Shown here: one piece after another, positions 1 through 57,357 of the stretch | Position numbering within the stretch: position 1 is the stretch's first letter | Layout of the letters: each line of letters begins with the position of its first letter | Origin: an uncultured Erysipelotrichaceae bacterium | GTDB taxonomy: Bacteria > Bacillota_I > Bacilli_A > RF39 > UBA660 | Length of the DNA stretch: 57,357 bases | Reading direction: 5' to 3' | Assembly (NCBI GenBank): GCA_902773675.1 | Contig: CACYFN010000008.1 | Span: 1-57,357 of the forward strand | Notes under the pieces: generated by a model | The model's database searches: none | What the model was told of the DNA's origin: nothing | Seen by the model: the letters and a program-made list of their open reading frames with translations, nothing else | Translations under genes and position numbers: made by a program

Positions 1-1
1 T

Positions 2-223
2 GAAATGTATGATAGAGATACTATGTTTGAACATATGAAAAGAAAACAGTTAAATGATGCGATTAAAAATACTACTGAAGAGGTAACAAATAAAGTTACG
101 AAAGAAGTAACAAAGGATATAGCTATTAATATGATAAAAAAAGGTATAGATATTGATATTATTGCTGATACAACTGGTTTAATTATTGATGAAGTAAATG
201 AACTAAAGAAAGATCTTAATTAA
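2..223 (+). CDS. Rpn-family recombination-promoting nuclease/putative transposase, C-terminal part (5' end outside window)
   Basis: Only the last 73 or so codons are present; the frame is open to the left edge, so the gene begins before the window and the ATG at 5 is probably internal. The tail has a charged helical stretch (about residues 10-40) followed by a small helical motif, KGIDIDIIADTTGLIIDEV. That motif is typical of the C-terminus of PD-(D/E)XK Rpn/PDDEXK transposase-like proteins, where it ends in 'TGLS.EE(I/V)'. The catalytic nuclease domain would lie upstream and cannot be seen. A hairpin terminator follows. The assignment rests on the tail motif alone. Confidence 0.55.
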   Translation, partial: EMYDRDTMFEHMKRKQLNDAIKNTTEEVTNKVTKEVTKDIAINMIKKGIDIDIIADTTGLIIDEVNELKKDLN

Positions 224-253
224 TTATAAGGGTACTAGTAAAAAACTATAAAT

Positions 254-283
254 AGATTACGTTAAATATGTAATCTTTTTCTT
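254..283 (+). terminator. Rho-independent terminator after the Rpn-type gene
   Basis: Stem AGATTAC (254-260) pairs with GTAATCT (270-276) across a 9-nt loop and is followed directly by a T run. Confidence 0.8.
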
Positions 284-352
284 TATATTTCTATCATTGA
301 AAAATATGAAATAATTTGCTAAAATAGTTTTAATGAAATGGAAGTTGATTTT

Positions 353-1954
353 ATGAAAACTTTATCTTTATTAAGAGCTGTTTTATCACAGGATATGAAT
401 TTATTTAAATTTAAAGCTAAATCTAATTCAAGTAAATATAATAAAATATTATTACCAATTATTTTATTTATAATAGTAAGTTTTAGTTTAGGAACTATTA
501 TATTTAATTTTATGGAAGAACTTGCAAAATATAATTTAAATAATATTGCTATTTGTATGGTACTTGCTCTTATTACTGTTATAACATTTGTAGAAGGTAT
601 TTTTAAATCACAAAGTATTTTATTTGATTGTAAGGATAATGAGTTATTATTTTCATTACCTATAAAAAGAAGAACTATTTTGTTTATAAGAATTGTTAAA
701 CTATTAATATTTGAATATTTATTTAATTTAATGTTTTTACTTCCTACTTATGTTGTTTATATTTATTTTGAACATCCGGGTATTAATTTTTATATACTTT
801 CTATATTAATGATGATATTAGTTCCTATTATTCCTACTATTATTGCATGTTTTATTGGTTATATTATAAAATTAATTACTAGTAAGATGAAGTTTAAAAG
901 ATTTATTCAAGTTATTTTAACTACTTCTTTTATAATGGTTTATTTATATATTACTTTTAATATGGATAAATTTATGGATGGTATAGTTAAAAATGCTACT
1001 AGTATTAATGATATCATTACTAAGATATATTATCCTATTGGTACTTATATTTCTTTATTAGATAAATTTGATATTGTAAATTTTATAGGTTTATTATTAA
1101 TTAATTTTATACCATTTTTAATATTTATATTAATAGGTCAGTTGTTTTATTTTAAAATTATATCTGATTCTGCAAATAATAAAAATATTAAGAAAAGAAG
1201 TAAAAAAATTAATATAAGACAAAATAGTCCTATTATATCTTTAGTAAAAAAAGAAATTAAAAGATATTCTTATTCAGCAGTTTTTATGTTTAATACTTCT
1301 TTTGGATTAATAATTGGTTCAATAATGACTTTAGTATTATGTATAAAAGGAAAAAGTATGCTTTTAGGAATGCTTTCTAATTTTGGTATTGTTGGTAATG
1401 TAGGATTGAATATTTTGTTTTATGGTATTATCTTATTTGCTCTTTGTTCTACTTCAATTTCTTCTTCTAGTATTTCTTTAGAAGGAAAAACTATTAATAT
1501 TACTAAGTCTTTACCAATTGATTATAAGGATATATTTAAATCTAAAATACTAATGTGTTTTATTATTGAAGCTCCATTTGCTTTAGTATCTTGTTTACTA
1601 TTTATAATTTTTTATCATGTTTCAATTATATTTATTTTAGAGTTATTATTTTTAATTGTTATGATTATTTTATTTAATTCAGTTATAGGTTTATTAGTTA
1701 ATTTAAAGTATCCTAAATTAGATTGTAATAATGATACTGAAGTTGTTAAACAAAGTATGAGTTCTTTAATTTCTACTTTTATTGGTTTTGGATTTTTTAT
1801 TATAACTATTGTATTGGTGGTTTTATTGAATAAATATTTTGATTTATTTATTATAGTTGGTGTTTATTTGTTTATATTATTAATTATTAATATTATTTTA
1901 TATAATATTCTTATGAAAAAAGGACCAATAAGGTATCAAAATTTAAATGTTTAA
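353..1954 (+). CDS. Putative ABC exporter permease (ABC-2-like, polytopic membrane protein)
   Basis: A protein of about 533 residues made mostly of long hydrophobic segments (roughly a dozen membrane helices) with short basic loops. An early loop reads ELLFSLPIKRR after FDCKDN, and a second copy of this pattern near the middle reads KTINITKSLPIDYKDIFKSK. This 'LP(I/V)..' coupling-helix-like motif, present twice, is typical of the large putative ABC exporter permeases of Firmicutes (the family Pfam calls ABC_tran_2). The partner ATPase is not in the window and may lie upstream. The ATG at 353 is chosen over 338 because GGAAG at 340-344 is well spaced from it. The substrate is unknown. Confidence 0.6.
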   Translation: MKTLSLLRAVLSQDMNLFKFKAKSNSSKYNKILLPIILFIIVSFSLGTIIFNFMEELAKYNLNNIAICMVLALITVITFVEGIFKSQSILFDCKDNELLFSLPIKRRTILFIRIVKLLIFEYLFNLMFLLPTYVVYIYFEHPGINFYILSILMMILVPIIPTIIACFIGYIIKLITSKMKFKRFIQVILTTSFIMVYLYITFNMDKFMDGIVKNATSINDIITKIYYPIGTYISLLDKFDIVNFIGLLLINFIPFLIFILIGQLFYFKIISDSANNKNIKKRSKKINIRQNSPIISLVKKEIKRYSYSAVFMFNTSFGLIIGSIMTLVLCIKGKSMLLGMLSNFGIVGNVGLNILFYGIILFALCSTSISSSSISLEGKTINITKSLPIDYKDIFKSKILMCFIIEAPFALVSCLLFIIFYHVSIIFILELLFLIVMIILFNSVIGLLVNLKYPKLDCNNDTEVVKQSMSSLISTFIGFGFFIITIVLVVLLNKYFDLFIIVGVYLFILLIINIILYNILMKKGPIRYQNLNV

Positions 1955-1963
1955 GGAGTATAT

Positions 1964-2521
1964 ATGAAGTGTTTAAATTGTAATAATGAAATAAATGTTA
2001 ATAGTAATTTTTGTGAATTTTGTGGTAGTAAGGTAGAAAAAAATAAACAAGTAAATTTATTTTGTACTAATTGTGGTAGTAAAATAGATGGTGGTAATTT
2101 TTGTAGTAAATGTGGTACTAAGGTTTCAAATAATGAAATGGTAAATGATAGTAATGCTATAAATAACAATGTAAGTATTAATCAAGAAATAAATAATAAT
2201 AGTCAACAAGTGGTAAATCAAATTAGTAATGGTGATAAAAATATTATTCTTAATGTTATAAGGCAGAAGAAAACAATGGGTTTTGCAGTATCATTTACTG
2301 TTCATGTAGATGATGTAATTATTGGTAAACTTAAAAATGGTAGTACTATTTCTTGTAATATTAAACCAGGTCATCATGTAGTTAATATAGAATCAGTTGA
2401 AAAAAATACTATTCAAGAAATAGATGTAAGTGAAAATATGAGTAGTGTAGAAATAATAGTTGTAGCTAAAATGGGATTCGTTGCTGCTACAGCTAAACTA
2501 GTTGATGTAGTTTATAAATAA
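1964..2521 (+). CDS. Double zinc-ribbon protein with C-terminal beta domain
   Basis: Starts 9 nt after the permease, with AAGGAG in between, so it is probably co-transcribed. The N-terminus holds two zinc ribbons: CLNC...CEFCG (about residues 3-21) and CTNCG...CSKCG (about residues 35-53). An Asn/Ser-rich linker follows. The last 90 or so residues form a predicted beta-rich module (VSFTVHVDDVIIGKLKNGS... IKPGHHVVNIES) that looks like a PEGA/DUF2846-type small beta domain. There is no signal peptide or membrane segment. A cytoplasmic accessory role next to the exporter is possible but not shown. Confidence 0.55.
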   Translation: MKCLNCNNEINVNSNFCEFCGSKVEKNKQVNLFCTNCGSKIDGGNFCSKCGTKVSNNEMVNDSNAINNNVSINQEINNNSQQVVNQISNGDKNIILNVIRQKKTMGFAVSFTVHVDDVIIGKLKNGSTISCNIKPGHHVVNIESVEKNTIQEIDVSENMSSVEIIVVAKMGFVAATAKLVDVVYK

Positions 2522-2541
2522 AAGATAAGATGTGAGTGTTT

Positions 2542-4332
2542 ATGAAGTTAGATAAAAGAAAATTAATAATACTATTATTTCCTTTGTTAATTTTGTTGGT
2601 ATTTGAATATCCATATTATTGTTTTAATAGTTCAATAATTATTTCTTTATTAATAATATATAGTATTTATTTTATATTGTTATCTATTTTGAAAAAGGTT
2701 AAGATTGCTGTATTATTAATGGGTATTTTAATATTTTTTATGCAGATAATTAATATTGGAAAGATTCATTTTATTGGAGATCCACTTTATATGACGGATA
2801 TTTTTTATACTGGTGATATGAGTGAGATATTAAATTTAATTAAGGATGATTTAGGTAATACTGTTCTTATATTATTACCAAAAATACTTATTATATTATT
2901 AATTGTTATTTTAATTATTGTATTTAGTTATAAGATTAATATTATTGTTAAAAATAATAAGAAAAGGATTACTATTTTTAGTATAAGTTTTATTATTATG
3001 TTATTTTTATTTTTACCTATTAGTTTTAGTAATAAGTTTATTTTAAAAATATTTTATAGTGATGATAGTTATTTAAATAAAATTACTATTGATTCTGGTG
3101 ATGATTATTATAAGACTTATGGACATTTATCTGGTATGTATGGTAATTTACTGGAAACAAGGGTTTTTGAACCAGATAATTATGATAGAGATAATATTAC
3201 TAAAATAGTTCAAAATAGTAAAAAAGAAAGTGATAATACTTTTAGAAAACCTAATATTATTGTTATATTTTCAGAATCATTTTTTGATATTTCTAAGATT
3301 GATGAAGTTAAGTTTGATAAGGATATTACTTCTAATTATCATAGATTAAAGGAAGTTGGTTTATCTTTTGAAATGATTGCTCCTTTCTATGGAGGAATGT
3401 CGGCTAATGTTGAGTATGAGTTTTTAACTGGTGGTTCTACTAATTATTATAGTAGTTCTTATGTACCTTATATGGAACTTTATAATAGTGATAAGTATTA
3501 TAATGCTCCAAGTATTATTAGTGAACTTAGAAATAATGATTATTATACTAAGATTGTAGCTTATTATAGTCCAAAGTTATATAATTGTGGTAGAGTATAT
3601 AAATATATGGGTGTTGATGATGTAGATTTTATTACTGATGTAGATGATAAATATATTAAGGGACAATATGTATCTGATAAATATGTGGTTGATAATATTA
3701 TTAGTGAGTTAGAAAATAAGAAAGATGGTTCTTTATTTTATATGACTATGACTATGCAATCTCATATGCCTTATTTAATTAGTAAATATGATAATTATGA
3801 TATTGATATTGTTAGTTCTAGTTTAGATAGTAAATATAATGATAGTTTAAAGTCTTATGCACAGGGAATATATGATGCTGATATGGAATTGGGTAGATTA
3901 TATGATTATATTAATACTTTAGATGAAGATACTATTATTGTTTTTTATGGTGATCATTTACCTTATTTAGAAGCTTTTAATTATATGGATTACTTTAATA
4001 CTAGTGATGAAAAAACTAATATTTTAAGAAAGTATAATACGGAGAGTTTAATAGTAGCTAATTTTGATATTAGTAGTTTAAAGAAAGAAAATTTAAAATA
4101 TTTGGATGCTGATTTATTAAGTAGTTATATAATAAATCATATGAATATAGTTGTTAGTGATTATTATAGATGGTTATATAGTACAAGAAATATTATTGGT
4201 GCTTCTAATAGATATATAACTATTGATCAAGATGATTATATTCATTATACTAATAAGTTAAGTGGTAAACAGAGTGAATTAAATAATTTAAGGCGTAATG
4301 TTCAATATAGATATTTTCATGATATAAAGTAA
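2542..4332 (+). CDS. LTA synthase-family sulfatase/phosphoglycerol transferase-like membrane enzyme
   Basis: The N-terminal 160 or so residues contain about five membrane helices. They are followed by an extracellular alkaline-phosphatase-fold domain with the family landmarks NIIVIFSESFFD (metal site), GGMSANVEYEFLTG (nucleophile region), MTMQSHMPY and FYGDHLPYLE (Asp/His metal ligands). This is the layout of lipoteichoic acid synthase and MdoB-type phosphoglycerol transferases, which transfer glycerol phosphate outside the cell. At the nucleophile position the usual Thr (family pattern GGGTANTEFE) is replaced by Ser. The ATG at 2542 is preferred to the GTG at 2536 because GTGAG is better spaced from it. 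The substrate is not certain. Confidence 0.75.
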   Translation: MKLDKRKLIILLFPLLILLVFEYPYYCFNSSIIISLLIIYSIYFILLSILKKVKIAVLLMGILIFFMQIINIGKIHFIGDPLYMTDIFYTGDMSEILNLIKDDLGNTVLILLPKILIILLIVILIIVFSYKINIIVKNNKKRITIFSISFIIMLFLFLPISFSNKFILKIFYSDDSYLNKITIDSGDDYYKTYGHLSGMYGNLLETRVFEPDNYDRDNITKIVQNSKKESDNTFRKPNIIVIFSESFFDISKIDEVKFDKDITSNYHRLKEVGLSFEMIAPFYGGMSANVEYEFLTGGSTNYYSSSYVPYMELYNSDKYYNAPSIISELRNNDYYTKIVAYYSPKLYNCGRVYKYMGVDDVDFITDVDDKYIKGQYVSDKYVVDNIISELENKKDGSLFYMTMTMQSHMPYLISKYDNYDIDIVSSSLDSKYNDSLKSYAQGIYDADMELGRLYDYINTLDEDTIIVFYGDHLPYLEAFNYMDYFNTSDEKTNILRKYNTESLIVANFDISSLKKENLKYLDADLLSSYIINHMNIVVSDYYRWLYSTRNIIGASNRYITIDQDDYIHYTNKLSGKQSELNNLRRNVQYRYFHDIK

Positions 4333-4353
4333 GTAGATTTTTCTACTTATTTT
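4331..4353 (+). terminator. Terminator after the LTA-synthase-like gene
   Basis: AAGTAGA (4331-4337) and TCTACTT (4342-4348) form a hairpin followed by ATTTT. It overlaps the stop codon. Confidence 0.7.
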
Positions 4354-4442
4354 AATGGAATATAATTTATTATACTTTACATTGTATATTATTTTCAGAA
4401 TATTTATTTATAGTAATTAATGACTTAAAATGAATCTTAATT

Positions 4443-4479
4443 TATAATGATTGTAATGTAACATATAGCAAGTTACATT
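4443..4479 (+). promoter_or_regulatory. -10 box and operator-like inverted repeat upstream of the secreted protein
   Basis: TATAAT lies at 4443-4448. Just downstream an inverted repeat AATGTAAC (4455-4462) / GTTACATT (4472-4479) spans the expected transcript start, as an operator would. AGGAGG and the ATG at 4495 follow. The -35 region is weak. Confidence 0.5.
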
Positions 4480-4494
4480 AGATAGGAGGAAGAT

Positions 4495-6315
4495 ATGAAA
4501 AAGAAATTATTAATTGCTGTTTTACTTTTAGCTGTTACTTTTTTAGGTATTAAAACTTCTAAGGTATTAGCTGAAAATGGTCCTTATCCAGGAAGTGCTG
4601 GAATGGCATTTTACAATACAGAAGATAATACTGAGACAATTCTTTTTAGTGCTGGTACTGTATTCAATGATGCTTTTAAAGGTGCTACTTATGATAAAGA
4701 TTCAAATACTTTAACTCTTGATAATGTTAAAACTGCTTTATCTTTAGAGTATGCAGGTATGGGGGATGATTTTAAAATCAATTTAGTTGGTGACAATGAA
4801 ATTGGTTATCTTTCAAGTTATTCTTATGGGTATGGAAGCAATATCAACATTGTAGGTAATGGTTCACTTACTATTAACAAAAATAAAGCAATGGAAAGTG
4901 GTATATTCTTTAGTTCAAGTGGAGTTAAAGGTAAAATTACAGTTGCAAATACTGCTACATTAAAAGTTTATGGAAGTGAATTTGCTATTGGTGTTGAATA
5001 TTCAGAAGAATCTGATGGAAGTAAGGTTTTTGATTTTAAAAATGGACAAGATATTTCTGATAGTATTAAATCTAAAGAAATAACTATGCAAGATACCAAA
5101 TCATTTAGAGGAATATTACTTGTACCAAATTATAATAATTCTGTAGATAATTATACATTGGCTACTAAGGATGGAAAAAACTATGCTGTTTCTGTTTATA
5201 GTTCTTATTATGTTCAAAATCAGGTTGTTTTATATCATGAAGCAAGTAAAACATATTTTATGGATCCAACAAGTAGTAATGGTGCGTTTAATGAATCATA
5301 TGATTCTTTAGAAGCATTACAAGCTGCAGGATATACTCTTACAGATACTCAAATTACTATTGCACGTTATACTTCATTATATGGGGCAGTTGCTGCTGAT
5401 CAAAATGGAAAAGAGTATGCATATTATACAACTAATTATAATGGTACTCAATTATATTATGTTTGTGATATAACTAATGATACTGTTACTTTAGCTGATG
5501 GTAATCAATATGCTCTTGCAATCTATAATGAAGATATAGATTTTAATACTTTGACTCCAGTTGTTGAAAATAGGAGTGAAGGGTATGAACATATTGTAAA
5601 TTTAAAAGAATTAGAGATTTTACCTGGTTCAAGTAGTTCAAGTGTAGAAGAAGCAGTAAGTGCATCTGATAATAAATCAGATAATGATAAAGCTGCAGCT
5701 AGTGCTGTTAATACTTTATTAGAAGCTGCTAAAAATGGTGAGGCTGTAGTTGGTATGTCTAAAGAATTAATTAGTGCTATTAATGAAGCTGTAGAAAATG
5801 GTGATGATGTAACAGTTGAATTAGATACTACTAAAATGGAACTTAAAGATGTATCTGATGAAGTAAAAGCTAAAGTAGAAGCTAAAATTAAAGAAGAAAA
5901 AACTTTAAAAGATTCTAATGTACTTGGATATTTTGATATTAATTTAGTTGTTAAAATTAATGGTGATGCATTAGATGAAAAAGTAACTGATTTAAAAGAA
6001 GAAATGGAAGTTAAATTAGATGTTAGTGAACTTGTTAAAAATTTACCTCAAGTTGCAAGTGGTAAAGTTAGACAATATAATGTTATAACTATCCATAATG
6101 GTGAAGTTAAAGTATTAAAAGGTACTTTAAATAGTGATAATACTTTATCATTTAAGACTAATGGTTTCTCTTCTTATGTTGTTACTTATACTGATGTAGA
6201 TGCTGATAGTGTTAATCCTAAAACATTAGATAATATTGGTAGTTATCTTGCTGTATTAGTTTTATCTATTATTGGATTTGCTGCAACTTTATATTTAAAG
6301 AAAAGACATAATTAA
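4495..6315 (+). CDS. Secreted surface protein with NPKTLD wall-anchor-like C-terminus
   Basis: A 606-residue protein with a clear signal peptide (MKKKLLIAVLLLAVTFLGI, cleavage probably after VLA near residue 26). The next 120 or so residues look like a parallel beta-helix carbohydrate-like repeat domain (DSNTLTLDNVKT..., INIVGNGSLTINKNKA). A middle beta domain follows, then a charged domain around residues 395-575 that is rich in Asp/Glu/Lys. The tail is NPKTLDNIG, a hydrophobic helix and KKRHN. That layout copies an LPXTG sorting signal but with NPKTLD in place of LPxTG. It has its own promoter and an operator-like repeat. Ligand and function are unknown. Confidence 0.6.
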   Translation: MKKKLLIAVLLLAVTFLGIKTSKVLAENGPYPGSAGMAFYNTEDNTETILFSAGTVFNDAFKGATYDKDSNTLTLDNVKTALSLEYAGMGDDFKINLVGDNEIGYLSSYSYGYGSNINIVGNGSLTINKNKAMESGIFFSSSGVKGKITVANTATLKVYGSEFAIGVEYSEESDGSKVFDFKNGQDISDSIKSKEITMQDTKSFRGILLVPNYNNSVDNYTLATKDGKNYAVSVYSSYYVQNQVVLYHEASKTYFMDPTSSNGAFNESYDSLEALQAAGYTLTDTQITIARYTSLYGAVAADQNGKEYAYYTTNYNGTQLYYVCDITNDTVTLADGNQYALAIYNEDIDFNTLTPVVENRSEGYEHIVNLKELEILPGSSSSSVEEAVSASDNKSDNDKAAASAVNTLLEAAKNGEAVVGMSKELISAINEAVENGDDVTVELDTTKMELKDVSDEVKAKVEAKIKEEKTLKDSNVLGYFDINLVVKINGDALDEKVTDLKEEMEVKLDVSELVKNLPQVASGKVRQYNVITIHNGEVKVLKGTLNSDNTLSFKTNGFSSYVVTYTDVDADSVNPKTLDNIGSYLAVLVLSIIGFAATLYLKKRHN

Positions 6316-6332
6316 TAATATTTAATTAAATT

Positions 6333-6363
6333 AAAGGATAGGTATACTTTATCTATCTTTTTT
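6333..6363 (+). terminator. Probable terminator after the secreted protein
   Basis: GATAG (6337-6341) pairs with CTATC (6353-6357), extended by AAAG/CTTT with one bulge, and is followed by six T residues. Confidence 0.5.
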
Positions 6364-6388
6364 GCTATAATATTTTTGGTGATTTGAT

Positions 6389-6955
6389 ATGAATATTAAT
6401 GATTTATATAATATATTATTAAGTGATTATCCTAGTATTAAAATAAAATCTAATGAAAATGAAATATTTAAATTTATACCTGAACTTGAAAAGTGTAAAG
6501 GTTTTAATCAAAATAGTGATTGGCATATATATGATGTTTATGAACATATTTTACATGTTGTTGATTATGTAGATAGCGATATTGTTTTAAGATTAGCTGC
6601 TTTATTTCATGATATTGGAAAACCTTTAACTTATACGGAAGATTTAAATGGTATTGGACATTTTTATGGTCATTGGATTAAGTCACAAGATATATTTGAT
6701 TTATTTGCTTTAATTCATAATATTGATGATAATATTAGTTTTATGGTATCTAATCTAATTTTATATCATGATAAGAATATAGGTAAGTTAAATAATTATG
6801 ATTTAAATAGCTTATATAAGTTATTTGGCTCTAATGGTATAGAATTATTATTTAAGTTAAAAGAAGCTGATTTACTTGCTCAAAATAGCAAATATCACTC
6901 TTTATTAAATGATTATAATGATCAGAAAAGAAAAATATTTACAAGATGTAGATAA
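6389..6955 (+). CDS. HD-domain phosphohydrolase
   Basis: A protein of 188 residues built around an HD domain. Metal-ligand histidines lie in EHILH (about residues 52-56), the signature HD pair in ALFHDIGKP (about residues 71-79), and GHFYGHW follows with further ligands. The combination LFHDIGKP...NGIGHFYGH is what is seen in the HD part of CCA-adding enzymes and in small stand-alone HD hydrolases, which act on phosphate esters. There is no nucleotidyltransferase domain. It heads a tight run of small enzymes (HD, DHH, HAD and others), which suggests a role in nucleotide or phosphate-ester clean-up. The actual substrate cannot be read from sequence. Confidence 0.7.
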   Translation: MNINDLYNILLSDYPSIKIKSNENEIFKFIPELEKCKGFNQNSDWHIYDVYEHILHVVDYVDSDIVLRLAALFHDIGKPLTYTEDLNGIGHFYGHWIKSQDIFDLFALIHNIDDNISFMVSNLILYHDKNIGKLNNYDLNSLYKLFGSNGIELLFKLKEADLLAQNSKYHSLLNDYNDQKRKIFTRCR

Positions 6956-6965
6956 TGAGGTTAAA

Positions 6966-7925
6966 ATGGAAATGTATGATTATTATAAAAATAATAAACA
7001 TGAAATGTATAAATTAATTGAAAATAGAAATTGTAGTATTGAATTAAAAAATATTAGAAATAGATTAATAGAAGAACAGATAAATATATTATTAGATTTA
7101 TGTTTAGATAAAGAAGTATATATATTAGGTCATAATAATCCTGATTGTGATTCTATTATTTCTAGTTATATACTTTCTAATATATTAAAATCATTTGATA
7201 TAAGTGCTCATTTTTGTATATTAGATTCTAATTATAATTATACTTTTCATGATAAAAAATTATTAGATGATAATTTTAAATATACACCTGATATAGTTTG
7301 TGATATTAATAAATATTTTATATTAGTTGATCATAATGATTTACAAGGAATATCTAAAGATAATGTAATAGGAGCTATTGATCATCATATTATTAAATAT
7401 GAAATTGATAATATTATTGAAGCAGAATATGCTTCTACTAGTTTATTAATATATGATTTATTTAAAAATAGATATAAATTTAATGATGAAGAAAAGTATT
7501 TGATAGGGCTTGCTACTTTATCAGATACAGAATATTTAACTAGTAGTAGGTTTACTAAGTATGATAAAATTTTATATGATGAATTAAATTTAGATATTGA
7601 TGTTAAAGAGTATCAAAGAAAGTATTTTATTACTACTGATTTTTCTAATAGTGTTGATGATAATTTTTTATTAAATAAAAAAGAGTATTTAAGAGATGGT
7701 AAAAAAATAGTTAGAGTTTTGATAACTAGTTATGATGATATTAAATTAGATGAATATATTAATAGAGCTAAGGAACTAGAATATTTATTAATATGGGTTA
7801 ATTATGAAGATAATACTACAACCATATATTATAATAATGATATTATAAAACTAAATTATATTTTATCTAGTACATATTTAGTTTTTAAATTATTAGAAGA
7901 TTATAAAATTAAGGAGAGAAAATGA
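6966..7925 (+). CDS. DHH-family phosphoesterase, related to Mn-dependent inorganic pyrophosphatase
   Basis: After a helical N-terminal extension of about 50 residues comes GHNNPDCDSI (about residues 55-64), then LVDHND and IDHHIIKYE. These are the HxxxDxD, DHN and DHH motifs of the family II pyrophosphatase/DHH group, with metal-binding Asp and His residues all present. The C-terminal DHHA2-like part is poorly conserved and lacks the SRKKQ-type substrate loop of true PpaC, so pyrophosphatase activity is doubtful. The start at 6966 is chosen because GAGG at 6957-6960 is 5 nt away; the frame is open further upstream, to 6909, inside the HD gene. It overlaps the next gene by 4 nt. Confidence 0.65.
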   Translation: MEMYDYYKNNKHEMYKLIENRNCSIELKNIRNRLIEEQINILLDLCLDKEVYILGHNNPDCDSIISSYILSNILKSFDISAHFCILDSNYNYTFHDKKLLDDNFKYTPDIVCDINKYFILVDHNDLQGISKDNVIGAIDHHIIKYEIDNIIEAEYASTSLLIYDLFKNRYKFNDEEKYLIGLATLSDTEYLTSSRFTKYDKILYDELNLDIDVKEYQRKYFITTDFSNSVDDNFLLNKKEYLRDGKKIVRVLITSYDDIKLDEYINRAKELEYLLIWVNYEDNTTTIYYNNDIIKLNYILSSTYLVFKLLEDYKIKERK

Positions 7926-8548
7926 AAAAAAATAAATTAATTTTATTTGATTGGGGTAATATAGTTAGTTCCCATATGACTGGTTATACTGTTTATGATG
8001 CTTGGAATGATTTATTTAAAGCATGTGGATATGAGGGTAATAATAATATATTACCTGAAATGGGAAGATATAATATTTGTACTATTCCTAATATAAGTGA
8101 ATTTGAAAAAGTTTTTAATGAGATATCGAATGATTATAATTTTAATAAAAGCTATGATGAGTTTATTAAATTATATAGAGAAATATTTGATAAAATAGAT
8201 TATTATAAGGATGTAGCTAAATATGAAGTATCTTTAAATGATAGATGTTATATTGGAATACTATCTGATTTAACTTTATTTGATAAAGAAAGATTAGATA
8301 AGCAAGTAAGACTTTCTAATTATGATTATGTTTTTTTATCTTTTGAATTAGGTATGAAAAAGCCATTTATTGAAACATTTAAAATGGTTCAAAGTAAGTT
8401 ACCATTTAAATCAGATAATATTTTATTTATAGATGATAGAATTGATAATATTGAATCAGCTTCTAAAATAGGATGGAATGTATTTCATACTACGGGTTTA
8501 GAATTAGATAGAATTAAAGAAATATGTGAAGAGTTTTTAAAAGATTAG
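7922..8548 (+). CDS. HAD-superfamily hydrolase (DxG-type motif I)
   Basis: The four HAD motifs are visible: nucleophile Asp10 in LFDWGNIV, SDLT (motif II, about residue 115), the lysine in GMKKPFIETF, and FIDDRIDNIESA (motif IV). Motif I reads DWGN rather than DxD, so the usual acid/base Asp is Gly. The same is true of YihX-like HAD proteins (DLGN) and need not mean loss of activity. The cap is a short helical insertion of subclass I. ATGA overlap with the DHH gene shows translational coupling. The substrate is probably a small phosphorylated metabolite or nucleotide. Confidence 0.75.
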   Translation: MKKNKLILFDWGNIVSSHMTGYTVYDAWNDLFKACGYEGNNNILPEMGRYNICTIPNISEFEKVFNEISNDYNFNKSYDEFIKLYREIFDKIDYYKDVAKYEVSLNDRCYIGILSDLTLFDKERLDKQVRLSNYDYVFLSFELGMKKPFIETFKMVQSKLPFKSDNILFIDDRIDNIESASKIGWNVFHTTGLELDRIKEICEEFLKD

Positions 8549-8556
8549 GTGATTTT

Positions 8557-8961
8557 ATGAGAAGAATAATTATAGCTGGTAGTGCTTTCTTTTATAAGGA
8601 AGCTATAGAAATAAAAGAAGAATTAGAAAAAAGTGATTATGAAGTTATAGATTATCCTAAAAAGATAAATGATAATATTGAGATTGAATATAAGGAAGCA
8701 TATGAACGATTTTATAATAGTTTAAGTAAAACAGATGATTTATTACTTTTAAATTTAGATAAAAAAGGAATAGAAGGATATATTGGATATGAATCTTTTG
8801 CTGAATTAAGTTATTTAGTAGTTAAAAAGATTCAAGAAGATAGTAATCATAAAATATATATTTATAAAATGCCAAGTAAGGAAGTAGGGTGCTTTGATGA
8901 GATAATGCATTTTTTAGAACTTGGTTATATTGAATTATATAGAAAGAAGGAATTAAAATGA
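8557..8961 (+). CDS. Nucleoside 2-deoxyribosyltransferase-like Rossmann protein
   Basis: A 134-residue single-domain protein. It starts with RRIIIAGSAFFYKEAIEIKE, a beta strand and glycine/serine loop, and contains DDLLLLNLDKKGIEGYIGYESFAELSYL. This corresponds to the 'D.l.v.n....GyiG..t..El.ya' segment of the nucleoside 2-deoxyribosyltransferase-like fold, with the conserved Glu (about residue 88) that serves as the nucleophile in true enzymes. RBS and ATG follow the HAD gene by 8 nt. It is probably part of the nucleotide clean-up run. Family placement is moderately sure; the reaction is inferred. Confidence 0.55.
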   Translation: MRRIIIAGSAFFYKEAIEIKEELEKSDYEVIDYPKKINDNIEIEYKEAYERFYNSLSKTDDLLLLNLDKKGIEGYIGYESFAELSYLVVKKIQEDSNHKIYIYKMPSKEVGCFDEIMHFLELGYIELYRKKELK

Positions 8962-9293
8962 TAATACATTTAGATGAAGATATCTTTGAAGTTGTTAAAT
9001 ATGGTACAAAGACTGTGGAAGTTAGGGTAAATGATGAAAAAAGAAGAAAATTAAAAATAGGAGATAAAATTACCTTTTTAAAAAGACCTGATGATATTGA
9101 AAAAATGGATGCTATTATTGAAGATTTAGTTTATTATAAGGATTTTTTTGAGTTAGTTAAGGATTATACAATGGATGAATTATATTTAAAGGATTATTCT
9201 AAGGAAGATTTTATTAATTTACTTAAAAGATTTTATTCTGATGAAGAAGTTAGTAAATATGGTGTTGTTGCTATTAAGTTTAAAATAATATAA
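8958..9293 (+). CDS. ASCH-domain protein
   Basis: A 111-residue protein that overlaps the previous stop by ATGA. It shows the ASCH (PUA-related) pattern: FEVVKYGTKTVEVRVNDEKRRKLKIGDKITF near the N-terminus, with the G.K..E.R core, and a C-terminal strand KYGVVAIKFKII. ASCH domains bind RNA, and some hydrolyse modified cytidines. The middle helix around YSKEDFINLLKRFYSDEEV is also typical. It ends 14 nt before an XRE regulator. Confidence 0.75.
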   Translation: MIIHLDEDIFEVVKYGTKTVEVRVNDEKRRKLKIGDKITFLKRPDDIEKMDAIIEDLVYYKDFFELVKDYTMDELYLKDYSKEDFINLLKRFYSDEEVSKYGVVAIKFKII

Positions 9294-9307
9294 AAGGTAG
9301 TATTTTT

Positions 9308-9556
9308 ATGGATAATAATGATTATATTAAACGTGAGAAATTAATAATGGATATGGAATATTCCATTATTACAAATTATATAAAGTTAAGAAAAGAATCA
9401 CATATGTCACAAGAAAAATTAGCTAAGGAAACTAATGTAATTAGAACAACTATAGCTCGAATAGAAAAAAATATGAATTCACCACAACTTAAAACAATGT
9501 TAGAACTTTTAGAACCTTTAGGTTATACACTTGATATTGTACCAATAAAAAAATAA
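9308..9556 (+). CDS. XRE/HigA-like helix-turn-helix regulator
   Basis: An 82-residue protein with a clear HTH: YIKLRKESHMSQEKLAKETN then VIRTTIARIEKNMNSPQ (about residues 23-60). The ending PLGYTLDIVPIKK resembles HigA-type antitoxins. No RelE/HigB-like toxin sits beside it; the gene upstream is the ASCH protein. A perfect inverted repeat with a T run follows it. It may autoregulate, or regulate the upstream run. Confidence 0.7.
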   Translation: MDNNDYIKREKLIMDMEYSIITNYIKLRKESHMSQEKLAKETNVIRTTIARIEKNMNSPQLKTMLELLEPLGYTLDIVPIKK

Positions 9557-9581
9557 AAATTTATTTTAAATTACTTGAGAT

Positions 9582-9609
9582 ATTGTATCACATATGATAC
9601 AATGTTTTT
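9582..9609 (+). terminator. Hairpin terminator after the XRE gene (copy 1 of a pair)
   Basis: ATTGTATCA (9582-9590) and TGATACAAT (9595-9603) form a perfect 9-bp stem with loop CATA, followed by GTTTTT. A near copy lies at 10749-10776, after the dinD remnant. Confidence 0.6.
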
Positions 9610-9621
9610 GGGTGATACAAA

Positions 9622-10059
9622 ATGATTAATAAAGTTAAAAGTGTAAAAGAAATAAGAAAATTGATTGATAAGGTTATATTACCTGGATATACTTATAAGA
9701 CAAATTTTAGTTGTGCTGAATATTTAATTGAAATTAATTTTAGATTAATAATAAAAGCTAATCTAATTAAGAAAGCTGATAAAATGATTTATGAATTTGT
9801 TTTAGATACACAATTTTTAAATGAAAATATGATTTCTTATGAAGAATTAAAAATGGTAATGGATATTATAGAAATACTTGAAGATAATAGAAATTTTACT
9901 TTGTTACGACTGAAAAAATATACTGTTTTAGAATATGAAAAAGAACAAGAAGAAAGAGAAAAAAAGAGTGAAATGATGTTAGAAGCATTGAAAAGTATGT
10001 TTATGAAAAGACTTGAAGTTAATATTAGACAAGAAGAGGAGGAAATTAATATTAAATAA
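9622..10059 (+). CDS. Hypothetical protein, charged C-terminal helix
   Basis: A 145-residue protein that I do not recognise. It begins with KVKSVKEIRKLIDKVI, has a mixed alpha/beta middle (AEYLIEINFRLIIKANLIKKADKMIYEFVLDT) and ends in a strongly charged helix (about residues 105-145, EKEQEEREKKSEMM). There is no signal peptide or membrane segment. It ends where the broken dinD gene begins, so the two may once have formed one transcription unit. Its codon use is as AT-rich as its neighbours. Confidence 0.5.
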   Translation: MINKVKSVKEIRKLIDKVILPGYTYKTNFSCAEYLIEINFRLIIKANLIKKADKMIYEFVLDTQFLNENMISYEELKMVMDIIEILEDNRNFTLLRLKKYTVLEYEKEQEEREKKSEMMLEALKSMFMKRLEVNIRQEEEEINIK

Positions 10060-10734
10060 TATTGAAAAATATAATGAGAATACTTTTGAAAGTATAAAAT
10101 AATTTGATGAATATGGTAATGAATTTTGGAGTGCTAGAGATTTGCAGAAAGTTTTAGAATATAAAGATTGGAGAAACTTTAAAAAAGTAATAGATAAAGC
10201 AATAGAATCTGCAAATAATAGTGTTTCAGAAAAAAAAGTTTGGGTTGTTGAAGTCAACAAGCCTATAAAAACTGGAAAAGGTAAAGAAGAATTTATTATA
10301 GATTATAAATTGTCAAGATACATATGTTATTTAATTGTACAAAATGCAGATCCAAGTAAAGAAGTTGTTGCATTAGGACAAACCTATTTTGCTGTTCAAA
10401 CTAGAAAACAAGAAATAACTTTAGAAGAATATGAATCATTATCAGATGATGATAAGAGATTGTATCAAAGAAACTTAATTAGACAAGGTAATTATACTCT
10501 TCAACATGTTGCAGCTAATGCTGGTGTTAGAAATATGGCTTAATTTCATAATGCTGGGTATAGAGATTAACGGCTGATGATATTTTTAAAAGAAAGAAAC
10601 TTCGCTATAGAGAAGATATATTAGATAATATGTGTGAGGATGAATTAGTTGCAAATTTATTTAGAATAAATCAAACAAACCAAAAACTTGAAAGAGAAAA
10701 GAGGCAATTGGATCAAAATGTAAAAGTGATTTGA
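10049..10734 (+). pseudogene. dinD: dinD pseudogene (DNA-damage-inducible protein D)
   Basis: The reading frames together give the DinD/Bro-N-like sequence: EYGNEFWSARDLQKVLEY, DWRNFKKVIDKA, DYKLSRYICYLIVQNADPSKEVVALGQTYFA, QTRKQE and, in another frame near the end, ADDIFKRKKL and ELVANLFRINQT. DinD proteins are typically about 280 residues. The copy is broken at least three times: no usable start codon (ATA or TTA follows a good GAGGAGG), an in-frame TAA at 10100, a TAA at 10541 followed by further stops, and a frame change before about 10575. It is a clear remnant and not expressed as a full protein. Confidence 0.85.
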
Positions 10735-10748
10735 AATTATATTTAAGC

Positions 10749-10776
10749 ATTGTATCAGACTTGATATAGTGTTTTT
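10749..10776 (+). terminator. Hairpin terminator after the dinD remnant (copy 2 of a pair)
   Basis: ATTGTATCA (10749-10757), loop GACT plus T, TGATATAGT (10762-10770), then GTTTTT. The stem has G-T pairs. It resembles the element at 9582-9609. The stretch 10777-10890 that follows is AT-rich and shows no gene. Confidence 0.5.
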
Positions 10777-10945
10777 ATATGAATAAATAAAATTACGAAT
10801 AATAAATTAATAAAAAGTTTCTAATATATATTAACTTATATAAATAAGAATAATAGTTTTAAATAAATAGGAAATATAAAAAAAATATAGTATAATATAA
10901 ATGATTGATTAAATATTAAGATGAAATTTGATATGGGGTGAAATA

Positions 10946-11380
10946 ATGATAAATCGAATATTAATGGAGTTATATGATGATTATAAAAATAATAATATTG
11001 ACTCTCTTGTTGAATTTTCAAAAAAAACATTTCCATCAGATGGTACTGATAAATTATTTGTTGGATGTGTATTAATTATGTTTTCTAGGGCAAATGGTTT
11101 TAAAGCTAGATATGATTGTAATAGAGAGCAATTATTAGAAATAGTTAAATCAATAAAAGAGAAAATAGGTAATTCTAATTTATTAGCATTTTATATTAAT
11201 AGATTAAATGAAAAAAAAGGAATAAATAAGTATTTTAGGGATTTATTTGATGATGCTAATTTAGATAAATATGCTGATTTAATTATTGAATATTTGGATC
11301 AATTTAAACCAAGGTTTATTGAAGATATAAAAAGATATGAAAATAAAATAGATGATTTTATTAAAAATAATAATAATTAA
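10946..11380 (+). CDS. Hypothetical helical protein
   Basis: A 145-residue mostly helical protein of unknown family. The N-terminal third holds ELYDDYKNNNIDSLVEFSKKTFPSDGTDKLF and the C-terminal part is charged and Asn/Lys-rich. There is no membrane segment. The start at 10946 is preceded by GGGGTGAAATAATG, almost the same ribosome-binding context (GAGGTGAAATAATG) that opens several genes of the cassette array from 14 kb on. A TATAAT lies at 10891-10896. Function unknown; it may be an old cassette gene. Confidence 0.5.
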   Translation: MINRILMELYDDYKNNNIDSLVEFSKKTFPSDGTDKLFVGCVLIMFSRANGFKARYDCNREQLLEIVKSIKEKIGNSNLLAFYINRLNEKKGINKYFRDLFDDANLDKYADLIIEYLDQFKPRFIEDIKRYENKIDDFIKNNNN

Positions 11381-11503
11381 TATTATTTTACTGAATATTT
11401 AATTATTGATGAAATTATCTATGAATTAATAAAAAGTATTGATTAAGAATAAGGTTGTATTTTTCTTAATTATGGATAGATAGTTTATAAATGAGGCGTT
11501 AAT

Positions 11504-11983
11504 ATGGGAGTATTTATTTTTGCTTTTACTGCAACGGGAAAGACAACTGTTGCTAAAAAATATGAAAATGTTATAGATTTGGAATCGACTTATTACAAAT
11601 ATATTAATTATACTGATGATGAGAGCCTTAAAAGTACAGCGAGAAGTATAAATGAAGAATGGCCAAATAATTATTTTGAAGCATTAAAAAATGTAAAAGA
11701 TAAATATGATTATATTTTAATTGCTGATGAAATATGTAATGAATTTTTAATTAATAATAAATATGATTATTGGTATGTATATCCTAAAAGAGAATTAAAA
11801 CAAGAATATTTAGATAGGTGTAAAAAAAGAGGTAACAACGAAGAATTTATTTATTGGTATTCAAAATTATGGGATGAGTGGATAGATAAATGTGAAGAAG
11901 ATAAATGTGCATCAAAAAAAATAAAATTAAATAGTAATGAATATTTGGAAGAGAATATTTGGAAGATATACTTCCAAATTTGA
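11504..11983 (+). CDS. P-loop nucleotide kinase-like protein
   Basis: A 159-residue protein opening with VFIFAFTATGKTTVAKKYENVIDLES. The GKTT of a Walker A loop is intact but the first Gly of GxxxxGKT is Ala. DYILIADE (about residues 66-73) fits a Walker B strand, and KKRGNNEEFI resembles the lid arginines of small kinases. Similar proteins occur in phages and in defence or accessory islands. The acceptor is unknown. Between this gene and the next (11984-12128) there is an RBS followed by ATG-TGA, possibly a dead leader. Confidence 0.6.
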   Translation: MGVFIFAFTATGKTTVAKKYENVIDLESTYYKYINYTDDESLKSTARSINEEWPNNYFEALKNVKDKYDYILIADEICNEFLINNKYDYWYVYPKRELKQEYLDRCKKRGNNEEFIYWYSKLWDEWIDKCEEDKCASKKIKLNSNEYLEENIWKIYFQI

Positions 11984-12128
11984 AATAAAAACTTGTGATA
12001 ATAAACGTTTAAGATTTAAAAATATAGATGCAAATCTATTGTATTAAATTATAGTTGTAGTATAAAATTTATAGAAAGGAGTTACTAATATATGTGAAAA
12101 ATCACATAATTAGATTTTTTTAGATAAT

Positions 12129-12848
12129 ATGATTAAAAATTTTAATGTTAATATTTTGGAAAAAGAGTCAAATAAATTAACTTTATCTAATTATCTAAAG
12201 TTAAAAGTTAAACAAAATATTTCTCAAGAATTACTTATAAAAATGAAAAAAAGACTTGAATTCAATTATAATCTCAATATGAAGTATTTTGATTCTTTAG
12301 ATTATAGTGAATTTGCTGAATATGTTAATAATTTTATGAAAAGAAATAAATTTGTTAGTGTAAGTGATTTAACAAAATATAAAGGTATACCAGGTATTTA
12401 TATTATGATTTTTGATGAATATAAACAGGCTTATATTGGTTTATCAGAACATGGTATTAAAGAAAGAATTCAACAACATTGGAATGAAAAAAAGGAGGCT
12501 GAAAGGCTAATTTTTGGACAAGTGTTTAATTCAATCCTTTCCGTTGATTCGTTTGGTGCTTTGGATAATACACGAATTTTTGTTAAAACTGGATGTAATC
12601 TATATAAAAATGAAGAACGTCTTGTTTATAACTTTGATAAAAGATTTCTATTGAATAGAACAGCTGGAGGTATAGGCAATATTGATACTTATACGGATGG
12701 TAAAATTTATTCACAAGTCGCTATAGTTTCAGAAATGAAGGTAAGAGATTTTACTCCTTTTATAGATGAAAAAAAATTATATGATCAGTGTAGTGAATAT
12801 GATATTATGATGTATGAAAGTATATACAAAAGAAAAGATATTGAATAA
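12129..12848 (+). CDS. GIY-YIG nuclease-domain protein
   Basis: A helical N-terminal region of about 85 residues is followed by a GIY-YIG domain: GIPGIYIMIFDEYKQAYIG (GIY at about 89-91, YIG at about 102-104), the catalytic Arg in IKERIQQHW, the Glu in KNEERLVYNF and the Asn in LLNRTAGG. All five family landmarks are present, so metal-dependent DNA cleavage is plausible. The N-terminal part does not match a known UvrC or homing enzyme arrangement. The ATG has no strong RBS. It lies between a kinase and a rhuM fragment in an eroded accessory zone. Confidence 0.75.
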   Translation: MIKNFNVNILEKESNKLTLSNYLKLKVKQNISQELLIKMKKRLEFNYNLNMKYFDSLDYSEFAEYVNNFMKRNKFVSVSDLTKYKGIPGIYIMIFDEYKQAYIGLSEHGIKERIQQHWNEKKEAERLIFGQVFNSILSVDSFGALDNTRIFVKTGCNLYKNEERLVYNFDKRFLLNRTAGGIGNIDTYTDGKIYSQVAIVSEMKVRDFTPFIDEKKLYDQCSEYDIMMYESIYKRKDIE

Positions 12849-12864
12849 TATAATGGAGTCAATT

Positions 12865-13116
12865 ATGGATATTAAAAATGAAGTATTAATATATGAATAT
12901 AAAGATGGATTAACTGGAGTTGATTTTAAATTTATAGATGAAGATGTTTGGTTAATTCAAAATCAATTAGCTAATATATATAAGATAACACAAGAAAATA
13001 TTTCAATGCATATATCAAATATTTATAAAGATAATGAATTACCAAGTTCAACTAATAAGAAAATCTTATTAGTTTAAAAAGAAGATAATCGAGATGTTAA
13101 AAAAATATATAATTAA
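12865..13116 (+). pseudogene. rhuM fragment (truncated)
   Basis: The protein starts DIKNEVLIYEYKDGLTGVDFKFIDEDVWLIQNQLANIYKITQENISMHISNIYKDNELP. This is the N-terminal winged-HTH-like part of RhuM proteins (compare DENIWLTQKMLSTLYKV in the complete copy at 14015). It then runs into a TAA at 13075 and, in frame, KEDNRDVKKIYN and another stop. About 270 C-terminal residues are missing. GGAG at 12855-12858 supports the start at 12865. Confidence 0.75.
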
Positions 13117-13117
13117 A

Positions 13118-13140
13118 ATGAATGATATTAATATAAATTG
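13118..13140 (+). repeat. Vestigial cassette leader (repeat R0, internal part absent)
   Basis: ATGAATGATATTAATATAA followed by ATTG resembles the leader that opens each repeat of the array (ATGAATGAAAATAAAACTAA...). Here it runs straight into TGAGGTGAAA, the ribosome binding site of the methyltransferase, with none of the 200-bp interior. It looks like a deletion derivative or a precursor form. Confidence 0.4.
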
Positions 13141-13152
13141 TGAGGTGAAAAT

Positions 13153-13788
13153 ATGGATTCAATAGAATATTGGGATAAAGTTGCTAAAGAAAAAACTTTT
13201 ACTACACCATTTCAATTGGAACTTTTTAAAGAATATGTAGGTAAAGATAAAAAAGTAGTAGATATTGGTTGTGGTTATGGAAGAATATTAAAGGAGTTAT
13301 TTGATAATGGGTATACTAATTTATTAGGAATTGATTTTTCTAATGAGATGATAAAACTTGCTAAAGAAAAATATTCATACATAAATTTTAAAGTTGCTAA
13401 TGGAAAAAATTTAGAATTTGAGAATAATAGTATAGATTCTATTATATTGTTTGCAGTACTTACTACTATATATGATAGTAAAAGTCAACAAGATTTGATT
13501 AAAGAAGTATATAGAGTGCTTAAAAAAGATGGTATTTTATATGTAAATGATTTTTTATTGAATGATAGTGATTTATATTTGAAACGATATAATAAATATA
13601 AAAATATATATCATGAATATGGTGTTTTTGAATCTAGTGATGGAGGAGTTTTTAAACATCATAGTGAAGAATATTTTAATGAATTATTAAGTGATTTTAA
13701 GTGTGAGAAAGAAAAAGTTTTAAAATTTAAGACTATTAATGGACATACTTCAAATGGAGTTTATTATTTAGGTAGAAAAAGAGGTTAA
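13153..13788 (+). CDS. Class I SAM-dependent methyltransferase
   Basis: A 211-residue protein with the Rossmann methyltransferase motifs: VVDIGCGYGR (motif I, about residues 35-44), LGIDFSNEMIKLAKEK (acidic residue of motif II), FKVANGKNLEFENNSIDSIILF (motifs III/IV) and EVYRVLKKDGILYVNDF (post-motif). It is of the methyltransferase-11/25 kind that acts on small molecules. The YWDKVAK start is common in this group. GAGGTG precedes the ATG. It lies immediately left of the first full array repeat and may itself be an old cassette gene. The substrate is unknown. Confidence 0.8.
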   Translation: MDSIEYWDKVAKEKTFTTPFQLELFKEYVGKDKKVVDIGCGYGRILKELFDNGYTNLLGIDFSNEMIKLAKEKYSYINFKVANGKNLEFENNSIDSIILFAVLTTIYDSKSQQDLIKEVYRVLKKDGILYVNDFLLNDSDLYLKRYNKYKNIYHEYGVFESSDGGVFKHHSEEYFNELLSDFKCEKEKVLKFKTINGHTSNGVYYLGRKRG

Positions 13789-13792
13789 ATTT

Positions 13793-14014
13793 TAAAATAA
13801 AACTAATATAAATTGGTTAATAACAATTTAGTTAAGAACATTCTTAAAGTATTATAAAATAAAGAAAAAGTAAAAAATACATCTTTCATATTTTTTATAT
13901 AATTAGCAAAAAAATGATATAATTTATCAAAAATAGCTAAATATTTGTGATTTTTTGTTAGGGAGTTGGAAAGTGATTACAAAAGTTAAGAACATATAAA
14001 AAGAGGTGAATATA
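13793..14014 (+). repeat. Array repeat R1 (cassette header)
   Basis: Opens with AAAATAAAACTAATATAAAT (leader peptide reading KTNINWLITI then TAG, without an ATG). Sub-repeat A at 13817-13841 and sub-repeat B at 13973-13997 share AGTTAAGAACAT exactly (13830-13841 and 13984-13995). The interior is AT-rich with CAAAAAT...ATTTTTTG pairing. The repeat ends in AAGAGGTG, the ribosome binding site of rhuM. Confidence 0.8.
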
Positions 14015-15073
14015 ATGAAAAAAAATGAAGTGACAATTAGATCTAGTGCAGCCGAATATTTAATTTTTATTGCTGCAACAGGTGATGATAAAGAATCAAT
14101 TGAAGTAAGATATGAAGATGAGAATATATGGTTAACACAAAAAATGCTTTCAACTTTATATAAAGTTGAAATAAACACAATTAATTATCATATTAAAAAA
14201 ATCTATAGTGATAATGAATTAAGTGAAGATTCAACTATTCGAAAATTTCGAATAGTTCAAAAAGAGGGTAATCGTGAAGTATCTAGAGATGTAGTTCATT
14301 ATAATCTTCAAATGATAATAGCTTTAGGTTTTAAGGTTGATAATGATAGAGCTGTTCAATTTAGAAAATGGGTTAATGAAATAGTTAAAGAATATACTAT
14401 TAAAGGTTTTGCTATGGATGACGATAGGCTTAAAAATGGTGGTTCTATATTAACTGAAAAATATTTTGATGAATTACTAGAAAGAATTAGAGAAATAAGG
14501 TTGTCAGAAAGAAGATTTTATCAAAAAGTAACAGATATATATGCTACAAGTATAGATTATGATAAGGATTCTAAAACAACTCTTGAGTTTTTTAAAACGG
14601 TTCAAAATAAAATGCATTATGCTGTTTCTGGAAATACTGCAGCTGAAATAATATATAATAGAGCTGATGCAAGTAAAGAACATATGGGATTAACTAATTG
14701 GATTGATGCTCCAGATGGTAAGATTATGAAAAGTGATGTTGTAATTGCTAAAAACTATCTTAGTGAAGAGGAACTGTATTCATTAAGAAGAATTGTTTCG
14801 GCATATTTAGATTTAGCAGAATCAAGAGCAGAAAGACACATACCGATGACTATGGAAGATTGGTCTAATAGACTAGATGAGTTTTTAAAATTAACTGATA
14901 GAGAAATATTAGAAGATGCTGGAAAAATTTCGCATAGAATTGCATGTGATAAAGCTGAATCTGAATTTGAAAAATATAGAATAGTACAAGATCAACTATA
15001 TATTAGTGATTTTGATAAATATATAAGTGAACTTGAAAATTTAGAAGAAAAATCTGATGAAAGTTTTAATTAA
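14015..15073 (+). CDS. RhuM-family protein (complete)
   Basis: A protein of about 352 residues that matches the RhuM ('virulence protein RhuM') layout over its whole length: IEVRYEDENIWLTQKMLSTLYKV (N-terminal helix-turn-helix-like Bro-type region), STIRKFRIVQKEGNREVSRDVVHYNLQMIIALGFKV, FRKWVNEIVKEYTIKGF, and a C-terminal segment with IRLSERRFYQKVTDIY and ADASKEHMGLTNW. RhuM proteins are common cargo of islands and cassettes; their biochemical role is not settled. The start at 14015 follows AAGAGGTG. Nucleotides at about 14238-14262 form a near-perfect inverted repeat inside the STIRKFRIVQ codons. It is the first gene of cassette 1. Confidence 0.85.
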   Translation: MKKNEVTIRSSAAEYLIFIAATGDDKESIEVRYEDENIWLTQKMLSTLYKVEINTINYHIKKIYSDNELSEDSTIRKFRIVQKEGNREVSRDVVHYNLQMIIALGFKVDNDRAVQFRKWVNEIVKEYTIKGFAMDDDRLKNGGSILTEKYFDELLERIREIRLSERRFYQKVTDIYATSIDYDKDSKTTLEFFKTVQNKMHYAVSGNTAAEIIYNRADASKEHMGLTNWIDAPDGKIMKSDVVIAKNYLSEEELYSLRRIVSAYLDLAESRAERHIPMTMEDWSNRLDEFLKLTDREILEDAGKISHRIACDKAESEFEKYRIVQDQLYISDFDKYISELENLEEKSDESFN

Positions 15074-15145
15074 ATAAACTATTTCAAATTTTAAAATAGT
15101 TGAACTTATAAGAAATGCTTATAATTTGAATAATATTATTTGATA

Positions 15146-15163
15146 TCCGTCGAATTCGACGGA
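15146..15163. repeat. Perfect 18-bp palindrome
   Basis: TCCGTCGAATTCGACGGA is fully self-complementary and much richer in G+C than its surroundings. It lies in the 146-bp gap between rhuM and the FtsZ-like gene, behind weaker hairpins at about 15075-15100 and 15107-15125. No T run follows, so it is more likely an operator than a terminator. Confidence 0.7.
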
Positions 15164-15172
15164 ATATGAATT

Positions 15173-15198
15173 TAAAGTGTTCAAATTTGAACACTTTA
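15173..15198. promoter_or_regulatory. Perfect 26-bp palindrome upstream of the FtsZ-like gene
   Basis: The palindrome is centred on AAATTT at about 15185 and contains AAAGTGTTC and its complement GAACACTTT. It ends about 9 nt before the GAGGGTG ribosome binding site of the gene at 15220, so it could be an operator or could form an mRNA hairpin that controls initiation. Confidence 0.6.
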
Positions 15199-15219
15199 TA
15201 AAAAGAGGGTGAGAAAAAT

Positions 15220-16338
15220 ATGAATAAAAATGAAAATACAAATAATCAAAAATATACAATAATATCATTTGTAGCTGTAAGCAATGAAAATGTAAATAAA
15301 TTTGTAGAAGAAGATAACAATAATAATATATTTATTAATGCATTTGATGATATATACTATTTAGTATTAGCGAATAAATCAAATTTAGACGAAAGATTAT
15401 TAGTAAATGACAATTATAGATATTTAAAGAACAGTTCAGAGATTGAAAATTTAAATAATACAATAAAAATTGATGATTTGCTAAAAAAGTATGTAGAAGA
15501 AAATGATAGATTTATTATTATACATAGTTATGCAAATGAATATGAAGAGTCATTGGCAATGAAATTATTTAAAAATATCATTAATAGTAATAAGGAATGT
15601 GTGAATGTATTTTTAATTCCGCCTACATTTACAGGTAAGGTTGATTTATTTCTAAAATTTAAGTATGAACTATTAAACTCATCAGCAAAAAATTATTATT
15701 TTGCTTGTGATGATATACTACCAAAACTTCCTTCAGATTTATCATTAGGACAGTTAAATGCATTTTTTTACAAATGTTTGTTTGAAATTGCATATAGTGT
15801 TGGAACAAATTTTAATGTAAGTGATATTTTAGATAAAATAATATCTAATGTTAAAACAAATATGAAAACTAATATATTTGAGTATGAAGATGAAGAATTT
15901 GGTAAAATAAAATTTGAATTGCTTGAGGATAGAGCGATAATTTTAGAACCTATAGTAATATTTGACAATAAAAATATCTATCCGGAAATATCATTTGATT
16001 ATAAAGGATGTGGACAAACATTAAGTGAATTTAAAAAAAATATTTCATCATATGTTAACGTTTTAAAAAATATAATAAGTAAAAAAGATGATATATTAAA
16101 TAGTTTATATGATAAAGCTTTAGAATTATATATTAATTGGGAAGAAGTAACTGAATCAAATATTGATTATGTAAAAGAGCATACTTCAATAAGTTTTATT
16201 GATATATATGATGGACAAGCAAATATTAAAGCAGCTGGATATGATAAAGATAAATTACTTTTAGGAGGTCATTTTATTGAGGCTATTATTGATAGTAATG
16301 AAATAGATTCTAAAAATATAGAATGGAATATATTTTAA
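15220..16338 (+). CDS. Degenerate FtsZ/tubulin-like N-terminal domain fused to a DUF2262/DUF6985-like domain
   Basis: A 372-residue protein. Residues 12-195 follow the FtsZ nucleotide-binding fold segment by segment: YTIISFVAVSNENVNKFVEE (FtsZ IKVIGVGGGGNNAVNRMIE), IFINAFDDIYYLVLAN (IAVNTDAQAL), RFIIIHSYANEYEESLA (MVFVTAGMGGGTGTGAA), VNVFLIPPTFTGK (VGVVTRPFTFEG) and YYFACDDILPKL...LGQLNAFF (VIPNDRIL...LEAFR). The glycine-rich phosphate loops are lost, so GTP hydrolysis is unlikely. Residues 215-372 (FEYEDEEFGKIKFELLED... GGHFIEAIIDSNE) resemble small DUF2262/DUF6985 domains found near toxin-immunity genes. The FtsZ match was made by eye. Second gene of cassette 1. Confidence 0.5.
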   Translation: MNKNENTNNQKYTIISFVAVSNENVNKFVEEDNNNNIFINAFDDIYYLVLANKSNLDERLLVNDNYRYLKNSSEIENLNNTIKIDDLLKKYVEENDRFIIIHSYANEYEESLAMKLFKNIINSNKECVNVFLIPPTFTGKVDLFLKFKYELLNSSAKNYYFACDDILPKLPSDLSLGQLNAFFYKCLFEIAYSVGTNFNVSDILDKIISNVKTNMKTNIFEYEDEEFGKIKFELLEDRAIILEPIVIFDNKNIYPEISFDYKGCGQTLSEFKKNISSYVNVLKNIISKKDDILNSLYDKALELYINWEEVTESNIDYVKEHTSISFIDIYDGQANIKAAGYDKDKLLLGGHFIEAIIDSNEIDSKNIEWNIF

Positions 16339-16355
16339 TGGATTAATAAAGTCTA

Positions 16356-16572
16356 TTGAATGAAAATAAAACTAATATAAACTGGTTGATTTCAATTTAG
16401 TTAAGAATATACGAAAGCCCCTATAAACAAAGGTGTTTCTCAAAATACATCTTGCCTGTTTTTAAGAAAAATGGCTAAAAATTGCAAAAAAATGCAAAAA
16501 ATAGGTATTTTTTTATTAAGAAGTTGCAAGTTGATTACAGAAGTTAAGAACATATAAAAAAGAGGTGAAATA
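16356..16572 (+). repeat. Array repeat R2 (cassette header)
   Basis: The leader starts with TTGAATGAAAATAAAACTAA, encoding NENKTNINWLISI then TAG. Sub-repeat A (16386-16410) and B (16531-16555) share AGTTAAGAA. B is nearly identical to B of R1. An interior hairpin AAAAAATA-GG-TATTTTTT lies near 16494-16512. It ends in AGAGGTGAAATAATG, where the gene starts. Confidence 0.85.
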
Positions 16573-17433
16573 ATGGAATTTAATTTTTTAGAGGAACAAG
16601 AAAAAATAATGTTAGCAAATGAACACATTAATGGGATAATAACTAAATATAATGAAATATTAATGAATTTAAGCGATAAAGAAAAAAATGTAATGCAACT
16701 TTATTACTATTTTAAAAAATTAGATACTTTTAAGTCGATGACACCAAAAGGTAATTATTGGGACGACAAAAGAGAAAAGTATATAAATAAAGGATTAGAA
16801 ATAATTAAAAATCTTGGAACAAAAACTTTTTCAAATATACATAGTTTAGATGAAATAAGAAAAAATGTTGATAGTTATATGAGTAATAGTGATTTATTAA
16901 ATATTATTACTAGTTTTTCTTTAGAAATAAAATCAGCATATAAAAAATATTGTGACTATGTTTATACTGTTTTACCTATATCGGGTATAAAAGAACTTGA
17001 AGAAAGCAGACATAGAGAAAATCAATATTTAAATAGTATTAATAATGGTGTATTTGCTACTGCAACAATGGAAAGTATTGAAAAATACATTGCTAGAGCT
17101 AATGTTGGTGGTATGATAGTTCATGGCAATGAAATTGAATATCCATCTAATCCATTTTTAAATATTAGTGAAGAAGGATTAACATTAATAAAACCTGTTT
17201 CAATATATTTAAGTAATGTTGATTTATTTGAACCACAATTTGATTATGAAATAGATTCTAATGGTATTCCACATTTTGTTTATGGAGGAGAATGGATTGC
17301 TCCACATGAAAAAGTTCCATGTATAGAAAAACAAACAACATATTTACCAACCTCATTCCTAGAAAATAATATAGTGTATTATCAAGAAAATGGTGAAATG
17401 ATTCAAATTAATAAAGAAATTAAAAAATTATAA
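16573..17433 (+). CDS. Hypothetical cassette protein
   Basis: A 286-residue soluble protein that I do not recognise. The N-terminal 130 residues are helical and charged (LEEQEKIMLANEHINGIITKYNEILMNLSDKEKNV). The C-terminal half is probably beta-rich (SNPFLNISEEGLTLIKPVSIYLSN, FDYEIDSNGIPHFVYGGEWI, CIEKQTTYLPTSFLENN). It has two cysteines and no membrane segments. It is the sole gene of cassette 2, in the same direction as all the others, and starts at the conserved GAGGTGAAATAATG header. The next header's RBS (AAAGGAGG) begins 4 nt after its stop. Confidence 0.55.
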   Translation: MEFNFLEEQEKIMLANEHINGIITKYNEILMNLSDKEKNVMQLYYYFKKLDTFKSMTPKGNYWDDKREKYINKGLEIIKNLGTKTFSNIHSLDEIRKNVDSYMSNSDLLNIITSFSLEIKSAYKKYCDYVYTVLPISGIKELEESRHRENQYLNSINNGVFATATMESIEKYIARANVGGMIVHGNEIEYPSNPFLNISEEGLTLIKPVSIYLSNVDLFEPQFDYEIDSNGIPHFVYGGEWIAPHEKVPCIEKQTTYLPTSFLENNIVYYQENGEMIQINKEIKKL

Positions 17434-17450
17434 CAAAGGAGGTAATACTT

Positions 17451-17669
17451 ATGAATGAAAATAAAACTAATATAAACTGGTTGATATTGATTTAGTCTAA
17501 CTATTTTTGGACATCCCATAAAATAAGGAAAACTAATATTTTGTAATTACATTTTTTTTATGAATAATTACTAAAAAGTATTAAATAATTGTAAAAAATA
17601 GCCAAAAATAACATAGTATTTTTTACTTGGTATTGACGGTTAAACTTTTATAAAAATGAGGTGATTATT
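17451..17669 (+). repeat. Array repeat R3 (cassette header)
   Basis: AAAGGAGG then ATGAATGAAAATAAAACTAA: leader MNENKTNINWLILI then TAG. Sub-repeat A (17481-17508) and B (17627-17650) share the TATTGA half and similar TAACT/TAAACT halves. A hairpin GTAAAAAATA (17591-17600) / TATTTTTTAC (17617-17626) sits directly before B. It ends in GAGGTG before a TTG start. Confidence 0.85.
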
Positions 17670-18599
17670 TTGAATTTAATAGATACATTAAATACAAGTT
17701 ATGAATATGTTTGTGATAACTCCAGAAATGTAAAAATAAATTATGATAAAATTGATGATTTAATTGATCAGATTAATAACTCAAAAGTTGATTATTGGTT
17801 AGATCCAAATCCATATGGTTTAATGGATATGGATGTAAAAGAAATAATTAATTTCTTATTCATATATCATGCAATAGGAGATTATTGCTTTTGGGGAGAT
17901 CCTAAATGGGAAGTAAAAACAGATCTAGGTGTTATGGATGGGTCTTATGCAATAATGTACTTAATACTAAATAGATTTAAATCAAATAATAATTTTGAAA
18001 TTAGTTTTGATGAATTTAAAGAATTATTAAAAGGAAATGTAACAATTCCATTGTTAGAAGATAGATATCAAAATTTAGTAGAAATGAATAGATTTCTTAA
18101 ATCTAAAAATAAGTCATTCTATGAATTAATTAAAGAATTAAACATTGATAGTGAATTATTTGAATTTATAGTTAATAATTTAGATTATTTTAAAGATATA
18201 TCTAATTATGGAGGAAAAGAAATACTATTTTATAAAAGAGCTCAATTATTAACTTCTGATATTCTACATGTTAAAGAGAAGAAAGAAAATATTGAAGTAG
18301 ATTATTCTCATTTAATTGGTTGTGCTGATTATAAAATACCTCAAGTTATGAGATGCTATGGTATGTTAGAATTCAGTGATAGTTTAGGAGATAAAGTTGA
18401 TTCTAAAATAGAATTAAAAGAAGGTTCTGAAGAAGAAATAGAAATAAGAGCAAATACTTTAAAAGTAATAAACTATATATATGAAAGATTAGATAAAAAA
18501 TATTCTCGCATGGATATAAATGATTTTATATGGCTACTAGGTCAAAATAAATCTCAAATGACTAAACCATATCATAGAACATTAACAAAACATTATTAA
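17670..18599 (+). CDS. Queuosine-salvage-type N-glycosylase (DUF2419/Qng1-like)
   Basis: A 309-residue protein that matches the Qng1/DUF2419 family throughout. Landmarks are DYWLDPNPYGLMD, IYHAIGDYCFWGDPKW, MDGSYAIMYLILNRF, IPLLEDRYQNLVEM, FYKRAQLLTSDI, LIGCADYKIPQVMRCYG, EEIEIRANTLKVINYI and the C-terminal KPYHRTLTKHY. Family members release queuine from queuosine 5'-phosphate so that it can be reused for tRNA modification. Length fits the family (about 300-340). TTG at 17670 is taken as the start, 6 nt after GAGGTG. Sole gene of cassette 3; a terminator and a promoter follow it. Confidence 0.8.
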   Translation: MNLIDTLNTSYEYVCDNSRNVKINYDKIDDLIDQINNSKVDYWLDPNPYGLMDMDVKEIINFLFIYHAIGDYCFWGDPKWEVKTDLGVMDGSYAIMYLILNRFKSNNNFEISFDEFKELLKGNVTIPLLEDRYQNLVEMNRFLKSKNKSFYELIKELNIDSELFEFIVNNLDYFKDISNYGGKEILFYKRAQLLTSDILHVKEKKENIEVDYSHLIGCADYKIPQVMRCYGMLEFSDSLGDKVDSKIELKEGSEEEIEIRANTLKVINYIYERLDKKYSRMDINDFIWLLGQNKSQMTKPYHRTLTKHY

Positions 18600-18630
18600 G
18601 CCATATGCCCGGGCAACTATCTTGGTTAAC

Positions 18631-18653
18631 TTGGTATTGGATTAGTCTAATTA
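18631..18653 (+). repeat. Degenerate extra sub-repeat copy after the queuosine-salvage gene
   Basis: TTGGTATTGGATTAGTCTAA plus TTA resembles sub-repeat A of the same cassette (TTGATATTGATTTAGTCTAA). So cassette 3 carries a third copy downstream of its gene, not only the pair in its header. A CCCGGG-containing stretch lies just before it. Confidence 0.5.
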
Positions 18654-18666
18654 CGATAAATGACTT

Positions 18667-18703
18667 AAAAAAGGACGAAATAGTACTAAATTTCGCCTTT
18701 TTT
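18667..18703 (+). terminator. Strong terminator inside cassette 3
   Basis: AAAAAAGG-a-CGAAAT (18667-18681) pairs with ATTTCG-CC-TTTTTT (18690-18703) with one bulged A. It ends in a T run and would stop read-through from the array into the following cassettes. Confidence 0.85.
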
Positions 18704-18704
18704 A

Positions 18705-18713
18705 TGCTATAAT
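18705..18713 (+). promoter_or_regulatory. Extended -10 promoter at the end of cassette 3
   Basis: TGCTATAAT is an extended -10 element. It follows the terminator and precedes GGAGTG and the leader ATG at 18737, so cassettes 4-7 and rbgA can be transcribed independently of the upstream cassettes. Confidence 0.65.
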
Positions 18714-18736
18714 TGAATAGAAATGGAGTGATTCCT

Positions 18737-18994
18737 ATGGATAATAGAACTAATATAAATTGGTTGATTACGATTTATAGTAACTTTTGGAGAAACTCTT
18801 TATTTATAAGGTTTTGCGAAGAATAACATCTTGCATGTTTAATATATAATATTATGAATTTTAATAAAAAATAGTCAAAAAAATATTATGAATTTTAATA
18901 AAAAATAGTTAAAAACGGCTAAAACAAGATAAAAATAACATAGGAATTATAGTGTTGATTACGACACAGTAACTCATGTAAAAGAGGTATGTTT
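18737..18994 (+). repeat. Array repeat R4 (cassette header)
   Basis: Leader ATGGATAATAGAACTAATAT, encoding MDNRTNINWLITIY. Sub-repeat A (18764-18789) and B (18955-18980) share TTGATTACGA and AGTAACT exactly. The interior contains a 33-bp segment duplicated in tandem with one mismatch (18848-18880 and 18882-18914), which makes this repeat the longest. It ends in AAAGAGGT before the GNAT gene. Confidence 0.85.
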
Positions 18995-19426
18995 ATGAAT
19001 TATAAATTGATAAAATCATCAAGTAAAGATATAGAAAAATTAATTGAATACAAAAAAAGAACAATCTTTGAATATGCTAAAGATTTACCTGATGATGAAA
19101 TTAATAAAATAAATAATTATGTAAAAAATAATGTTTTAAAATTACTTAATGATTATTCTAATATAATTGTAGATAATAAAGTAATAGGTTGTTTACTATT
19201 AACAAATAAAGACGATAACATATTGTTAGATGAAATATATATTGAACAAGAATATAGAAATAAAGGTATTGGAACAGATATAATAAAAAATGTAATAAAT
19301 GAAAATGATATAATATATTTATGGGTATATAAAGAAAACGTAAAAGCAATCTCATTGTATAAAAAACTAGGATTTAACGTGATAGATGAAACTGATTCTA
19401 GATATTATATGAAGTATAGCACGTAA
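18995..19426 (+). CDS. GNAT-family N-acetyltransferase
   Basis: A protein of about 143 residues with the GNAT core: IIVDNKVIGCLLLTNKDDNILLDEIYIEQEYRNKGIGTDIIKNVI, where RNKGIG is the acetyl-CoA pyrophosphate loop (Q/RxxGxG/A). The end reads YLWVYKENVKAISLYKKLGFNVIDE, the C-terminal 'N..a...Y.k.GF' motif. It transfers an acetyl group from acetyl-CoA to an amine; the acceptor is unknown. The start at 18995 is preferred to 18989, which is too close to GAGGT. Sole gene of cassette 4. Acetyltransferases are common cargo of gene-cassette systems. Confidence 0.85.
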   Translation: MNYKLIKSSSKDIEKLIEYKKRTIFEYAKDLPDDEINKINNYVKNNVLKLLNDYSNIIVDNKVIGCLLLTNKDDNILLDEIYIEQEYRNKGIGTDIIKNVINENDIIYLWVYKENVKAISLYKKLGFNVIDETDSRYYMKYST

Positions 19427-19440
19427 AGGAGTTGATGTTG

Positions 19441-19670
19441 ATGAATGAAAATAAAACTAATATAAACTGGTTGAGAACAATTTAGTCAAGACCACGCCTA
19501 AATCTTTATAATATAAGGAAAAATCCCAAAATAGATCTTACATGTTTTATATAAAAATATGTTGAAATAAGTAAAAAATAGTTAAAATTGAGTATTTTTA
19601 AGTAAAAATTGCTTTGGAATTGATATGGTGAGAACGGCTAGTTAAGACCAGTAAAAAATGAGGTGAAATA
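19441..19670 (+). repeat. Array repeat R5 (cassette header)
   Basis: AAAGGAGTTGATGTTG then the leader ATG: MNENKTNINWLRTI then TAG. Sub-repeat A (19471-19493, with GAGAAC and AAGACC) and B (19628-19650, GTGAGAACGGCTAGTTAAGA then CCA) share two private features, GAGAAC and AAGACCA, not seen in the other repeats. An AAAAATA...TATTTTT pairing lies in the interior. It ends in GAGGTGAAATAATG. Confidence 0.85.
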
Positions 19671-20509
19671 ATGGTAGTAAATGAAATTACAGTAAATGAT
19701 TATTTAACTAAATCAAATTTACCAGATAGTGACTACGTAATTAATCCATATGTTGGTTGTACACATGGTTGTAAGTATTGTTATGCATCTTTTATGAAAA
19801 GATTTACTGGTCATAAAGAAAACTGGGGAGAAACTGGGGAGATTTTATTGATATTAAAAGATGTAATAAACCGATCGATTTAAGAAAAATTTCAGGTAAA
19901 AATATATTTTTATCTTCAGTTACTGATTGTTATAATCAATATGAAAAAGATTTTTGTATTACAAAAAATATATTAGAACAGTTAATCGATTCAGATTGTA
20001 ATTTATCTATTTCTACAAAGTCAAAATTAATTTTAAGAGATATTGATTTATTAAAACAAATGAAAAATTTGATAGTTTGTATATCTATAAATACATTGAA
20101 TGAAAAGTTTAGAAGTGATATGGATAATGCAAGTACTATAAAAGAAAGAATGGATACATTAAAAGAATTGCACAATAATGGAATTTATACTGTATTATTT
20201 ATGTCGCCAGTCTTTCCTTATATAACTGAATGGAAAGAAATAATAGATCAGACAAAAGATTATGTTGATGAATATTGGTTTGAAAATTTAAATTTAAGGG
20301 GCAATTATAAAAAAGAAATCTTAGACTATATTAGAACTAATTATTCAGATTTATACTCAGATTATATTGATATATATTTAAAGAAAAATAATAAATATTG
20401 GAAAGATTTAGCTGAAGAAATAAATAATTATTGTAATCTAAATAACATTAATTATACAAATTATTTCTATCATAAAGAATTAGTTGAGAAGAAGAAAGAA
20501 GGTAATTAA
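19671..20509 (+). pseudogene. Radical SAM protein (spore photoproduct lyase-like), broken by an 11-bp tandem duplication
   Basis: The start encodes NPYVGCTHGCKYCYASFMKRFTGHKENWG, with the CxxxCxxC cluster motif of radical SAM enzymes. The frame then ends early at 19883. AAACTGGGGAG occurs twice in tandem (19820-19830 and 19831-19841). Taking out one copy restores a single frame through FIDIKRCNKPIDLRKISGKN and NIFLSSVTDCYNQYEK to the stop at 20509, about 275 residues. The restored protein resembles the SPL/Rv2578c group (ISTKSKLILRDIDLLKQ, VCISINTLNEKFRSDMDN). First of two genes in cassette 5; the second overlaps its end by RBS and is broken in the same way. It could be a reversible off-state, recent decay or an assembly error. 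Confidence 0.85.
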
Positions 20510-20981
20510 ATGATTGAAAATTTTTTAATAGAAGCAAAAAAGCAAACATACGCTAATGAAAATGCTCCAAAAATTGATAGTTCAAGATTGAATTCTAAAG
20601 ATTACGAATATAAAAAAGGTAATATGATTTATCATGATACCTATTTTGGTGGTACGAACTTTATTGGAGACGAACTTTATTGGAGAAGAAGTTGTTTATA
20701 TAGATAATCAAACATATTGGGCTATGAATTATTATGGAACAACTTTAGATGAAACACTAGGCGAAGAAGCTATGGATAAAGCTTTAAGACCAGCTCTTAT
20801 GAAAGTGGGAGAAGATGTTAACGTAATTCCTGTAAGAGGACCAAAGGAATTTATTAATGGTGAATATAAGTACACTTTTGAAATAAGAGGAGACATAAAC
20901 TGTTTTAATGGTATAGAGAGTGTATATAAAAATGATGTTAAGATATATGAATTAAGATGTACAGGTGGTTTAATTAAATAA
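20510..20981 (+). pseudogene. DUF5680-like protein, broken by a 16-bp tandem duplication
   Basis: Starts directly after the radical SAM stop. The first frame encodes FLIEAKKQTYANENAPKIDS and YHDTYFGGTNFIGDELYW, then stops at 20707. ACGAACTTTATTGGAG is present twice in tandem (20654-20669, 20670-20685). With one copy removed the frame continues GGTNFIGEEVVYIDNQTYWAMNYYG, NVIPVRGPKEFINGEYKY and CTGGLIK, about 150 residues in all. The pattern FLIEAKK.TYA...Y.DTYFGG..F.GEEVV and the RGP...Y.Y...GD...F.G.E ending fit DUF5680 proteins, whose function is unknown. Second gene of cassette 5. Confidence 0.85.
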
Positions 20982-21001
20982 AATTGAAGGAGTTGATCCA
21001 A

Positions 21002-21203
21002 ATGAATGAAAATAAAACTAATATAAACTGGTTGTAATTATTTGCAAAACTCCTATAAAATAAGGAAAAAACAAGTATATGCTTGTTACATAATTTAATA
21101 AAAATATAAAAATAATAATAAAAACAATTAAAAAAGTATCAAAAATGGCATAGTATTTGATACTTGGTATTGACGGTTAAAGTTTTAGTAAAGAGGTGGA
21201 AGT
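21002..21203 (+). repeat. Array repeat R6 (cassette header, sub-repeat A shortened)
   Basis: GAAGGAG then the leader ATG: MNENKTNINWL then TAA. Sub-repeat A is cut down (TTGTAATTATTTGC). Sub-repeat B (21164-21182) is TTGGTATTGACGGTTAAA plus G, identical over 18 nt to B of R3. Hairpin AAGTATCAAA (21134-21143) / TTTGATACTT (21156-21165) sits against B; its stem differs in sequence from R3's but pairs perfectly. Confidence 0.85.
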
Positions 21204-21689
21204 ATGCTTGATTTATCTAATATATATAAAATAACAAAACAAATAGATGAGCAATTTGCATTATATTATGGTAATGAAGAAGAAATAGTGCGAAAAAATA
21301 GATTAGAATTATTAGTTGAACTTGGTGAATTAGCTAACGAAACTAGATGTTTTAAGTATTGGTCTATAAAGCAAACAGGAGAAAAAGAAAAAGTATTGGA
21401 AGAATATATAGATTGTTTATTTATGACTTTATATTTTTCTAATATTACTGGCATATCATTAGATGAAGAATTTCCATCTTCATTAAATGGTGATATAATT
21501 GATACGTTTTTAAGTTTAAATAAATTCGCAAGTAGTATAAGTGTTGTACCTAAAAAAGAAGAAGTTAAAAAAATATTGGTAGAATTAGATCATCTTGCTA
21601 AACTACTTAATTTTACAATAGAAGATTTAGAAAGAGTTACAAAAATTAAAACTAAAATTATTGAAAGCAGATTCAATAGTGAGTATTAA
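21204..21689 (+). CDS. Dimeric all-alpha dUTPase (dUTP diphosphatase, MazG-related)
   Basis: A 161-residue all-helical protein. LELLVELGELANETRCFKYWS (about residues 32-52) carries the ExxE metal-binding motif and EEYIDCLFMTLYF (about residues 65-77) the ExxD motif of the all-alpha NTP pyrophosphatases. The NETRCFKYWS segment is typical of the dimeric dUTPases of Firmicutes and their phages, which hydrolyse dUTP to dUMP and so limit uracil in DNA. Length agrees with the family. The start at 21204 follows AGAGGTGG. Sole gene of cassette 6. Confidence 0.85.
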   Translation: MLDLSNIYKITKQIDEQFALYYGNEEEIVRKNRLELLVELGELANETRCFKYWSIKQTGEKEKVLEEYIDCLFMTLYFSNITGISLDEEFPSSLNGDIIDTFLSLNKFASSISVVPKKEEVKKILVELDHLAKLLNFTIEDLERVTKIKTKIIESRFNSEY

Positions 21690-21705
21690 AAAGGAGTTGA
21701 TCCAA

Positions 21706-21936
21706 ATGAATGAAAATAAAACTAATATAAATTGGTTGATTACGATTTATTTAACCTCTTTAAGGAATCCTTTGTTTGTAAGGCTTTGCGGAATTTAACA
21801 TCTTGCATGTTTTATGTAATAATATGTTAAAATAGACAAAAATTAGTAAAAAATGACTATTTTTATTGAAAAATAATGGAGGAATTAGTAAGGTGATTAC
21901 ACCTTTTAACCCCCCCAGAGAAAATGAGGTGAAATA
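21706..21936 (+). repeat. Array repeat R7 (cassette header)
   Basis: AAGGAG then the leader ATG: MNENKTNINWLITIYLTSLR... read on because TTTAG is TTTAT here. Sub-repeat A (21736-21758) and B (21893-21912) share GATTAC and TTTAACC. A run of seven C residues (21910-21916) is unusual for this genome. AAAATAG/CTATTTT can pair in the interior. It ends in GAGGTGAAATAATG. Confidence 0.85.
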
Positions 21937-22521
21937 ATGAAAGATTATATATTTATAATAGGACCTAGTGGAGTTGGTAAAACAACATTTGCTAAAGGTT
22001 TATTTGAACATTATAAAGGTGTTTACTTTGAACAAAATATGATTCCTGAATTTGGTATACCTGATAATGTAGATGAAGGCAAATATGAAGAAGAAATATT
22101 GTGGGAAAGCTCTATTGAATTATTAAAATATTTCCATAATAAAGGAATTAAAAATATTATTGCTTTGGATTTTAATGATTTAAGAACTAGAGAAATACCA
22201 ACAACCTTTAAAGGTACTAATTTTATTACTCTTAAATTAATTTCATCTATTTATGAACAAAATAAGAATCAAATGTTAGAACGTGGTGAAAAAGGATTAG
22301 TTGATTTAGAGCTACTTGAAGTATCAACTAAAAAGATAATGAATAGAGAATTACTTCCTAATGAAGTATTATTAGATGTTGCTAATAAATCAAAAGAAGA
22401 AGTATTAAAAGAGGCAATTAATATTATAGATAATTATGATTGTAAATTAGATTATGAATATACAGAACCATCAAAAGAATCATTTTATTCTTGGGTTCAA
22501 AGTGATGGATTAAGGAAGTGA
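21937..22521 (+). CDS. P-loop nucleotide kinase-like protein
   Basis: A 194-residue protein starting MKDYIFIIGPSGVGKTTFAKGL, with a perfect Walker A loop (about residues 9-17). The middle has IIALDFNDLRTREIP (Walker B-like strand) and TNFITLKLISSIYEQNKNQMLERGE, similar to the lid region of small nucleoside/nucleotide or gluconate-type kinases. The acceptor is unknown. Last gene of the array (cassette 7). Its stop at 22521 is followed after 6 nt by the true rbgA start, and AAGGAAGTGA, the rbgA ribosome binding site, overlaps its final codons. Confidence 0.7.
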   Translation: MKDYIFIIGPSGVGKTTFAKGLFEHYKGVYFEQNMIPEFGIPDNVDEGKYEEEILWESSIELLKYFHNKGIKNIIALDFNDLRTREIPTTFKGTNFITLKLISSIYEQNKNQMLERGEKGLVDLELLEVSTKKIMNRELLPNEVLLDVANKSKEEVLKEAINIIDNYDCKLDYEYTEPSKESFYSWVQSDGLRK

Positions 22522-22527
22522 TTTTTA

Positions 22528-23403
22528 ATGAATAATGAAGAAAAAAACTTACAAAAAACGAACATTAACTGGTATCCAGGTCATATGGCTAAAACCAAAA
22601 GATTAATAATTGAAAATATAAATTTAATAGATGTTGTATATGAGGTAATAGATGCTAGAATGCCTTATTCATCTAAGATAAAGGATATTGATAATTTTAT
22701 TAAGGATAAAAAGAGAATATTAATTATGACTAAAATTGATTTATGTGATATGGATGAAACTAATAAATGGATTAAATATTATCAAGGATTAGGTTATAAA
22801 GTAATATGTTTAAATTTAGAGGGTAATACTAATTTAGATAATTTAATTAAAATGACTACTGATATTATGAAGGAAGAGAATGAAAAAAGATTAAGTAAAG
22901 GTATGAAAGTTAGAAAGACTAGAGTACTTGTTGTTGGAATTCCAAATGTTGGTAAAAGTACTTTAATTAATAGATTAGTTGGTAAAAAGGTAGCTAATGT
23001 TGGTAATATGCCTGGTGTTACTAAAAATTTAAATTGGATAAGAATTAATGATAATATAGAACTACTTGATTCTCCTGGTATTTTATGGCCTAAATTAGAT
23101 GAAGAGAATGTTGCTTTTAATTTAGCTAGTCTGACTTCTATTAAGGAAGAAATATTACCTATTGATGAAGTTGTTATTTATATATTAAATACATTAAATA
23201 AATATTATTCTAATATATTAAAAGAAAGATATGGTATTGATTATATTAGTGATGATATAGAAGAAACTTTAGAAAGTATTGGTAGAATGAGAGGTTGTCT
23301 TGTACGTGGTGGGGTAGTTGATTATGATAAAGTTTATAGTGTTGTTATGAATGATATAAAAAGTGGATTAGTGAAAGGAATTACGTTTGATAGATATGAA
23401 TAA
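22528..23403 (+). CDS. rbgA: Ribosome biogenesis GTPase RbgA (YlqF)
   Basis: A 291-residue circularly permuted GTPase. The N-terminal signature KTNINWYPGHMAKTKR (about residues 10-25) is diagnostic. G motifs come in the order TKID (G4, about residue 68), GIPNVGKST (G1, 137-145), PGVTK (G2) and DSPGIL (G3), followed by a C-terminal helical domain. RbgA acts in late 50S subunit assembly. Codons 10-15 (KTNINW) are the same peptide that opens the leaders of the seven upstream repeats, so the gene's 5' end is the apparent target of the cassette array. It overlaps mrnC by 17 nt if the TTG start of mrnC is used. Transcription must now come from array promoters such as 18705. Confidence 0.95.
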   Translation: MNNEEKNLQKTNINWYPGHMAKTKRLIIENINLIDVVYEVIDARMPYSSKIKDIDNFIKDKKRILIMTKIDLCDMDETNKWIKYYQGLGYKVICLNLEGNTNLDNLIKMTTDIMKEENEKRLSKGMKVRKTRVLVVGIPNVGKSTLINRLVGKKVANVGNMPGVTKNLNWIRINDNIELLDSPGILWPKLDEENVAFNLASLTSIKEEILPIDEVVIYILNTLNKYYSNILKERYGIDYISDDIEETLESIGRMRGCLVRGGVVDYDKVYSVVMNDIKSGLVKGITFDRYE

Positions 23404-23761
23404 TTTAAATGCATTAGTACTTGCTTATTTAGGTGATAGTATTTATGAAATAATTGTTAGAAAACATTTAATAAATATGGGTATTGCGAAAGTAAAGGAA
23501 TTACAGAAGGAAAGTATTAAATATGTAAGCGCAAGTAGTCAAGCTAAATTTTTAAAAGAGATGATGGATAATAATATTTTTAGTGATGAAGAATTAAAAA
23601 TAATTATGAATGCTCGTAATCATAAAAACAATCATAAGCCTAGAAATTGTGATATAATTACTTATAAGTATGCAACGGGATTAGAGGCTTTAATAGGATA
23701 TTTATATTTAAATGATAATAAAGATAGAATTAATGAAATTATGAATTACATTTTAAAGTAG
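23387..23761 (+). CDS. mrnC: Mini-ribonuclease 3 (MrnC)
   Basis: A 124-residue RNase III catalytic domain without the dsRNA-binding domain. LNALVLAYLGDSIYEIIVRKHL has the conserved D/E pair of the RNase III signature, and ARNHKNNHKP, CDIITYKYATGLEALIGYLYL completes the second acidic motif. In Bacillus it matures 23S rRNA. The order mrnC-(x)-rlmB-(x)-sigH matches the conserved Bacilli arrangement. TTG at 23387 is taken because GGA at 23377-23379 is 7 nt away. ATG at 23396 is the alternative and gives a start (MNNLNAL) closer to homologues. Confidence 0.9.
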   Translation: MIDMNNLNALVLAYLGDSIYEIIVRKHLINMGIAKVKELQKESIKYVSASSQAKFLKEMMDNNIFSDEELKIIMNARNHKNNHKPRNCDIITYKYATGLEALIGYLYLNDNKDRINEIMNYILK

Positions 23762-23770
23762 GGTGATATA

Positions 23771-24550
23771 ATGCTTAAAGATAATGGCTTTAAACTTGGT
23801 GTTTATGATTATTTTTGTAAGAGTGTTAATGATAGTAGAAAAGGTGTTTTCTTAATTACTGATAAACAGAGTGTTTTTTATTCACAAGTAGAAGGTGACT
23901 ATTATACACATGATGAAATTCGAATTGAAATTGAAAAACTTATTTATCCTAATAAAAATATTAATGGATTTGATGAGATAGATCATAATAATATATTTAT
24001 TGCTTCTTTAGGACATGAATTACTTGTAGAGATACCTGATGGTAGATTAAGTTATTCAAAATTTTTACTATTTTTAAATGTATTAAGAGAAATGGATAGG
24101 TTTAATAGTAAAAAATTGAATATTAAAAAAGTAGAGTTATTAATATTAAAACGTGGTGGAACTATTTATAAGAGTGAAAAGCCTAATATGGATGATGTTA
24201 TATTTGAATTAAAAAAGTTGATAGTACACGATACTAATTTAGAAGATGAGAAAATAATTGGAAATACATTAGATAAAGATACTATTATTAATTGTATAAA
24301 GTATCAAATTGATTTGGAAAGCTGTGAGTGTTTAAGTGATTTAGATGTATCTTTAAAAAGATGTGAAAAATATAATAATGATAATTATTATTATCCATAT
24401 TTTAAAGAGATTTTTAGTGATTATGAGAGTACTAAAAGGATATTTGATGAATTAGAAAATAAATATGATGAAGATACACCTATAACAAATATTACATATG
24501 ATAATATTTTGGATAAATTAAATAGTTTTAGTAGTGTTAAAATACATTAA
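23771..24550 (+). CDS. Hypothetical protein between mrnC and rlmB
   Basis: A 259-residue cytoplasmic protein that I cannot assign. It begins KDNGFKLGVYDYFCKSVNDSRKGVFLITDKQSVFYSQVEGDYYTHDE and contains FIASLGHELLVEIPDGRLSYSKFLLFLNVLREM, a mixed alpha/beta region. The C-terminal third is charged and probably helical. There is no signal peptide or membrane helix. Its tight position (9 nt after mrnC, 12 nt before rlmB, RBS AGGGAG) says it belongs to the operon of translation and RNA genes. It is not YacP, which lacks this sequence and sits after rlmB in Bacillus. Confidence 0.5.
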   Translation: MLKDNGFKLGVYDYFCKSVNDSRKGVFLITDKQSVFYSQVEGDYYTHDEIRIEIEKLIYPNKNINGFDEIDHNNIFIASLGHELLVEIPDGRLSYSKFLLFLNVLREMDRFNSKKLNIKKVELLILKRGGTIYKSEKPNMDDVIFELKKLIVHDTNLEDEKIIGNTLDKDTIINCIKYQIDLESCECLSDLDVSLKRCEKYNNDNYYYPYFKEIFSDYESTKRIFDELENKYDEDTPITNITYDNILDKLNSFSSVKIH

Positions 24551-24562
24551 AGGGAGATAAAT

Positions 24563-25258
24563 ATGTTAGTATATGGTAAGAATGTTTGTTTAGAATATTT
24601 AGAAAGTAATAAAAAAATTAATAAAATATTTTTAAGTGATAAATTTAATGATAATGAAATAAAAGATTTAATCAATAGAAGACATATAAATGTTAAACAT
24701 GTTAGTAAAAATGATATGGATAGAAAATGTAGTGGTCTTCATCAAGGAATTATTATGGAAGTTGAAGATTATGAATATGCTAGTATTGATTGTATTTTAA
24801 ATAAAGATAATGCTTTAGTAGTTATATTAGATCATATTGAAGATCCTCATAATTTTGGAGCTATTATTAGAACATGTGAAGCTGCTGGAGTAGATGCGAT
24901 AATTATACCAAATGATAGAAGTGTATGCGTAAATGCTACTGTAATTAAGACTAGTGTTGGTACTACGGAGAAGGTAAATATAATAAAAGTTACTAATTTA
25001 GTTAATACAATTAATGAACTTAAAAAAAATGGTTACTGGATATTTGGTACTGATATGGATGGGGAAGATTATACTAAATTAGATTATAAAGGTAAAACTT
25101 GTATTATATGTGGCAATGAAGGTAAAGGAATGAGTCCTATAATTACTAAAAATTGTGATTTTATTGCTAGTATACCTATGAATGGAAGTGTTAATAGTTT
25201 AAATGCTTCTGTTGCTACAGGAATTATTTTATTTGAAGCAGTTAATAAAAGGAGATAG
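24563..25258 (+). CDS. rlmB: 23S rRNA (guanosine-2'-O-)-methyltransferase RlmB
   Basis: A 231-residue TrmH/SpoU-type protein. The N-terminal substrate-binding domain holds YGKNVCLEYLES and CSGLHQGIIMEVEDYEYA. The SPOUT trefoil-knot domain carries the three motifs ILDHIEDPHNFGAIIRTCEAAGVDAII, ICGNEGKGMSP and IPMNGSVNSLNASVATGI, with the SAM-binding and catalytic Asn, Arg and Glu residues present. It would 2'-O-methylate a guanosine in 23S rRNA. It ends 2 nt before the sigma factor start, so they are co-transcribed. Confidence 0.9.
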   Translation: MLVYGKNVCLEYLESNKKINKIFLSDKFNDNEIKDLINRRHINVKHVSKNDMDRKCSGLHQGIIMEVEDYEYASIDCILNKDNALVVILDHIEDPHNFGAIIRTCEAAGVDAIIIPNDRSVCVNATVIKTSVGTTEKVNIIKVTNLVNTINELKKNGYWIFGTDMDGEDYTKLDYKGKTCIICGNEGKGMSPIITKNCDFIASIPMNGSVNSLNASVATGIILFEAVNKRR

Positions 25259-25260
25259 TT

Positions 25261-25869
25261 ATGGATTATTCTAATTATAATGATTATGAATTACTAGATT
25301 TTATTTATGAAGGAAATGAAGAAGCTAATAATATTATTTTAGAAAAATATGATCCTTTGATAGGCTCGATAGCTAATAAAATGCTTAAATATTGTCATAA
25401 TAATGGTCTTGATTATAATGATTTACGTCAGGAAGGTTATATTGGGCTTAATTATGCAATTATCCATTTTAGGGAAGAAAAAAATGTTGTTTTTTATACA
25501 TATGTTAAAAAGTGTATTGAAAGAAAAATTATAAGTACTATTATTGGTTCTACAAGATTAAAACATAAAGCATTAAATGATTCTTTTTCTTTTGATACAG
25601 ATGATAAGATTTTAGATAGATGGTTTAAATCAGAAAGTAGTAATCCTTCAAAAATAGTTGAAAATGCTGAACTTGCGGAAGAAATAATTAAAAAGGTTAG
25701 GAAAAAATTAACTAGTATGGAAGAACAAGTTTTTGAATTAATGCTTAGTGATTTTAATTATAAGGAGATTGCTGATATATTGGATAAGGATTCTAAGGCT
25801 ATTGATAATGCTATTCAAAGGATTAGAGTTAAAGTTAAAGATGTAATGAATGATTGTATAAATAGATAA
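25261..25869 (+). CDS. sigH: RNA polymerase sigma factor, SigH-like
   Basis: A 202-residue sigma-70-family protein. Region 2 is clear (IGSIANKMLKYCHNNGLDYNDLRQEGYIGLNYAIIHF... FYTYVKKCIERKIISTI, about residues 35-95). Region 4 has the HTH LTSMEEQVFELMLSDFNYKEIADILDKDSKAIDNAIQRIRVKVK. Its place after rlmB is that of sigH (spo0H) in Bacilli, where it controls transition-state, competence and sporulation genes. The role in this organism is unknown. GGAG of the rlmB end serves as RBS. A terminator follows. Confidence 0.85.
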   Translation: MDYSNYNDYELLDFIYEGNEEANNIILEKYDPLIGSIANKMLKYCHNNGLDYNDLRQEGYIGLNYAIIHFREEKNVVFYTYVKKCIERKIISTIIGSTRLKHKALNDSFSFDTDDKILDRWFKSESSNPSKIVENAELAEEIIKKVRKKLTSMEEQVFELMLSDFNYKEIADILDKDSKAIDNAIQRIRVKVKDVMNDCINR

Positions 25870-25886
25870 TTTTATCTATTTTTTTT
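25861..25886 (+). terminator. Terminator after sigH
   Basis: AATAGAT (25861-25867) pairs with ATCTATT (25874-25880), then a long T run. It closes the rbgA-sigH unit. Confidence 0.85.
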
Positions 25887-25951
25887 ATTTTTTTTTTAAA
25901 TATGTCGAAAAATATTTAAAAATGTGATACAATTATAATAGGAGTGATAGT

Positions 25952-27667
25952 ATGGGCATAGGAAAGTTAAAATTAGTTTTAATTATTGTTACTTTTGCTG
26001 CTTTTGCTTTTTTAATTGTTGTCTTAATTGTTAGACATGGAAAAAAGAAAAAAATTAAACGTGCTTTAGAAGAACTTGAAATAGAAAAAAATAAACTTGC
26101 TAGTTCACCAATTGTTCCTGAACTTGCTAAAGTTGAGGCATTTTTAAATAATGAAAAATTAGAAGTTTTATATAAGGAATGGACAGATAGATTAAATCAG
26201 ATAAGGGAAACACAAATACCTAGATTATCTGATATGTTACTTGAAGCTGAATATTCTTTATCACAAAGAGACTATAAACAAACTATTTATAAGATTGCAA
26301 AGTTAGAAATGGAATTATATAAAGTAAGAACTAATTCAGATTTTTTACTTGGTGAAATTAAAGAAATTACTAATAGTGAAGAGAAGAATAGATCTATTAT
26401 TACTAAGTATCGTGCTAAATATCGTGAGTTATATCAAAAATTTAATGATACAAAATCAGAATTTGGTATATTTGCTACTAATGTTAAGGCTCAATTTGAA
26501 GTAATTGCTAAAAGATTTGAAGATTTTGAAAGTATTATGGATAATAATGAGTTTACGGAAGTTAATAAGATTGTTACAATTATTGATGAACTTATTAAGC
26601 ATATGGAAATTGTTATTGAAGAAGTTCCATCAATATCATTACTTACTGGTACTATTTTACCTAAGAGAATTGATGAAATTGTTGATACTTATAATAAAAT
26701 GGTTGAAGATGGATATCCTCTTGATTACTTGAATGTTGAATATAATATTAATGAATCTAGTACAAAGATTAAAGATATTATTGAACGTACAAAAAATTTA
26801 AATATGGAATCAAATTTATTTGAACTTAAGGTTATACTTGATTATTTTGATTCTTTATTTGCTGATTTTGAAAATGAAAAGATAGCTCGTAAGTCGTATG
26901 AAGATACTAGTTATAATTTTAAAAATAAGCTTGCTAAAGTTAATGAGATTGTAGATGATATTTTTGAACAGCTTGATGAAGTTAAAAATGTTTATAATTT
27001 GAGTGATGAAAATGTAGAATCTTTAAAAGATTTACGTAAAGAACTTCAAGAAGTTAATAATAATTATAAAGTTTTACTTGATCATACAGGAAATCATACT
27101 TTTGCTTTTTCTAAGTTAGTTCATGAAATAGAGGGCTTATCTGGTAATTTAAATAAAATAGAAGAAAAATTGGATAATTCTTTGGATGCTATTGGAAGTA
27201 TGAGAGATGATGAAGTTAGAGCTCGTCAGCAATTAGAGGAAATTAAAATGGTATTAAAGGAATCTAAATTAAAGATGAGAGATTATAAATTACCTTTTAT
27301 TCCTGATAGTTATTATGTTGAACTTAAGGAAGCTAGTTTAGCTATTAAAGAAATAGTTAAAGAGTTAGATAAGAAACCTATTACTATTGAAGTACTTAAT
27401 ACAAGAGTAGATACTGCTAGGGATTTAGTTTTAAAGCTTTATACTAAAACTAAAGATTTACTTAGAACGGCTATGATGAGTGAGACTGCTATTGTATATG
27501 GTAATAGATATAGAAGTTATTATGAAGATGTTAATAGAACACTTAATTATTCAGAACAATTATTTTATAAAGGGGAATATGAAAAGTCATTAGAAAATTC
27601 TATAAGTATTTTAAATAGGATAGAGCCTGGTATTTATAGCAAATTAATGAATTTGAATGAAAAATAG
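25952..27667 (+). CDS. ezrA: Septation ring formation regulator EzrA
   Basis: A 571-residue protein with one N-terminal membrane helix (about residues 7-27, LVLIIVTFAAFAFLIVVLIV) followed by basic residues. The rest is a long series of helical, coiled-coil spectrin-like repeats. The opening PELAKVEAFLNNEKLEVLYKEWTDRLNQIRETQIPRLSDML is characteristic of EzrA, as is the start-of-domain pattern SQRDYKQT. EzrA binds FtsZ and restrains ring formation at wrong sites in Firmicutes. Length agrees with the family (about 560-570). TATAAT at 25934 and AGGAG lead into it, so it probably has its own promoter after the sigH terminator. Confidence 0.9.
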   Translation: MGIGKLKLVLIIVTFAAFAFLIVVLIVRHGKKKKIKRALEELEIEKNKLASSPIVPELAKVEAFLNNEKLEVLYKEWTDRLNQIRETQIPRLSDMLLEAEYSLSQRDYKQTIYKIAKLEMELYKVRTNSDFLLGEIKEITNSEEKNRSIITKYRAKYRELYQKFNDTKSEFGIFATNVKAQFEVIAKRFEDFESIMDNNEFTEVNKIVTIIDELIKHMEIVIEEVPSISLLTGTILPKRIDEIVDTYNKMVEDGYPLDYLNVEYNINESSTKIKDIIERTKNLNMESNLFELKVILDYFDSLFADFENEKIARKSYEDTSYNFKNKLAKVNEIVDDIFEQLDEVKNVYNLSDENVESLKDLRKELQEVNNNYKVLLDHTGNHTFAFSKLVHEIEGLSGNLNKIEEKLDNSLDAIGSMRDDEVRARQQLEEIKMVLKESKLKMRDYKLPFIPDSYYVELKEASLAIKEIVKELDKKPITIEVLNTRVDTARDLVLKLYTKTKDLLRTAMMSETAIVYGNRYRSYYEDVNRTLNYSEQLFYKGEYEKSLENSISILNRIEPGIYSKLMNLNEK

Positions 27668-27687
27668 TGCTTTATAAGCACTTTTTT
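27666..27687 (+). terminator. Terminator after ezrA
   Basis: AGTGCTT (27666-27672) pairs with AAGCACT (27676-27682), followed by TTTTT. The tight triloop and T run fit an intrinsic terminator. Confidence 0.8.
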
Positions 27688-27701
27688 GGTAGGAGGAGTT
27701 T

Positions 27702-28895
27702 ATGTTAAAGTTTGATTTTAATACATTTATGCATATAGATGGTGAAAATGATTATAATTATAAAATTCATGATATTAGAGAAAAATTAGAAAAGAAAGAA
27801 TCAATGTTAGATTGGTATGATGTCGATACTACTATTTCTAAGAGTGAATTTGATAAAATTGTTAAAGTTAGTAATTATGTTAGAAAAAATGCAGATGTAT
27901 TTTTAGTTATTGGTATAGGTGGTTCTTATTTAGGTAGTAAAGCTATTATTGATATGTTTAAGCCATATTTTAAGAAAGATGATGTTGAAATAATATTTGC
28001 TGGTTTTAGTTTATCATCTACTTATTTAAAGGAATTACTTGATTATATTAAAGATAAAGAAGTAATTGTTAATGTTATTTCTAAAAGTGGTACTACATTA
28101 GAGCCTAATATTACTTTTAATGCGGTATATGGCATAATGAAAAAAAAATATAATAAAACACAACTTCAAAAAAGAATTATTATTACTACTGATAAGAAAA
28201 AAGGTAAGTTAAGAGAATTAATTAATAAAGAAAAGTTTATTTCTTTTAAAGTTCCAGATAATATAGGTGGAAGGTTTTCTGTTTTTACAGCAGTTGGACT
28301 TTTACCTATAGCTGTTAGTAATATAAATATTATGAGGCTTTTAGAAGGAGTTAGACGTGGTAAAAAAAATATTGATAAATGTTTTATATATGCAATTATA
28401 AGAGATATTTTATATAAAAAAGGTAGAAAGATTGAATCTTTTACAGTATATGAACCAAAATTATATTATTTTACTGAGTGGATTAAGCAATTATTTGGTG
28501 AAACTCAAGGTAAGAATAATTTGGGATTATTTCCTGTATCTGTTGTAAACTCTAGGGATCTGCACTCTTTAGGTCAGTATTATCAGCAAGGAGATCCTAT
28601 TATATTTGAAACTGTTATTAATGTAGTTAATAATAAGGATATAAAAGTTACTAATAAATCTTTAAATAAAATAAATAATATAGCTACTATAAAAGTAGCT
28701 GAAGCACATGCACCTCATACACCAAGTAATATTATATGTATGGATCATTTAAATGAAGAAAATGTTGGAGAACTTATGTATTTCTTTATGGTTTCTGCAT
28801 CAATTGGTGCTTATTTACTAGGTGTAGATCCATTTAATCAACCAGGTGTTGAGGATTATAAAAAATTGCTTATGGAAGGAATTAAAAAAATTTAG
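27702..28895 (+). CDS. pgi: Glucose-6-phosphate isomerase
   Basis: A 397-residue phosphoglucose isomerase. Motifs: FLVIGIGGSYLGSKA (phosphate site), VISKSGTTLEPNITF, DNIGGRFSVFTAVGLLPI, the helix KQLFGETQGKNN with the catalytic Glu, DLHSLGQYYQQG, and the C-terminal GAYLLGVDPFNQPGVEDYKK. It interconverts glucose-6-phosphate and fructose-6-phosphate in glycolysis. At 397 residues it is somewhat shorter than most Firmicutes enzymes (about 450), mainly through short loops; all catalytic segments remain. RBS AGGAGGAG precedes the ATG. Confidence 0.93.
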   Translation: MLKFDFNTFMHIDGENDYNYKIHDIREKLEKKESMLDWYDVDTTISKSEFDKIVKVSNYVRKNADVFLVIGIGGSYLGSKAIIDMFKPYFKKDDVEIIFAGFSLSSTYLKELLDYIKDKEVIVNVISKSGTTLEPNITFNAVYGIMKKKYNKTQLQKRIIITTDKKKGKLRELINKEKFISFKVPDNIGGRFSVFTAVGLLPIAVSNINIMRLLEGVRRGKKNIDKCFIYAIIRDILYKKGRKIESFTVYEPKLYYFTEWIKQLFGETQGKNNLGLFPVSVVNSRDLHSLGQYYQQGDPIIFETVINVVNNKDIKVTNKSLNKINNIATIKVAEAHAPHTPSNIICMDHLNEENVGELMYFFMVSASIGAYLLGVDPFNQPGVEDYKKLLMEGIKKI

Positions 28896-28905
28896 GAGGT
28901 TATTT

Positions 28906-29670
28906 GTGGAAAATTTTGAAAATGATATTCAAGAACAAAAAAGTAATTTTAAAAGTTTAGAGGATAAAATAAAGGCAGTTATTAGTGGTTGTAGTTCTAA
29001 AACTTTAAAAAGGGTTGATGAAAATATAGATGGTGTGAGAAATTCTAATAGAGGTGAACAACATATCTTAGAAAATGGATTGTCAGTTTATATTTTTTAT
29101 AAAGATGATCAACCAATTAACTATTGGGTTTCTTCATCTCCTTTATATGAAGAATATGAATTTACTAATCATTTTGGTGTTCATAAAGGTTTTAAATATT
29201 CTGGAGGTGCTGGAATAGAATATACTAGTGGAGGACGTGATAATAGTTTAGTTTTTAATGCTACTAATTATTATAATGGTAAGCAATTAGGGATTATTGG
29301 AAATCAATATGGTAGGTTAACTAAGTTAGCGGATACTGTTCCTACTATGAGTGGAGGATATAGTTTAGAATTTTCTACTGCTAGTCCATTAGTTGCAGAT
29401 ATGTTTAATGTCTCTAATTATCATGATTTAGGTAAATATGAAGATAAATGTGATTTGGAAAATTATTTAAAAAGTTTTCAACCTAAGTCTGATAATTCTA
29501 AAACTATAGTTTCTGATTTACAGGATTGTTTATCTAAAGTATCTGAAATTGTTAAGTCAAAGGAGCAATCTTATGATAAAAAAGGATTTTTAAAAAAGTT
29601 ATTAAGTAAAAATAAATCCTTAGATGCTGAAATTAATTCTTTTGAGGCTTTTGGTAAGGGAAGTAAATAA
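28906..29670 (+). CDS. Hypothetical cytoplasmic protein
   Basis: A 254-residue protein with no family I recognise. It starts at GTG 28906, 6 nt after a perfect AGGAGG that overlaps the pgi stop; the frame is open into pgi, which is why the start needs the RBS to decide it. The N-terminus is helical and charged. The middle is Gly/Ser/Tyr-rich and beta-like (FGVHKGFKYSGGAGIEYTSGGRDNS, NYYNGKQLGIIGNQYG, PTMSGGYSLEFSTASPL). The end is lysine-rich helix. No signal peptide, so probably cytoplasmic and co-transcribed with pgi. Confidence 0.5.
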   Translation: MENFENDIQEQKSNFKSLEDKIKAVISGCSSKTLKRVDENIDGVRNSNRGEQHILENGLSVYIFYKDDQPINYWVSSSPLYEEYEFTNHFGVHKGFKYSGGAGIEYTSGGRDNSLVFNATNYYNGKQLGIIGNQYGRLTKLADTVPTMSGGYSLEFSTASPLVADMFNVSNYHDLGKYEDKCDLENYLKSFQPKSDNSKTIVSDLQDCLSKVSEIVKSKEQSYDKKGFLKKLLSKNKSLDAEINSFEAFGKGSK

Positions 29671-29671
29671 T

Positions 29672-29833
29672 ATGAATTTTATTGATAGTATTATAGATAA
29701 GATATCTGAAAAAGAAGAATTGATTGATAGTTTAAGTGATGCTTAAATTGATTATTTAATAAATTATTTGCAAGTAAAAATTAAGGAAAAAGAAAACATT
29801 TTAAAAGAATTAAAAGAAAATTATAATAATTGA
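29672..29833 (+). pseudogene. Small coiled-coil ORF with one in-frame stop
   Basis: ATG at 29672 opens NFIDSIIDKISEKEELIDSL..., then TAA at 29744. The same frame continues without break as IDYLINYLQVKIKEKENILKELKENYNN to a TGA at 29831. The two halves make one 53-residue helical, charged protein if the TAA was CAA or AAA. It may be a point-mutated small gene or simply a 24-codon peptide. Confidence 0.35.
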
Positions 29834-29850
29834 TAATATGGAGGATGAAT

Positions 29851-31824
29851 ATGTTTTGTAATAAATGTGGGGAAAAAAATCCTGATGATTCACAATTTTG
29901 TATTAAATGTGGATTAAAGATGAGTAATGATATTAAAGATAATAAAAAAGAAAAAGAAGATATAGCTGTGGGGGAAAATGATTTTAATAATGAAAATGCT
30001 ATGATGAAAAATTCAAATAATTCAAAAAAAGTTTTAATAATTGTTTTTTCAATTGTTGGTGGTTTAATTGTTATAGGAATTGTAATACTTTTATTATGGC
30101 TATTTGTATTTAAAAGGGGTGTTGATACTTATAAGGATTTATCTAATAATGTTAAAGATAATGTAATTGATAATTTTAATAATAATAAAGATGATAATAA
30201 AGATAATAGTGAAGGAGATAAGGAAGAAGTTAAACAAAAATCTGGTTTGAAAATTTTATTATATAAATCAGTTAATAGTGAATATATTAGTAGTTATAAT
30301 AGTTCTTTAGATAGTAAAAACTATTATGATAATGATAATTTTACTAATATTGGTAATTATGAATGTTATAGTAATAATTGTATTTATAAGGATGGATATG
30401 GTAATTTAATTCTTGTTTATGATGATGGTTTTATTTTATATGATATTAATACTAAAGAAGAGGTTAAATTAAATATTGATGTTGATTCATCTAATAATAT
30501 AAGGTTTATTTATTATGATAAAAAAGCTTATGGACTTAGTGTATTAAATAATAATAAATTTGCTTATTATGATTTGAATCAAAATAAGTATATTACTGGT
30601 TTTGAGTATAGTGGTTTTAATAGTGATGGTGCTCTTAAGTTTAATATGATAATTGGTTATAAAATGTCTGAGTCTGATGATATTGGTATGTATTCTGATG
30701 GTAATTATTATTTAATTAATGTAAAAAATGGTAATATTGAATATAATACTGATATAATACGTTATTTTGGAGCTCTTGAATTAAATAATCATATTTATTA
30801 TTCTAAATTAGTAGTTGATAATGAAGTTAGTAATCGTGAAATATATAATGATAAATTAGTTCGTATAGTTGATAATGTTAAAAATGTTGGACTTATTGAT
30901 AATGGTAATATAATGATTGAAAATGATAAAAATGGATTTAATATTTATAATTCAACTGGTAATTTGGTTAAAGAAAGTAAGGAATATACTAAAATTATGT
31001 TAATTGTTGATAATTATGTAGCAGTTATTGATAATGGATATTTAAAATTAATTGATTCAAATGAAAAAGAAGTTGCTAATTTTACTAGTTGGAATGATAA
31101 TATGAAATTTCATAGCATGATATCGGGATATTATAATGATTCTACTTCTAAAGTACATGGAGTATATTTGGTTGTTGAAGATGAATCTATTCCTGATGGT
31201 ACTAAAGGAAGAGGTAAAGAATACTATTATGGTACTGAAAATGGTGAAGTTGGTGTTATTGAACTTGAGTATGTAGGTGGATATGCTAAACCTGTATTAT
31301 ATTTATATCCAGAAGTGGAAACTAATGTTGAAGTTACTTTTGAAAAACAAAATATGTTAACTACTACATATCCAAAATATATTAATAAATGGAATGTAAA
31401 AGCATTTCCAAATGGTGATTTATATGATGAAAATGGTAGATATTATTATGCATTATACTGGGAAGAAATAAAAAATCATGATATTGATTTTAGTGAAGGT
31501 TTTTATGTTACTAAAGAAAATGCTATAAAATTTTTAGAGGAAAAATTAGATATTATTGGATTTACTCAAAGAGAAGCAAATGAGTTTATTATGTATTGGT
31601 TACCTATTTTAGAATCAAATGGTCAAAGTTTAGTTTATTTTGAGTTAACAGGTGAAAGAGAAGCATATAATAGATTAAATATTAGTCCTAAACCTGATTC
31701 TATGTTAAGAGTAGCTATGCATGTAAAGAAAGTTAATAATAAAGTAGATATTAAAGAACAACAATTAGATACATTTAATAGAGTTGGTTTTAGTGCTATT
31801 GAATGGGGTGGAATAATTCATTAA
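29851..31824 (+). CDS. Zinc-ribbon membrane-anchored protein with large extracellular domain
   Basis: A 657-residue protein: zinc ribbon MFCNKCGEKNPDDSQFCIKCG (residues 1-21), charged Asn/Lys linker, one membrane helix (VLIIVFSIVGGLIVIGIVILLLWLFVF, about residues 58-84), then a long Asn/Asp-rich ectodomain with propeller-like repeats (YDDGFILYDINTKEEV, NKFAYYDLNQNKY). The last 180 residues form a conserved-looking domain (KPVLYLYPEVETNVEVTF, YPKYINKWNVKAFPNGDLYD, REANEFIMYWLPILESNG, SPKPDSMLRVAMHV). ATG 29851 is preferred over 29845 and earlier starts because GGAGG at 29840-29844 is 6 nt away. Such proteins are common in uncultured Bacilli; the function is unknown. Confidence 0.55.
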   Translation: MFCNKCGEKNPDDSQFCIKCGLKMSNDIKDNKKEKEDIAVGENDFNNENAMMKNSNNSKKVLIIVFSIVGGLIVIGIVILLLWLFVFKRGVDTYKDLSNNVKDNVIDNFNNNKDDNKDNSEGDKEEVKQKSGLKILLYKSVNSEYISSYNSSLDSKNYYDNDNFTNIGNYECYSNNCIYKDGYGNLILVYDDGFILYDINTKEEVKLNIDVDSSNNIRFIYYDKKAYGLSVLNNNKFAYYDLNQNKYITGFEYSGFNSDGALKFNMIIGYKMSESDDIGMYSDGNYYLINVKNGNIEYNTDIIRYFGALELNNHIYYSKLVVDNEVSNREIYNDKLVRIVDNVKNVGLIDNGNIMIENDKNGFNIYNSTGNLVKESKEYTKIMLIVDNYVAVIDNGYLKLIDSNEKEVANFTSWNDNMKFHSMISGYYNDSTSKVHGVYLVVEDESIPDGTKGRGKEYYYGTENGEVGVIELEYVGGYAKPVLYLYPEVETNVEVTFEKQNMLTTTYPKYINKWNVKAFPNGDLYDENGRYYYALYWEEIKNHDIDFSEGFYVTKENAIKFLEEKLDIIGFTQREANEFIMYWLPILESNGQSLVYFELTGEREAYNRLNISPKPDSMLRVAMHVKKVNNKVDIKEQQLDTFNRVGFSAIEWGGIIH

Positions 31825-31892
31825 AAGATGACAGTGATGTTATCTTTTTTTCATATTTATAATTATTATTCATATTATTTAGTGGTGAAATT

Positions 31893-32957
31893 ATGAAAAA
31901 ATTAATATCATTTCCTCATATGGCTGATTATTATGTTCCTGCTAAATATTTTTTTAGTCATATTTTAGATTGTGATATAATGGTTGCTCCGCCAATTACT
32001 AATAAGACAATTGAACTTGGGAGTAAATATAGTCCTGATTTTGTATGTACTCCATTTAAGTTTACACTTGGGTCTTTAATTGAAAGTCTAGAAATGGGCG
32101 CAAATATAATACTACAATATGGTGGTGGATGTAGATATGGTTATTATTATCAATTACAAGATAAGATATTAAAAGATTTAGGATATAATTTTCAAATGAT
32201 TAATTTGGTTACTGCTGGTAAGACTGATATTAAAGATATTATAAAAAAATTAAAAATGATTGATTGTAAGTTTTCTAAAATAAAGGGTTTATATTATTTA
32301 TTAATTACTAAAAAGATGATTGAATATATGGATAATATTGATGATTATATTCGTAAAAATATTGGATTTGAAATTAAAGGTGGAGAATTAATTAAATTAA
32401 GAGATCAAATGTTATTAGAATTTAGTAATATTAGTGGTTATTTTAATTTAAAAAAAATATATAAGAAGTATTATAAAAAAATTATAAATATTAAAGTTAA
32501 TAAGCCAAGTAAACATTTAAAAGTAGGTATTATTGGTGAATTATATAGTGTGATGGAAAAATGTGCTAATTACAATTTAGAATATGAACTTGCAAGTAAA
32601 GGGGTAGAGATTACTAGATTTATGAATGTTTCTTATTTATTATTTAAACAAAATAAAAAGGTTAAAAAATATTTGAAAGAACTTAAAAATGTTAAGTATA
32701 AAATGGGAGCAAATAGTTTAGATAATATTTATTTTACTAAATGGTTATGTGATAATAAATATGATGGAATAATTCATATTAAATCTTCTTTTTGTACACC
32801 GGAAATTACTTCGATGGGAGTTATTAATAAAATATGTAAAGAAAATGATGTTCCTGTTATTTTTTTTAGTTTTGATGCTAATACTAGTGAGGTTGGTGTT
32901 AAAACTAGATTAGAGGCATTTTATGATATGATAGAAATGAGGAAAAATAATGAATGA
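31893..32957 (+). CDS. 2-hydroxyacyl-CoA dehydratase-like (COG3580-type) protein
   Basis: A 354-residue protein starting KKLISFPHMADYYVPAKYFFSHIL. It contains TIELGSKYSPDFVCTPFKFTLG with a conserved Cys, NIILQYGGGCRYGYYYQLQ, and a second Rossmann-like half with LKVGIIGELYSVMEKCANYNLEYEL and IHIKSSFCTPEITSMG. This is the pattern of CoA-substrate-specific activase-associated proteins related to the HgdA/HgdB dehydratase subunits; its cysteines probably bind an iron-sulfur cluster. It overlaps the activase gene by 8 nt. Its real substrate is unknown; it need not act on acyl-CoA. Confidence 0.7.
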   Translation: MKKLISFPHMADYYVPAKYFFSHILDCDIMVAPPITNKTIELGSKYSPDFVCTPFKFTLGSLIESLEMGANIILQYGGGCRYGYYYQLQDKILKDLGYNFQMINLVTAGKTDIKDIIKKLKMIDCKFSKIKGLYYLLITKKMIEYMDNIDDYIRKNIGFEIKGGELIKLRDQMLLEFSNISGYFNLKKIYKKYYKKIINIKVNKPSKHLKVGIIGELYSVMEKCANYNLEYELASKGVEITRFMNVSYLLFKQNKKVKKYLKELKNVKYKMGANSLDNIYFTKWLCDNKYDGIIHIKSSFCTPEITSMGVINKICKENDVPVIFFSFDANTSEVGVKTRLEAFYDMIEMRKNNE

Positions 32958-33894
32958 ATGTTATTTAGGTATTGATATTGGTTCTATTTCTACTAAAGGA
33001 GTTGTTATTGATAATAATTATAATATAATTACTTCTTTATATATATGGACAAATGGTAATCCTATTGGTGCTGTTAGGAATTTAGTTAATGAATTAAAAA
33101 AGAATATACCTAGTAATTATGTTGTTAAAGGAATTGGTACAACTGGTAGTGCTAGAAAACTAATTGGGTTATTACTGGATGCTAATATTGTTAAAAATGA
33201 GATTACTGCTCATGCTATTGGTACTATTAATTATTATCCAGATGTAAGAACTATTTTGGAAATAGGAGGACAGGATTCTAAAATAATTTTAATTAATAGT
33301 GGTATTATTAGTGATTATGCTATGAATACTTTGTGTGCAGCTGGAACTGGCGCTTTTTTATCTAGTCAAGCTAAGAGACTTAATATTGATATTAATGATT
33401 TTAGTAATATGGCACTTATGAGTAATAATCCAGTTAAAATAGCTGCTAGATGTACAGTGTTTGCAGAATCTGATTTAATTCATAAAGCTAATTCTGGTTA
33501 TAAGTTAGAAGATATTGTAGCTGGATTATGTAAGAGTATTGTTCTAAATTACTTAAATAATGTTGGTAAAGGTAAAAAAATAGAAGGACCTATTGTATTT
33601 CAAGGTGGAGTTAGTAAAAATAAAGGGGTTGTTAAATATTTTAAAGAAGTATTAGGTACTGATATTATTGTGGATGATAATAGTCATTTGATGGGTGCGA
33701 TTGGAATAGCTATTTTATCTAGTAAAAATAAAAGTGATAAGATATATAATTTGAATATAAAAGATATTGATTTTGAAACTAAAGCTACTTCATGTATGGG
33801 ATGTTCTAATAATTGTGAAATATTAAAGGTTTTTAAAAATAAAAAATTGGTTGATGCATGGGGAAATAGATGTAATAAAACTATAAAATTATAA
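32950..33894 (+). CDS. BadF/BadG/HgdC-type dehydratase activase (ASKHA ATPase)
   Basis: A 314-residue ASKHA-fold ATPase. YLGIDIGSISTKGVVID (phosphate-1 loop), ILEIGGQDSKII (phosphate-2), ALCAAGTGAFLSSQA with the bridging-cluster cysteine, ARCTVFAESDLIH with the second cysteine, and VFQGGVSKNKGVV (adenosine motif) are all present. Such activators use ATP to pump an electron into a partner with Fe-S clusters, here very likely the preceding gene product. An extra C-terminal SCMGCSNNCE...GNRCNK cysteine set could bind a further cluster. Sequence alone does not say which reaction is driven. Confidence 0.85.
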   Translation: MNECYLGIDIGSISTKGVVIDNNYNIITSLYIWTNGNPIGAVRNLVNELKKNIPSNYVVKGIGTTGSARKLIGLLLDANIVKNEITAHAIGTINYYPDVRTILEIGGQDSKIILINSGIISDYAMNTLCAAGTGAFLSSQAKRLNIDINDFSNMALMSNNPVKIAARCTVFAESDLIHKANSGYKLEDIVAGLCKSIVLNYLNNVGKGKKIEGPIVFQGGVSKNKGVVKYFKEVLGTDIIVDDNSHLMGAIGIAILSSKNKSDKIYNLNIKDIDFETKATSCMGCSNNCEILKVFKNKKLVDAWGNRCNKTIKL

Positions 33895-33895
33895 T

Positions 33896-33924
33896 TTGAC
33901 AAGATATTAATAATATGATATTAT
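33896..33924 (+). promoter_or_regulatory. Sigma-A-type promoter for the small lipoprotein
   Basis: TTGACA (33896-33901), a 17-nt spacer, then TATTAT (33919-33924). GGGGGA and the ATG at 33951 follow. Confidence 0.85.
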
Positions 33925-33950
33925 ATTCTTCGCCTAAAGGGGGAAAGAAT

Positions 33951-34334
33951 ATGAATAATTATAAATTTAATAAAAAAGCTATTAAAAAATATTTAAAAAG
34001 AGGTTTTGCTTTAATAAGTGCTACTTTTGTAGTTGCATCTTTTAGTGGATGTAGTGAAGAATTTATTGAAAAAGGTTTTGAACCTGATGATGCTAGTATT
34101 GTTGCAAGTAAAGTTGAAGAGATTAATCGAATTAGACGTGAAGAAATAATTTCTGAATGTATTAAAGAAGGTAGATCTAGACATTTATCAGATGAAGAAA
34201 TTAATGATTTAATAAATGAAAAATTAGATAAAGAACATTTATTAAAAAAATCTGAAAAAGAAAATTGTGAAAGTAGTTTAAATAGTGAGTCTTCTTATGT
34301 AGAAGAAGAAACTTCTGTTTATTCTTATAATTAA
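33951..34334 (+). CDS. Small lipoprotein
   Basis: A 127-residue protein with a basic N-terminus (KKAIKKYLKRG), a hydrophobic stretch and a lipobox FSGCS (Cys at about residue 34). The mature part is charged and helical (VASKVEEINRIRREEIISECIKEG, SDEEINDLINEKLDKEHLLKK), ending in a Ser/Glu-rich tail. No family recognised. The start at 33951 has an AAAGGGGGA ribosome binding site; it has its own promoter and terminator, so it is a single-gene unit. Confidence 0.6.
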   Translation: MNNYKFNKKAIKKYLKRGFALISATFVVASFSGCSEEFIEKGFEPDDASIVASKVEEINRIRREEIISECIKEGRSRHLSDEEINDLINEKLDKEHLLKKSEKENCESSLNSESSYVEEETSVYSYN

Positions 34335-34360
34335 TTATGATTAATTTCATAATTTTTTTT
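34333..34360 (+). terminator. Terminator after the small lipoprotein
   Basis: AATTATGA (34333-34340) pairs with TCATAATT (34347-34354), followed by six or more T residues. Confidence 0.85.
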
Positions 34361-34367
34361 CTTTGTA

Positions 34368-34396
34368 TTGACAAAAAAATATTTATAGTGTATAAC
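34368..34396 (+). promoter_or_regulatory. Sigma-A-type promoter for topA
   Basis: TTGACA (34368-34373), 17-nt spacer, TATAAC (34391-34396), then AAAGGAGG and the topA ATG at 34425. Confidence 0.85.
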
Positions 34397-34424
34397 TTAA
34401 AAGTAAGCAAAAAGGAGGAAAATT

Positions 34425-36443
34425 ATGACTAAAAATTTAGTAATAGTCGAATCACCTAGTAAAACAAAGCCTATTGAAAAGTATTTGGGTGCTGGATATA
34501 AGGTTTTATCATCAAAAGGTCATGTTAGAGATTTATCTACTAAAGGTAAATATGGTTTTGGTGTTGATATAGATAATAATTTTAAGCCTGATTATATTAC
34601 TATGAAAGGTAAGAAAAGTGTAATTGATGAATTAAAAAAAGAAGCTAAGAGTGCTGATCATGTTTATCTTGCTACTGACCCTGATCGTGAGGGGGAGGCT
34701 ATTAGTTGGCATCTTTATGATTGCTTAAAATTAAAAGATAATGATTATGATAGAGTTGTTTTTAATGAAATTACTAAAAATGCTGTAGTTGAAGCTTTTA
34801 AACATTCAAGAAAAATTGATAAGGATTTAGTTAATAGTCAAGAAACAAGAAGAATTTTAGATAGAATTATTGGTTTTAGATTAAGTAAATTAATTCAAAG
34901 TAAGACTGATGGTAGTAGTGCTGGTAGGGTACAAAGTGTTGCTTTAAAACTTATTGTTGATCGTGAAAGAGAAATTGAAAATTTTAATTCTGAAGAGTAT
35001 TGGACTATTACTGGAGTGTTTGATAAGTTTGAGGCTGATTTATTTAAGTATTTAGATGATGAAATAAAGGTTTCTAATGAAGCTGAAGCTAATAATATAA
35101 TAAGTAAGTTAAGTAATAAGTTTTATGTTGAAAGTATTGATAAAAAGCAAAAGCAAAAATTATCTAAAATGCCTTTTATCACTAGTACTTTACAACAAGA
35201 TGCTTCTAATAAATTGGGTTTTAATGCTAAAAAGACTATGCAAATTGCACAAAAGTTATATGAAGGGATTGAACTTGAAAATGAGACTGTTGGTCTTATT
35301 AGCTATATGCGTACTGATTCTACTAGATTATCTCAAGATTTTGTAAATAGTGTATATCATTTTATTGAAGATAATTATGGTAAAGAATATGTAGGATTTG
35401 TAAAAAATAGTAAGAAGAAAGATAATGTTCAAGATGCTCATGAAGCTATTAGACCTACTAGTATTGATAGAACTCCTGATAAAGTCAAGTTTTATTTATC
35501 CAATGATGAGTTTAAGTTATATAGAATGATATATTATCGTGCTTTAGCTAGTTTAATGGCTCCAGCTATTACAGATAATACTACTTTAATACTTGATAAT
35601 AATAATTATAAATTTAAAGCAACTGGACAAGTTATTACTTTTGATGGATATTTAAAAGTATATAAAGATTATGAAGATACTAAGGATAAGGAATTACCTG
35701 ATATAAGTAGTAATAGTATTGAATCTAAAGATATAGTTAAAGAACAGCATTTTACACAACCTCCTTCAAGATATACTGAAGCTAAGTTAATTAAAGAGAT
35801 GGAAGATCTTGGTATAGGGAGACCTAGTACATATGCTACTACTATGGATATTATTAAGAAAAGAGGATATGCTAATATAGTTGATAAAAAATTTGTTCCA
35901 ACAGATATTGGTATTGAAATTACTGATAAGTTACAAGAATTTTTTAGTCATTTAATTAATGTTGAATATACTGCTAACATGGAAACAGATTTGGATAAAA
36001 TTGCTGAGGGGCAAGTTGATTATGTGAAAACTTTAAGGGATTTTTATGATGAGTTTGAACCAAGTGTTAAGAAGGCTTTTGATGCTATGCCTAAAAAGGA
36101 AGCTCAGGAGACTGGGGAAAATTGTCCTAATTGTGGAAGCCCACTTGTAATTAGGAAAGGTAGATATGGTTCGTTTACGGCATGTTCAAATTATCCTTCT
36201 TGTAAATATATAAAAAGTGATCCAAAAGAAGAAGTTATAGTATGTAAATGTCCTAATTGTGATGGAAATATTATTGAAAAGAAAAGTAAGCGTGGTAAAG
36301 TATTTTATGGATGTAATAATTTTCCTAAGTGTAAAACTGCTTATTGGGATAAACCTATAGGTGATGTGTGTCCAAATTGTAAGAATATGTTAGTTATACA
36401 TAATAATGATATTAAATGTAGTAGTTGTGATTATACTAAGTAG
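34425..36443 (+). CDS. topA: DNA topoisomerase I (type IA)
   Basis: A 672-residue enzyme. The Toprim domain opens NLVIVESPSKTKPIEKYLG and holds TDPDREGEAISWHL (metal-binding Asp triad). The active-site segment is GLISYMRTDSTRLS with catalytic Tyr at residue 294. TEAKLIKEMEDLGIGRPSTYA lies in the central domain. Three C-terminal zinc ribbons follow (CPNCGSPLV..CSNYPSCK, CPNCDGNII..CNNFPKC, CPNCKNML..CSSCD). It relaxes negative supercoils through a single-strand break. It has its own promoter; yceD and rpmF follow. Confidence 0.97.
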   Translation: MTKNLVIVESPSKTKPIEKYLGAGYKVLSSKGHVRDLSTKGKYGFGVDIDNNFKPDYITMKGKKSVIDELKKEAKSADHVYLATDPDREGEAISWHLYDCLKLKDNDYDRVVFNEITKNAVVEAFKHSRKIDKDLVNSQETRRILDRIIGFRLSKLIQSKTDGSSAGRVQSVALKLIVDREREIENFNSEEYWTITGVFDKFEADLFKYLDDEIKVSNEAEANNIISKLSNKFYVESIDKKQKQKLSKMPFITSTLQQDASNKLGFNAKKTMQIAQKLYEGIELENETVGLISYMRTDSTRLSQDFVNSVYHFIEDNYGKEYVGFVKNSKKKDNVQDAHEAIRPTSIDRTPDKVKFYLSNDEFKLYRMIYYRALASLMAPAITDNTTLILDNNNYKFKATGQVITFDGYLKVYKDYEDTKDKELPDISSNSIESKDIVKEQHFTQPPSRYTEAKLIKEMEDLGIGRPSTYATTMDIIKKRGYANIVDKKFVPTDIGIEITDKLQEFFSHLINVEYTANMETDLDKIAEGQVDYVKTLRDFYDEFEPSVKKAFDAMPKKEAQETGENCPNCGSPLVIRKGRYGSFTACSNYPSCKYIKSDPKEEVIVCKCPNCDGNIIEKKSKRGKVFYGCNNFPKCKTAYWDKPIGDVCPNCKNMLVIHNNDIKCSSCDYTK

Positions 36444-36487
36444 TTGAAATTTTATAAATTTTTATATATAATTTTAATGGTGATATA

Positions 36488-36955
36488 ATGAAATTTGATA
36501 TTTGTAGATTAAATAGTAATATTGATAAATTTGTACCAGTTGATATTCATTATGAATTTAGTAAAGATGAAATGTCTGGTACTGATTTAATTAGTTGTAG
36601 TTGTGATATTAATGGAGAAATATATAAGAGTTTAACTGATGAATTAGCTGTTAATTTAGATATTAATGGTATAATGGTTTTACCTTGTGCAGTAACTTTA
36701 AAATCAGTTGAAATTCCATTTAGTATTCATATTGATGATGAAATTAGGGAAATTATAGAAAATTTTTCAGAAAATTATAAAAATAGTATTGATATTTTTC
36801 CAATTATATGGGAAAATATATTAATGGAAATTCCAATGCGAGTTGTTAGTGATGAAGCCAAAGATTATAAAATTGAAGGTGATGGATGGAAACTCGTAAC
36901 TGAGGAAGAACATAGTTCACCTTTTGATGAACTAAAAGATTTATTCGATGAATAG
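36488..36955 (+). CDS. YceD/DUF177 family protein
   Basis: A 155-residue protein of the YceD (DUF177) type: CDINGEIYKSLTDELAVNLDINGIMVLPCAVTLKSVEIPFS carries the central strand pattern with the CxxC-like remnant, and it ends with LVTEEEHSSPFDELKDLF. YceD-family proteins are linked to 23S rRNA accumulation and nearly always precede rpmF, as here (13 nt between them). This context is the strongest support. Confidence 0.85.
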   Translation: MKFDICRLNSNIDKFVPVDIHYEFSKDEMSGTDLISCSCDINGEIYKSLTDELAVNLDINGIMVLPCAVTLKSVEIPFSIHIDDEIREIIENFSENYKNSIDIFPIIWENILMEIPMRVVSDEAKDYKIEGDGWKLVTEEEHSSPFDELKDLFDE

Positions 36956-36968
36956 TGAGGTGATATAA

Positions 36969-37154
36969 ATGGCAGTACCATTTAGAAAAGTTAGTAATAC
37001 TAGAGGTAGAAAAAGAAGAACACATTATAAGATAAGTGCTAATGCAACTGTTAAATGTCCAAAATGTGGAGAACCAGTAAGACCACATAGAGTATGTGAA
37101 AATTGTGGAACTTATAAAGGTAAAGAAATAATTGAAAAAGAAGAAGAAAAATAA
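36969..37154 (+). CDS. rpmF: 50S ribosomal protein bL32
   Basis: A 61-residue protein beginning [20 protein letters not shown] and holding a zinc ribbon [18 protein letters not shown]. This is the zinc-containing form of bL32. Position after yceD is the conserved arrangement. The gap that follows (37155-37205) is nearly all T on the + strand and probably terminates transcription. Confidence 0.97.
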
Positions 37155-37220
37155 AATTTTTTTTCTTTTTTTTATTGTTTTTTTTTTTTCTTTTTGTTAT
37201 ATTTATAATAGGTGATTGTA

Positions 37221-39539
37221 GTGAGAAAGATAATATTATTTATTTTTTTAATATTTATATTTATTGTTCGTGTAAATGCTTATGATAATTATAAAGCTGG
37301 GGATATTCTTGAATATAATGGTAAGGAATATTATGTTTTATATGATAGTGATGGTAAAGATAATTATCTTACTTTAATGTATAAGGATTATTTGACGCAG
37401 GAAGAAATTAATAAATTTGGTGGGAATACTATTAAGAGTTCTACTTATTTAACTCAATTTTTTGATTCATCAAGTCATTATGTTACAAGTGACAGATTTA
37501 ATCAAACACTTATGAAGGAAATACTTGATAAATGGAGTAAGGATTTTTCTGATGATTTAGTTGAAGTTAATGGATATAAAGTTCGTCTTTTAAATAATGA
37601 TGATGCTACTAATTTAGATTATATTAGAAGATGTCAAGCTATAAATACTTTTTTTACGTATTATGCTAAATCTACTTTAAATGTTTCTAGTCTTGATATA
37701 ACACTTGATCCAAATGATCATACTAAAGAAATTGCAACTGCTATTATTAATGGACATACATATACTAATCCTTTTAATCCTGGCTCTGATGGTAATTTTC
37801 AATTATATTGTGAAGCATGTTCTGGTACTGATACTTTATCACATGTAAATGTACTAGATTATTTTAATGTAACTATTGGATATTATTGCGATGACATGGC
37901 TCCTTTAGGCAGAAGCTTATCTAATCCTAATCATTATGAGTGGTTAGATGGTGTTTATTGGACTATGATTCATATGTCTATAGATGGTGGTCCTGATAAT
38001 GTATTTTTTTCTTCTGGTGATGAATTTGAAGAAACTAATAAAGATGCAAAATATGGATTTAGACCTGTTATTAATTTAAAAAAATCTGTTTTAGGAAGTA
38101 AAACTGATTATAATATTGGGGATACAGTCGAGTATAGAAATTATAAATTTCATGTTATAAAAAATACTGATAATAGTGAGGATTATGTTGTTTTATTTAG
38201 AGATAATTTGTTTACTCAATTAGAAGTTTATAGTATATTATATGGAAATGGTTATGGTTATACTTCTTATTATTCAAATCCTCAGCATTGTAGTCCAGAA
38301 GGAGATTATGTTTTTTGTAAAGCATCATATAATACTTCTTTTGTCAGAAATATTTTGAATAATTGGGCTGTAGATAATTTTAATGATTTTGATTTAATTA
38401 AAGATATAAATGGTGAATTTGTTAGACTTTTGTCTTTTGATGAATTAAAAGATAATTTTGCTTATGAACCTGGAGAGGCGGGGTATGATGTTATTTTAAC
38501 TCCTACGGAAGATACTCCAGAGTGGTTTATTCCAAATACTCCTTTTTGGGTTAAATCTTTATATGAGTCTGAAACAGGTTATCATTCTGGTGGTTTCGTT
38601 TTGTATCCACAAATTGCTAAACCTGATGAGATATATCATTATCAGGCTGTTAGGCCAATATTAACTGTTAGTAAATGTGCATTTAATGATAGTGGATGTA
38701 ATAAACGTTATTGTAAAGAAGGATTAACACCTGTGTATGAAGAAATAACTCGTTCTATTAAAAATTATTATACTGGTGAGACAATTATTATAAATAACGA
38801 AAAATATATGGTTGTGGAAGATTCTGAAATTGAAGATAAAAATGTATATATTGTAAAATTACTTCCTTTATCTTTAGAAGAGGTAAATAAGTATGTTGAT
38901 GGTAGTTTTAATAGTGAAAATGGTTCAATACCATATAATTTGAAGTGTTTTAATAAATACAATGAGACTGGTGAATATGATGCTAATCTTTGTAATGATT
39001 CATATGATGATTCTTATTATAAAAAAGTAGTTAATAATTGGGCATTAGATAAATTTAAAAACTATTTTTATGATTCTAGATTACTTACTCTTGATGAAGT
39101 TCATTCTATTTTTTCATATTCTTCTATGCCTTATTTTGATTATGTAAATAATGTCAGTTTTATAAAATATGAATATACTGTTGAAACTCCTTTAGAAATA
39201 AAGGATAATAGTTATATTACTCCTGCTTTTGATATTATTAACAATGAGACTTATTTTTCATATTATGGTTCTGATGAATTAGGAAATTTATATTCCTCTT
39301 ATTATGTAAGACCTGTTATAAGTATAGATAAATGTGCAATTGAAGGTTCTTGTAAGATTGAACAACTTATAGTTGGTTGTTTAACTCCTGATGGGGAAAT
39401 AGTTCCTCCTGAAGTTTTAGATGTTCCTGTGGAAAATACTCTTAGTAATTTATCTTTGATTATGCTTTTAATAGGAATATTTGGTGTAGTTAGTGGATTC
39501 TTAATTATTATGTTTTATAAAAATAAGAGCTTAAAATAG
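37221..39539 (+). CDS. Large surface protein with three repeated beta domains and C-terminal membrane helix
   Basis: A protein of about 772 residues. Signal peptide RKIILFIFLIFIFIVRVNA, then three domain copies that each open with an SH3-like strand pair (YKAGDILEYNGKEYYVLYD; YNIGDTVEYRNYKFHVIKN; YYTGETIIINNEKYMVVED) and close with a 'RPVI' strand (YGFRPVINLKKSV; AVRPILTVSKCAF; YYVRPVISIDKCAI). Paired cysteines suggest disulfides. The tail is one membrane helix (LSLIMLLIGIFGVVSGFLIIMF) and KNKSLK. GTG 37221 is chosen because AGGTG lies 6 nt upstream. The closing strand recurs in the large fused protein at 54973 (VYPTVYLKPDV). Function unknown. Confidence 0.6.
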   Translation: MRKIILFIFLIFIFIVRVNAYDNYKAGDILEYNGKEYYVLYDSDGKDNYLTLMYKDYLTQEEINKFGGNTIKSSTYLTQFFDSSSHYVTSDRFNQTLMKEILDKWSKDFSDDLVEVNGYKVRLLNNDDATNLDYIRRCQAINTFFTYYAKSTLNVSSLDITLDPNDHTKEIATAIINGHTYTNPFNPGSDGNFQLYCEACSGTDTLSHVNVLDYFNVTIGYYCDDMAPLGRSLSNPNHYEWLDGVYWTMIHMSIDGGPDNVFFSSGDEFEETNKDAKYGFRPVINLKKSVLGSKTDYNIGDTVEYRNYKFHVIKNTDNSEDYVVLFRDNLFTQLEVYSILYGNGYGYTSYYSNPQHCSPEGDYVFCKASYNTSFVRNILNNWAVDNFNDFDLIKDINGEFVRLLSFDELKDNFAYEPGEAGYDVILTPTEDTPEWFIPNTPFWVKSLYESETGYHSGGFVLYPQIAKPDEIYHYQAVRPILTVSKCAFNDSGCNKRYCKEGLTPVYEEITRSIKNYYTGETIIINNEKYMVVEDSEIEDKNVYIVKLLPLSLEEVNKYVDGSFNSENGSIPYNLKCFNKYNETGEYDANLCNDSYDDSYYKKVVNNWALDKFKNYFYDSRLLTLDEVHSIFSYSSMPYFDYVNNVSFIKYEYTVETPLEIKDNSYITPAFDIINNETYFSYYGSDELGNLYSSYYVRPVISIDKCAIEGSCKIEQLIVGCLTPDGEIVPPEVLDVPVENTLSNLSLIMLLIGIFGVVSGFLIIMFYKNKSLK

Positions 39540-39548
39540 CTCTTTTTA
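39525..39548 (+). terminator. Terminator overlapping the surface-protein stop
   Basis: AAGAGCT (39525-39531) pairs with AGCTCTT (39538-39544), then a T run. Confidence 0.75.
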
Positions 39549-39594
39549 ATTGATTTTTTTTTATTTTTTTGATAATATTATTATAGGTGAGGGT

Positions 39595-40033
39595 GTGTTT
39601 AAAAATAGATTAAATATGTTTTTATTGTTATTTGCAATTATTATTTTATGCTTTAATTGAAAAAAAAGATAGTTATGATATTTTTGATTATAAGGGTAAT
39701 TTATTAAAGTCTTTTAAGAAAAATAATAGTTCGGTTAAACCTACAGCTAGTAGTGTTAGTAATTATATATCTATTTATTATGATAATAAAAGTTATATAT
39801 TTGATTTAAGTAATGATAAAGAATTAATAGTATTAAATGATAATTATTATGTTAGTGAAGTAAATAATAATATTTTATTATTGAAAAATAAAAGTTCTGA
39901 TGAAATTTTAGTTATTAATGGTATGAGAAAGATACTTGAATTAGATAATTGTTATCAAGCATCATTTGTTGGTAATAAATTAAAATGTTTTTCAGGTGAT
40001 GATGCTTATAAATATTATGATTTAAAGTGTTAA
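39595..40033 (+). pseudogene. Frameshifted small secreted protein
   Basis: GTG at 39595 (or ATG at 39616) opens a signal-peptide-like sequence, RLNMFLLLFAIIILCFN, that hits TGA at about 39658. The next frame, open from 39632, continues as EKKDSYDIFDYKGNLLKSFKKNNSSV... DDAYKYYDLKC to 40033. The two parts fit as the signal peptide and mature part of a secreted protein of about 145 residues with one base lost or gained near 39632-39655. The mature part has WD-like short repeats (YIFDLSNDKELIVL). AGGTGAGG precedes the GTG. Confidence 0.5.
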
Positions 40034-40055
40034 TTTATTAGAAAGAAGGATTTTT

Positions 40056-41459
40056 ATGAAAAAAAATTTAAGTTTAAGAATTATATGTATAGGGTTATTG
40101 ATTTTGATTGTTGCTGGTTTATTTTTACCTTTTGTTAATTATGATTATACTAGTTCATCTCTTTTTGATATGTCTGAATCATTATTTTATGTTCCTTATA
40201 TAATTATTGGTTTAGTTGTATTATCTATTTTAGTTTTATTGTTAAATAAAAAAGTTGAATTTAGCTTATTATTTTTAGGTTTTATTTTAGCATTTGTTTA
40301 TTTATATACAATGACTTATAAAGATTTTTTTGAATATTTAAGTTATGGTTATTATTTCTTTTCAATTGGTTCATTAGTTTCATTTATTGTATTATTTATT
40401 TTAGTTGTGAAAAATAGTTCTAATACTTCTTTAACTGTTGTTCAGGAAGTTGCTAAAGTGGAAAATGTTCAGGAAAAACAAGAAGAAGTAATTAATTCTG
40501 AACCAAGTCAATTAGCTCAATCTTTAATGGATAAACCTGTTATGAATAATATAGAAAATAATACTAATATAATGAATGAAGCTAATAGTTCTAATAATTC
40601 AGATTATCTTGGACAATCTAATGTTAATTCCACAGTGACTAATGATGTAAATCAAATACAGAGTGCTGAAGATATTACTTTATCACCTAATAATCCTTTA
40701 TCATCTTTTTTACCAAGTGATTTTGATCCAAATAAAGTTATAAATGATCAGTCAAATCAGGAAAGTGTTCAAGAAGAAGAAAAAGTTGAATCTAAAGAAG
40801 AAGAAAAACAAGAAGAAAAGGGAGTTGAACAAGTACAATCTATTTTATCAGTTATGTCTCAACCTATGGTTAGTGGAAATTTGAATATTGATGCTTCAAC
40901 TCCTGTGCAACAATCAGAAGTACCAGATATAAAACAACCAGTAGTACCAGAAGTACCAGATATAAAACAACCAGTAGTACCAGAAGTACCACAAGTAGAG
41001 CAATCAGTAGTACCAGAAGTACCACAAGTAGAGCAATCAGTAGTACCAGAAGTACCACAAGTACCACAAGTAGAGCAATCAGTAATACCAGAAGTACCAC
41101 AAGTAGAGCAATCAGTAGTACCAGAAGTACCACAAGTAGAACAATCAGTAGTACCAGAAGTACCACAAGTAGAGCAATCAGTAGTACCAGAAGTACCACA
41201 AGTAGAACAATCAGTAGTACCAGAAGTATCACAAACACAAGAAGCAGTAGTACCAGAGGTACCACAAACACCAGAAGCAGTTGTACCAGAGGTGCCACAA
41301 ACACAAGAAGCAGTAGTTCAACCAGATTTACCTATTCTGTCTGATGTTCAGCAGTCTGAATCACCTGAATCTAGTATATCTAATATGTCAATTAGTTCTG
41401 TTTCAAATGTATCAGATAATTCTGTACCAGTTGAAGGTAATAATATTAAATTTGAATAA
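40056..41459 (+). CDS. Membrane protein with Pro/Val/Gln-rich tandem-repeat tail
   Basis: A 467-residue protein. Residues 1-125 contain four hydrophobic helices. Residues 126-280 are Asn/Ser/Glu-rich and low complexity. Residues about 288-425 are tandem 11-residue units of the type VPEVPQVEQSV, and the last 40 residues are Ser-rich. No C-terminal anchor or sorting signal is seen. The repeat region could be a flexible spacer or surface stalk. AGAAAGAAGG precedes the ATG. A bidirectional terminator follows. Confidence 0.55.
   Translation: MKKNLSLRIICIGLLILIVAGLFLPFVNYDYTSSSLFDMSESLFYVPYIIIGLVVLSILVLLLNKKVEFSLLFLGFILAFVYLYTMTYKDFFEYLSYGYYFFSIGSLVSFIVLFILVVKNSSNTSLTVVQEVAKVENVQEKQEEVINSEPSQLAQSLMDKPVMNNIENNTNIMNEANSSNNSDYLGQSNVNSTVTNDVNQIQSAEDITLSPNNPLSSFLPSDFDPNKVINDQSNQESVQEEEKVESKEEEKQEEKGVEQVQSILSVMSQPMVSGNLNIDASTPVQQSEVPDIKQPVVPEVPDIKQPVVPEVPQVEQSVVPEVPQVEQSVVPEVPQVPQVEQSVIPEVPQVEQSVVPEVPQVEQSVVPEVPQVEQSVVPEVPQVEQSVVPEVSQTQEAVVPEVPQTPEAVVPEVPQTQEAVVQPDLPILSDVQQSESPESSISNMSISSVSNVSDNSVPVEGNNIKFE
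40918..41320 (+). repeat. 33-bp coding tandem repeat
   Basis: About a dozen units of 33 bp encode EVPQVEQSVVP with variants: two EVPDIKQPVVP at the start, one extra 9-bp insertion (VPQ) near 41058, and QTQEA/QTPEA forms at the end. Near-identical units suggest copy number can change by slippage or recombination. Confidence 0.9.
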
Positions 41460-41463
41460 AAAT

Positions 41464-41491
41464 AAAGCTATAAGTTTACTTATAGCTTTTT
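41464..41491. terminator. Bidirectional terminator between the repeat protein and rnjA
   Basis: AAAGCTATAAG and CTTATAGCTTT pair across TTTA, flanked by A and T runs, so it can serve both converging genes. Confidence 0.85.
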
Positions 41492-43151
41492 AATTTATAT
41501 TTGTTATAATTGGTAGAATTACTGGGTTACGACCAGTTTTGTTATAAATATACTCGGATAATTCATTTATTAATAATAATTTTAGTTCATTTAAATTATT
41601 ATTTTTAGATATGTTTATTGTTATTGTTTTTTGACTTACTCTTTCAATTTGTTTTAATAATTCTATATTATCTTGTATTTGGACAAATCCTCGTGTTGTA
41701 ATATTTACGTCTCCAATTAAATTATTGTTTTTAATATTAAATGTTACTATTACAATGCCATCGCTTGACATTACTTTTCTTTCTTTCATGACAGCTACTC
41801 CGATTTCACCAATTCTACTTCCATCGACATATACATCTCCAGCTTGAACATTTTTGTCTTTAGTTATTTTACCTTTATTAAGTGATAAAACATCTCCATT
41901 TTCCATTATGAAGGTATTTTCTTTTGGTATTCCACATTCAATAGCTAGATCTGCATGACTTTTAAGCATTCTATATTCTCCATGGAAAGGCATAAAGTAT
42001 TTTGGCTTAATTAATCTTAACATTAATTTTAATTCTTCTTTGTTGCCATGTCCTGATGTATGAACATCACTAATAGATGTATTAGTACATACTTTAACTC
42101 CTTGTAAATAAAGCTTATTAATAGTTTTAGATATGCTTAAAGCGTTACCTGGTATTGCAGAAGATGAGAAAATAACTAAATCATCATCTTGTATTTTAAT
42201 TTGTTTATGAGTACCATTTGCTATTCTAGAAAGTGCCGCAAGTGGCTCTCCTTGACTTCCGGTACATAATAGACATACTTTATTACCATCTAATCTATTA
42301 GCTTCTTCTGGTGTTACAAATATTTCTTTGTGTTTAATGTATCCTTCTTTTAGGGATATTTCAATATTATTTTCCATACTTCTTCCAAATATAGCAATTT
42401 TACGATTATTTCTTTTACAAGTATCTACAATATGTTTTAATCTATAAATATTAGATGCGAATGTAGCAATTATAATTCTGCCATTATGAGAAGAAATCAT
42501 ACTTGATAAAGCTTCATCAACTTTAGACTCACTAACACTCATTCCTTCATTTAGTGCATTTGTACTATCACTTAGAAGTAGGCTAACACCTTTTTCTCCA
42601 ATAGCAGCCATTTTATGTAAATTAGCAATTGGGCCAATGGGAGTTAAATCAAATTTAAAGTCACCAGTAGTTACAATTGTACCATTTGGAGTATGAATTA
42701 CTATTCCATGAGAATCGGGAATAGAGTGGGTAGTTCTAAAAAATTCTACAGACATATTTTTGAATTTTAAAATTGTATCTTCATTATATGCATATAATGT
42801 TTTATAGTTAATACCACGTTCTTCTAATTTTTTTTGAATTAATCCAACTGCTTGATTTGGTGAATATATAGCTGGTACATTTACTGTCTGTAATAAGAAT
42901 GGTATACCACCAATATGATCTTCATGACCATGGGTAATAATTAAAGCTTTTATTTTCTTTTCATTTTTCTTAAGAAATGTAAAATCAGGAATTATATAAT
43001 CTACACCAGGTAATTCTCCTGATGGAAATGTAATACCTACATCAGTAATAATTATTTCATCACCAGTCATAAAACAATACATATTTTTACCTACTTCACC
43101 AAGTCCACCTAAAGCAAATATTTTTGTATCAACGTTTTCAAATAATTTCAT
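41490..43151 (-). CDS. rnjA: Ribonuclease J
   Basis: A 553-residue metallo-beta-lactamase/beta-CASP nuclease. The metal motif is THGHEDHIGG (His74, His76, Asp78, His79). GDFKFDLTPIG, SDSTNALNEGMSVSE, FGRSMENN, CTGSQGEPLAALSRIA and DVHTSGHGNKEELKLML follow in the order of RNase J. It acts as endo- and 5'-3' exonuclease in mRNA decay and rRNA maturation. Length fits the family (about 555). RBS AAAGGAGG lies 8 nt before its ATG on the minus strand. It is divergent from ffh with back-to-back promoters. Confidence 0.96.
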   Translation of the reverse strand: MKLFENVDTKIFALGGLGEVGKNMYCFMTGDEIIITDVGITFPSGELPGVDYIIPDFTFLKKNEKKIKALIITHGHEDHIGGIPFLLQTVNVPAIYSPNQAVGLIQKKLEERGINYKTLYAYNEDTILKFKNMSVEFFRTTHSIPDSHGIVIHTPNGTIVTTGDFKFDLTPIGPIANLHKMAAIGEKGVSLLLSDSTNALNEGMSVSESKVDEALSSMISSHNGRIIIATFASNIYRLKHIVDTCKRNNRKIAIFGRSMENNIEISLKEGYIKHKEIFVTPEEANRLDGNKVCLLCTGSQGEPLAALSRIANGTHKQIKIQDDDLVIFSSSAIPGNALSISKTINKLYLQGVKVCTNTSISDVHTSGHGNKEELKLMLRLIKPKYFMPFHGEYRMLKSHADLAIECGIPKENTFIMENGDVLSLNKGKITKDKNVQAGDVYVDGSRIGEIGVAVMKERKVMSSDGIVIVTFNIKNNNLIGDVNITTRGFVQIQDNIELLKQIERVSQKTITINISKNNNLNELKLLLINELSEYIYNKTGRNPVILPIITNIN

Positions 43152-43191
43152 ATTTTTTCCTCCTTTCTTTATAAATTTAATTGACTATACA

Positions 43192-43220
43192 ATTATACTA
43201 TTATTTTTAGAATTTGTCCA
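43192..43220 (-). promoter_or_regulatory. Promoter for rnjA
   Basis: On the minus strand TGGACA (43220-43215), a 17-nt spacer and TATAAT (43197-43192). Confidence 0.8.
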
Positions 43221-43227
43221 GATTTTC

Positions 43228-43256
43228 TTTACTTTTTAGTTTGTATCTAATATAAT
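43228..43256 (+). promoter_or_regulatory. Promoter for ffh
   Basis: TTTACT (43228-43233), a 17-nt spacer, TATAAT (43251-43256). Its -35 lies only 7 nt from the -35 of the divergent rnjA promoter, so the two may compete for polymerase. Confidence 0.75.
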
Positions 43257-43273
43257 AATTAAAGGTGATTAAA

Positions 43274-44578
43274 ATGTTTGAAAGTTTAGGAGATAGATTA
43301 CAGAGCGCAGTTAATAAGATAAAAGGATATGGAAAAATTACTGAAAGTAATATTAGTGATGTTACTAGAGAAATAAGACTTGCACTTCTAGAAGCCGATG
43401 TTAACTATAAAGTTGTTAAAGAATTTATAAATAATGTAAAAGAGAAAGCTTTAGGTGAAGAAGTAGCTAAAAGCCTTAAACCAGGTGAGATGTTTGTTAA
43501 AATATTAAAAGATGAACTTGTAGAATTATTAGGTGGTAATAAAGAAGACTTATATATGAATGGAAATCCATCAATACTTATGCTTGTTGGTCTTCAAGGT
43601 AGTGGTAAAACTACTACTATTGGTAAACTTGCTTTGATGTTACGTAAAAAATATAAGAAAAAACCATTACTTGTTGCATGTGATGTGTATCGTCCTGCAG
43701 CTATTGATCAATTAAAACAAATTGGTAAGGAACTTAGTATAGAAGTATATGAAGAGGGTAAAAATAATCCTGTGGATATTGTTAAAAATGCTTTAAATTA
43801 CGCTATAGAAAATAAATATGATTATGTTTTGATAGATACTGCTGGTAGACTTCATATTGATGAAGAGTTAATGGAAGAACTTAATAATATTAATGAAGTA
43901 GTAAAACCTAATGAAATATTACTTGTTGTAGATAGTATGACTGGTCAAGATGCAGTTAATGTTATTGAAGGATTTAATAATAGATTACATTTAACAGGTG
44001 CAATTTTAACCAAGTTAGATGGTGATACTAGAGGTGGAGCTGCTTTATCTATTAGACATTTAACTAATGTACCAATTAAATTTATTGGTGTTAGTGAAAA
44101 AATGGATGGTTTGGATGAATTCTATCCAGAACGTATGGCTACTCGTATTCTTGGTATGGGAGATTTAATGACCATGATAGAAAAAGCCGAGAGCGTAATT
44201 GATGAAGATGAAGCTAAAAGAGCAGCTAAAAGAATGGAACAAGGTAAATTTGATTTAGAAGATTTCTTAAGTACAATGAAACAAATAAAGAAATTGGGAC
44301 CACTAGAAAACTTAATTAAATTAATTCCAGGTATACCAAAAGAAGCTAAAAAAATAAAAATAGATCCTAAAGATATGGCTCATATTGAAGCAATTATACT
44401 TTCAATGACACCATATGAAAGAAGACATCCTGAATGTTTAAAAGCTAGTAGAAAAATACGTATTTCTAAAGGGTGTGGAAGAAGTGTTGAAGAAGTTAAT
44501 AAATTAATTAAGCAATTTGATCAAATGAAAGTAATGATGAAGAATATGAAGAATGGAAATATGAAAATGCCTTTTTAA
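43274..44578 (+). CDS. ffh: Signal recognition particle protein Ffh
   Basis: A 434-residue SRP GTPase. The N domain is helical (LRLALLEADVNYKVVKEF-type). The G domain has GLQGSGKTTT (G1, about residues 106-115), CDVYRPAAIDQL, DTAGRLHID (G3), TKLDGDTRGG (G4) and KFIGVSEKMD. The C-terminal methionine-rich M domain binds SRP RNA through RISKGCGRSVEEVNKLIKQF and ends MKNMKNGNMKMPF. It targets nascent membrane and secreted proteins. ATG 43274 after AAAGGTG is preferred over the GTG at 43265. The SRP RNA gene was not seen in the window. Confidence 0.97.
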   Translation: MFESLGDRLQSAVNKIKGYGKITESNISDVTREIRLALLEADVNYKVVKEFINNVKEKALGEEVAKSLKPGEMFVKILKDELVELLGGNKEDLYMNGNPSILMLVGLQGSGKTTTIGKLALMLRKKYKKKPLLVACDVYRPAAIDQLKQIGKELSIEVYEEGKNNPVDIVKNALNYAIENKYDYVLIDTAGRLHIDEELMEELNNINEVVKPNEILLVVDSMTGQDAVNVIEGFNNRLHLTGAILTKLDGDTRGGAALSIRHLTNVPIKFIGVSEKMDGLDEFYPERMATRILGMGDLMTMIEKAESVIDEDEAKRAAKRMEQGKFDLEDFLSTMKQIKKLGPLENLIKLIPGIPKEAKKIKIDPKDMAHIEAIILSMTPYERRHPECLKASRKIRISKGCGRSVEEVNKLIKQFDQMKVMMKNMKNGNMKMPF

Positions 44579-44590
44579 GGTATTTTTTTT
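44565..44590 (+). terminator. Terminator overlapping the ffh stop
   Basis: AAATGCCTT pairs with AAGGTATTT (one G-T pair), then eight T residues. Confidence 0.75.
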
Positions 44591-44622
44591 TATACTTTGT
44601 AAATATTATAAATGGTGGTTTT

Positions 44623-45078
44623 ATGCGTAAGGTTATTATATTTATAATAATTGTAGTAATATCTATATTTTTTTCTTTAATAATTACTAAAGGAGAAGAA
44701 ACTGAAATGGTATTTAGTGAAAATAGTAATTATTATGATATATATATTTTAGATATAAGTAAGGAAAATATAAATACAAATAATATTATAGATTATTTTG
44801 ATGATATTAAAATACTAGAAATATATCCATATATAAATCCTATATATAAAAAATTAATAAATATTAATAGTTATTCTTTTAATACAATATTAAGTAATAA
44901 AAAAAATATTAGTTTATTTACTAGTGAGTATTTAAAAAAATTAGAAGATAATAATTTAAAAGAAGAAATAGTTAAATATAGAATTAATGGTATTAAAATA
45001 AATAAAATTAAAGTATATGCTTCTAATAATAGTATGAATTATATAATAAATAATTATAATATAAAAATAGTTAAATAA
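44623..45078 (+). CDS. Hypothetical membrane-anchored small protein
   Basis: A 151-residue protein with one N-terminal hydrophobic segment (KVIIFIIIVVISIFFSLIIT, about residues 3-22) acting as signal or anchor. The rest is an Asn/Ile/Lys-rich domain with no known motif (YYDIYILDISKENINTNNIIDYFDDIKILEIYPYINPIYKK). It is probably exported. Start ATG follows GGTGG. A strong terminator follows it. Function unknown. Confidence 0.5.
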   Translation: MRKVIIFIIIVVISIFFSLIITKGEETEMVFSENSNYYDIYILDISKENINTNNIIDYFDDIKILEIYPYINPIYKKLININSYSFNTILSNKKNISLFTSEYLKKLEDNNLKEEIVKYRINGIKINKIKVYASNNSMNYIINNYNIKIVK

Positions 45079-45113
45079 TGTTATTTTTTAGTAGAAAAAT
45101 AACATTATTTTTG
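45077..45113 (+). terminator. Terminator after the small membrane-anchored protein
   Basis: AATGTTATTTTT pairs with AAAAATAACATT across a six-base loop, followed by ATTTTT. Confidence 0.85.
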
Positions 45114-45145
45114 TTATACTATATATAGAAGATAGAGGTGTATCT

Positions 45146-45327
45146 ATGATGAAGTAATAGAATGTGAAGAAATAAATAATACTTCAAAAGATAAGATAGT
45201 AGTAAATGTTGAAAATACATTAAGCTATATATCATGGGCAATAATTATAATAAGTGGTGTTATAGTTATATTAGGATGTTCTATACTAGGATATAACTTT
45301 TATAAATCAAGAAAGGAAAGAAAATGA
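45146..45327 (+). pseudogene. Small single-helix membrane protein with a frameshift at its start
   Basis: GAGGTG at 45135 and ATG-ATG at 45146 give only MMK before a stop. One base over, the frame reads EVIECEEINNTSKDKIVVNVENTLSYISWAIIIISGVIVILGCSILGYNFYKSRKERK to TGA 45325-45327, but that frame has no start codon. A one-base change just after the ATG would join them into a protein of about 60 residues with one membrane helix and a basic tail. The rest of the gap to 45382 holds a weak hairpin and the priA RBS. Confidence 0.4.
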
Positions 45328-45382
45328 TTCTTTTCTTTTATTTTTACTTATGTTATAATGTGTTTGTAATTAGGAGGTACTT

Positions 45383-47542
45383 ATGAAGATAGATGTTTTA
45401 GTTGAATTGAAGGCTAAGGGTATTGATTCTACATTTACGTATTTAGTGCCTAAGGAAATGAAAGATAATATTAAAATTGGTATTAGAGTTATTGTACCTT
45501 TTGGTAATCAGAAATTAGAAGGATTTGTACTTAGTATTAATAATAATGATGTTGATTATAAGTTAAAAAATATTATAGATATTATAGATAATGAACCTGT
45601 TTTAACTAGTGAAATGTTAGAACTTGGTAAATATATTAGTAAGAAAACATTATGTAATTTAATTAGTGCTTATCAAACTATGTTACCTAGAGCTTTAAAG
45701 GCTAAAAATGGATTTATTGTTAATAAGAAGTATGTTACTTATTTAAAATTAGTTGATAATGATTATATTCCTAAAAATGATAAACAAAAAGAAATAATAG
45801 AAAAGTTAAAAAATGGATATAAATTAAAAAGTGAAATGGTTAATATTTCTTTATCAGGAGTAAAAACTTTAATTAAAAATAATGTTATTACTGAAGAGAA
45901 GAAAGAATTATATCGTATTAATGATGAAGAAAATATTGAAGAATGTAAAATAAAATTAAATGAAGAACAATCTAATGTTGTTAATAGAGTTCTTGAGTGT
46001 AAGAATACATTTAAACCATTTTTACTTCATGGAGTTACTGGTAGTGGTAAAACTGAAGTATATATGCATATTATAAATGAAGTTATTAAAGATGGTAAAG
46101 AAGTTATAGTATTAGTTCCAGAAATTAGTTTAACTCCACAATTAGTTAATAATTTTAAAAAAAGATTTGGTAATAAAATAGCTATTTTACATAGTGGACT
46201 TTCTGATGGGGAAAAATATGATGAATGGAGAAAGATAATAAATAAGGATGTTTCTATTGCGATAGGTGCTCGTAGTTGTATTTTTGCTCCTTTCTTAAAT
46301 ATTGGTATGATTATTATTGATGAAGAACATACTGATACTTATAAGCAAGAAAGTAATCCTAAGTATAATGCAATTGATATTGCTTTAAAGAGAGCTAAAA
46401 CATATAATTGTCCTGTAATATTAGGAAGTGCTACTCCTTCTATTGAAAGTTATACTAGAGCTAAGAGTAATATTTATGAATTATTAGTTATGAAGAAAAG
46501 GGTAAATAATATGTTACCAGATGTTAAACTAATTGATATGAAAAATGAAATAAGAAAAGGTAATAGTTTATTTTCGGAAGATTTAAGTAAATCTATTAAT
46601 AATTGTTTAAGTAAGAATGAACAAGTAATATTACTACTTAATAGAAGAGGTTATTCTACTATTATAAGTTGTAAGAATTGTGGTTATATAGTAAAGTGTC
46701 CTAATTGTGATATACCTTTAACTTATCATAAATCTACTAATAAGATGAATTGTCATTATTGTAATTATTCTACTTATAAACCATTAGAATGTCCTGAATG
46801 TAAGAGTAAGAGTATTAATAGTTTAGGGTTAGGTACTGAAAAATTAGAAGAGGAAGTAAGATCTAAATTTGGTTGTAGAGTAGTTAGAATGGATGTTGAT
46901 ACTACTAGTAGAAAAGGGAGTCATGAAAAAATTATAAATGATTTTAAAAATAAAAAATATGATATTTTAATTGGTACACAGATGATATCTAAAGGTCTTG
47001 ATTTTGAGGATGTTACTTTAGTGGGAGTTATTAATGGTGATGCTAGTTTAAATATTCCTGATTATAGAAGTAGTGAAAGAACTTTTGATCTTTTAAATCA
47101 AGTAGCTGGTAGAAGTGGAAGATCTAAAAAAGGTGGTATTGTAATAATACAAGGATTTAATATAGATCACTATAGTATTGTTATGGCTAGTCATCATGAT
47201 TATATAGGTTTTTATAATGAAGAGATGAATTTAAGAAAGATACTTAAATATCCTCCTTATTATAATTTAACTTTAATTAGAATTAAGGGTAAAAATTATA
47301 ATGATGTTTATAATGAAAGTAATAAGATATTTAGTTATTTAAAGAATAATACCGATAATGTAATAATATTAGGACCATCTAATAGTAATTTACCTAAGAT
47401 TAATAATATATATAATATGCAGGTAATACTTAAATATAAGAATACTAATTTAATTATGGATAAATTAATATTTATAAATGATAAGTATAAAAAGAATAAT
47501 AAGATTAATATTGATATTGACATAAATCCTAAAAATTTATAG
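45383..47542 (+). CDS. priA: Primosomal replication restart helicase PriA
   Basis: A 719-residue SF2 helicase. The N-terminal DNA-binding domain begins KIDVLVELKAKGIDSTFTYLVP. Helicase motifs are GVTGSGKTEVY (Walker A, about residues 216-226), IIIDEEHTD (DEEH box), ILGSATPSIES, and further on GTQMISKGLDFEDVTLVG and QVAGRSGR. Between them lies the zinc module CKNCGYIVKCPNCDIPLTYH...CHYCNY...CPECKS with eight cysteines. It reloads the replisome at stalled forks. Length is slightly below the Bacillus enzyme (about 800). Confidence 0.95.
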   Translation: MKIDVLVELKAKGIDSTFTYLVPKEMKDNIKIGIRVIVPFGNQKLEGFVLSINNNDVDYKLKNIIDIIDNEPVLTSEMLELGKYISKKTLCNLISAYQTMLPRALKAKNGFIVNKKYVTYLKLVDNDYIPKNDKQKEIIEKLKNGYKLKSEMVNISLSGVKTLIKNNVITEEKKELYRINDEENIEECKIKLNEEQSNVVNRVLECKNTFKPFLLHGVTGSGKTEVYMHIINEVIKDGKEVIVLVPEISLTPQLVNNFKKRFGNKIAILHSGLSDGEKYDEWRKIINKDVSIAIGARSCIFAPFLNIGMIIIDEEHTDTYKQESNPKYNAIDIALKRAKTYNCPVILGSATPSIESYTRAKSNIYELLVMKKRVNNMLPDVKLIDMKNEIRKGNSLFSEDLSKSINNCLSKNEQVILLLNRRGYSTIISCKNCGYIVKCPNCDIPLTYHKSTNKMNCHYCNYSTYKPLECPECKSKSINSLGLGTEKLEEEVRSKFGCRVVRMDVDTTSRKGSHEKIINDFKNKKYDILIGTQMISKGLDFEDVTLVGVINGDASLNIPDYRSSERTFDLLNQVAGRSGRSKKGGIVIIQGFNIDHYSIVMASHHDYIGFYNEEMNLRKILKYPPYYNLTLIRIKGKNYNDVYNESNKIFSYLKNNTDNVIILGPSNSNLPKINNIYNMQVILKYKNTNLIMDKLIFINDKYKKNNKINIDIDINPKNL

Positions 47543-47572
47543 AATATTTGTACATCTGATGGGAATGGTTTT

Positions 47573-48736
47573 ATGGAAAGTAAAAAATATCAATTAATTC
47601 AAGCGTATAAGAATAATAATTTTAATGAATATTTAAGACTTATAGATGAATGTTTGGATAAAGGATATTGGTTTGAATATGATACTATATTTAGTTATGC
47701 TAAAGTATTAAGAAAAATGAGAAAGTTTGATCAAGCTTATAAGATTTTAAAATCATTAGAAAAACAAGTTAATGATTATAAGATTGCTGAAGATTTATGC
47801 AGGGAATACATTCATTGCTATAAACCTATGGATGCTTATAGATTATATCAATTAAAGAAAAAAGAATTTAAAAATCATTATTTGATAATTAAGATATATA
47901 TGCTTCAAGGTAAAATAGAAGAAGCTAAATATTTGATAGAATATTTAAAAGATAATGGATTGATTGATGAAAATGATGAAATAATTAGAAATTATCAATT
48001 ATATATTAATAATTATTTTAAACATCATTCATTTATTGAAACAGAATATTCAAGTTTTATAAATAATGGTGATAAATTAAAAGAAGGATATGTTGTTTAT
48101 TTAAAGGATAGTCCAGTATGTTTACTAAGTAATTATAATGATAATATGGCAAATAGAAGACCATATTTAATATGGAAAATAGAGGATAATAAAGTTTATA
48201 TGTTTCCAATGAATACTAAATGTGGAAGAAAAGATTATATATTATCTAAAGATAAGTATCATAATAGTTTTCAAGATAGAACAATTAAAGATTCTATTTG
48301 TATTACAGATTTAGATAATATTTTAACTGTAAATGATAAATTATATGATGAAGATTATAGATTAATTATTGATAGAGCTTTTAAAACTCTTTATTTTGGA
48401 GATCAATTACAATTAGATGAATCATTAGAATTTATGAAATATTTTGTTGGTGATATTAATAAATATGATATTATTGAAGTAATTGATGCTCTTACTAGAG
48501 AAATAAAATTTTATTTAGTTATAGATAATGAAAATGATATTTTTAAATGTTTAAAAGTAAGTATAAATGAAAATAAGATTATTGATTATAATATAAAGAT
48601 ATTTAATGGTTATAAAGGAATATTTGATGTTATAAAAATATATGATTATGAAAGAGATAATTATATTAATCAAATGAAAGAAAATGGTTTCAAATTAGAT
48701 CCTGAAAAAGTTATATCTAAAAAAAGTATAAATTAA
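47573..48736 (+). CDS. Hypothetical TPR-like protein with C-terminal beta domain
   Basis: A 387-residue cytoplasmic protein. The first 150 residues form helix pairs typical of tetratricopeptide-like repeats (YLRLIDECLDKGYWFEYDTIFSYAKVLRKM, FDQAYKILKSLEKQ, CREYIHCYKPMDAYRLYQL, YMLQGKIEEAKYLI). The middle (KEGYVVYLKDSPVCLLSN... RRPYLIWKIEDNKVYMFPMNTK) has the look of a small SH3-barrel, somewhat like the PemK/MazF fold, but the match is weak. The last 100 residues are unassigned. It lies between priA and an aquaporin with no coupling to either. Confidence 0.45.
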   Translation: MESKKYQLIQAYKNNNFNEYLRLIDECLDKGYWFEYDTIFSYAKVLRKMRKFDQAYKILKSLEKQVNDYKIAEDLCREYIHCYKPMDAYRLYQLKKKEFKNHYLIIKIYMLQGKIEEAKYLIEYLKDNGLIDENDEIIRNYQLYINNYFKHHSFIETEYSSFINNGDKLKEGYVVYLKDSPVCLLSNYNDNMANRRPYLIWKIEDNKVYMFPMNTKCGRKDYILSKDKYHNSFQDRTIKDSICITDLDNILTVNDKLYDEDYRLIIDRAFKTLYFGDQLQLDESLEFMKYFVGDINKYDIIEVIDALTREIKFYLVIDNENDIFKCLKVSINENKIIDYNIKIFNGYKGIFDVIKIYDYERDNYINQMKENGFKLDPEKVISKKSIN

Positions 48737-48774
48737 AGAAATATATGGTATAATTGAATTGGATAGGAGGACTT

Positions 48775-49446
48775 ATGAAAAAATATATTTGTGAATTTAT
48801 TGGTACTTTAGTACTAGTATTATTTGGCTGTGGTACAGCTGTACTAACTGAAGCTGATATAGTGGCTACATCTTTAGCATTTGGTTTATCTATTGTAGCT
48901 TTAGTTTATGTTATAGGAGGTATTTCAGGATGTCATGTAAATCCTGCTGTATCTTTTGCAATGTTTTTAGATAAACGTTTAAGTGGTAGTGATTTAATTA
49001 AATATATCATTGCTCAAATACTGGGTGCTATTGCTGGTGCTGGAATTCTTGCTTTAATTATTAATAGTATATTTAAATTAGGTGATTATACTGTTACAGG
49101 ACTTGGCCAAAATGCATTTGGTAAATATAACATTAGTATGTTAGGGGCATTTATAGTTGAAGCAATACTTACTTTTGTATTTATTTTTACTATTTTAGGT
49201 GTTACAAAGGATAAGAAAAAGGATAGTGTTTCTGGTATAGTAATTGGTTTAACTTTAACTTTTGTACATTTATTTGGTATTAAGTTAACTGGTACTTCAG
49301 TTAATCCTGCTAGAAGTTTAGGACCTGCATTACTTCTTGGAGGAGATGCTTTAAAACAAGTTTGGGTATTTATATGCGCTCCAATGTTTGGATCTGCTTT
49401 AGCTTATTTTGCCTATAAGTTTTTAAGTAATGAAAAATCTAAATAA
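48775..49446 (+). CDS. Aquaporin (MIP family, AqpZ-like)
   Basis: A 223-residue protein with six membrane helices and both NPA loops: GCHVNPAVSF (NPA at 56-58) and GTSVNPARSLGPAL (NPA near 178-180). The second half-loop Arg after NPA, and narrow-pore type residues around the start of helix 5 (VHLFG), suggest a water-selective channel of the AqpZ type rather than GlpF, which would have an Asp after the second NPAR. The start at 48775 follows AGGAGG by 4 nt; TATAAT at 48749 may be its -10. Confidence 0.9.
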   Translation: MKKYICEFIGTLVLVLFGCGTAVLTEADIVATSLAFGLSIVALVYVIGGISGCHVNPAVSFAMFLDKRLSGSDLIKYIIAQILGAIAGAGILALIINSIFKLGDYTVTGLGQNAFGKYNISMLGAFIVEAILTFVFIFTILGVTKDKKKDSVSGIVIGLTLTFVHLFGIKLTGTSVNPARSLGPALLLGGDALKQVWVFICAPMFGSALAYFAYKFLSNEKSK

Positions 49447-49603
49447 GTATATAATTATTATGTTTATTCTAATAATAGTTGCTGAAGTATTAATTAGGAT
49501 AAAAAATGATATATGTAATATTATTGGTATTATTTTATTACCAATAATAATTATAGTAGGTTTTATATTAATTTATAGTGATAAAAAACAGAATCGTAAA
49601 TGA
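49430..49603 (+). CDS. Small two-helix membrane protein
   Basis: ATG at 49430 overlaps the end of the aquaporin gene by 17 nt. The 57-residue product starts KNLNKYIIIMFILIIVAEVLIRIKN, then DICN and IIGIILLPIIIIVGFILIYSDKKQNRK: two membrane helices with basic ends. It has a weak RBS but may be coupled to aquaporin translation. It fills the gap exactly up to a terminator. No family known. Confidence 0.5.
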   Translation: MKNLNKYIIIMFILIIVAEVLIRIKNDICNIIGIILLPIIIIVGFILIYSDKKQNRK

Positions 49604-49615
49604 TTCTGTTTTATT
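49587..49615. terminator. Bidirectional terminator
   Basis: AACAGAATC (49587-49595) pairs with GATTCTGTT (49602-49610), with A-rich and T-rich flanks, between converging genes. Confidence 0.85.
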
Positions 49616-50466
49616 TATAATTGTAATTTTAAGTTTTCTAAATTTTGATTTTGTAAACTTATATAATCATATTTGTCTTTTTCATCATCATCTAGATTAG
49701 ATAATGTGTGTAGTTCTATTAATTGTACATCTGTTCCATCTGTTAGTGTTTTTATAGTGTTATTAGCTTCTTCACCTTTCATTAGGTAAATATATTTAAC
49801 TGTTCCATTATTAATTAAGTTTCTAGCGGTTGCAATATCTTTATTGGTAAGTTCTTCTGTTTCTTCTAATGATATTACATCAATTCCATATTTTTTTAAG
49901 TATAGAAACATATTATTACTTACAATGATAGTTGTATGAGTATTTTTAAATGTATTTCTGTATTTAGCGTCCATGGCTGTTAAATCTATTTTTAATTCTT
50001 CATAATTATTTTCTATTTCTTTTACTAAATAGGATGTTTTAATATACTCTTTAAATCCTTTTTTAATATTATTAGCTATTGTTAGTAAATTATTTGGATC
50101 TAACCAAAATTCTTCATTATAATATTCATATGTTAAATCATTAGTGACATCTATTATTTTTAAATTTTTAGTATTTTTTCTCATTGTTCTTACATAATTT
50201 TTTTCTTTTGATTGTCCATTAAATATAAACATATCAGTATTACTATATTCTTTTAGTAATATATCAGTTACTTCATAATTATTAACATCTATTCCATTTG
50301 GATAAATACTTTTAATATTACTATGTTTACCATATAATCTATTTACAACATATTCAATAGGATAAGTTGTTGTATAGATGGTTATATCTTCCATAGAATC
50401 ACTTTTAAAACATCCTGATAAACTTAAAAATGTTATTATTATAAATAATTTAAATATCTTCTTCAT
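49615..50466 (-). CDS. ZnuA-like metal-binding lipoprotein lacking the metal ligands
   Basis: A 283-residue lipoprotein: signal peptide and lipobox LSGC (Cys19). The fold markers of cluster A-I metal-binding proteins (ZnuA/AdcA/MntC) are present: IYTTTYPIEYVVNRLYG, YPNGIDVNNYEVTDILLKEYSNTDMFIFNG, FWLDPNNLLTIANNI, MFLYLKKYGIDVISLEE and LTNKDIATARNLINNG. The metal histidines are gone: GxDPHxYE reads GIDVNNYE, H-VWLDP reads EEFWLDP, and the third His is Asn in VSNNMFLYL. So ordinary Zn/Mn binding is unlikely. No ABC partner genes are adjacent. It may have been recruited for another ligand or for adhesion. Confidence 0.7.
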   Translation of the reverse strand: MKKIFKLFIIITFLSLSGCFKSDSMEDITIYTTTYPIEYVVNRLYGKHSNIKSIYPNGIDVNNYEVTDILLKEYSNTDMFIFNGQSKEKNYVRTMRKNTKNLKIIDVTNDLTYEYYNEEFWLDPNNLLTIANNIKKGFKEYIKTSYLVKEIENNYEELKIDLTAMDAKYRNTFKNTHTTIIVSNNMFLYLKKYGIDVISLEETEELTNKDIATARNLINNGTVKYIYLMKGEEANNTIKTLTDGTDVQLIELHTLSNLDDDEKDKYDYISLQNQNLENLKLQL

Positions 50467-50531
50467 ATTTGCTCCTTTACAATAATTATTATACTAGAAA
50501 ATAAAAAAAAAGTATAGATTAAATTATGTTA

Positions 50532-50560
50532 TTGATGTTATTTAAAATTTATTATATAAT
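50532..50560 (+). promoter_or_regulatory. Promoter for the lipoprotein operon
   Basis: TTGATG (50532-50537), a 17-nt spacer, TATAAT (50555-50560). AAGGAGG and ATG 50584 follow. Confidence 0.75.
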
Positions 50561-50583
50561 TGTATAAATAGAGTAAGGAGGAG

Positions 50584-51015
50584 ATGAAGAAAAAATTATT
50601 ACTGGTAGCTATTTTGTTGTTAATAGTAACAGGATGTGGTAAAGAGGTGAATAAATTGGAAAATAATAATATAAATAATTCAGTGGTACAAAATTATGAA
50701 AATGTAAATTGGGGTACAATTGAACCTATTAAGTTTATGAGTAATGGAATGGAGCTTACTATTAATTTTTATGGAACATATAGTTATGTAACTAAATCTA
50801 ATTTAACAGAAGACGAAGTTAGAAATACTTTTGTTAATGGGCTTAATGGTTACATTAATAGTTTAAGTGATATTGATTATTATAATATAACATCATCTAT
50901 TGATAAAAATGAATTATTATCAAATGTTAATAATAATAATTATATTATATTTTCAGATGTTACTATAACTGGCAAATTGACTCAAGAATCATTGGAAAAG
51001 ATTAATAGTTATTAG
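50584..51015 (+). CDS. Small lipoprotein
   Basis: A 143-residue protein with signal peptide and lipobox VTGCG (Cys18). The mature part has an Asn-rich linker, then a domain with WGTIEPIKFMSNGMELTINFYGTYSYVTKSNLTEDEVRNTFVNGL and LTQESLEKINSY. It looks like a compact alpha/beta fold of no known family. AAGGAGGAG precedes the ATG and a promoter lies upstream. First of three consecutive secreted or membrane protein genes. Confidence 0.6.
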   Translation: MKKKLLLVAILLLIVTGCGKEVNKLENNNINNSVVQNYENVNWGTIEPIKFMSNGMELTINFYGTYSYVTKSNLTEDEVRNTFVNGLNGYINSLSDIDYYNITSSIDKNELLSNVNNNNYIIFSDVTITGKLTQESLEKINSY

Positions 51016-51034
51016 ATAAAAAGGAGTGTATTGT

Positions 51035-52396
51035 ATGGAAGAAGAAGTAAAAAAAGAAGAAGTAAAAGAAATTAAAAAATCTTCTAAGAAAGAAGAATTA
51101 AAAAAAGATATGGAAAAAGAAGAAGTTGTAGAAGAAATCTCAGATACTAAAGAAAATATTGAATCTGAGACAAATGAAGATGTTAGTGTTTCTAATGTAG
51201 AAGTAAAAAATAAAAAAAAGAAGGGTAAAGCTAAAAAGATTATAATAATAATTATTTTATTACTGGCTATTATTATTTTTATATGGTGGTGGTTTAATAG
51301 AAAGTTTGATTTTACTTTTAAATATAATAATGGAGAAGAAAACTATACTGTTAAAGTTAAATTTTTAAATAAAGTTAAAGATGAAGATATTAAAAGAGAT
51401 ATTACGTTAGCTAATCATACTTTTATAGATTATTTCGAAACATATTATTTAGATGGAAAAAGTATTGAAAAAATAAAGGGAAATCCAGGTTTAGAGAGTT
51501 CTATAAATGATGATAAGAATAAATGTATAGCTATTAATCCTTATGATTTTAAAAAGAAGAGAATTACTAAGGATACTACTGTTGAAGCTTTTTGGAGTGG
51601 AATAATTTTTTATATTGATCCAACTGTTAAGGAAATATATGTAGGGGAATCATTTAATATATCTGTTACACTTTCTGGAACTAGTGATACTAAAGTTAAT
51701 TGGTTAAGTGAAAACGAAGATATTGCAACTGTTGATGAATCTGGACATGTTATTGGTAAAAAAGAAGGAAAAACAACTATAGTAGTTGAAAGTAATGGTA
51801 TTAAGAAAACTTGTGATGTTACTGTTATTACAAAAGAACAACCTAAGCAAGAAAAAAAACCTGTAGAAAAGCCAGTAGAACAACCAAAAGAAGAGGTAAA
51901 AGATAATGGTACTATAAGTTTAAGTGCTAATGATCAATGTATTATTGGAAGAGATTCTGTTACTGTTACTGCTAATGTTAGTAATGCTTTGGATGATACT
52001 ATTAATTGGAGTAGTTTAAAATGTTTTGATATTAATAAAGTATCAAATAATCAAGTTACTATATCACGTACTAGTCGAGGTACAATGTGTAGGGAAATAG
52101 AAGAATTGAATCCTACTATTATTGCTACATTAAATAATGGTAATTCTGATTCAAAAACATTTAATTATGAATTTACACTTGGAGTTACTGTTTATGATGG
52201 TAATAAGGAAATACAACCTAATGCTAGTGGTATATATAAAGGAAATAATATTAAAATAGTTACAAATCAATCTGCTATTTTTTCGGCTGTTAGTACATTT
52301 GATGATACAAATACGATTATTGGATCAACAGATAATTCAGTTAGTTTAAAAGATTATTCACGATCAAAAGTTGTTATTCGTACAACTTGTGGTTAG
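51035..52396 (+). CDS. Single-pass membrane protein with BIG2 (Ig-like) domain
   Basis: A 453-residue protein. Residues 1-70 are highly charged Lys/Glu-rich, cytoplasmic; a membrane helix IIIIIILLLAIIIFIWWWF follows (about residues 72-90). The ectodomain holds YNNGEENYTVKVKFLNKV and a bacterial Ig-like BIG2 domain (VKEIYVGESFNISVTLSGTSDT, VNWLSENEDIATVDESGHVIG, KKEGKTTIVV). A Pro/Lys/Glu linker leads to a second beta domain (SLSANDQCIIGRDSVTVTANV). Function unknown. ATG 51035 follows AAAGGAG. Confidence 0.65.
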   Translation: MEEEVKKEEVKEIKKSSKKEELKKDMEKEEVVEEISDTKENIESETNEDVSVSNVEVKNKKKKGKAKKIIIIIILLLAIIIFIWWWFNRKFDFTFKYNNGEENYTVKVKFLNKVKDEDIKRDITLANHTFIDYFETYYLDGKSIEKIKGNPGLESSINDDKNKCIAINPYDFKKKRITKDTTVEAFWSGIIFYIDPTVKEIYVGESFNISVTLSGTSDTKVNWLSENEDIATVDESGHVIGKKEGKTTIVVESNGIKKTCDVTVITKEQPKQEKKPVEKPVEQPKEEVKDNGTISLSANDQCIIGRDSVTVTANVSNALDDTINWSSLKCFDINKVSNNQVTISRTSRGTMCREIEELNPTIIATLNNGNSDSKTFNYEFTLGVTVYDGNKEIQPNASGIYKGNNIKIVTNQSAIFSAVSTFDDTNTIIGSTDNSVSLKDYSRSKVVIRTTCG

Positions 52397-52441
52397 TTTA
52401 AAATTATTTATACAGAAGAAGCAATTAATTAGGAGTGTGTT

Positions 52442-53503
52442 ATGAAAAAATATTTATTAAGTTTAATTATTTTATTATTAATTATTACGGGATGTGATAA
52501 AAGTAATAATAAGATTACAAATGTAGTTAAGAAAAAAGATGAAGTTAAGATAGTTCAAAGTGAAAATAAAAAAATTGAATATGAAGATTATGATAATGGA
52601 CTTGTTAATTTAAAGATACCTAAAGGATGGAAAGTAGATGTTGCACCTACAGATTATATTCATTATTCATTTAAGGTTTATAATCCTAATAATCCTAATT
52701 ATGTATTCTTATTTGGCTTAAAGCAAGAAGGATTTTTAAAGAGTGAAAAGGCTAGAAGTACATATGCTAAATTATATCCTGATGCAATGTTTTCTAAGTT
52801 AGCTCCAATTGATCCTCAAACTACGGAAGCATTTTATAAAGTATGGAATGATAATGTTAAACTAAGTAATGAAACAGAACTAAAACAAGAATATTTTCCT
52901 TATTTAAATGAATTTACTGTTCTTGATAATTTAGGTAAGTCAGATCTTGGTGGTGATATTTTAAGAGCTACTTTTAAAGATAATAGTGGTAATTTAAATC
53001 AAGGTTTATTTACTGCTACTGTTATGTCTACTGGTTCTTATTATATAAATACTGATATATTTAATTTATTTAGTGAAAAAGTAGATGTATGGCCATTAAA
53101 TGTGTATAATATTATTTTTATGGCTGCACCAGATTCTGAATTTATTAATTATGAGGAAGTTTTAGATTACTGTATTAGTACTATTACTTTTAGTGATAAG
53201 TTTATGAGTGGATTTAATACTGAGGAGCAAACATTAGTATCTACTATTAAGGCTAATCAACAAGTATATGATTCTATTTCTGATATGATTATGGATTCAT
53301 GGGAGAAACGTAATAATTCTTATGATATTATAAGTCAAAAACAAAGTGATGCTACTTTAGGATATGAAAGAGTATACGATACTGAAACAGGTGATATTTA
53401 TAAGGCTTATAATGGATTTACTGATGATTATCATGGAGATAGATATCAAACTATAACAGATGATATGTATACTCAATCTATTAGTGGATATATAGAAAAA
53501 TAA
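52442..53503 (+). CDS. Lipoprotein
   Basis: A 353-residue protein with signal peptide and lipobox ITGCD (Cys18). After a Lys/Asn linker the mature region contains VNLKIPKGWKVDVAPTDYIHYSFKVYNPNNPNY (a beta domain like those of PsbP/'K(I)P.GW' lipoproteins) and a C-terminal region FMAAPDSEFINYEEVLDYCISTITFSDKF, then SMIMDSWEKRNNSYDIISQKQSD-like and YNGFTDDYHGDRYQ. The latter pattern is typical of lipoproteins that end in a 'D...WE.R....D.....SD...GYERVYD' motif. The function of these is unknown. Confidence 0.6.
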   Translation: MKKYLLSLIILLLIITGCDKSNNKITNVVKKKDEVKIVQSENKKIEYEDYDNGLVNLKIPKGWKVDVAPTDYIHYSFKVYNPNNPNYVFLFGLKQEGFLKSEKARSTYAKLYPDAMFSKLAPIDPQTTEAFYKVWNDNVKLSNETELKQEYFPYLNEFTVLDNLGKSDLGGDILRATFKDNSGNLNQGLFTATVMSTGSYYINTDIFNLFSEKVDVWPLNVYNIIFMAAPDSEFINYEEVLDYCISTITFSDKFMSGFNTEEQTLVSTIKANQQVYDSISDMIMDSWEKRNNSYDIISQKQSDATLGYERVYDTETGDIYKAYNGFTDDYHGDRYQTITDDMYTQSISGYIEK

Positions 53504-53525
53504 ATACCTTTTTAGGTATTTTTTT
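53503..53525. terminator. Bidirectional terminator between converging genes
   Basis: AATACCT (53503-53509) pairs with AGGTATT (53514-53520) across TTTT, with a T run after it. It overlaps the start of the stop-codon region of the spoIID-like gene. Confidence 0.8.
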
Positions 53526-54837
53526 CTATGGTTACTCCTTGATAAAAATATTTAATTATACTTTCATAATTATATCCATTATTAGCCATTCCATTTGCTC
53601 CATATTGACTAACTCCAACTCCATGACCATATCCATATGTTATAAATTCTAATCCAGAATCAGTTATAAATATATCAAAATCTGCTGATCTCAAATTAAG
53701 TATATTTCTAAGTTCTATACCTGTATAAGTTAAATTATTAATACTTATTGATATTATTCTATGACTATTATTTCTAAGAATATTATATATTTCTACATTA
53801 TTATCTATATTCATATTTAGTTTGTTATTTAGTTCTTCATATGAGATTATTGTACTTTTTTGATAATTTCTGGTATTTATATCATAACTACATTCAACAC
53901 TTTTTAAATATGGTATATTATATCCCCATACTTCATGAGCGTCTTCAGTAAATCCATTACTATTTGCAAAATAAACAGCATCCACTAGATCATTATTATA
54001 AGTAATAATCATTCCTTCTGTACTATTAACTGCTTCTTTAATTTTATTGTAGTACTTATTAAAATCAGTTCCCCATTTATTATGCATTTCTTCATTATCA
54101 ATATATACTTGTGTATCTACTGTATCAGTAAGTATTTTATTTCTACTAATTGATTTTAATGCATATGTTCTAGCTATTATAGCTTGTACTTTTAAGGCTT
54201 CAATATTAAAAGATGCTGGCATTTCTCCAGCTACTACTCCTATTAAGTATTCTTCTAATTCTATATTTAATATTTCACCGCTTTTTTTATATATAGTAAC
54301 TACTTTTTTATTGTCTTCTATATTATCTATTTCACTAGTTACATTTTCTTCTTGTGTTATTTCATTATTATTGTTATTTTGTTGATTTATATTATCATTT
54401 ATGATATTTGTATTAGTATCTGTTTCAATGATATTATCTATATTTTTTGATATTTTATTAGTATTTGTTTCAATGATATTATCAGTATTGTTTAATAATT
54501 CATTATTAATATTTGTATTTGTATTTATAATGTAGTTATCAAATCCGTTAAAATCATTTAATATTAATGTTTGAACATATTTATTATTATTTATATTATT
54601 ATAATTAGTGTTTTTATTAATACTTATGTTATTTAGTAAAATGGTACCTATTATAATACCACTAGCTATTAATATTATTTTATGTCCTTTAAAATTTAAA
54701 TATTTATTATTTAATATTTTTTTTAGTTCTTTTAAAAAATATTTTTTATTTAATCCTGCAAATTCGTAGTTATAGTTTAAGTAGATATATAATACTTGTT
54801 CATTATTTTCATGTTTAATATTATAGTTTTCAATCAT
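53512..54837 (-). CDS. SpoIID/LytB-domain protein
   Basis: A 441-residue protein. Residues 1-50 are cytoplasmic, one membrane helix follows (HKIILIASGIIIGTILLN, about residues 52-69), then an Asn/Thr low-complexity linker to about residue 185. The SpoIID domain follows: LEEYLIGVVAGEMPASFNIEALKVQAIIARTYAL with the catalytic Glu in GEMPA, ANSNGFTEDAHEVWG, and the end GYGHGVGVSQYGANGMANNGYNYESIIKYFYQG. SpoIID is a lytic transglycosylase that removes stem-free glycan strands during engulfment. Here it probably remodels the wall. No SpoIIP or other sporulation gene is near. Confidence 0.85.
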   Translation of the reverse strand: MIENYNIKHENNEQVLYIYLNYNYEFAGLNKKYFLKELKKILNNKYLNFKGHKIILIASGIIIGTILLNNISINKNTNYNNINNNKYVQTLILNDFNGFDNYIINTNTNINNELLNNTDNIIETNTNKISKNIDNIIETDTNTNIINDNINQQNNNNNEITQEENVTSEIDNIEDNKKVVTIYKKSGEILNIELEEYLIGVVAGEMPASFNIEALKVQAIIARTYALKSISRNKILTDTVDTQVYIDNEEMHNKWGTDFNKYYNKIKEAVNSTEGMIITYNNDLVDAVYFANSNGFTEDAHEVWGYNIPYLKSVECSYDINTRNYQKSTIISYEELNNKLNMNIDNNVEIYNILRNNSHRIISISINNLTYTGIELRNILNLRSADFDIFITDSGLEFITYGYGHGVGVSQYGANGMANNGYNYESIIKYFYQGVTIEKNT

Positions 54838-54919
54838 AGAATCACCATTAATATATTTAACTAGTATTTACTTTATATGTATAAAAATGTAAATAAATTA
54901 AAAAAATAATAATTTTTTA

Positions 54920-54947
54920 TTCACTTATTTTATTTATATTGTATAAT
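54920..54947 (+). promoter_or_regulatory. Promoter for the large fused surface protein
   Basis: TTCACT (54920-54925), a 16-nt spacer, TATAAT (54942-54947), then AAGGAGG and ATG 54973. Confidence 0.6.
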
Positions 54948-54972
54948 TAATAAAAATAAGGAGGATTAGTGT

Positions 54973-57357
54973 ATGAAGAAATTTTTTAGTTTTATTATAT
55001 TATTATTTACTATTTTTGTCGGTTTAGATGTTGTTAAGGCAGATGGTAATATTGAGATAACTGATGTTTCGTTAATAGATAAATCAAATGATACTATTTT
55101 TAATGTTTCTAGTTTTGAAGGCTTAAATTTAAATATTAATGCTACTATTTATAATGTTAATGATTTTTTTAAGTATAAAATTACATTAAAAAATAATACT
55201 GATGAAAATTTGGTAATTGAAGATATTACTGATAATAATGAAATTGAATTTATTAATAATTCATATTCTTTTTCTCAATCTGACTTTAAGGTTGGAGAGA
55301 GTGTTGAAGTAGTAGTAACTACTAAATATGTTAAAGAGATTACTAGATATAAAGAAAATTATAATAATAATTTAATTATTATTATTAATTATACTAATGG
55401 AGAAAGTACTACTATAGTTAATGATAATAATCAAGTAACGGATAATTCAGATAAATTAAATGATTCTGATGATTTAAAATTAGATAAGAAAGATAGTTTG
55501 AATAATTCTAATAATCCTAAGACATTAGATGATGTTTTTAATTATATTATTATTTTTACTATTTGCTTGGTTTTATTAATTATTCTTGTTGTAAAGAATA
55601 AAAAGATAAGATATATTTGTTTATTTTTTGTATTATTTTTATCTATTTATAATATTAAAGCTATAGATGTTACTATTAAAGTAAATAATAATCTAAATTT
55701 GGAATTATATGGTTCAAAATATAATTTGGTTGAGAAAATTTTGAGCAAGAAAAATGATTCAGAAGTTAATTATAATAATGGTAATAAGAAAGAAGTATTT
55801 ACTTTTAATCATGCTAAAACAGATCAAACTGAAGCACTTACTGATTATAGATATATTGGAAAAGATAATAATAATTATGTTTATTTTAATTGTTCTGATG
55901 AATTAGATCCTAGTACGTGTGAAATATGGAAAATAATAGGGGTATTTAGTGTTGATGATGGAAATGGTGTATTTGAACAAAGAGCCAAAATTGTTAGATT
56001 AAATGCATTTAATGATTATATGCCATGGAATACTGGAGAAACTAATGATTGGGCTACTGCAAGCTTAAATAAATTTTTAAATGGTGATTATTATAATAGA
56101 AGTGGTGATGCTTCTGATTATGGATTAAAAGAATCGGCACGTGAAATGATTGATGATGCAGTTTTCTATTTAGGTGGTACTAAGCTTGATTATGATACAA
56201 CAACATTAGGAAGTGTTGAAGAAATGTATGCTTGGGAGAGAGGTAATAAAGTATATACTAAAGAATCATACTGTGAGCATTCTTCTGCATATATTTGTTA
56301 TCCATCATATTGTAATAGCGATTCTTATAAAACATTGTGTAATTATTATAATGCAGCTAAAAATTCAATAGGAAAAGTAGGATTATTGTATCCAAGTGAT
56401 GCTTTTATGATTTATGGTAAAGGTGTTAATGATGAATGTTTTGATAATCCTTATGGATGTTTTAAGGATGGATATAATAATTCAATTTTAAATGATGAAT
56501 GGTTAAGAGATGGTTTTTTTATAAGTCCTCTCACTAATCGTCCTGATGAGGTTTTTTATGGTAATTACAGTTATTTAAATTATACTTATTCATATATGTA
56601 TTGTGCATATGGACCAGGATGTTCAGAAGTTAGGAAAAGAGTTTATCCAACAGTTTATTTAAAACCTGATGTATTTACTATAGGTGGTACAGGTAGTTTA
56701 GATAATCCATATCAACTTTTATATGGTGATGAATATGTTTCTTCAAATTATGTTTATTTTGAAAAACCTAATGAATGGGCTAATCCTTATGCATATTTAA
56801 CTGGTGATTATGAAAATAATTGGCCTGGTATTAAATTAAGTCAAGTTACTGGTAATATTTATTCATTTAGAATAAAAAATAGTATGATTCCTGAAGAAAA
56901 AAATATAGATGAACTAAATTTACAAATTCAATTTAATAATGGAGGAAGTACATATAATTCTGATAGTAAATATAAATATAAATTAAGTAAAGTTAACTTT
57001 GATGGGGTTAATAAAGTTTATAAAGTTACAGAAGGAAGTACTACTACAGATGAACAATCTATTGGTTTTTGGTATGATTATGAAAATAAAGAAGTATTAG
57101 GTAGAATTTACTTTAATGTACCTTCTACTTGGAATTATCCACATGCTTACCTTTATAGAAATAGCGATAACTTAGAACCATTTGGTAATTGGCCAGGAAT
57201 TGAACTTACAAAATATAAAGATAATACATATTATTTTGAAGTAACTAGTGATATGATAGATGATGATATAACTAATTATAGTGTTGTATTTAATAATGGA
57301 GGAAGTTATTATAATCAAAGTGATGCATCAAAGAAATATAAGTTAAGTGATGTAGAA
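54973..57357 (+). CDS. Large fused surface protein with internal anchor-like segment and CBM26-like starch-binding modules (3' end outside window)
   Basis: The frame is open for 795 codons to the window edge. Residues 1-23 are a signal peptide (KKFFSFIILLFTIFVGLDVVKA). An ectodomain follows to about residue 175, then NPKTLDDVFN with a membrane helix and VVKNKKIRY, which copies a C-terminal wall-anchor signal. At once a second signal-peptide-like helix follows (YICLFFVLFLSIYNIKA), and a long second ectodomain: a Cys-containing domain with WNTGETNDWATASLNKFLNG and VYPTVYLKPDVF. Two carbohydrate-binding modules end it (VYFEKPNEWANPYAYLTGDYE / NNWPGIKL and IYFNVPSTWNYPHAYLYRNS / GNWPGIELT), of the CBM25/26 starch-binding type. 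It reads as a fusion of two secreted proteins and probably binds alpha-glucan at the cell surface. Confidence 0.65.
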   Translation, partial: MKKFFSFIILLFTIFVGLDVVKADGNIEITDVSLIDKSNDTIFNVSSFEGLNLNINATIYNVNDFFKYKITLKNNTDENLVIEDITDNNEIEFINNSYSFSQSDFKVGESVEVVVTTKYVKEITRYKENYNNNLIIIINYTNGESTTIVNDNNQVTDNSDKLNDSDDLKLDKKDSLNNSNNPKTLDDVFNYIIIFTICLVLLIILVVKNKKIRYICLFFVLFLSIYNIKAIDVTIKVNNNLNLELYGSKYNLVEKILSKKNDSEVNYNNGNKKEVFTFNHAKTDQTEALTDYRYIGKDNNNYVYFNCSDELDPSTCEIWKIIGVFSVDDGNGVFEQRAKIVRLNAFNDYMPWNTGETNDWATASLNKFLNGDYYNRSGDASDYGLKESAREMIDDAVFYLGGTKLDYDTTTLGSVEEMYAWERGNKVYTKESYCEHSSAYICYPSYCNSDSYKTLCNYYNAAKNSIGKVGLLYPSDAFMIYGKGVNDECFDNPYGCFKDGYNNSILNDEWLRDGFFISPLTNRPDEVFYGNYSYLNYTYSYMYCAYGPGCSEVRKRVYPTVYLKPDVFTIGGTGSLDNPYQLLYGDEYVSSNYVYFEKPNEWANPYAYLTGDYENNWPGIKLSQVTGNIYSFRIKNSMIPEEKNIDELNLQIQFNNGGSTYNSDSKYKYKLSKVNFDGVNKVYKVTEGSTTTDEQSIGFWYDYENKEVLGRIYFNVPSTWNYPHAYLYRNSDNLEPFGNWPGIELTKYKDNTYYFEVTSDMIDDDITNYSVVFNNGGSYYNQSDASKKYKLSDVE

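Follow-up and report, generated by a model that had tools for sequence, protein, structure and literature searches.

The window analyzed here, a 57,357-nucleotide contig (CACYFN010000008.1 of assembly GCA_902773675.1) from an uncultured Erysipelotrichaceae bacterium, closes with a gene for what looks like an anchored surface protein that continues, past its anchor, into a second secreted protein. Is this join an accident, or does the gene encode a single precursor that is exported and cut into two products? An initial annotation of the contig had favored the first answer. The evidence below leads us to the second: the gene probably encodes a polyprotein precursor from which signal peptidase I and a class B sortase release two products, a beta-sandwich anchored to the wall and a passenger separate from it. 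We infer the cuts from the conservation of their sites.

Results

One reading frame holds two signal peptides and an internal sorting signal

The frame is uninterrupted from its start, which lies downstream of an AGGAGG, Shine-Dalgarno-like motif, to the end of the contig at 57357 (Table 1). The sequence gives the order of its parts as a first signal peptide, a beta-sandwich, an anchor made of an NPxT motif, a transmembrane helix (TM1) and basic residues, a second signal peptide, and a passenger. The initial annotation had read the frame in the same way, as an anchor-like segment leading directly into a second signal-peptide-like helix and another ectodomain, and the residues (177–212) and position (about 55600) that it gave agree with those of NPKTLD, the helix, and KNKKIR. 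Read from the window sequence, a second hydrophobic stretch (about residues 214–226) precedes NIKA (227–230), after which 565 residues remain; they include two CBM26 modules and a domain that many other proteins of the genome also have. The starch-binding modules that had been predicted were confirmed by Pfam, which places two CBM26 stretches in the passenger (E 5.7e-17). In an AlphaFold model of the full-length protein, residues 185–208 and 212–226 form helices; its mean pLDDT is only 46.7, too poor for reading inter-domain contacts.

The shared passenger domain recurs many times in the genome, for example at L042:2015-3658, with several copies at contig ends. In one protein that we scanned, a copy stands behind a BsaA-type SipW-dependent domain (TIGR04090).

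Table 1. Features of the fused gene and one comparison protein. Column counts refer to 50 aligned proteins.
Feature	Position	Strand	Remark
Fused gene, open at contig end	54973..57357	+	795 codons seen
Signal peptide 1, residues 1–23, ...VVKA	54973..55041	+	Ala23 column kept in 49/50
First ectodomain, predicted eight-strand beta-sandwich, residues 24–146 modelled	55042..55410	+	pLDDT 86.2, pTM 0.80
NPKTLD sorting motif, residues 181–186	55513..55530	+	N, P and T columns 48/50 each
TM helix 1 of internal anchor, residues ~187–207	55531..55593	+	hydrophobic, helix in model
Basic loop KNKKIR, residues 208–213	55594..55611	+	loop net positive in 50/50
Internal signal peptide, residues ~214–230, predicted cut after Ala230	55612..55662	+	Ala230 column 49/50; matrix test
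First 40 passenger residues, putative docking strand	55663..55782	+	co-variation with beta-sandwich
Passenger domain common to other proteins of this genome, residues ~261–582	55753..56718	+	
CBM26 module 1 (limits approximate, by eye)	56749..56988	+	two CBM26 stretches in Pfam scan
CBM26 module 2, residues 712–778	57106..57306	+	Pfam scan
Ordinary protein with terminal NPKTLD anchor, comparison only, outside fused gene	4486..6315	+	

The join recurs in three paralogs and across the family

The initial annotation had read the join as an apparent loss of a stop codon and had named, as a result that would overturn its reading, relatives with two separate genes together with a sequencing error at the junction. 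The window does sit at the end of a contig in a draft genome (92% complete, 94 contigs), where a recent stop loss or an error in this contig might be suspected. However, an identical join is found in 49 other aligned proteins, three of them paralogs in the same genome and 46 encoded by 26 other genomes; we therefore reject both forms of accident, to which we give practically no weight.

In its own genome, a profile of the module that precedes the passenger matches only four fused copies, the window and the three paralogs (E≤1), which share 24–33% identity with the window over the module. The paralog passengers are repeat proteins, with PARCEL repeats (TIGR02167) in the one scanned. Some match to the module was found in 82 of 386 sampled genomes of the family. 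From 60 regions fetched around such matches, together with the four copies of the window's genome, we obtained 50 aligned proteins that carry the whole module in frame with varying passengers, from 16 genera and 27/386 family genomes, a lower bound as the search scores only some candidates per genome. These 50 proteins are relatives, so the counts given here and below are not independent. The initial alignment held 52 proteins, from which L132 was removed since its hairpin, though present, lies beyond a 330-residue cut, and L133 since it has one TM helix and no second signal peptide. Starts were picked by script, three by hand (L100, L115, and L118). Two module copies (L094 and L137, the latter of 214 aa) fell below the length filter, none of L139–L150 passed the hairpin filter, and two alignments used in the analysis, A3 and A9, hold 46 and 47 of the 50 proteins.

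The named relatives are metagenome-assembled genomes of uncultured Bacilli, Firmicutes, Bacillota or Erysipelotrichaceae, and the sample sources, where named, are the omasum of water deer and the rumen or omasum of water buffalo. In a sample of the class (395 genomes), full-length matches were confined to the family. In a sample of the phylum (392 genomes), 11 genomes outside the family matched a profile of the hairpin (the two helices and their loop) at E≤1e-4, and did so only to position 35–45 of 54. Among the hairpin matches listed, at least 42 reach position 49 or beyond without a stop, 38 from the 50 proteins and four new; by eye, three of the new ones (L222, L223, and L225) have the same kind of first domain, and L224 has another. 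Five hairpin proteins found later (L132, two in L222, L223, and L225) and the two in L224 stand outside the 50. A search of viral contigs found no relative. A contig scan with the window protein gave no match, and one with a closer subgroup gave eight loci, at least five of them apparently in genomes already sampled.

Several individual loci are worth recording. Two adjoining genes at L224 (1-1010 and 1104-2627, minus strand, genome G171) each encode a first domain unmatched by the module profile and, in the one scanned, by Pfam, followed by NPxT, TM helix, basic loop, second signal helix, and passenger; this is perhaps a second origin of the arrangement. At L094:6503-7120 (minus strand, genome G391), a module copy has an in-frame TGA within TM1 that stops the frame at 205 aa, and intact relatives of it are known. 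Fused genes also occur as tandem pairs (L039:4122-8512, L099:1152-3319, L104:1242-9765, and L222), an arrangement that could ease the exchange of passengers.

We looked for a two-gene version in ten further regions, most of them picked because the hairpin profile crossed a stop, and found none; in every anchor examined there, the frame after the stop lacked a signal peptide. One of these regions, L249, encodes a protein that ends in an anchor and weakly matches both parts of the module. An ancient fusion of two genes is a possible origin of the join.

The internal signal peptide retains a predicted cleavage site

The six most conserved columns of the 50 proteins are N74 of the beta-sandwich, the alanine at –1 of both predicted signal peptidase sites (49/50 each), and the N, P, and T of NPxT (48/50 each). 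At the internal site, every one of the 50 proteins has V, I, T, or A at position –3, and 40 have a proline at –7 to –4. The site has the features of a signal peptidase I substrate, namely a basic n-region, a hydrophobic core, and small residues at –3 and –1, and the source genome has four Peptidase_S26 matches.

We scored candidate sites with a 15-position matrix trained only on N-terminal signal peptides, leaving out the protein under test; the training peptides come from the very proteins being tested. The best site after TM1 coincided exactly with the conserved internal alanine in 43/50 proteins. In 43/50 the internal site scored higher than any position in TM1, and in 45/50 higher than any site elsewhere in the chain, signal peptide 1 and the hairpin excepted. 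In the window, the internal site scored 14.4, the protein's own N-terminal site 10.6, and the best TM1 position 5.5. The seven misses of the matrix (L099 twice; L101, L106, L124, L127, and L130 once each) count against the polyprotein reading, as do the two L104 proteins without NPxT and the variants at L139, L137, and L133.

Could the whole chain instead remain uncut, looped through the membrane as a hairpin of two helices that leaves both ectodomains exposed, as the initial annotation had considered for translation as one chain? In favor of this form, both helices are hydrophobic and the turn between them, on the inner side, is basic, and in two variants (L139:1130-4285 and L137:1095-1739, minus strand) the second TM helix lacks an Ala-x-Ala-like site. 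An uncut hairpin, however, leaves no evident purpose for the alanine at –1 (49/50), the restricted –3 position, or the nearby proline, and we regard this form as unlikely. Nucleotide changes between two pairs of paralogs were uninformative for the hairpin. The L137 protein is, in addition, almost without a passenger.

The passenger might also be made separately, by translation starting within the junction. Some ATG, GTG, or TTG is present in the junction of 25/50 proteins, but none of the 50 has a Shine-Dalgarno-like 4-mer upstream of it (the comparison figure for N-terminal starts, 37/50, is biased, those starts having been chosen partly by such a motif), and the window's junction has no start codon at all. 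An internal start is not supported by these data and is very improbable.

The internal anchor resembles the terminal NPxT anchors of the family

A whole NPxT is present in 46 of the 50 proteins and SPKT in two, giving [N/S]PxT in 48; the sixth residue of the motif is Asp in 28. Two L104 proteins have neither motif and keep the internal alanine. Terminal anchors collected by script from loci of the family consist of NPxT, a TM helix, basic residues, and a stop, over 31–39 residues, and the internal anchors resemble them, with a signal peptide in place of the stop. The window has the NPxT before a TM helix and basic residues (NPKTLD, TM, KNKK) that characterize a class B sortase substrate, placed elsewhere than at the C-terminus: 609 codons follow NPKTLD, and the signal is likewise not C-terminal in the other aligned proteins. 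Five proteins of the genome have a sortase domain, and the two scanned are of class B, both above the TIGR03064 cut-off.

These motifs bear on a further alternative, in which signal peptidase acts alone, releasing the passenger and leaving the beta-sandwich in the membrane on its hairpin, with NPxT unused. The L104 proteins would fit such a scheme. Against it, [N/S]PxT is kept almost throughout the alignment and NPxT works as a terminal anchor elsewhere in the family, and we judge cleavage by signal peptidase alone quite improbable.

The beta-sandwich matches small secreted proteins by profile

Searched at E≤0.1, the window module matched no Pfam family, camelysin included, and for this reason we did not file it under CalY/TasA (camelysin). 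Pfam names among 46 members of the module family (E≤0.1) were few and weak, with LPXTG_anchor in eight and Gram_pos_anchor in three. A sequence search of solved structures returned one match, at E 3.5. Comparison of the modelled beta-sandwich with known structures listed, with a best Z of 8.3, integrin, adaptin ears, and sandwiches of the MSP type. Foldseek gave no match at E≤0.001, and TasA was absent from the best 50 rows of each structural list, an absence that carries no weight against a match. In a profile comparison, the beta-sandwich matched small secreted proteins from this bacterial family (hhalign 99.2%, E 1.4e-19, 106 columns). By eye, several of these small relatives precede a SipW-like peptidase, and the camelysin match of one reaches 17.6 bits, under the Pfam cut-off of 22.5.

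Passengers vary, and their first residues co-vary with the beta-sandwich

All 47 complete passengers lack an anchor or TM helix within their last 60 residues, and a TM-like stretch occurs anywhere in the passenger in 1/50. Passengers are mostly repeat or adhesin-like: across the 50 proteins, we found Flg_new in 21, Flg_new_2 in 18, DUF285 in 14, and Big_2 in five, with LRR_5, Y_phosphatase3, and DUF6273 in three each and CBM26 in one. Y_phosphatase3, a tyrosine phosphatase family, is unusual cargo for a surface module.

In the 887 of 1225 protein pairs whose passengers show no other relation by BLAST, the more alike the beta-sandwiches, the more alike the first 25 passenger residues (rho 0.28, reached by 0/500 label shuffles). 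The BLAST filter first used took in the passenger only from residue 40 and so partly forced the limit found. We repeated the analysis on 44 proteins with filters beginning at 0, 100, and 130, with the same outcome: a signal at residues 0–25 (0/100 shuffles each), a weak one at 25–50 (1–3/100), and none from 40 on (≥17/100). Shared descent with unequal rates could also produce such co-variation.

Because the first passenger residues co-vary with the beta-sandwich and later ones do not, and because the beta-sandwich is profile-related to small secreted proteins and strand donation is known between TapA and TasA, we tentatively suggest a self-docking split adhesin, a possibility to which we would give rather long odds. 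The N-terminal beta strand of the freed passenger would insert into the wall-anchored beta-sandwich in donor-strand style, and passengers would be exchanged by recombination behind about residue 40.

Discussion

In the polyprotein reading that we favor, export would begin at signal peptide 1, halt at TM1, and restart at signal peptide 2. Signal peptidase I would cut behind both signal peptides, outside the membrane, and a class B sortase would cleave NPxT and link the beta-sandwich to the cell wall, leaving a hairpin remnant in the membrane. The products would be a wall-anchored beta-sandwich and a separate passenger in a 1:1 ratio. In the weakest step of this scheme, the anchorless passenger may dock to the beta-sandwich and so stay on the cell surface.

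Parts of this arrangement have precedents. Signal peptidase also cuts known polyproteins at a signal sequence within the chain, as in Bradyrhizobium cytochrome b/c1 FbcH and at the flavivirus envelope junctions. Like these, the window protein has an internal signal peptide behind a stop-transfer helix and would give two products per chain, but FbcH and flavivirus polyproteins are not known to carry a wall-sorting signal, and the likeness drawn here is one of architecture. The protein resembles NPxT surface proteins anchored by sortase in its signal peptide and ectodomain, in its NPxT, TM helix, and basic residues, and in the presence of class B sortases in the genome. It differs from them in that the sorting signal is followed by another signal peptide and an entire ectodomain. 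One study describes the sortase sorting signal as C-terminal, class B sortases as acting on NPQTN-like and (P/S)PKTG signals, and NPKTG as a poorer substrate of the C. difficile class B enzyme (PMC5118464).

PARCEL/DUF285, InlB-repeat, and LRR surface proteins are frequent passengers here and, unlike their known forms, stand behind an internal anchor and signal peptide; PARCELs are described as spreading by horizontal transfer and intra-genomic shuffling (PMC2996958). In matching small secreted proteins of the family by profile, the beta-sandwich recalls the SipW-dependent small beta-sandwich proteins. In that group, TapA is described as donating its N-terminal strand to TasA (PMC10151520), whereas strand donation here is our suggestion. 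A literature search, thin on subscription papers, found no description of a sortase acting with an internal sorting signal, a second signal peptide, or a polyprotein, and a search on bacterial signal peptidase, internal signal sequences, and polyproteins gave no title on bacterial surface proteins.

In the proteins described here, a sorting signal sits within the chain, immediately ahead of another signal peptide. The arrangement spans at least 16 genera of an uncultured gut lineage and is combined with many kinds of passenger. Annotation could readily take genes of this type for unusual membrane proteins or erroneous fusions. Should the cuts prove real, the gene encodes a bacterial surface polyprotein that yields two exported products one to one, and it raises the question of whether sortases accept internal signals. 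If docking also proves true, one module would display many anchorless passengers on the wall.
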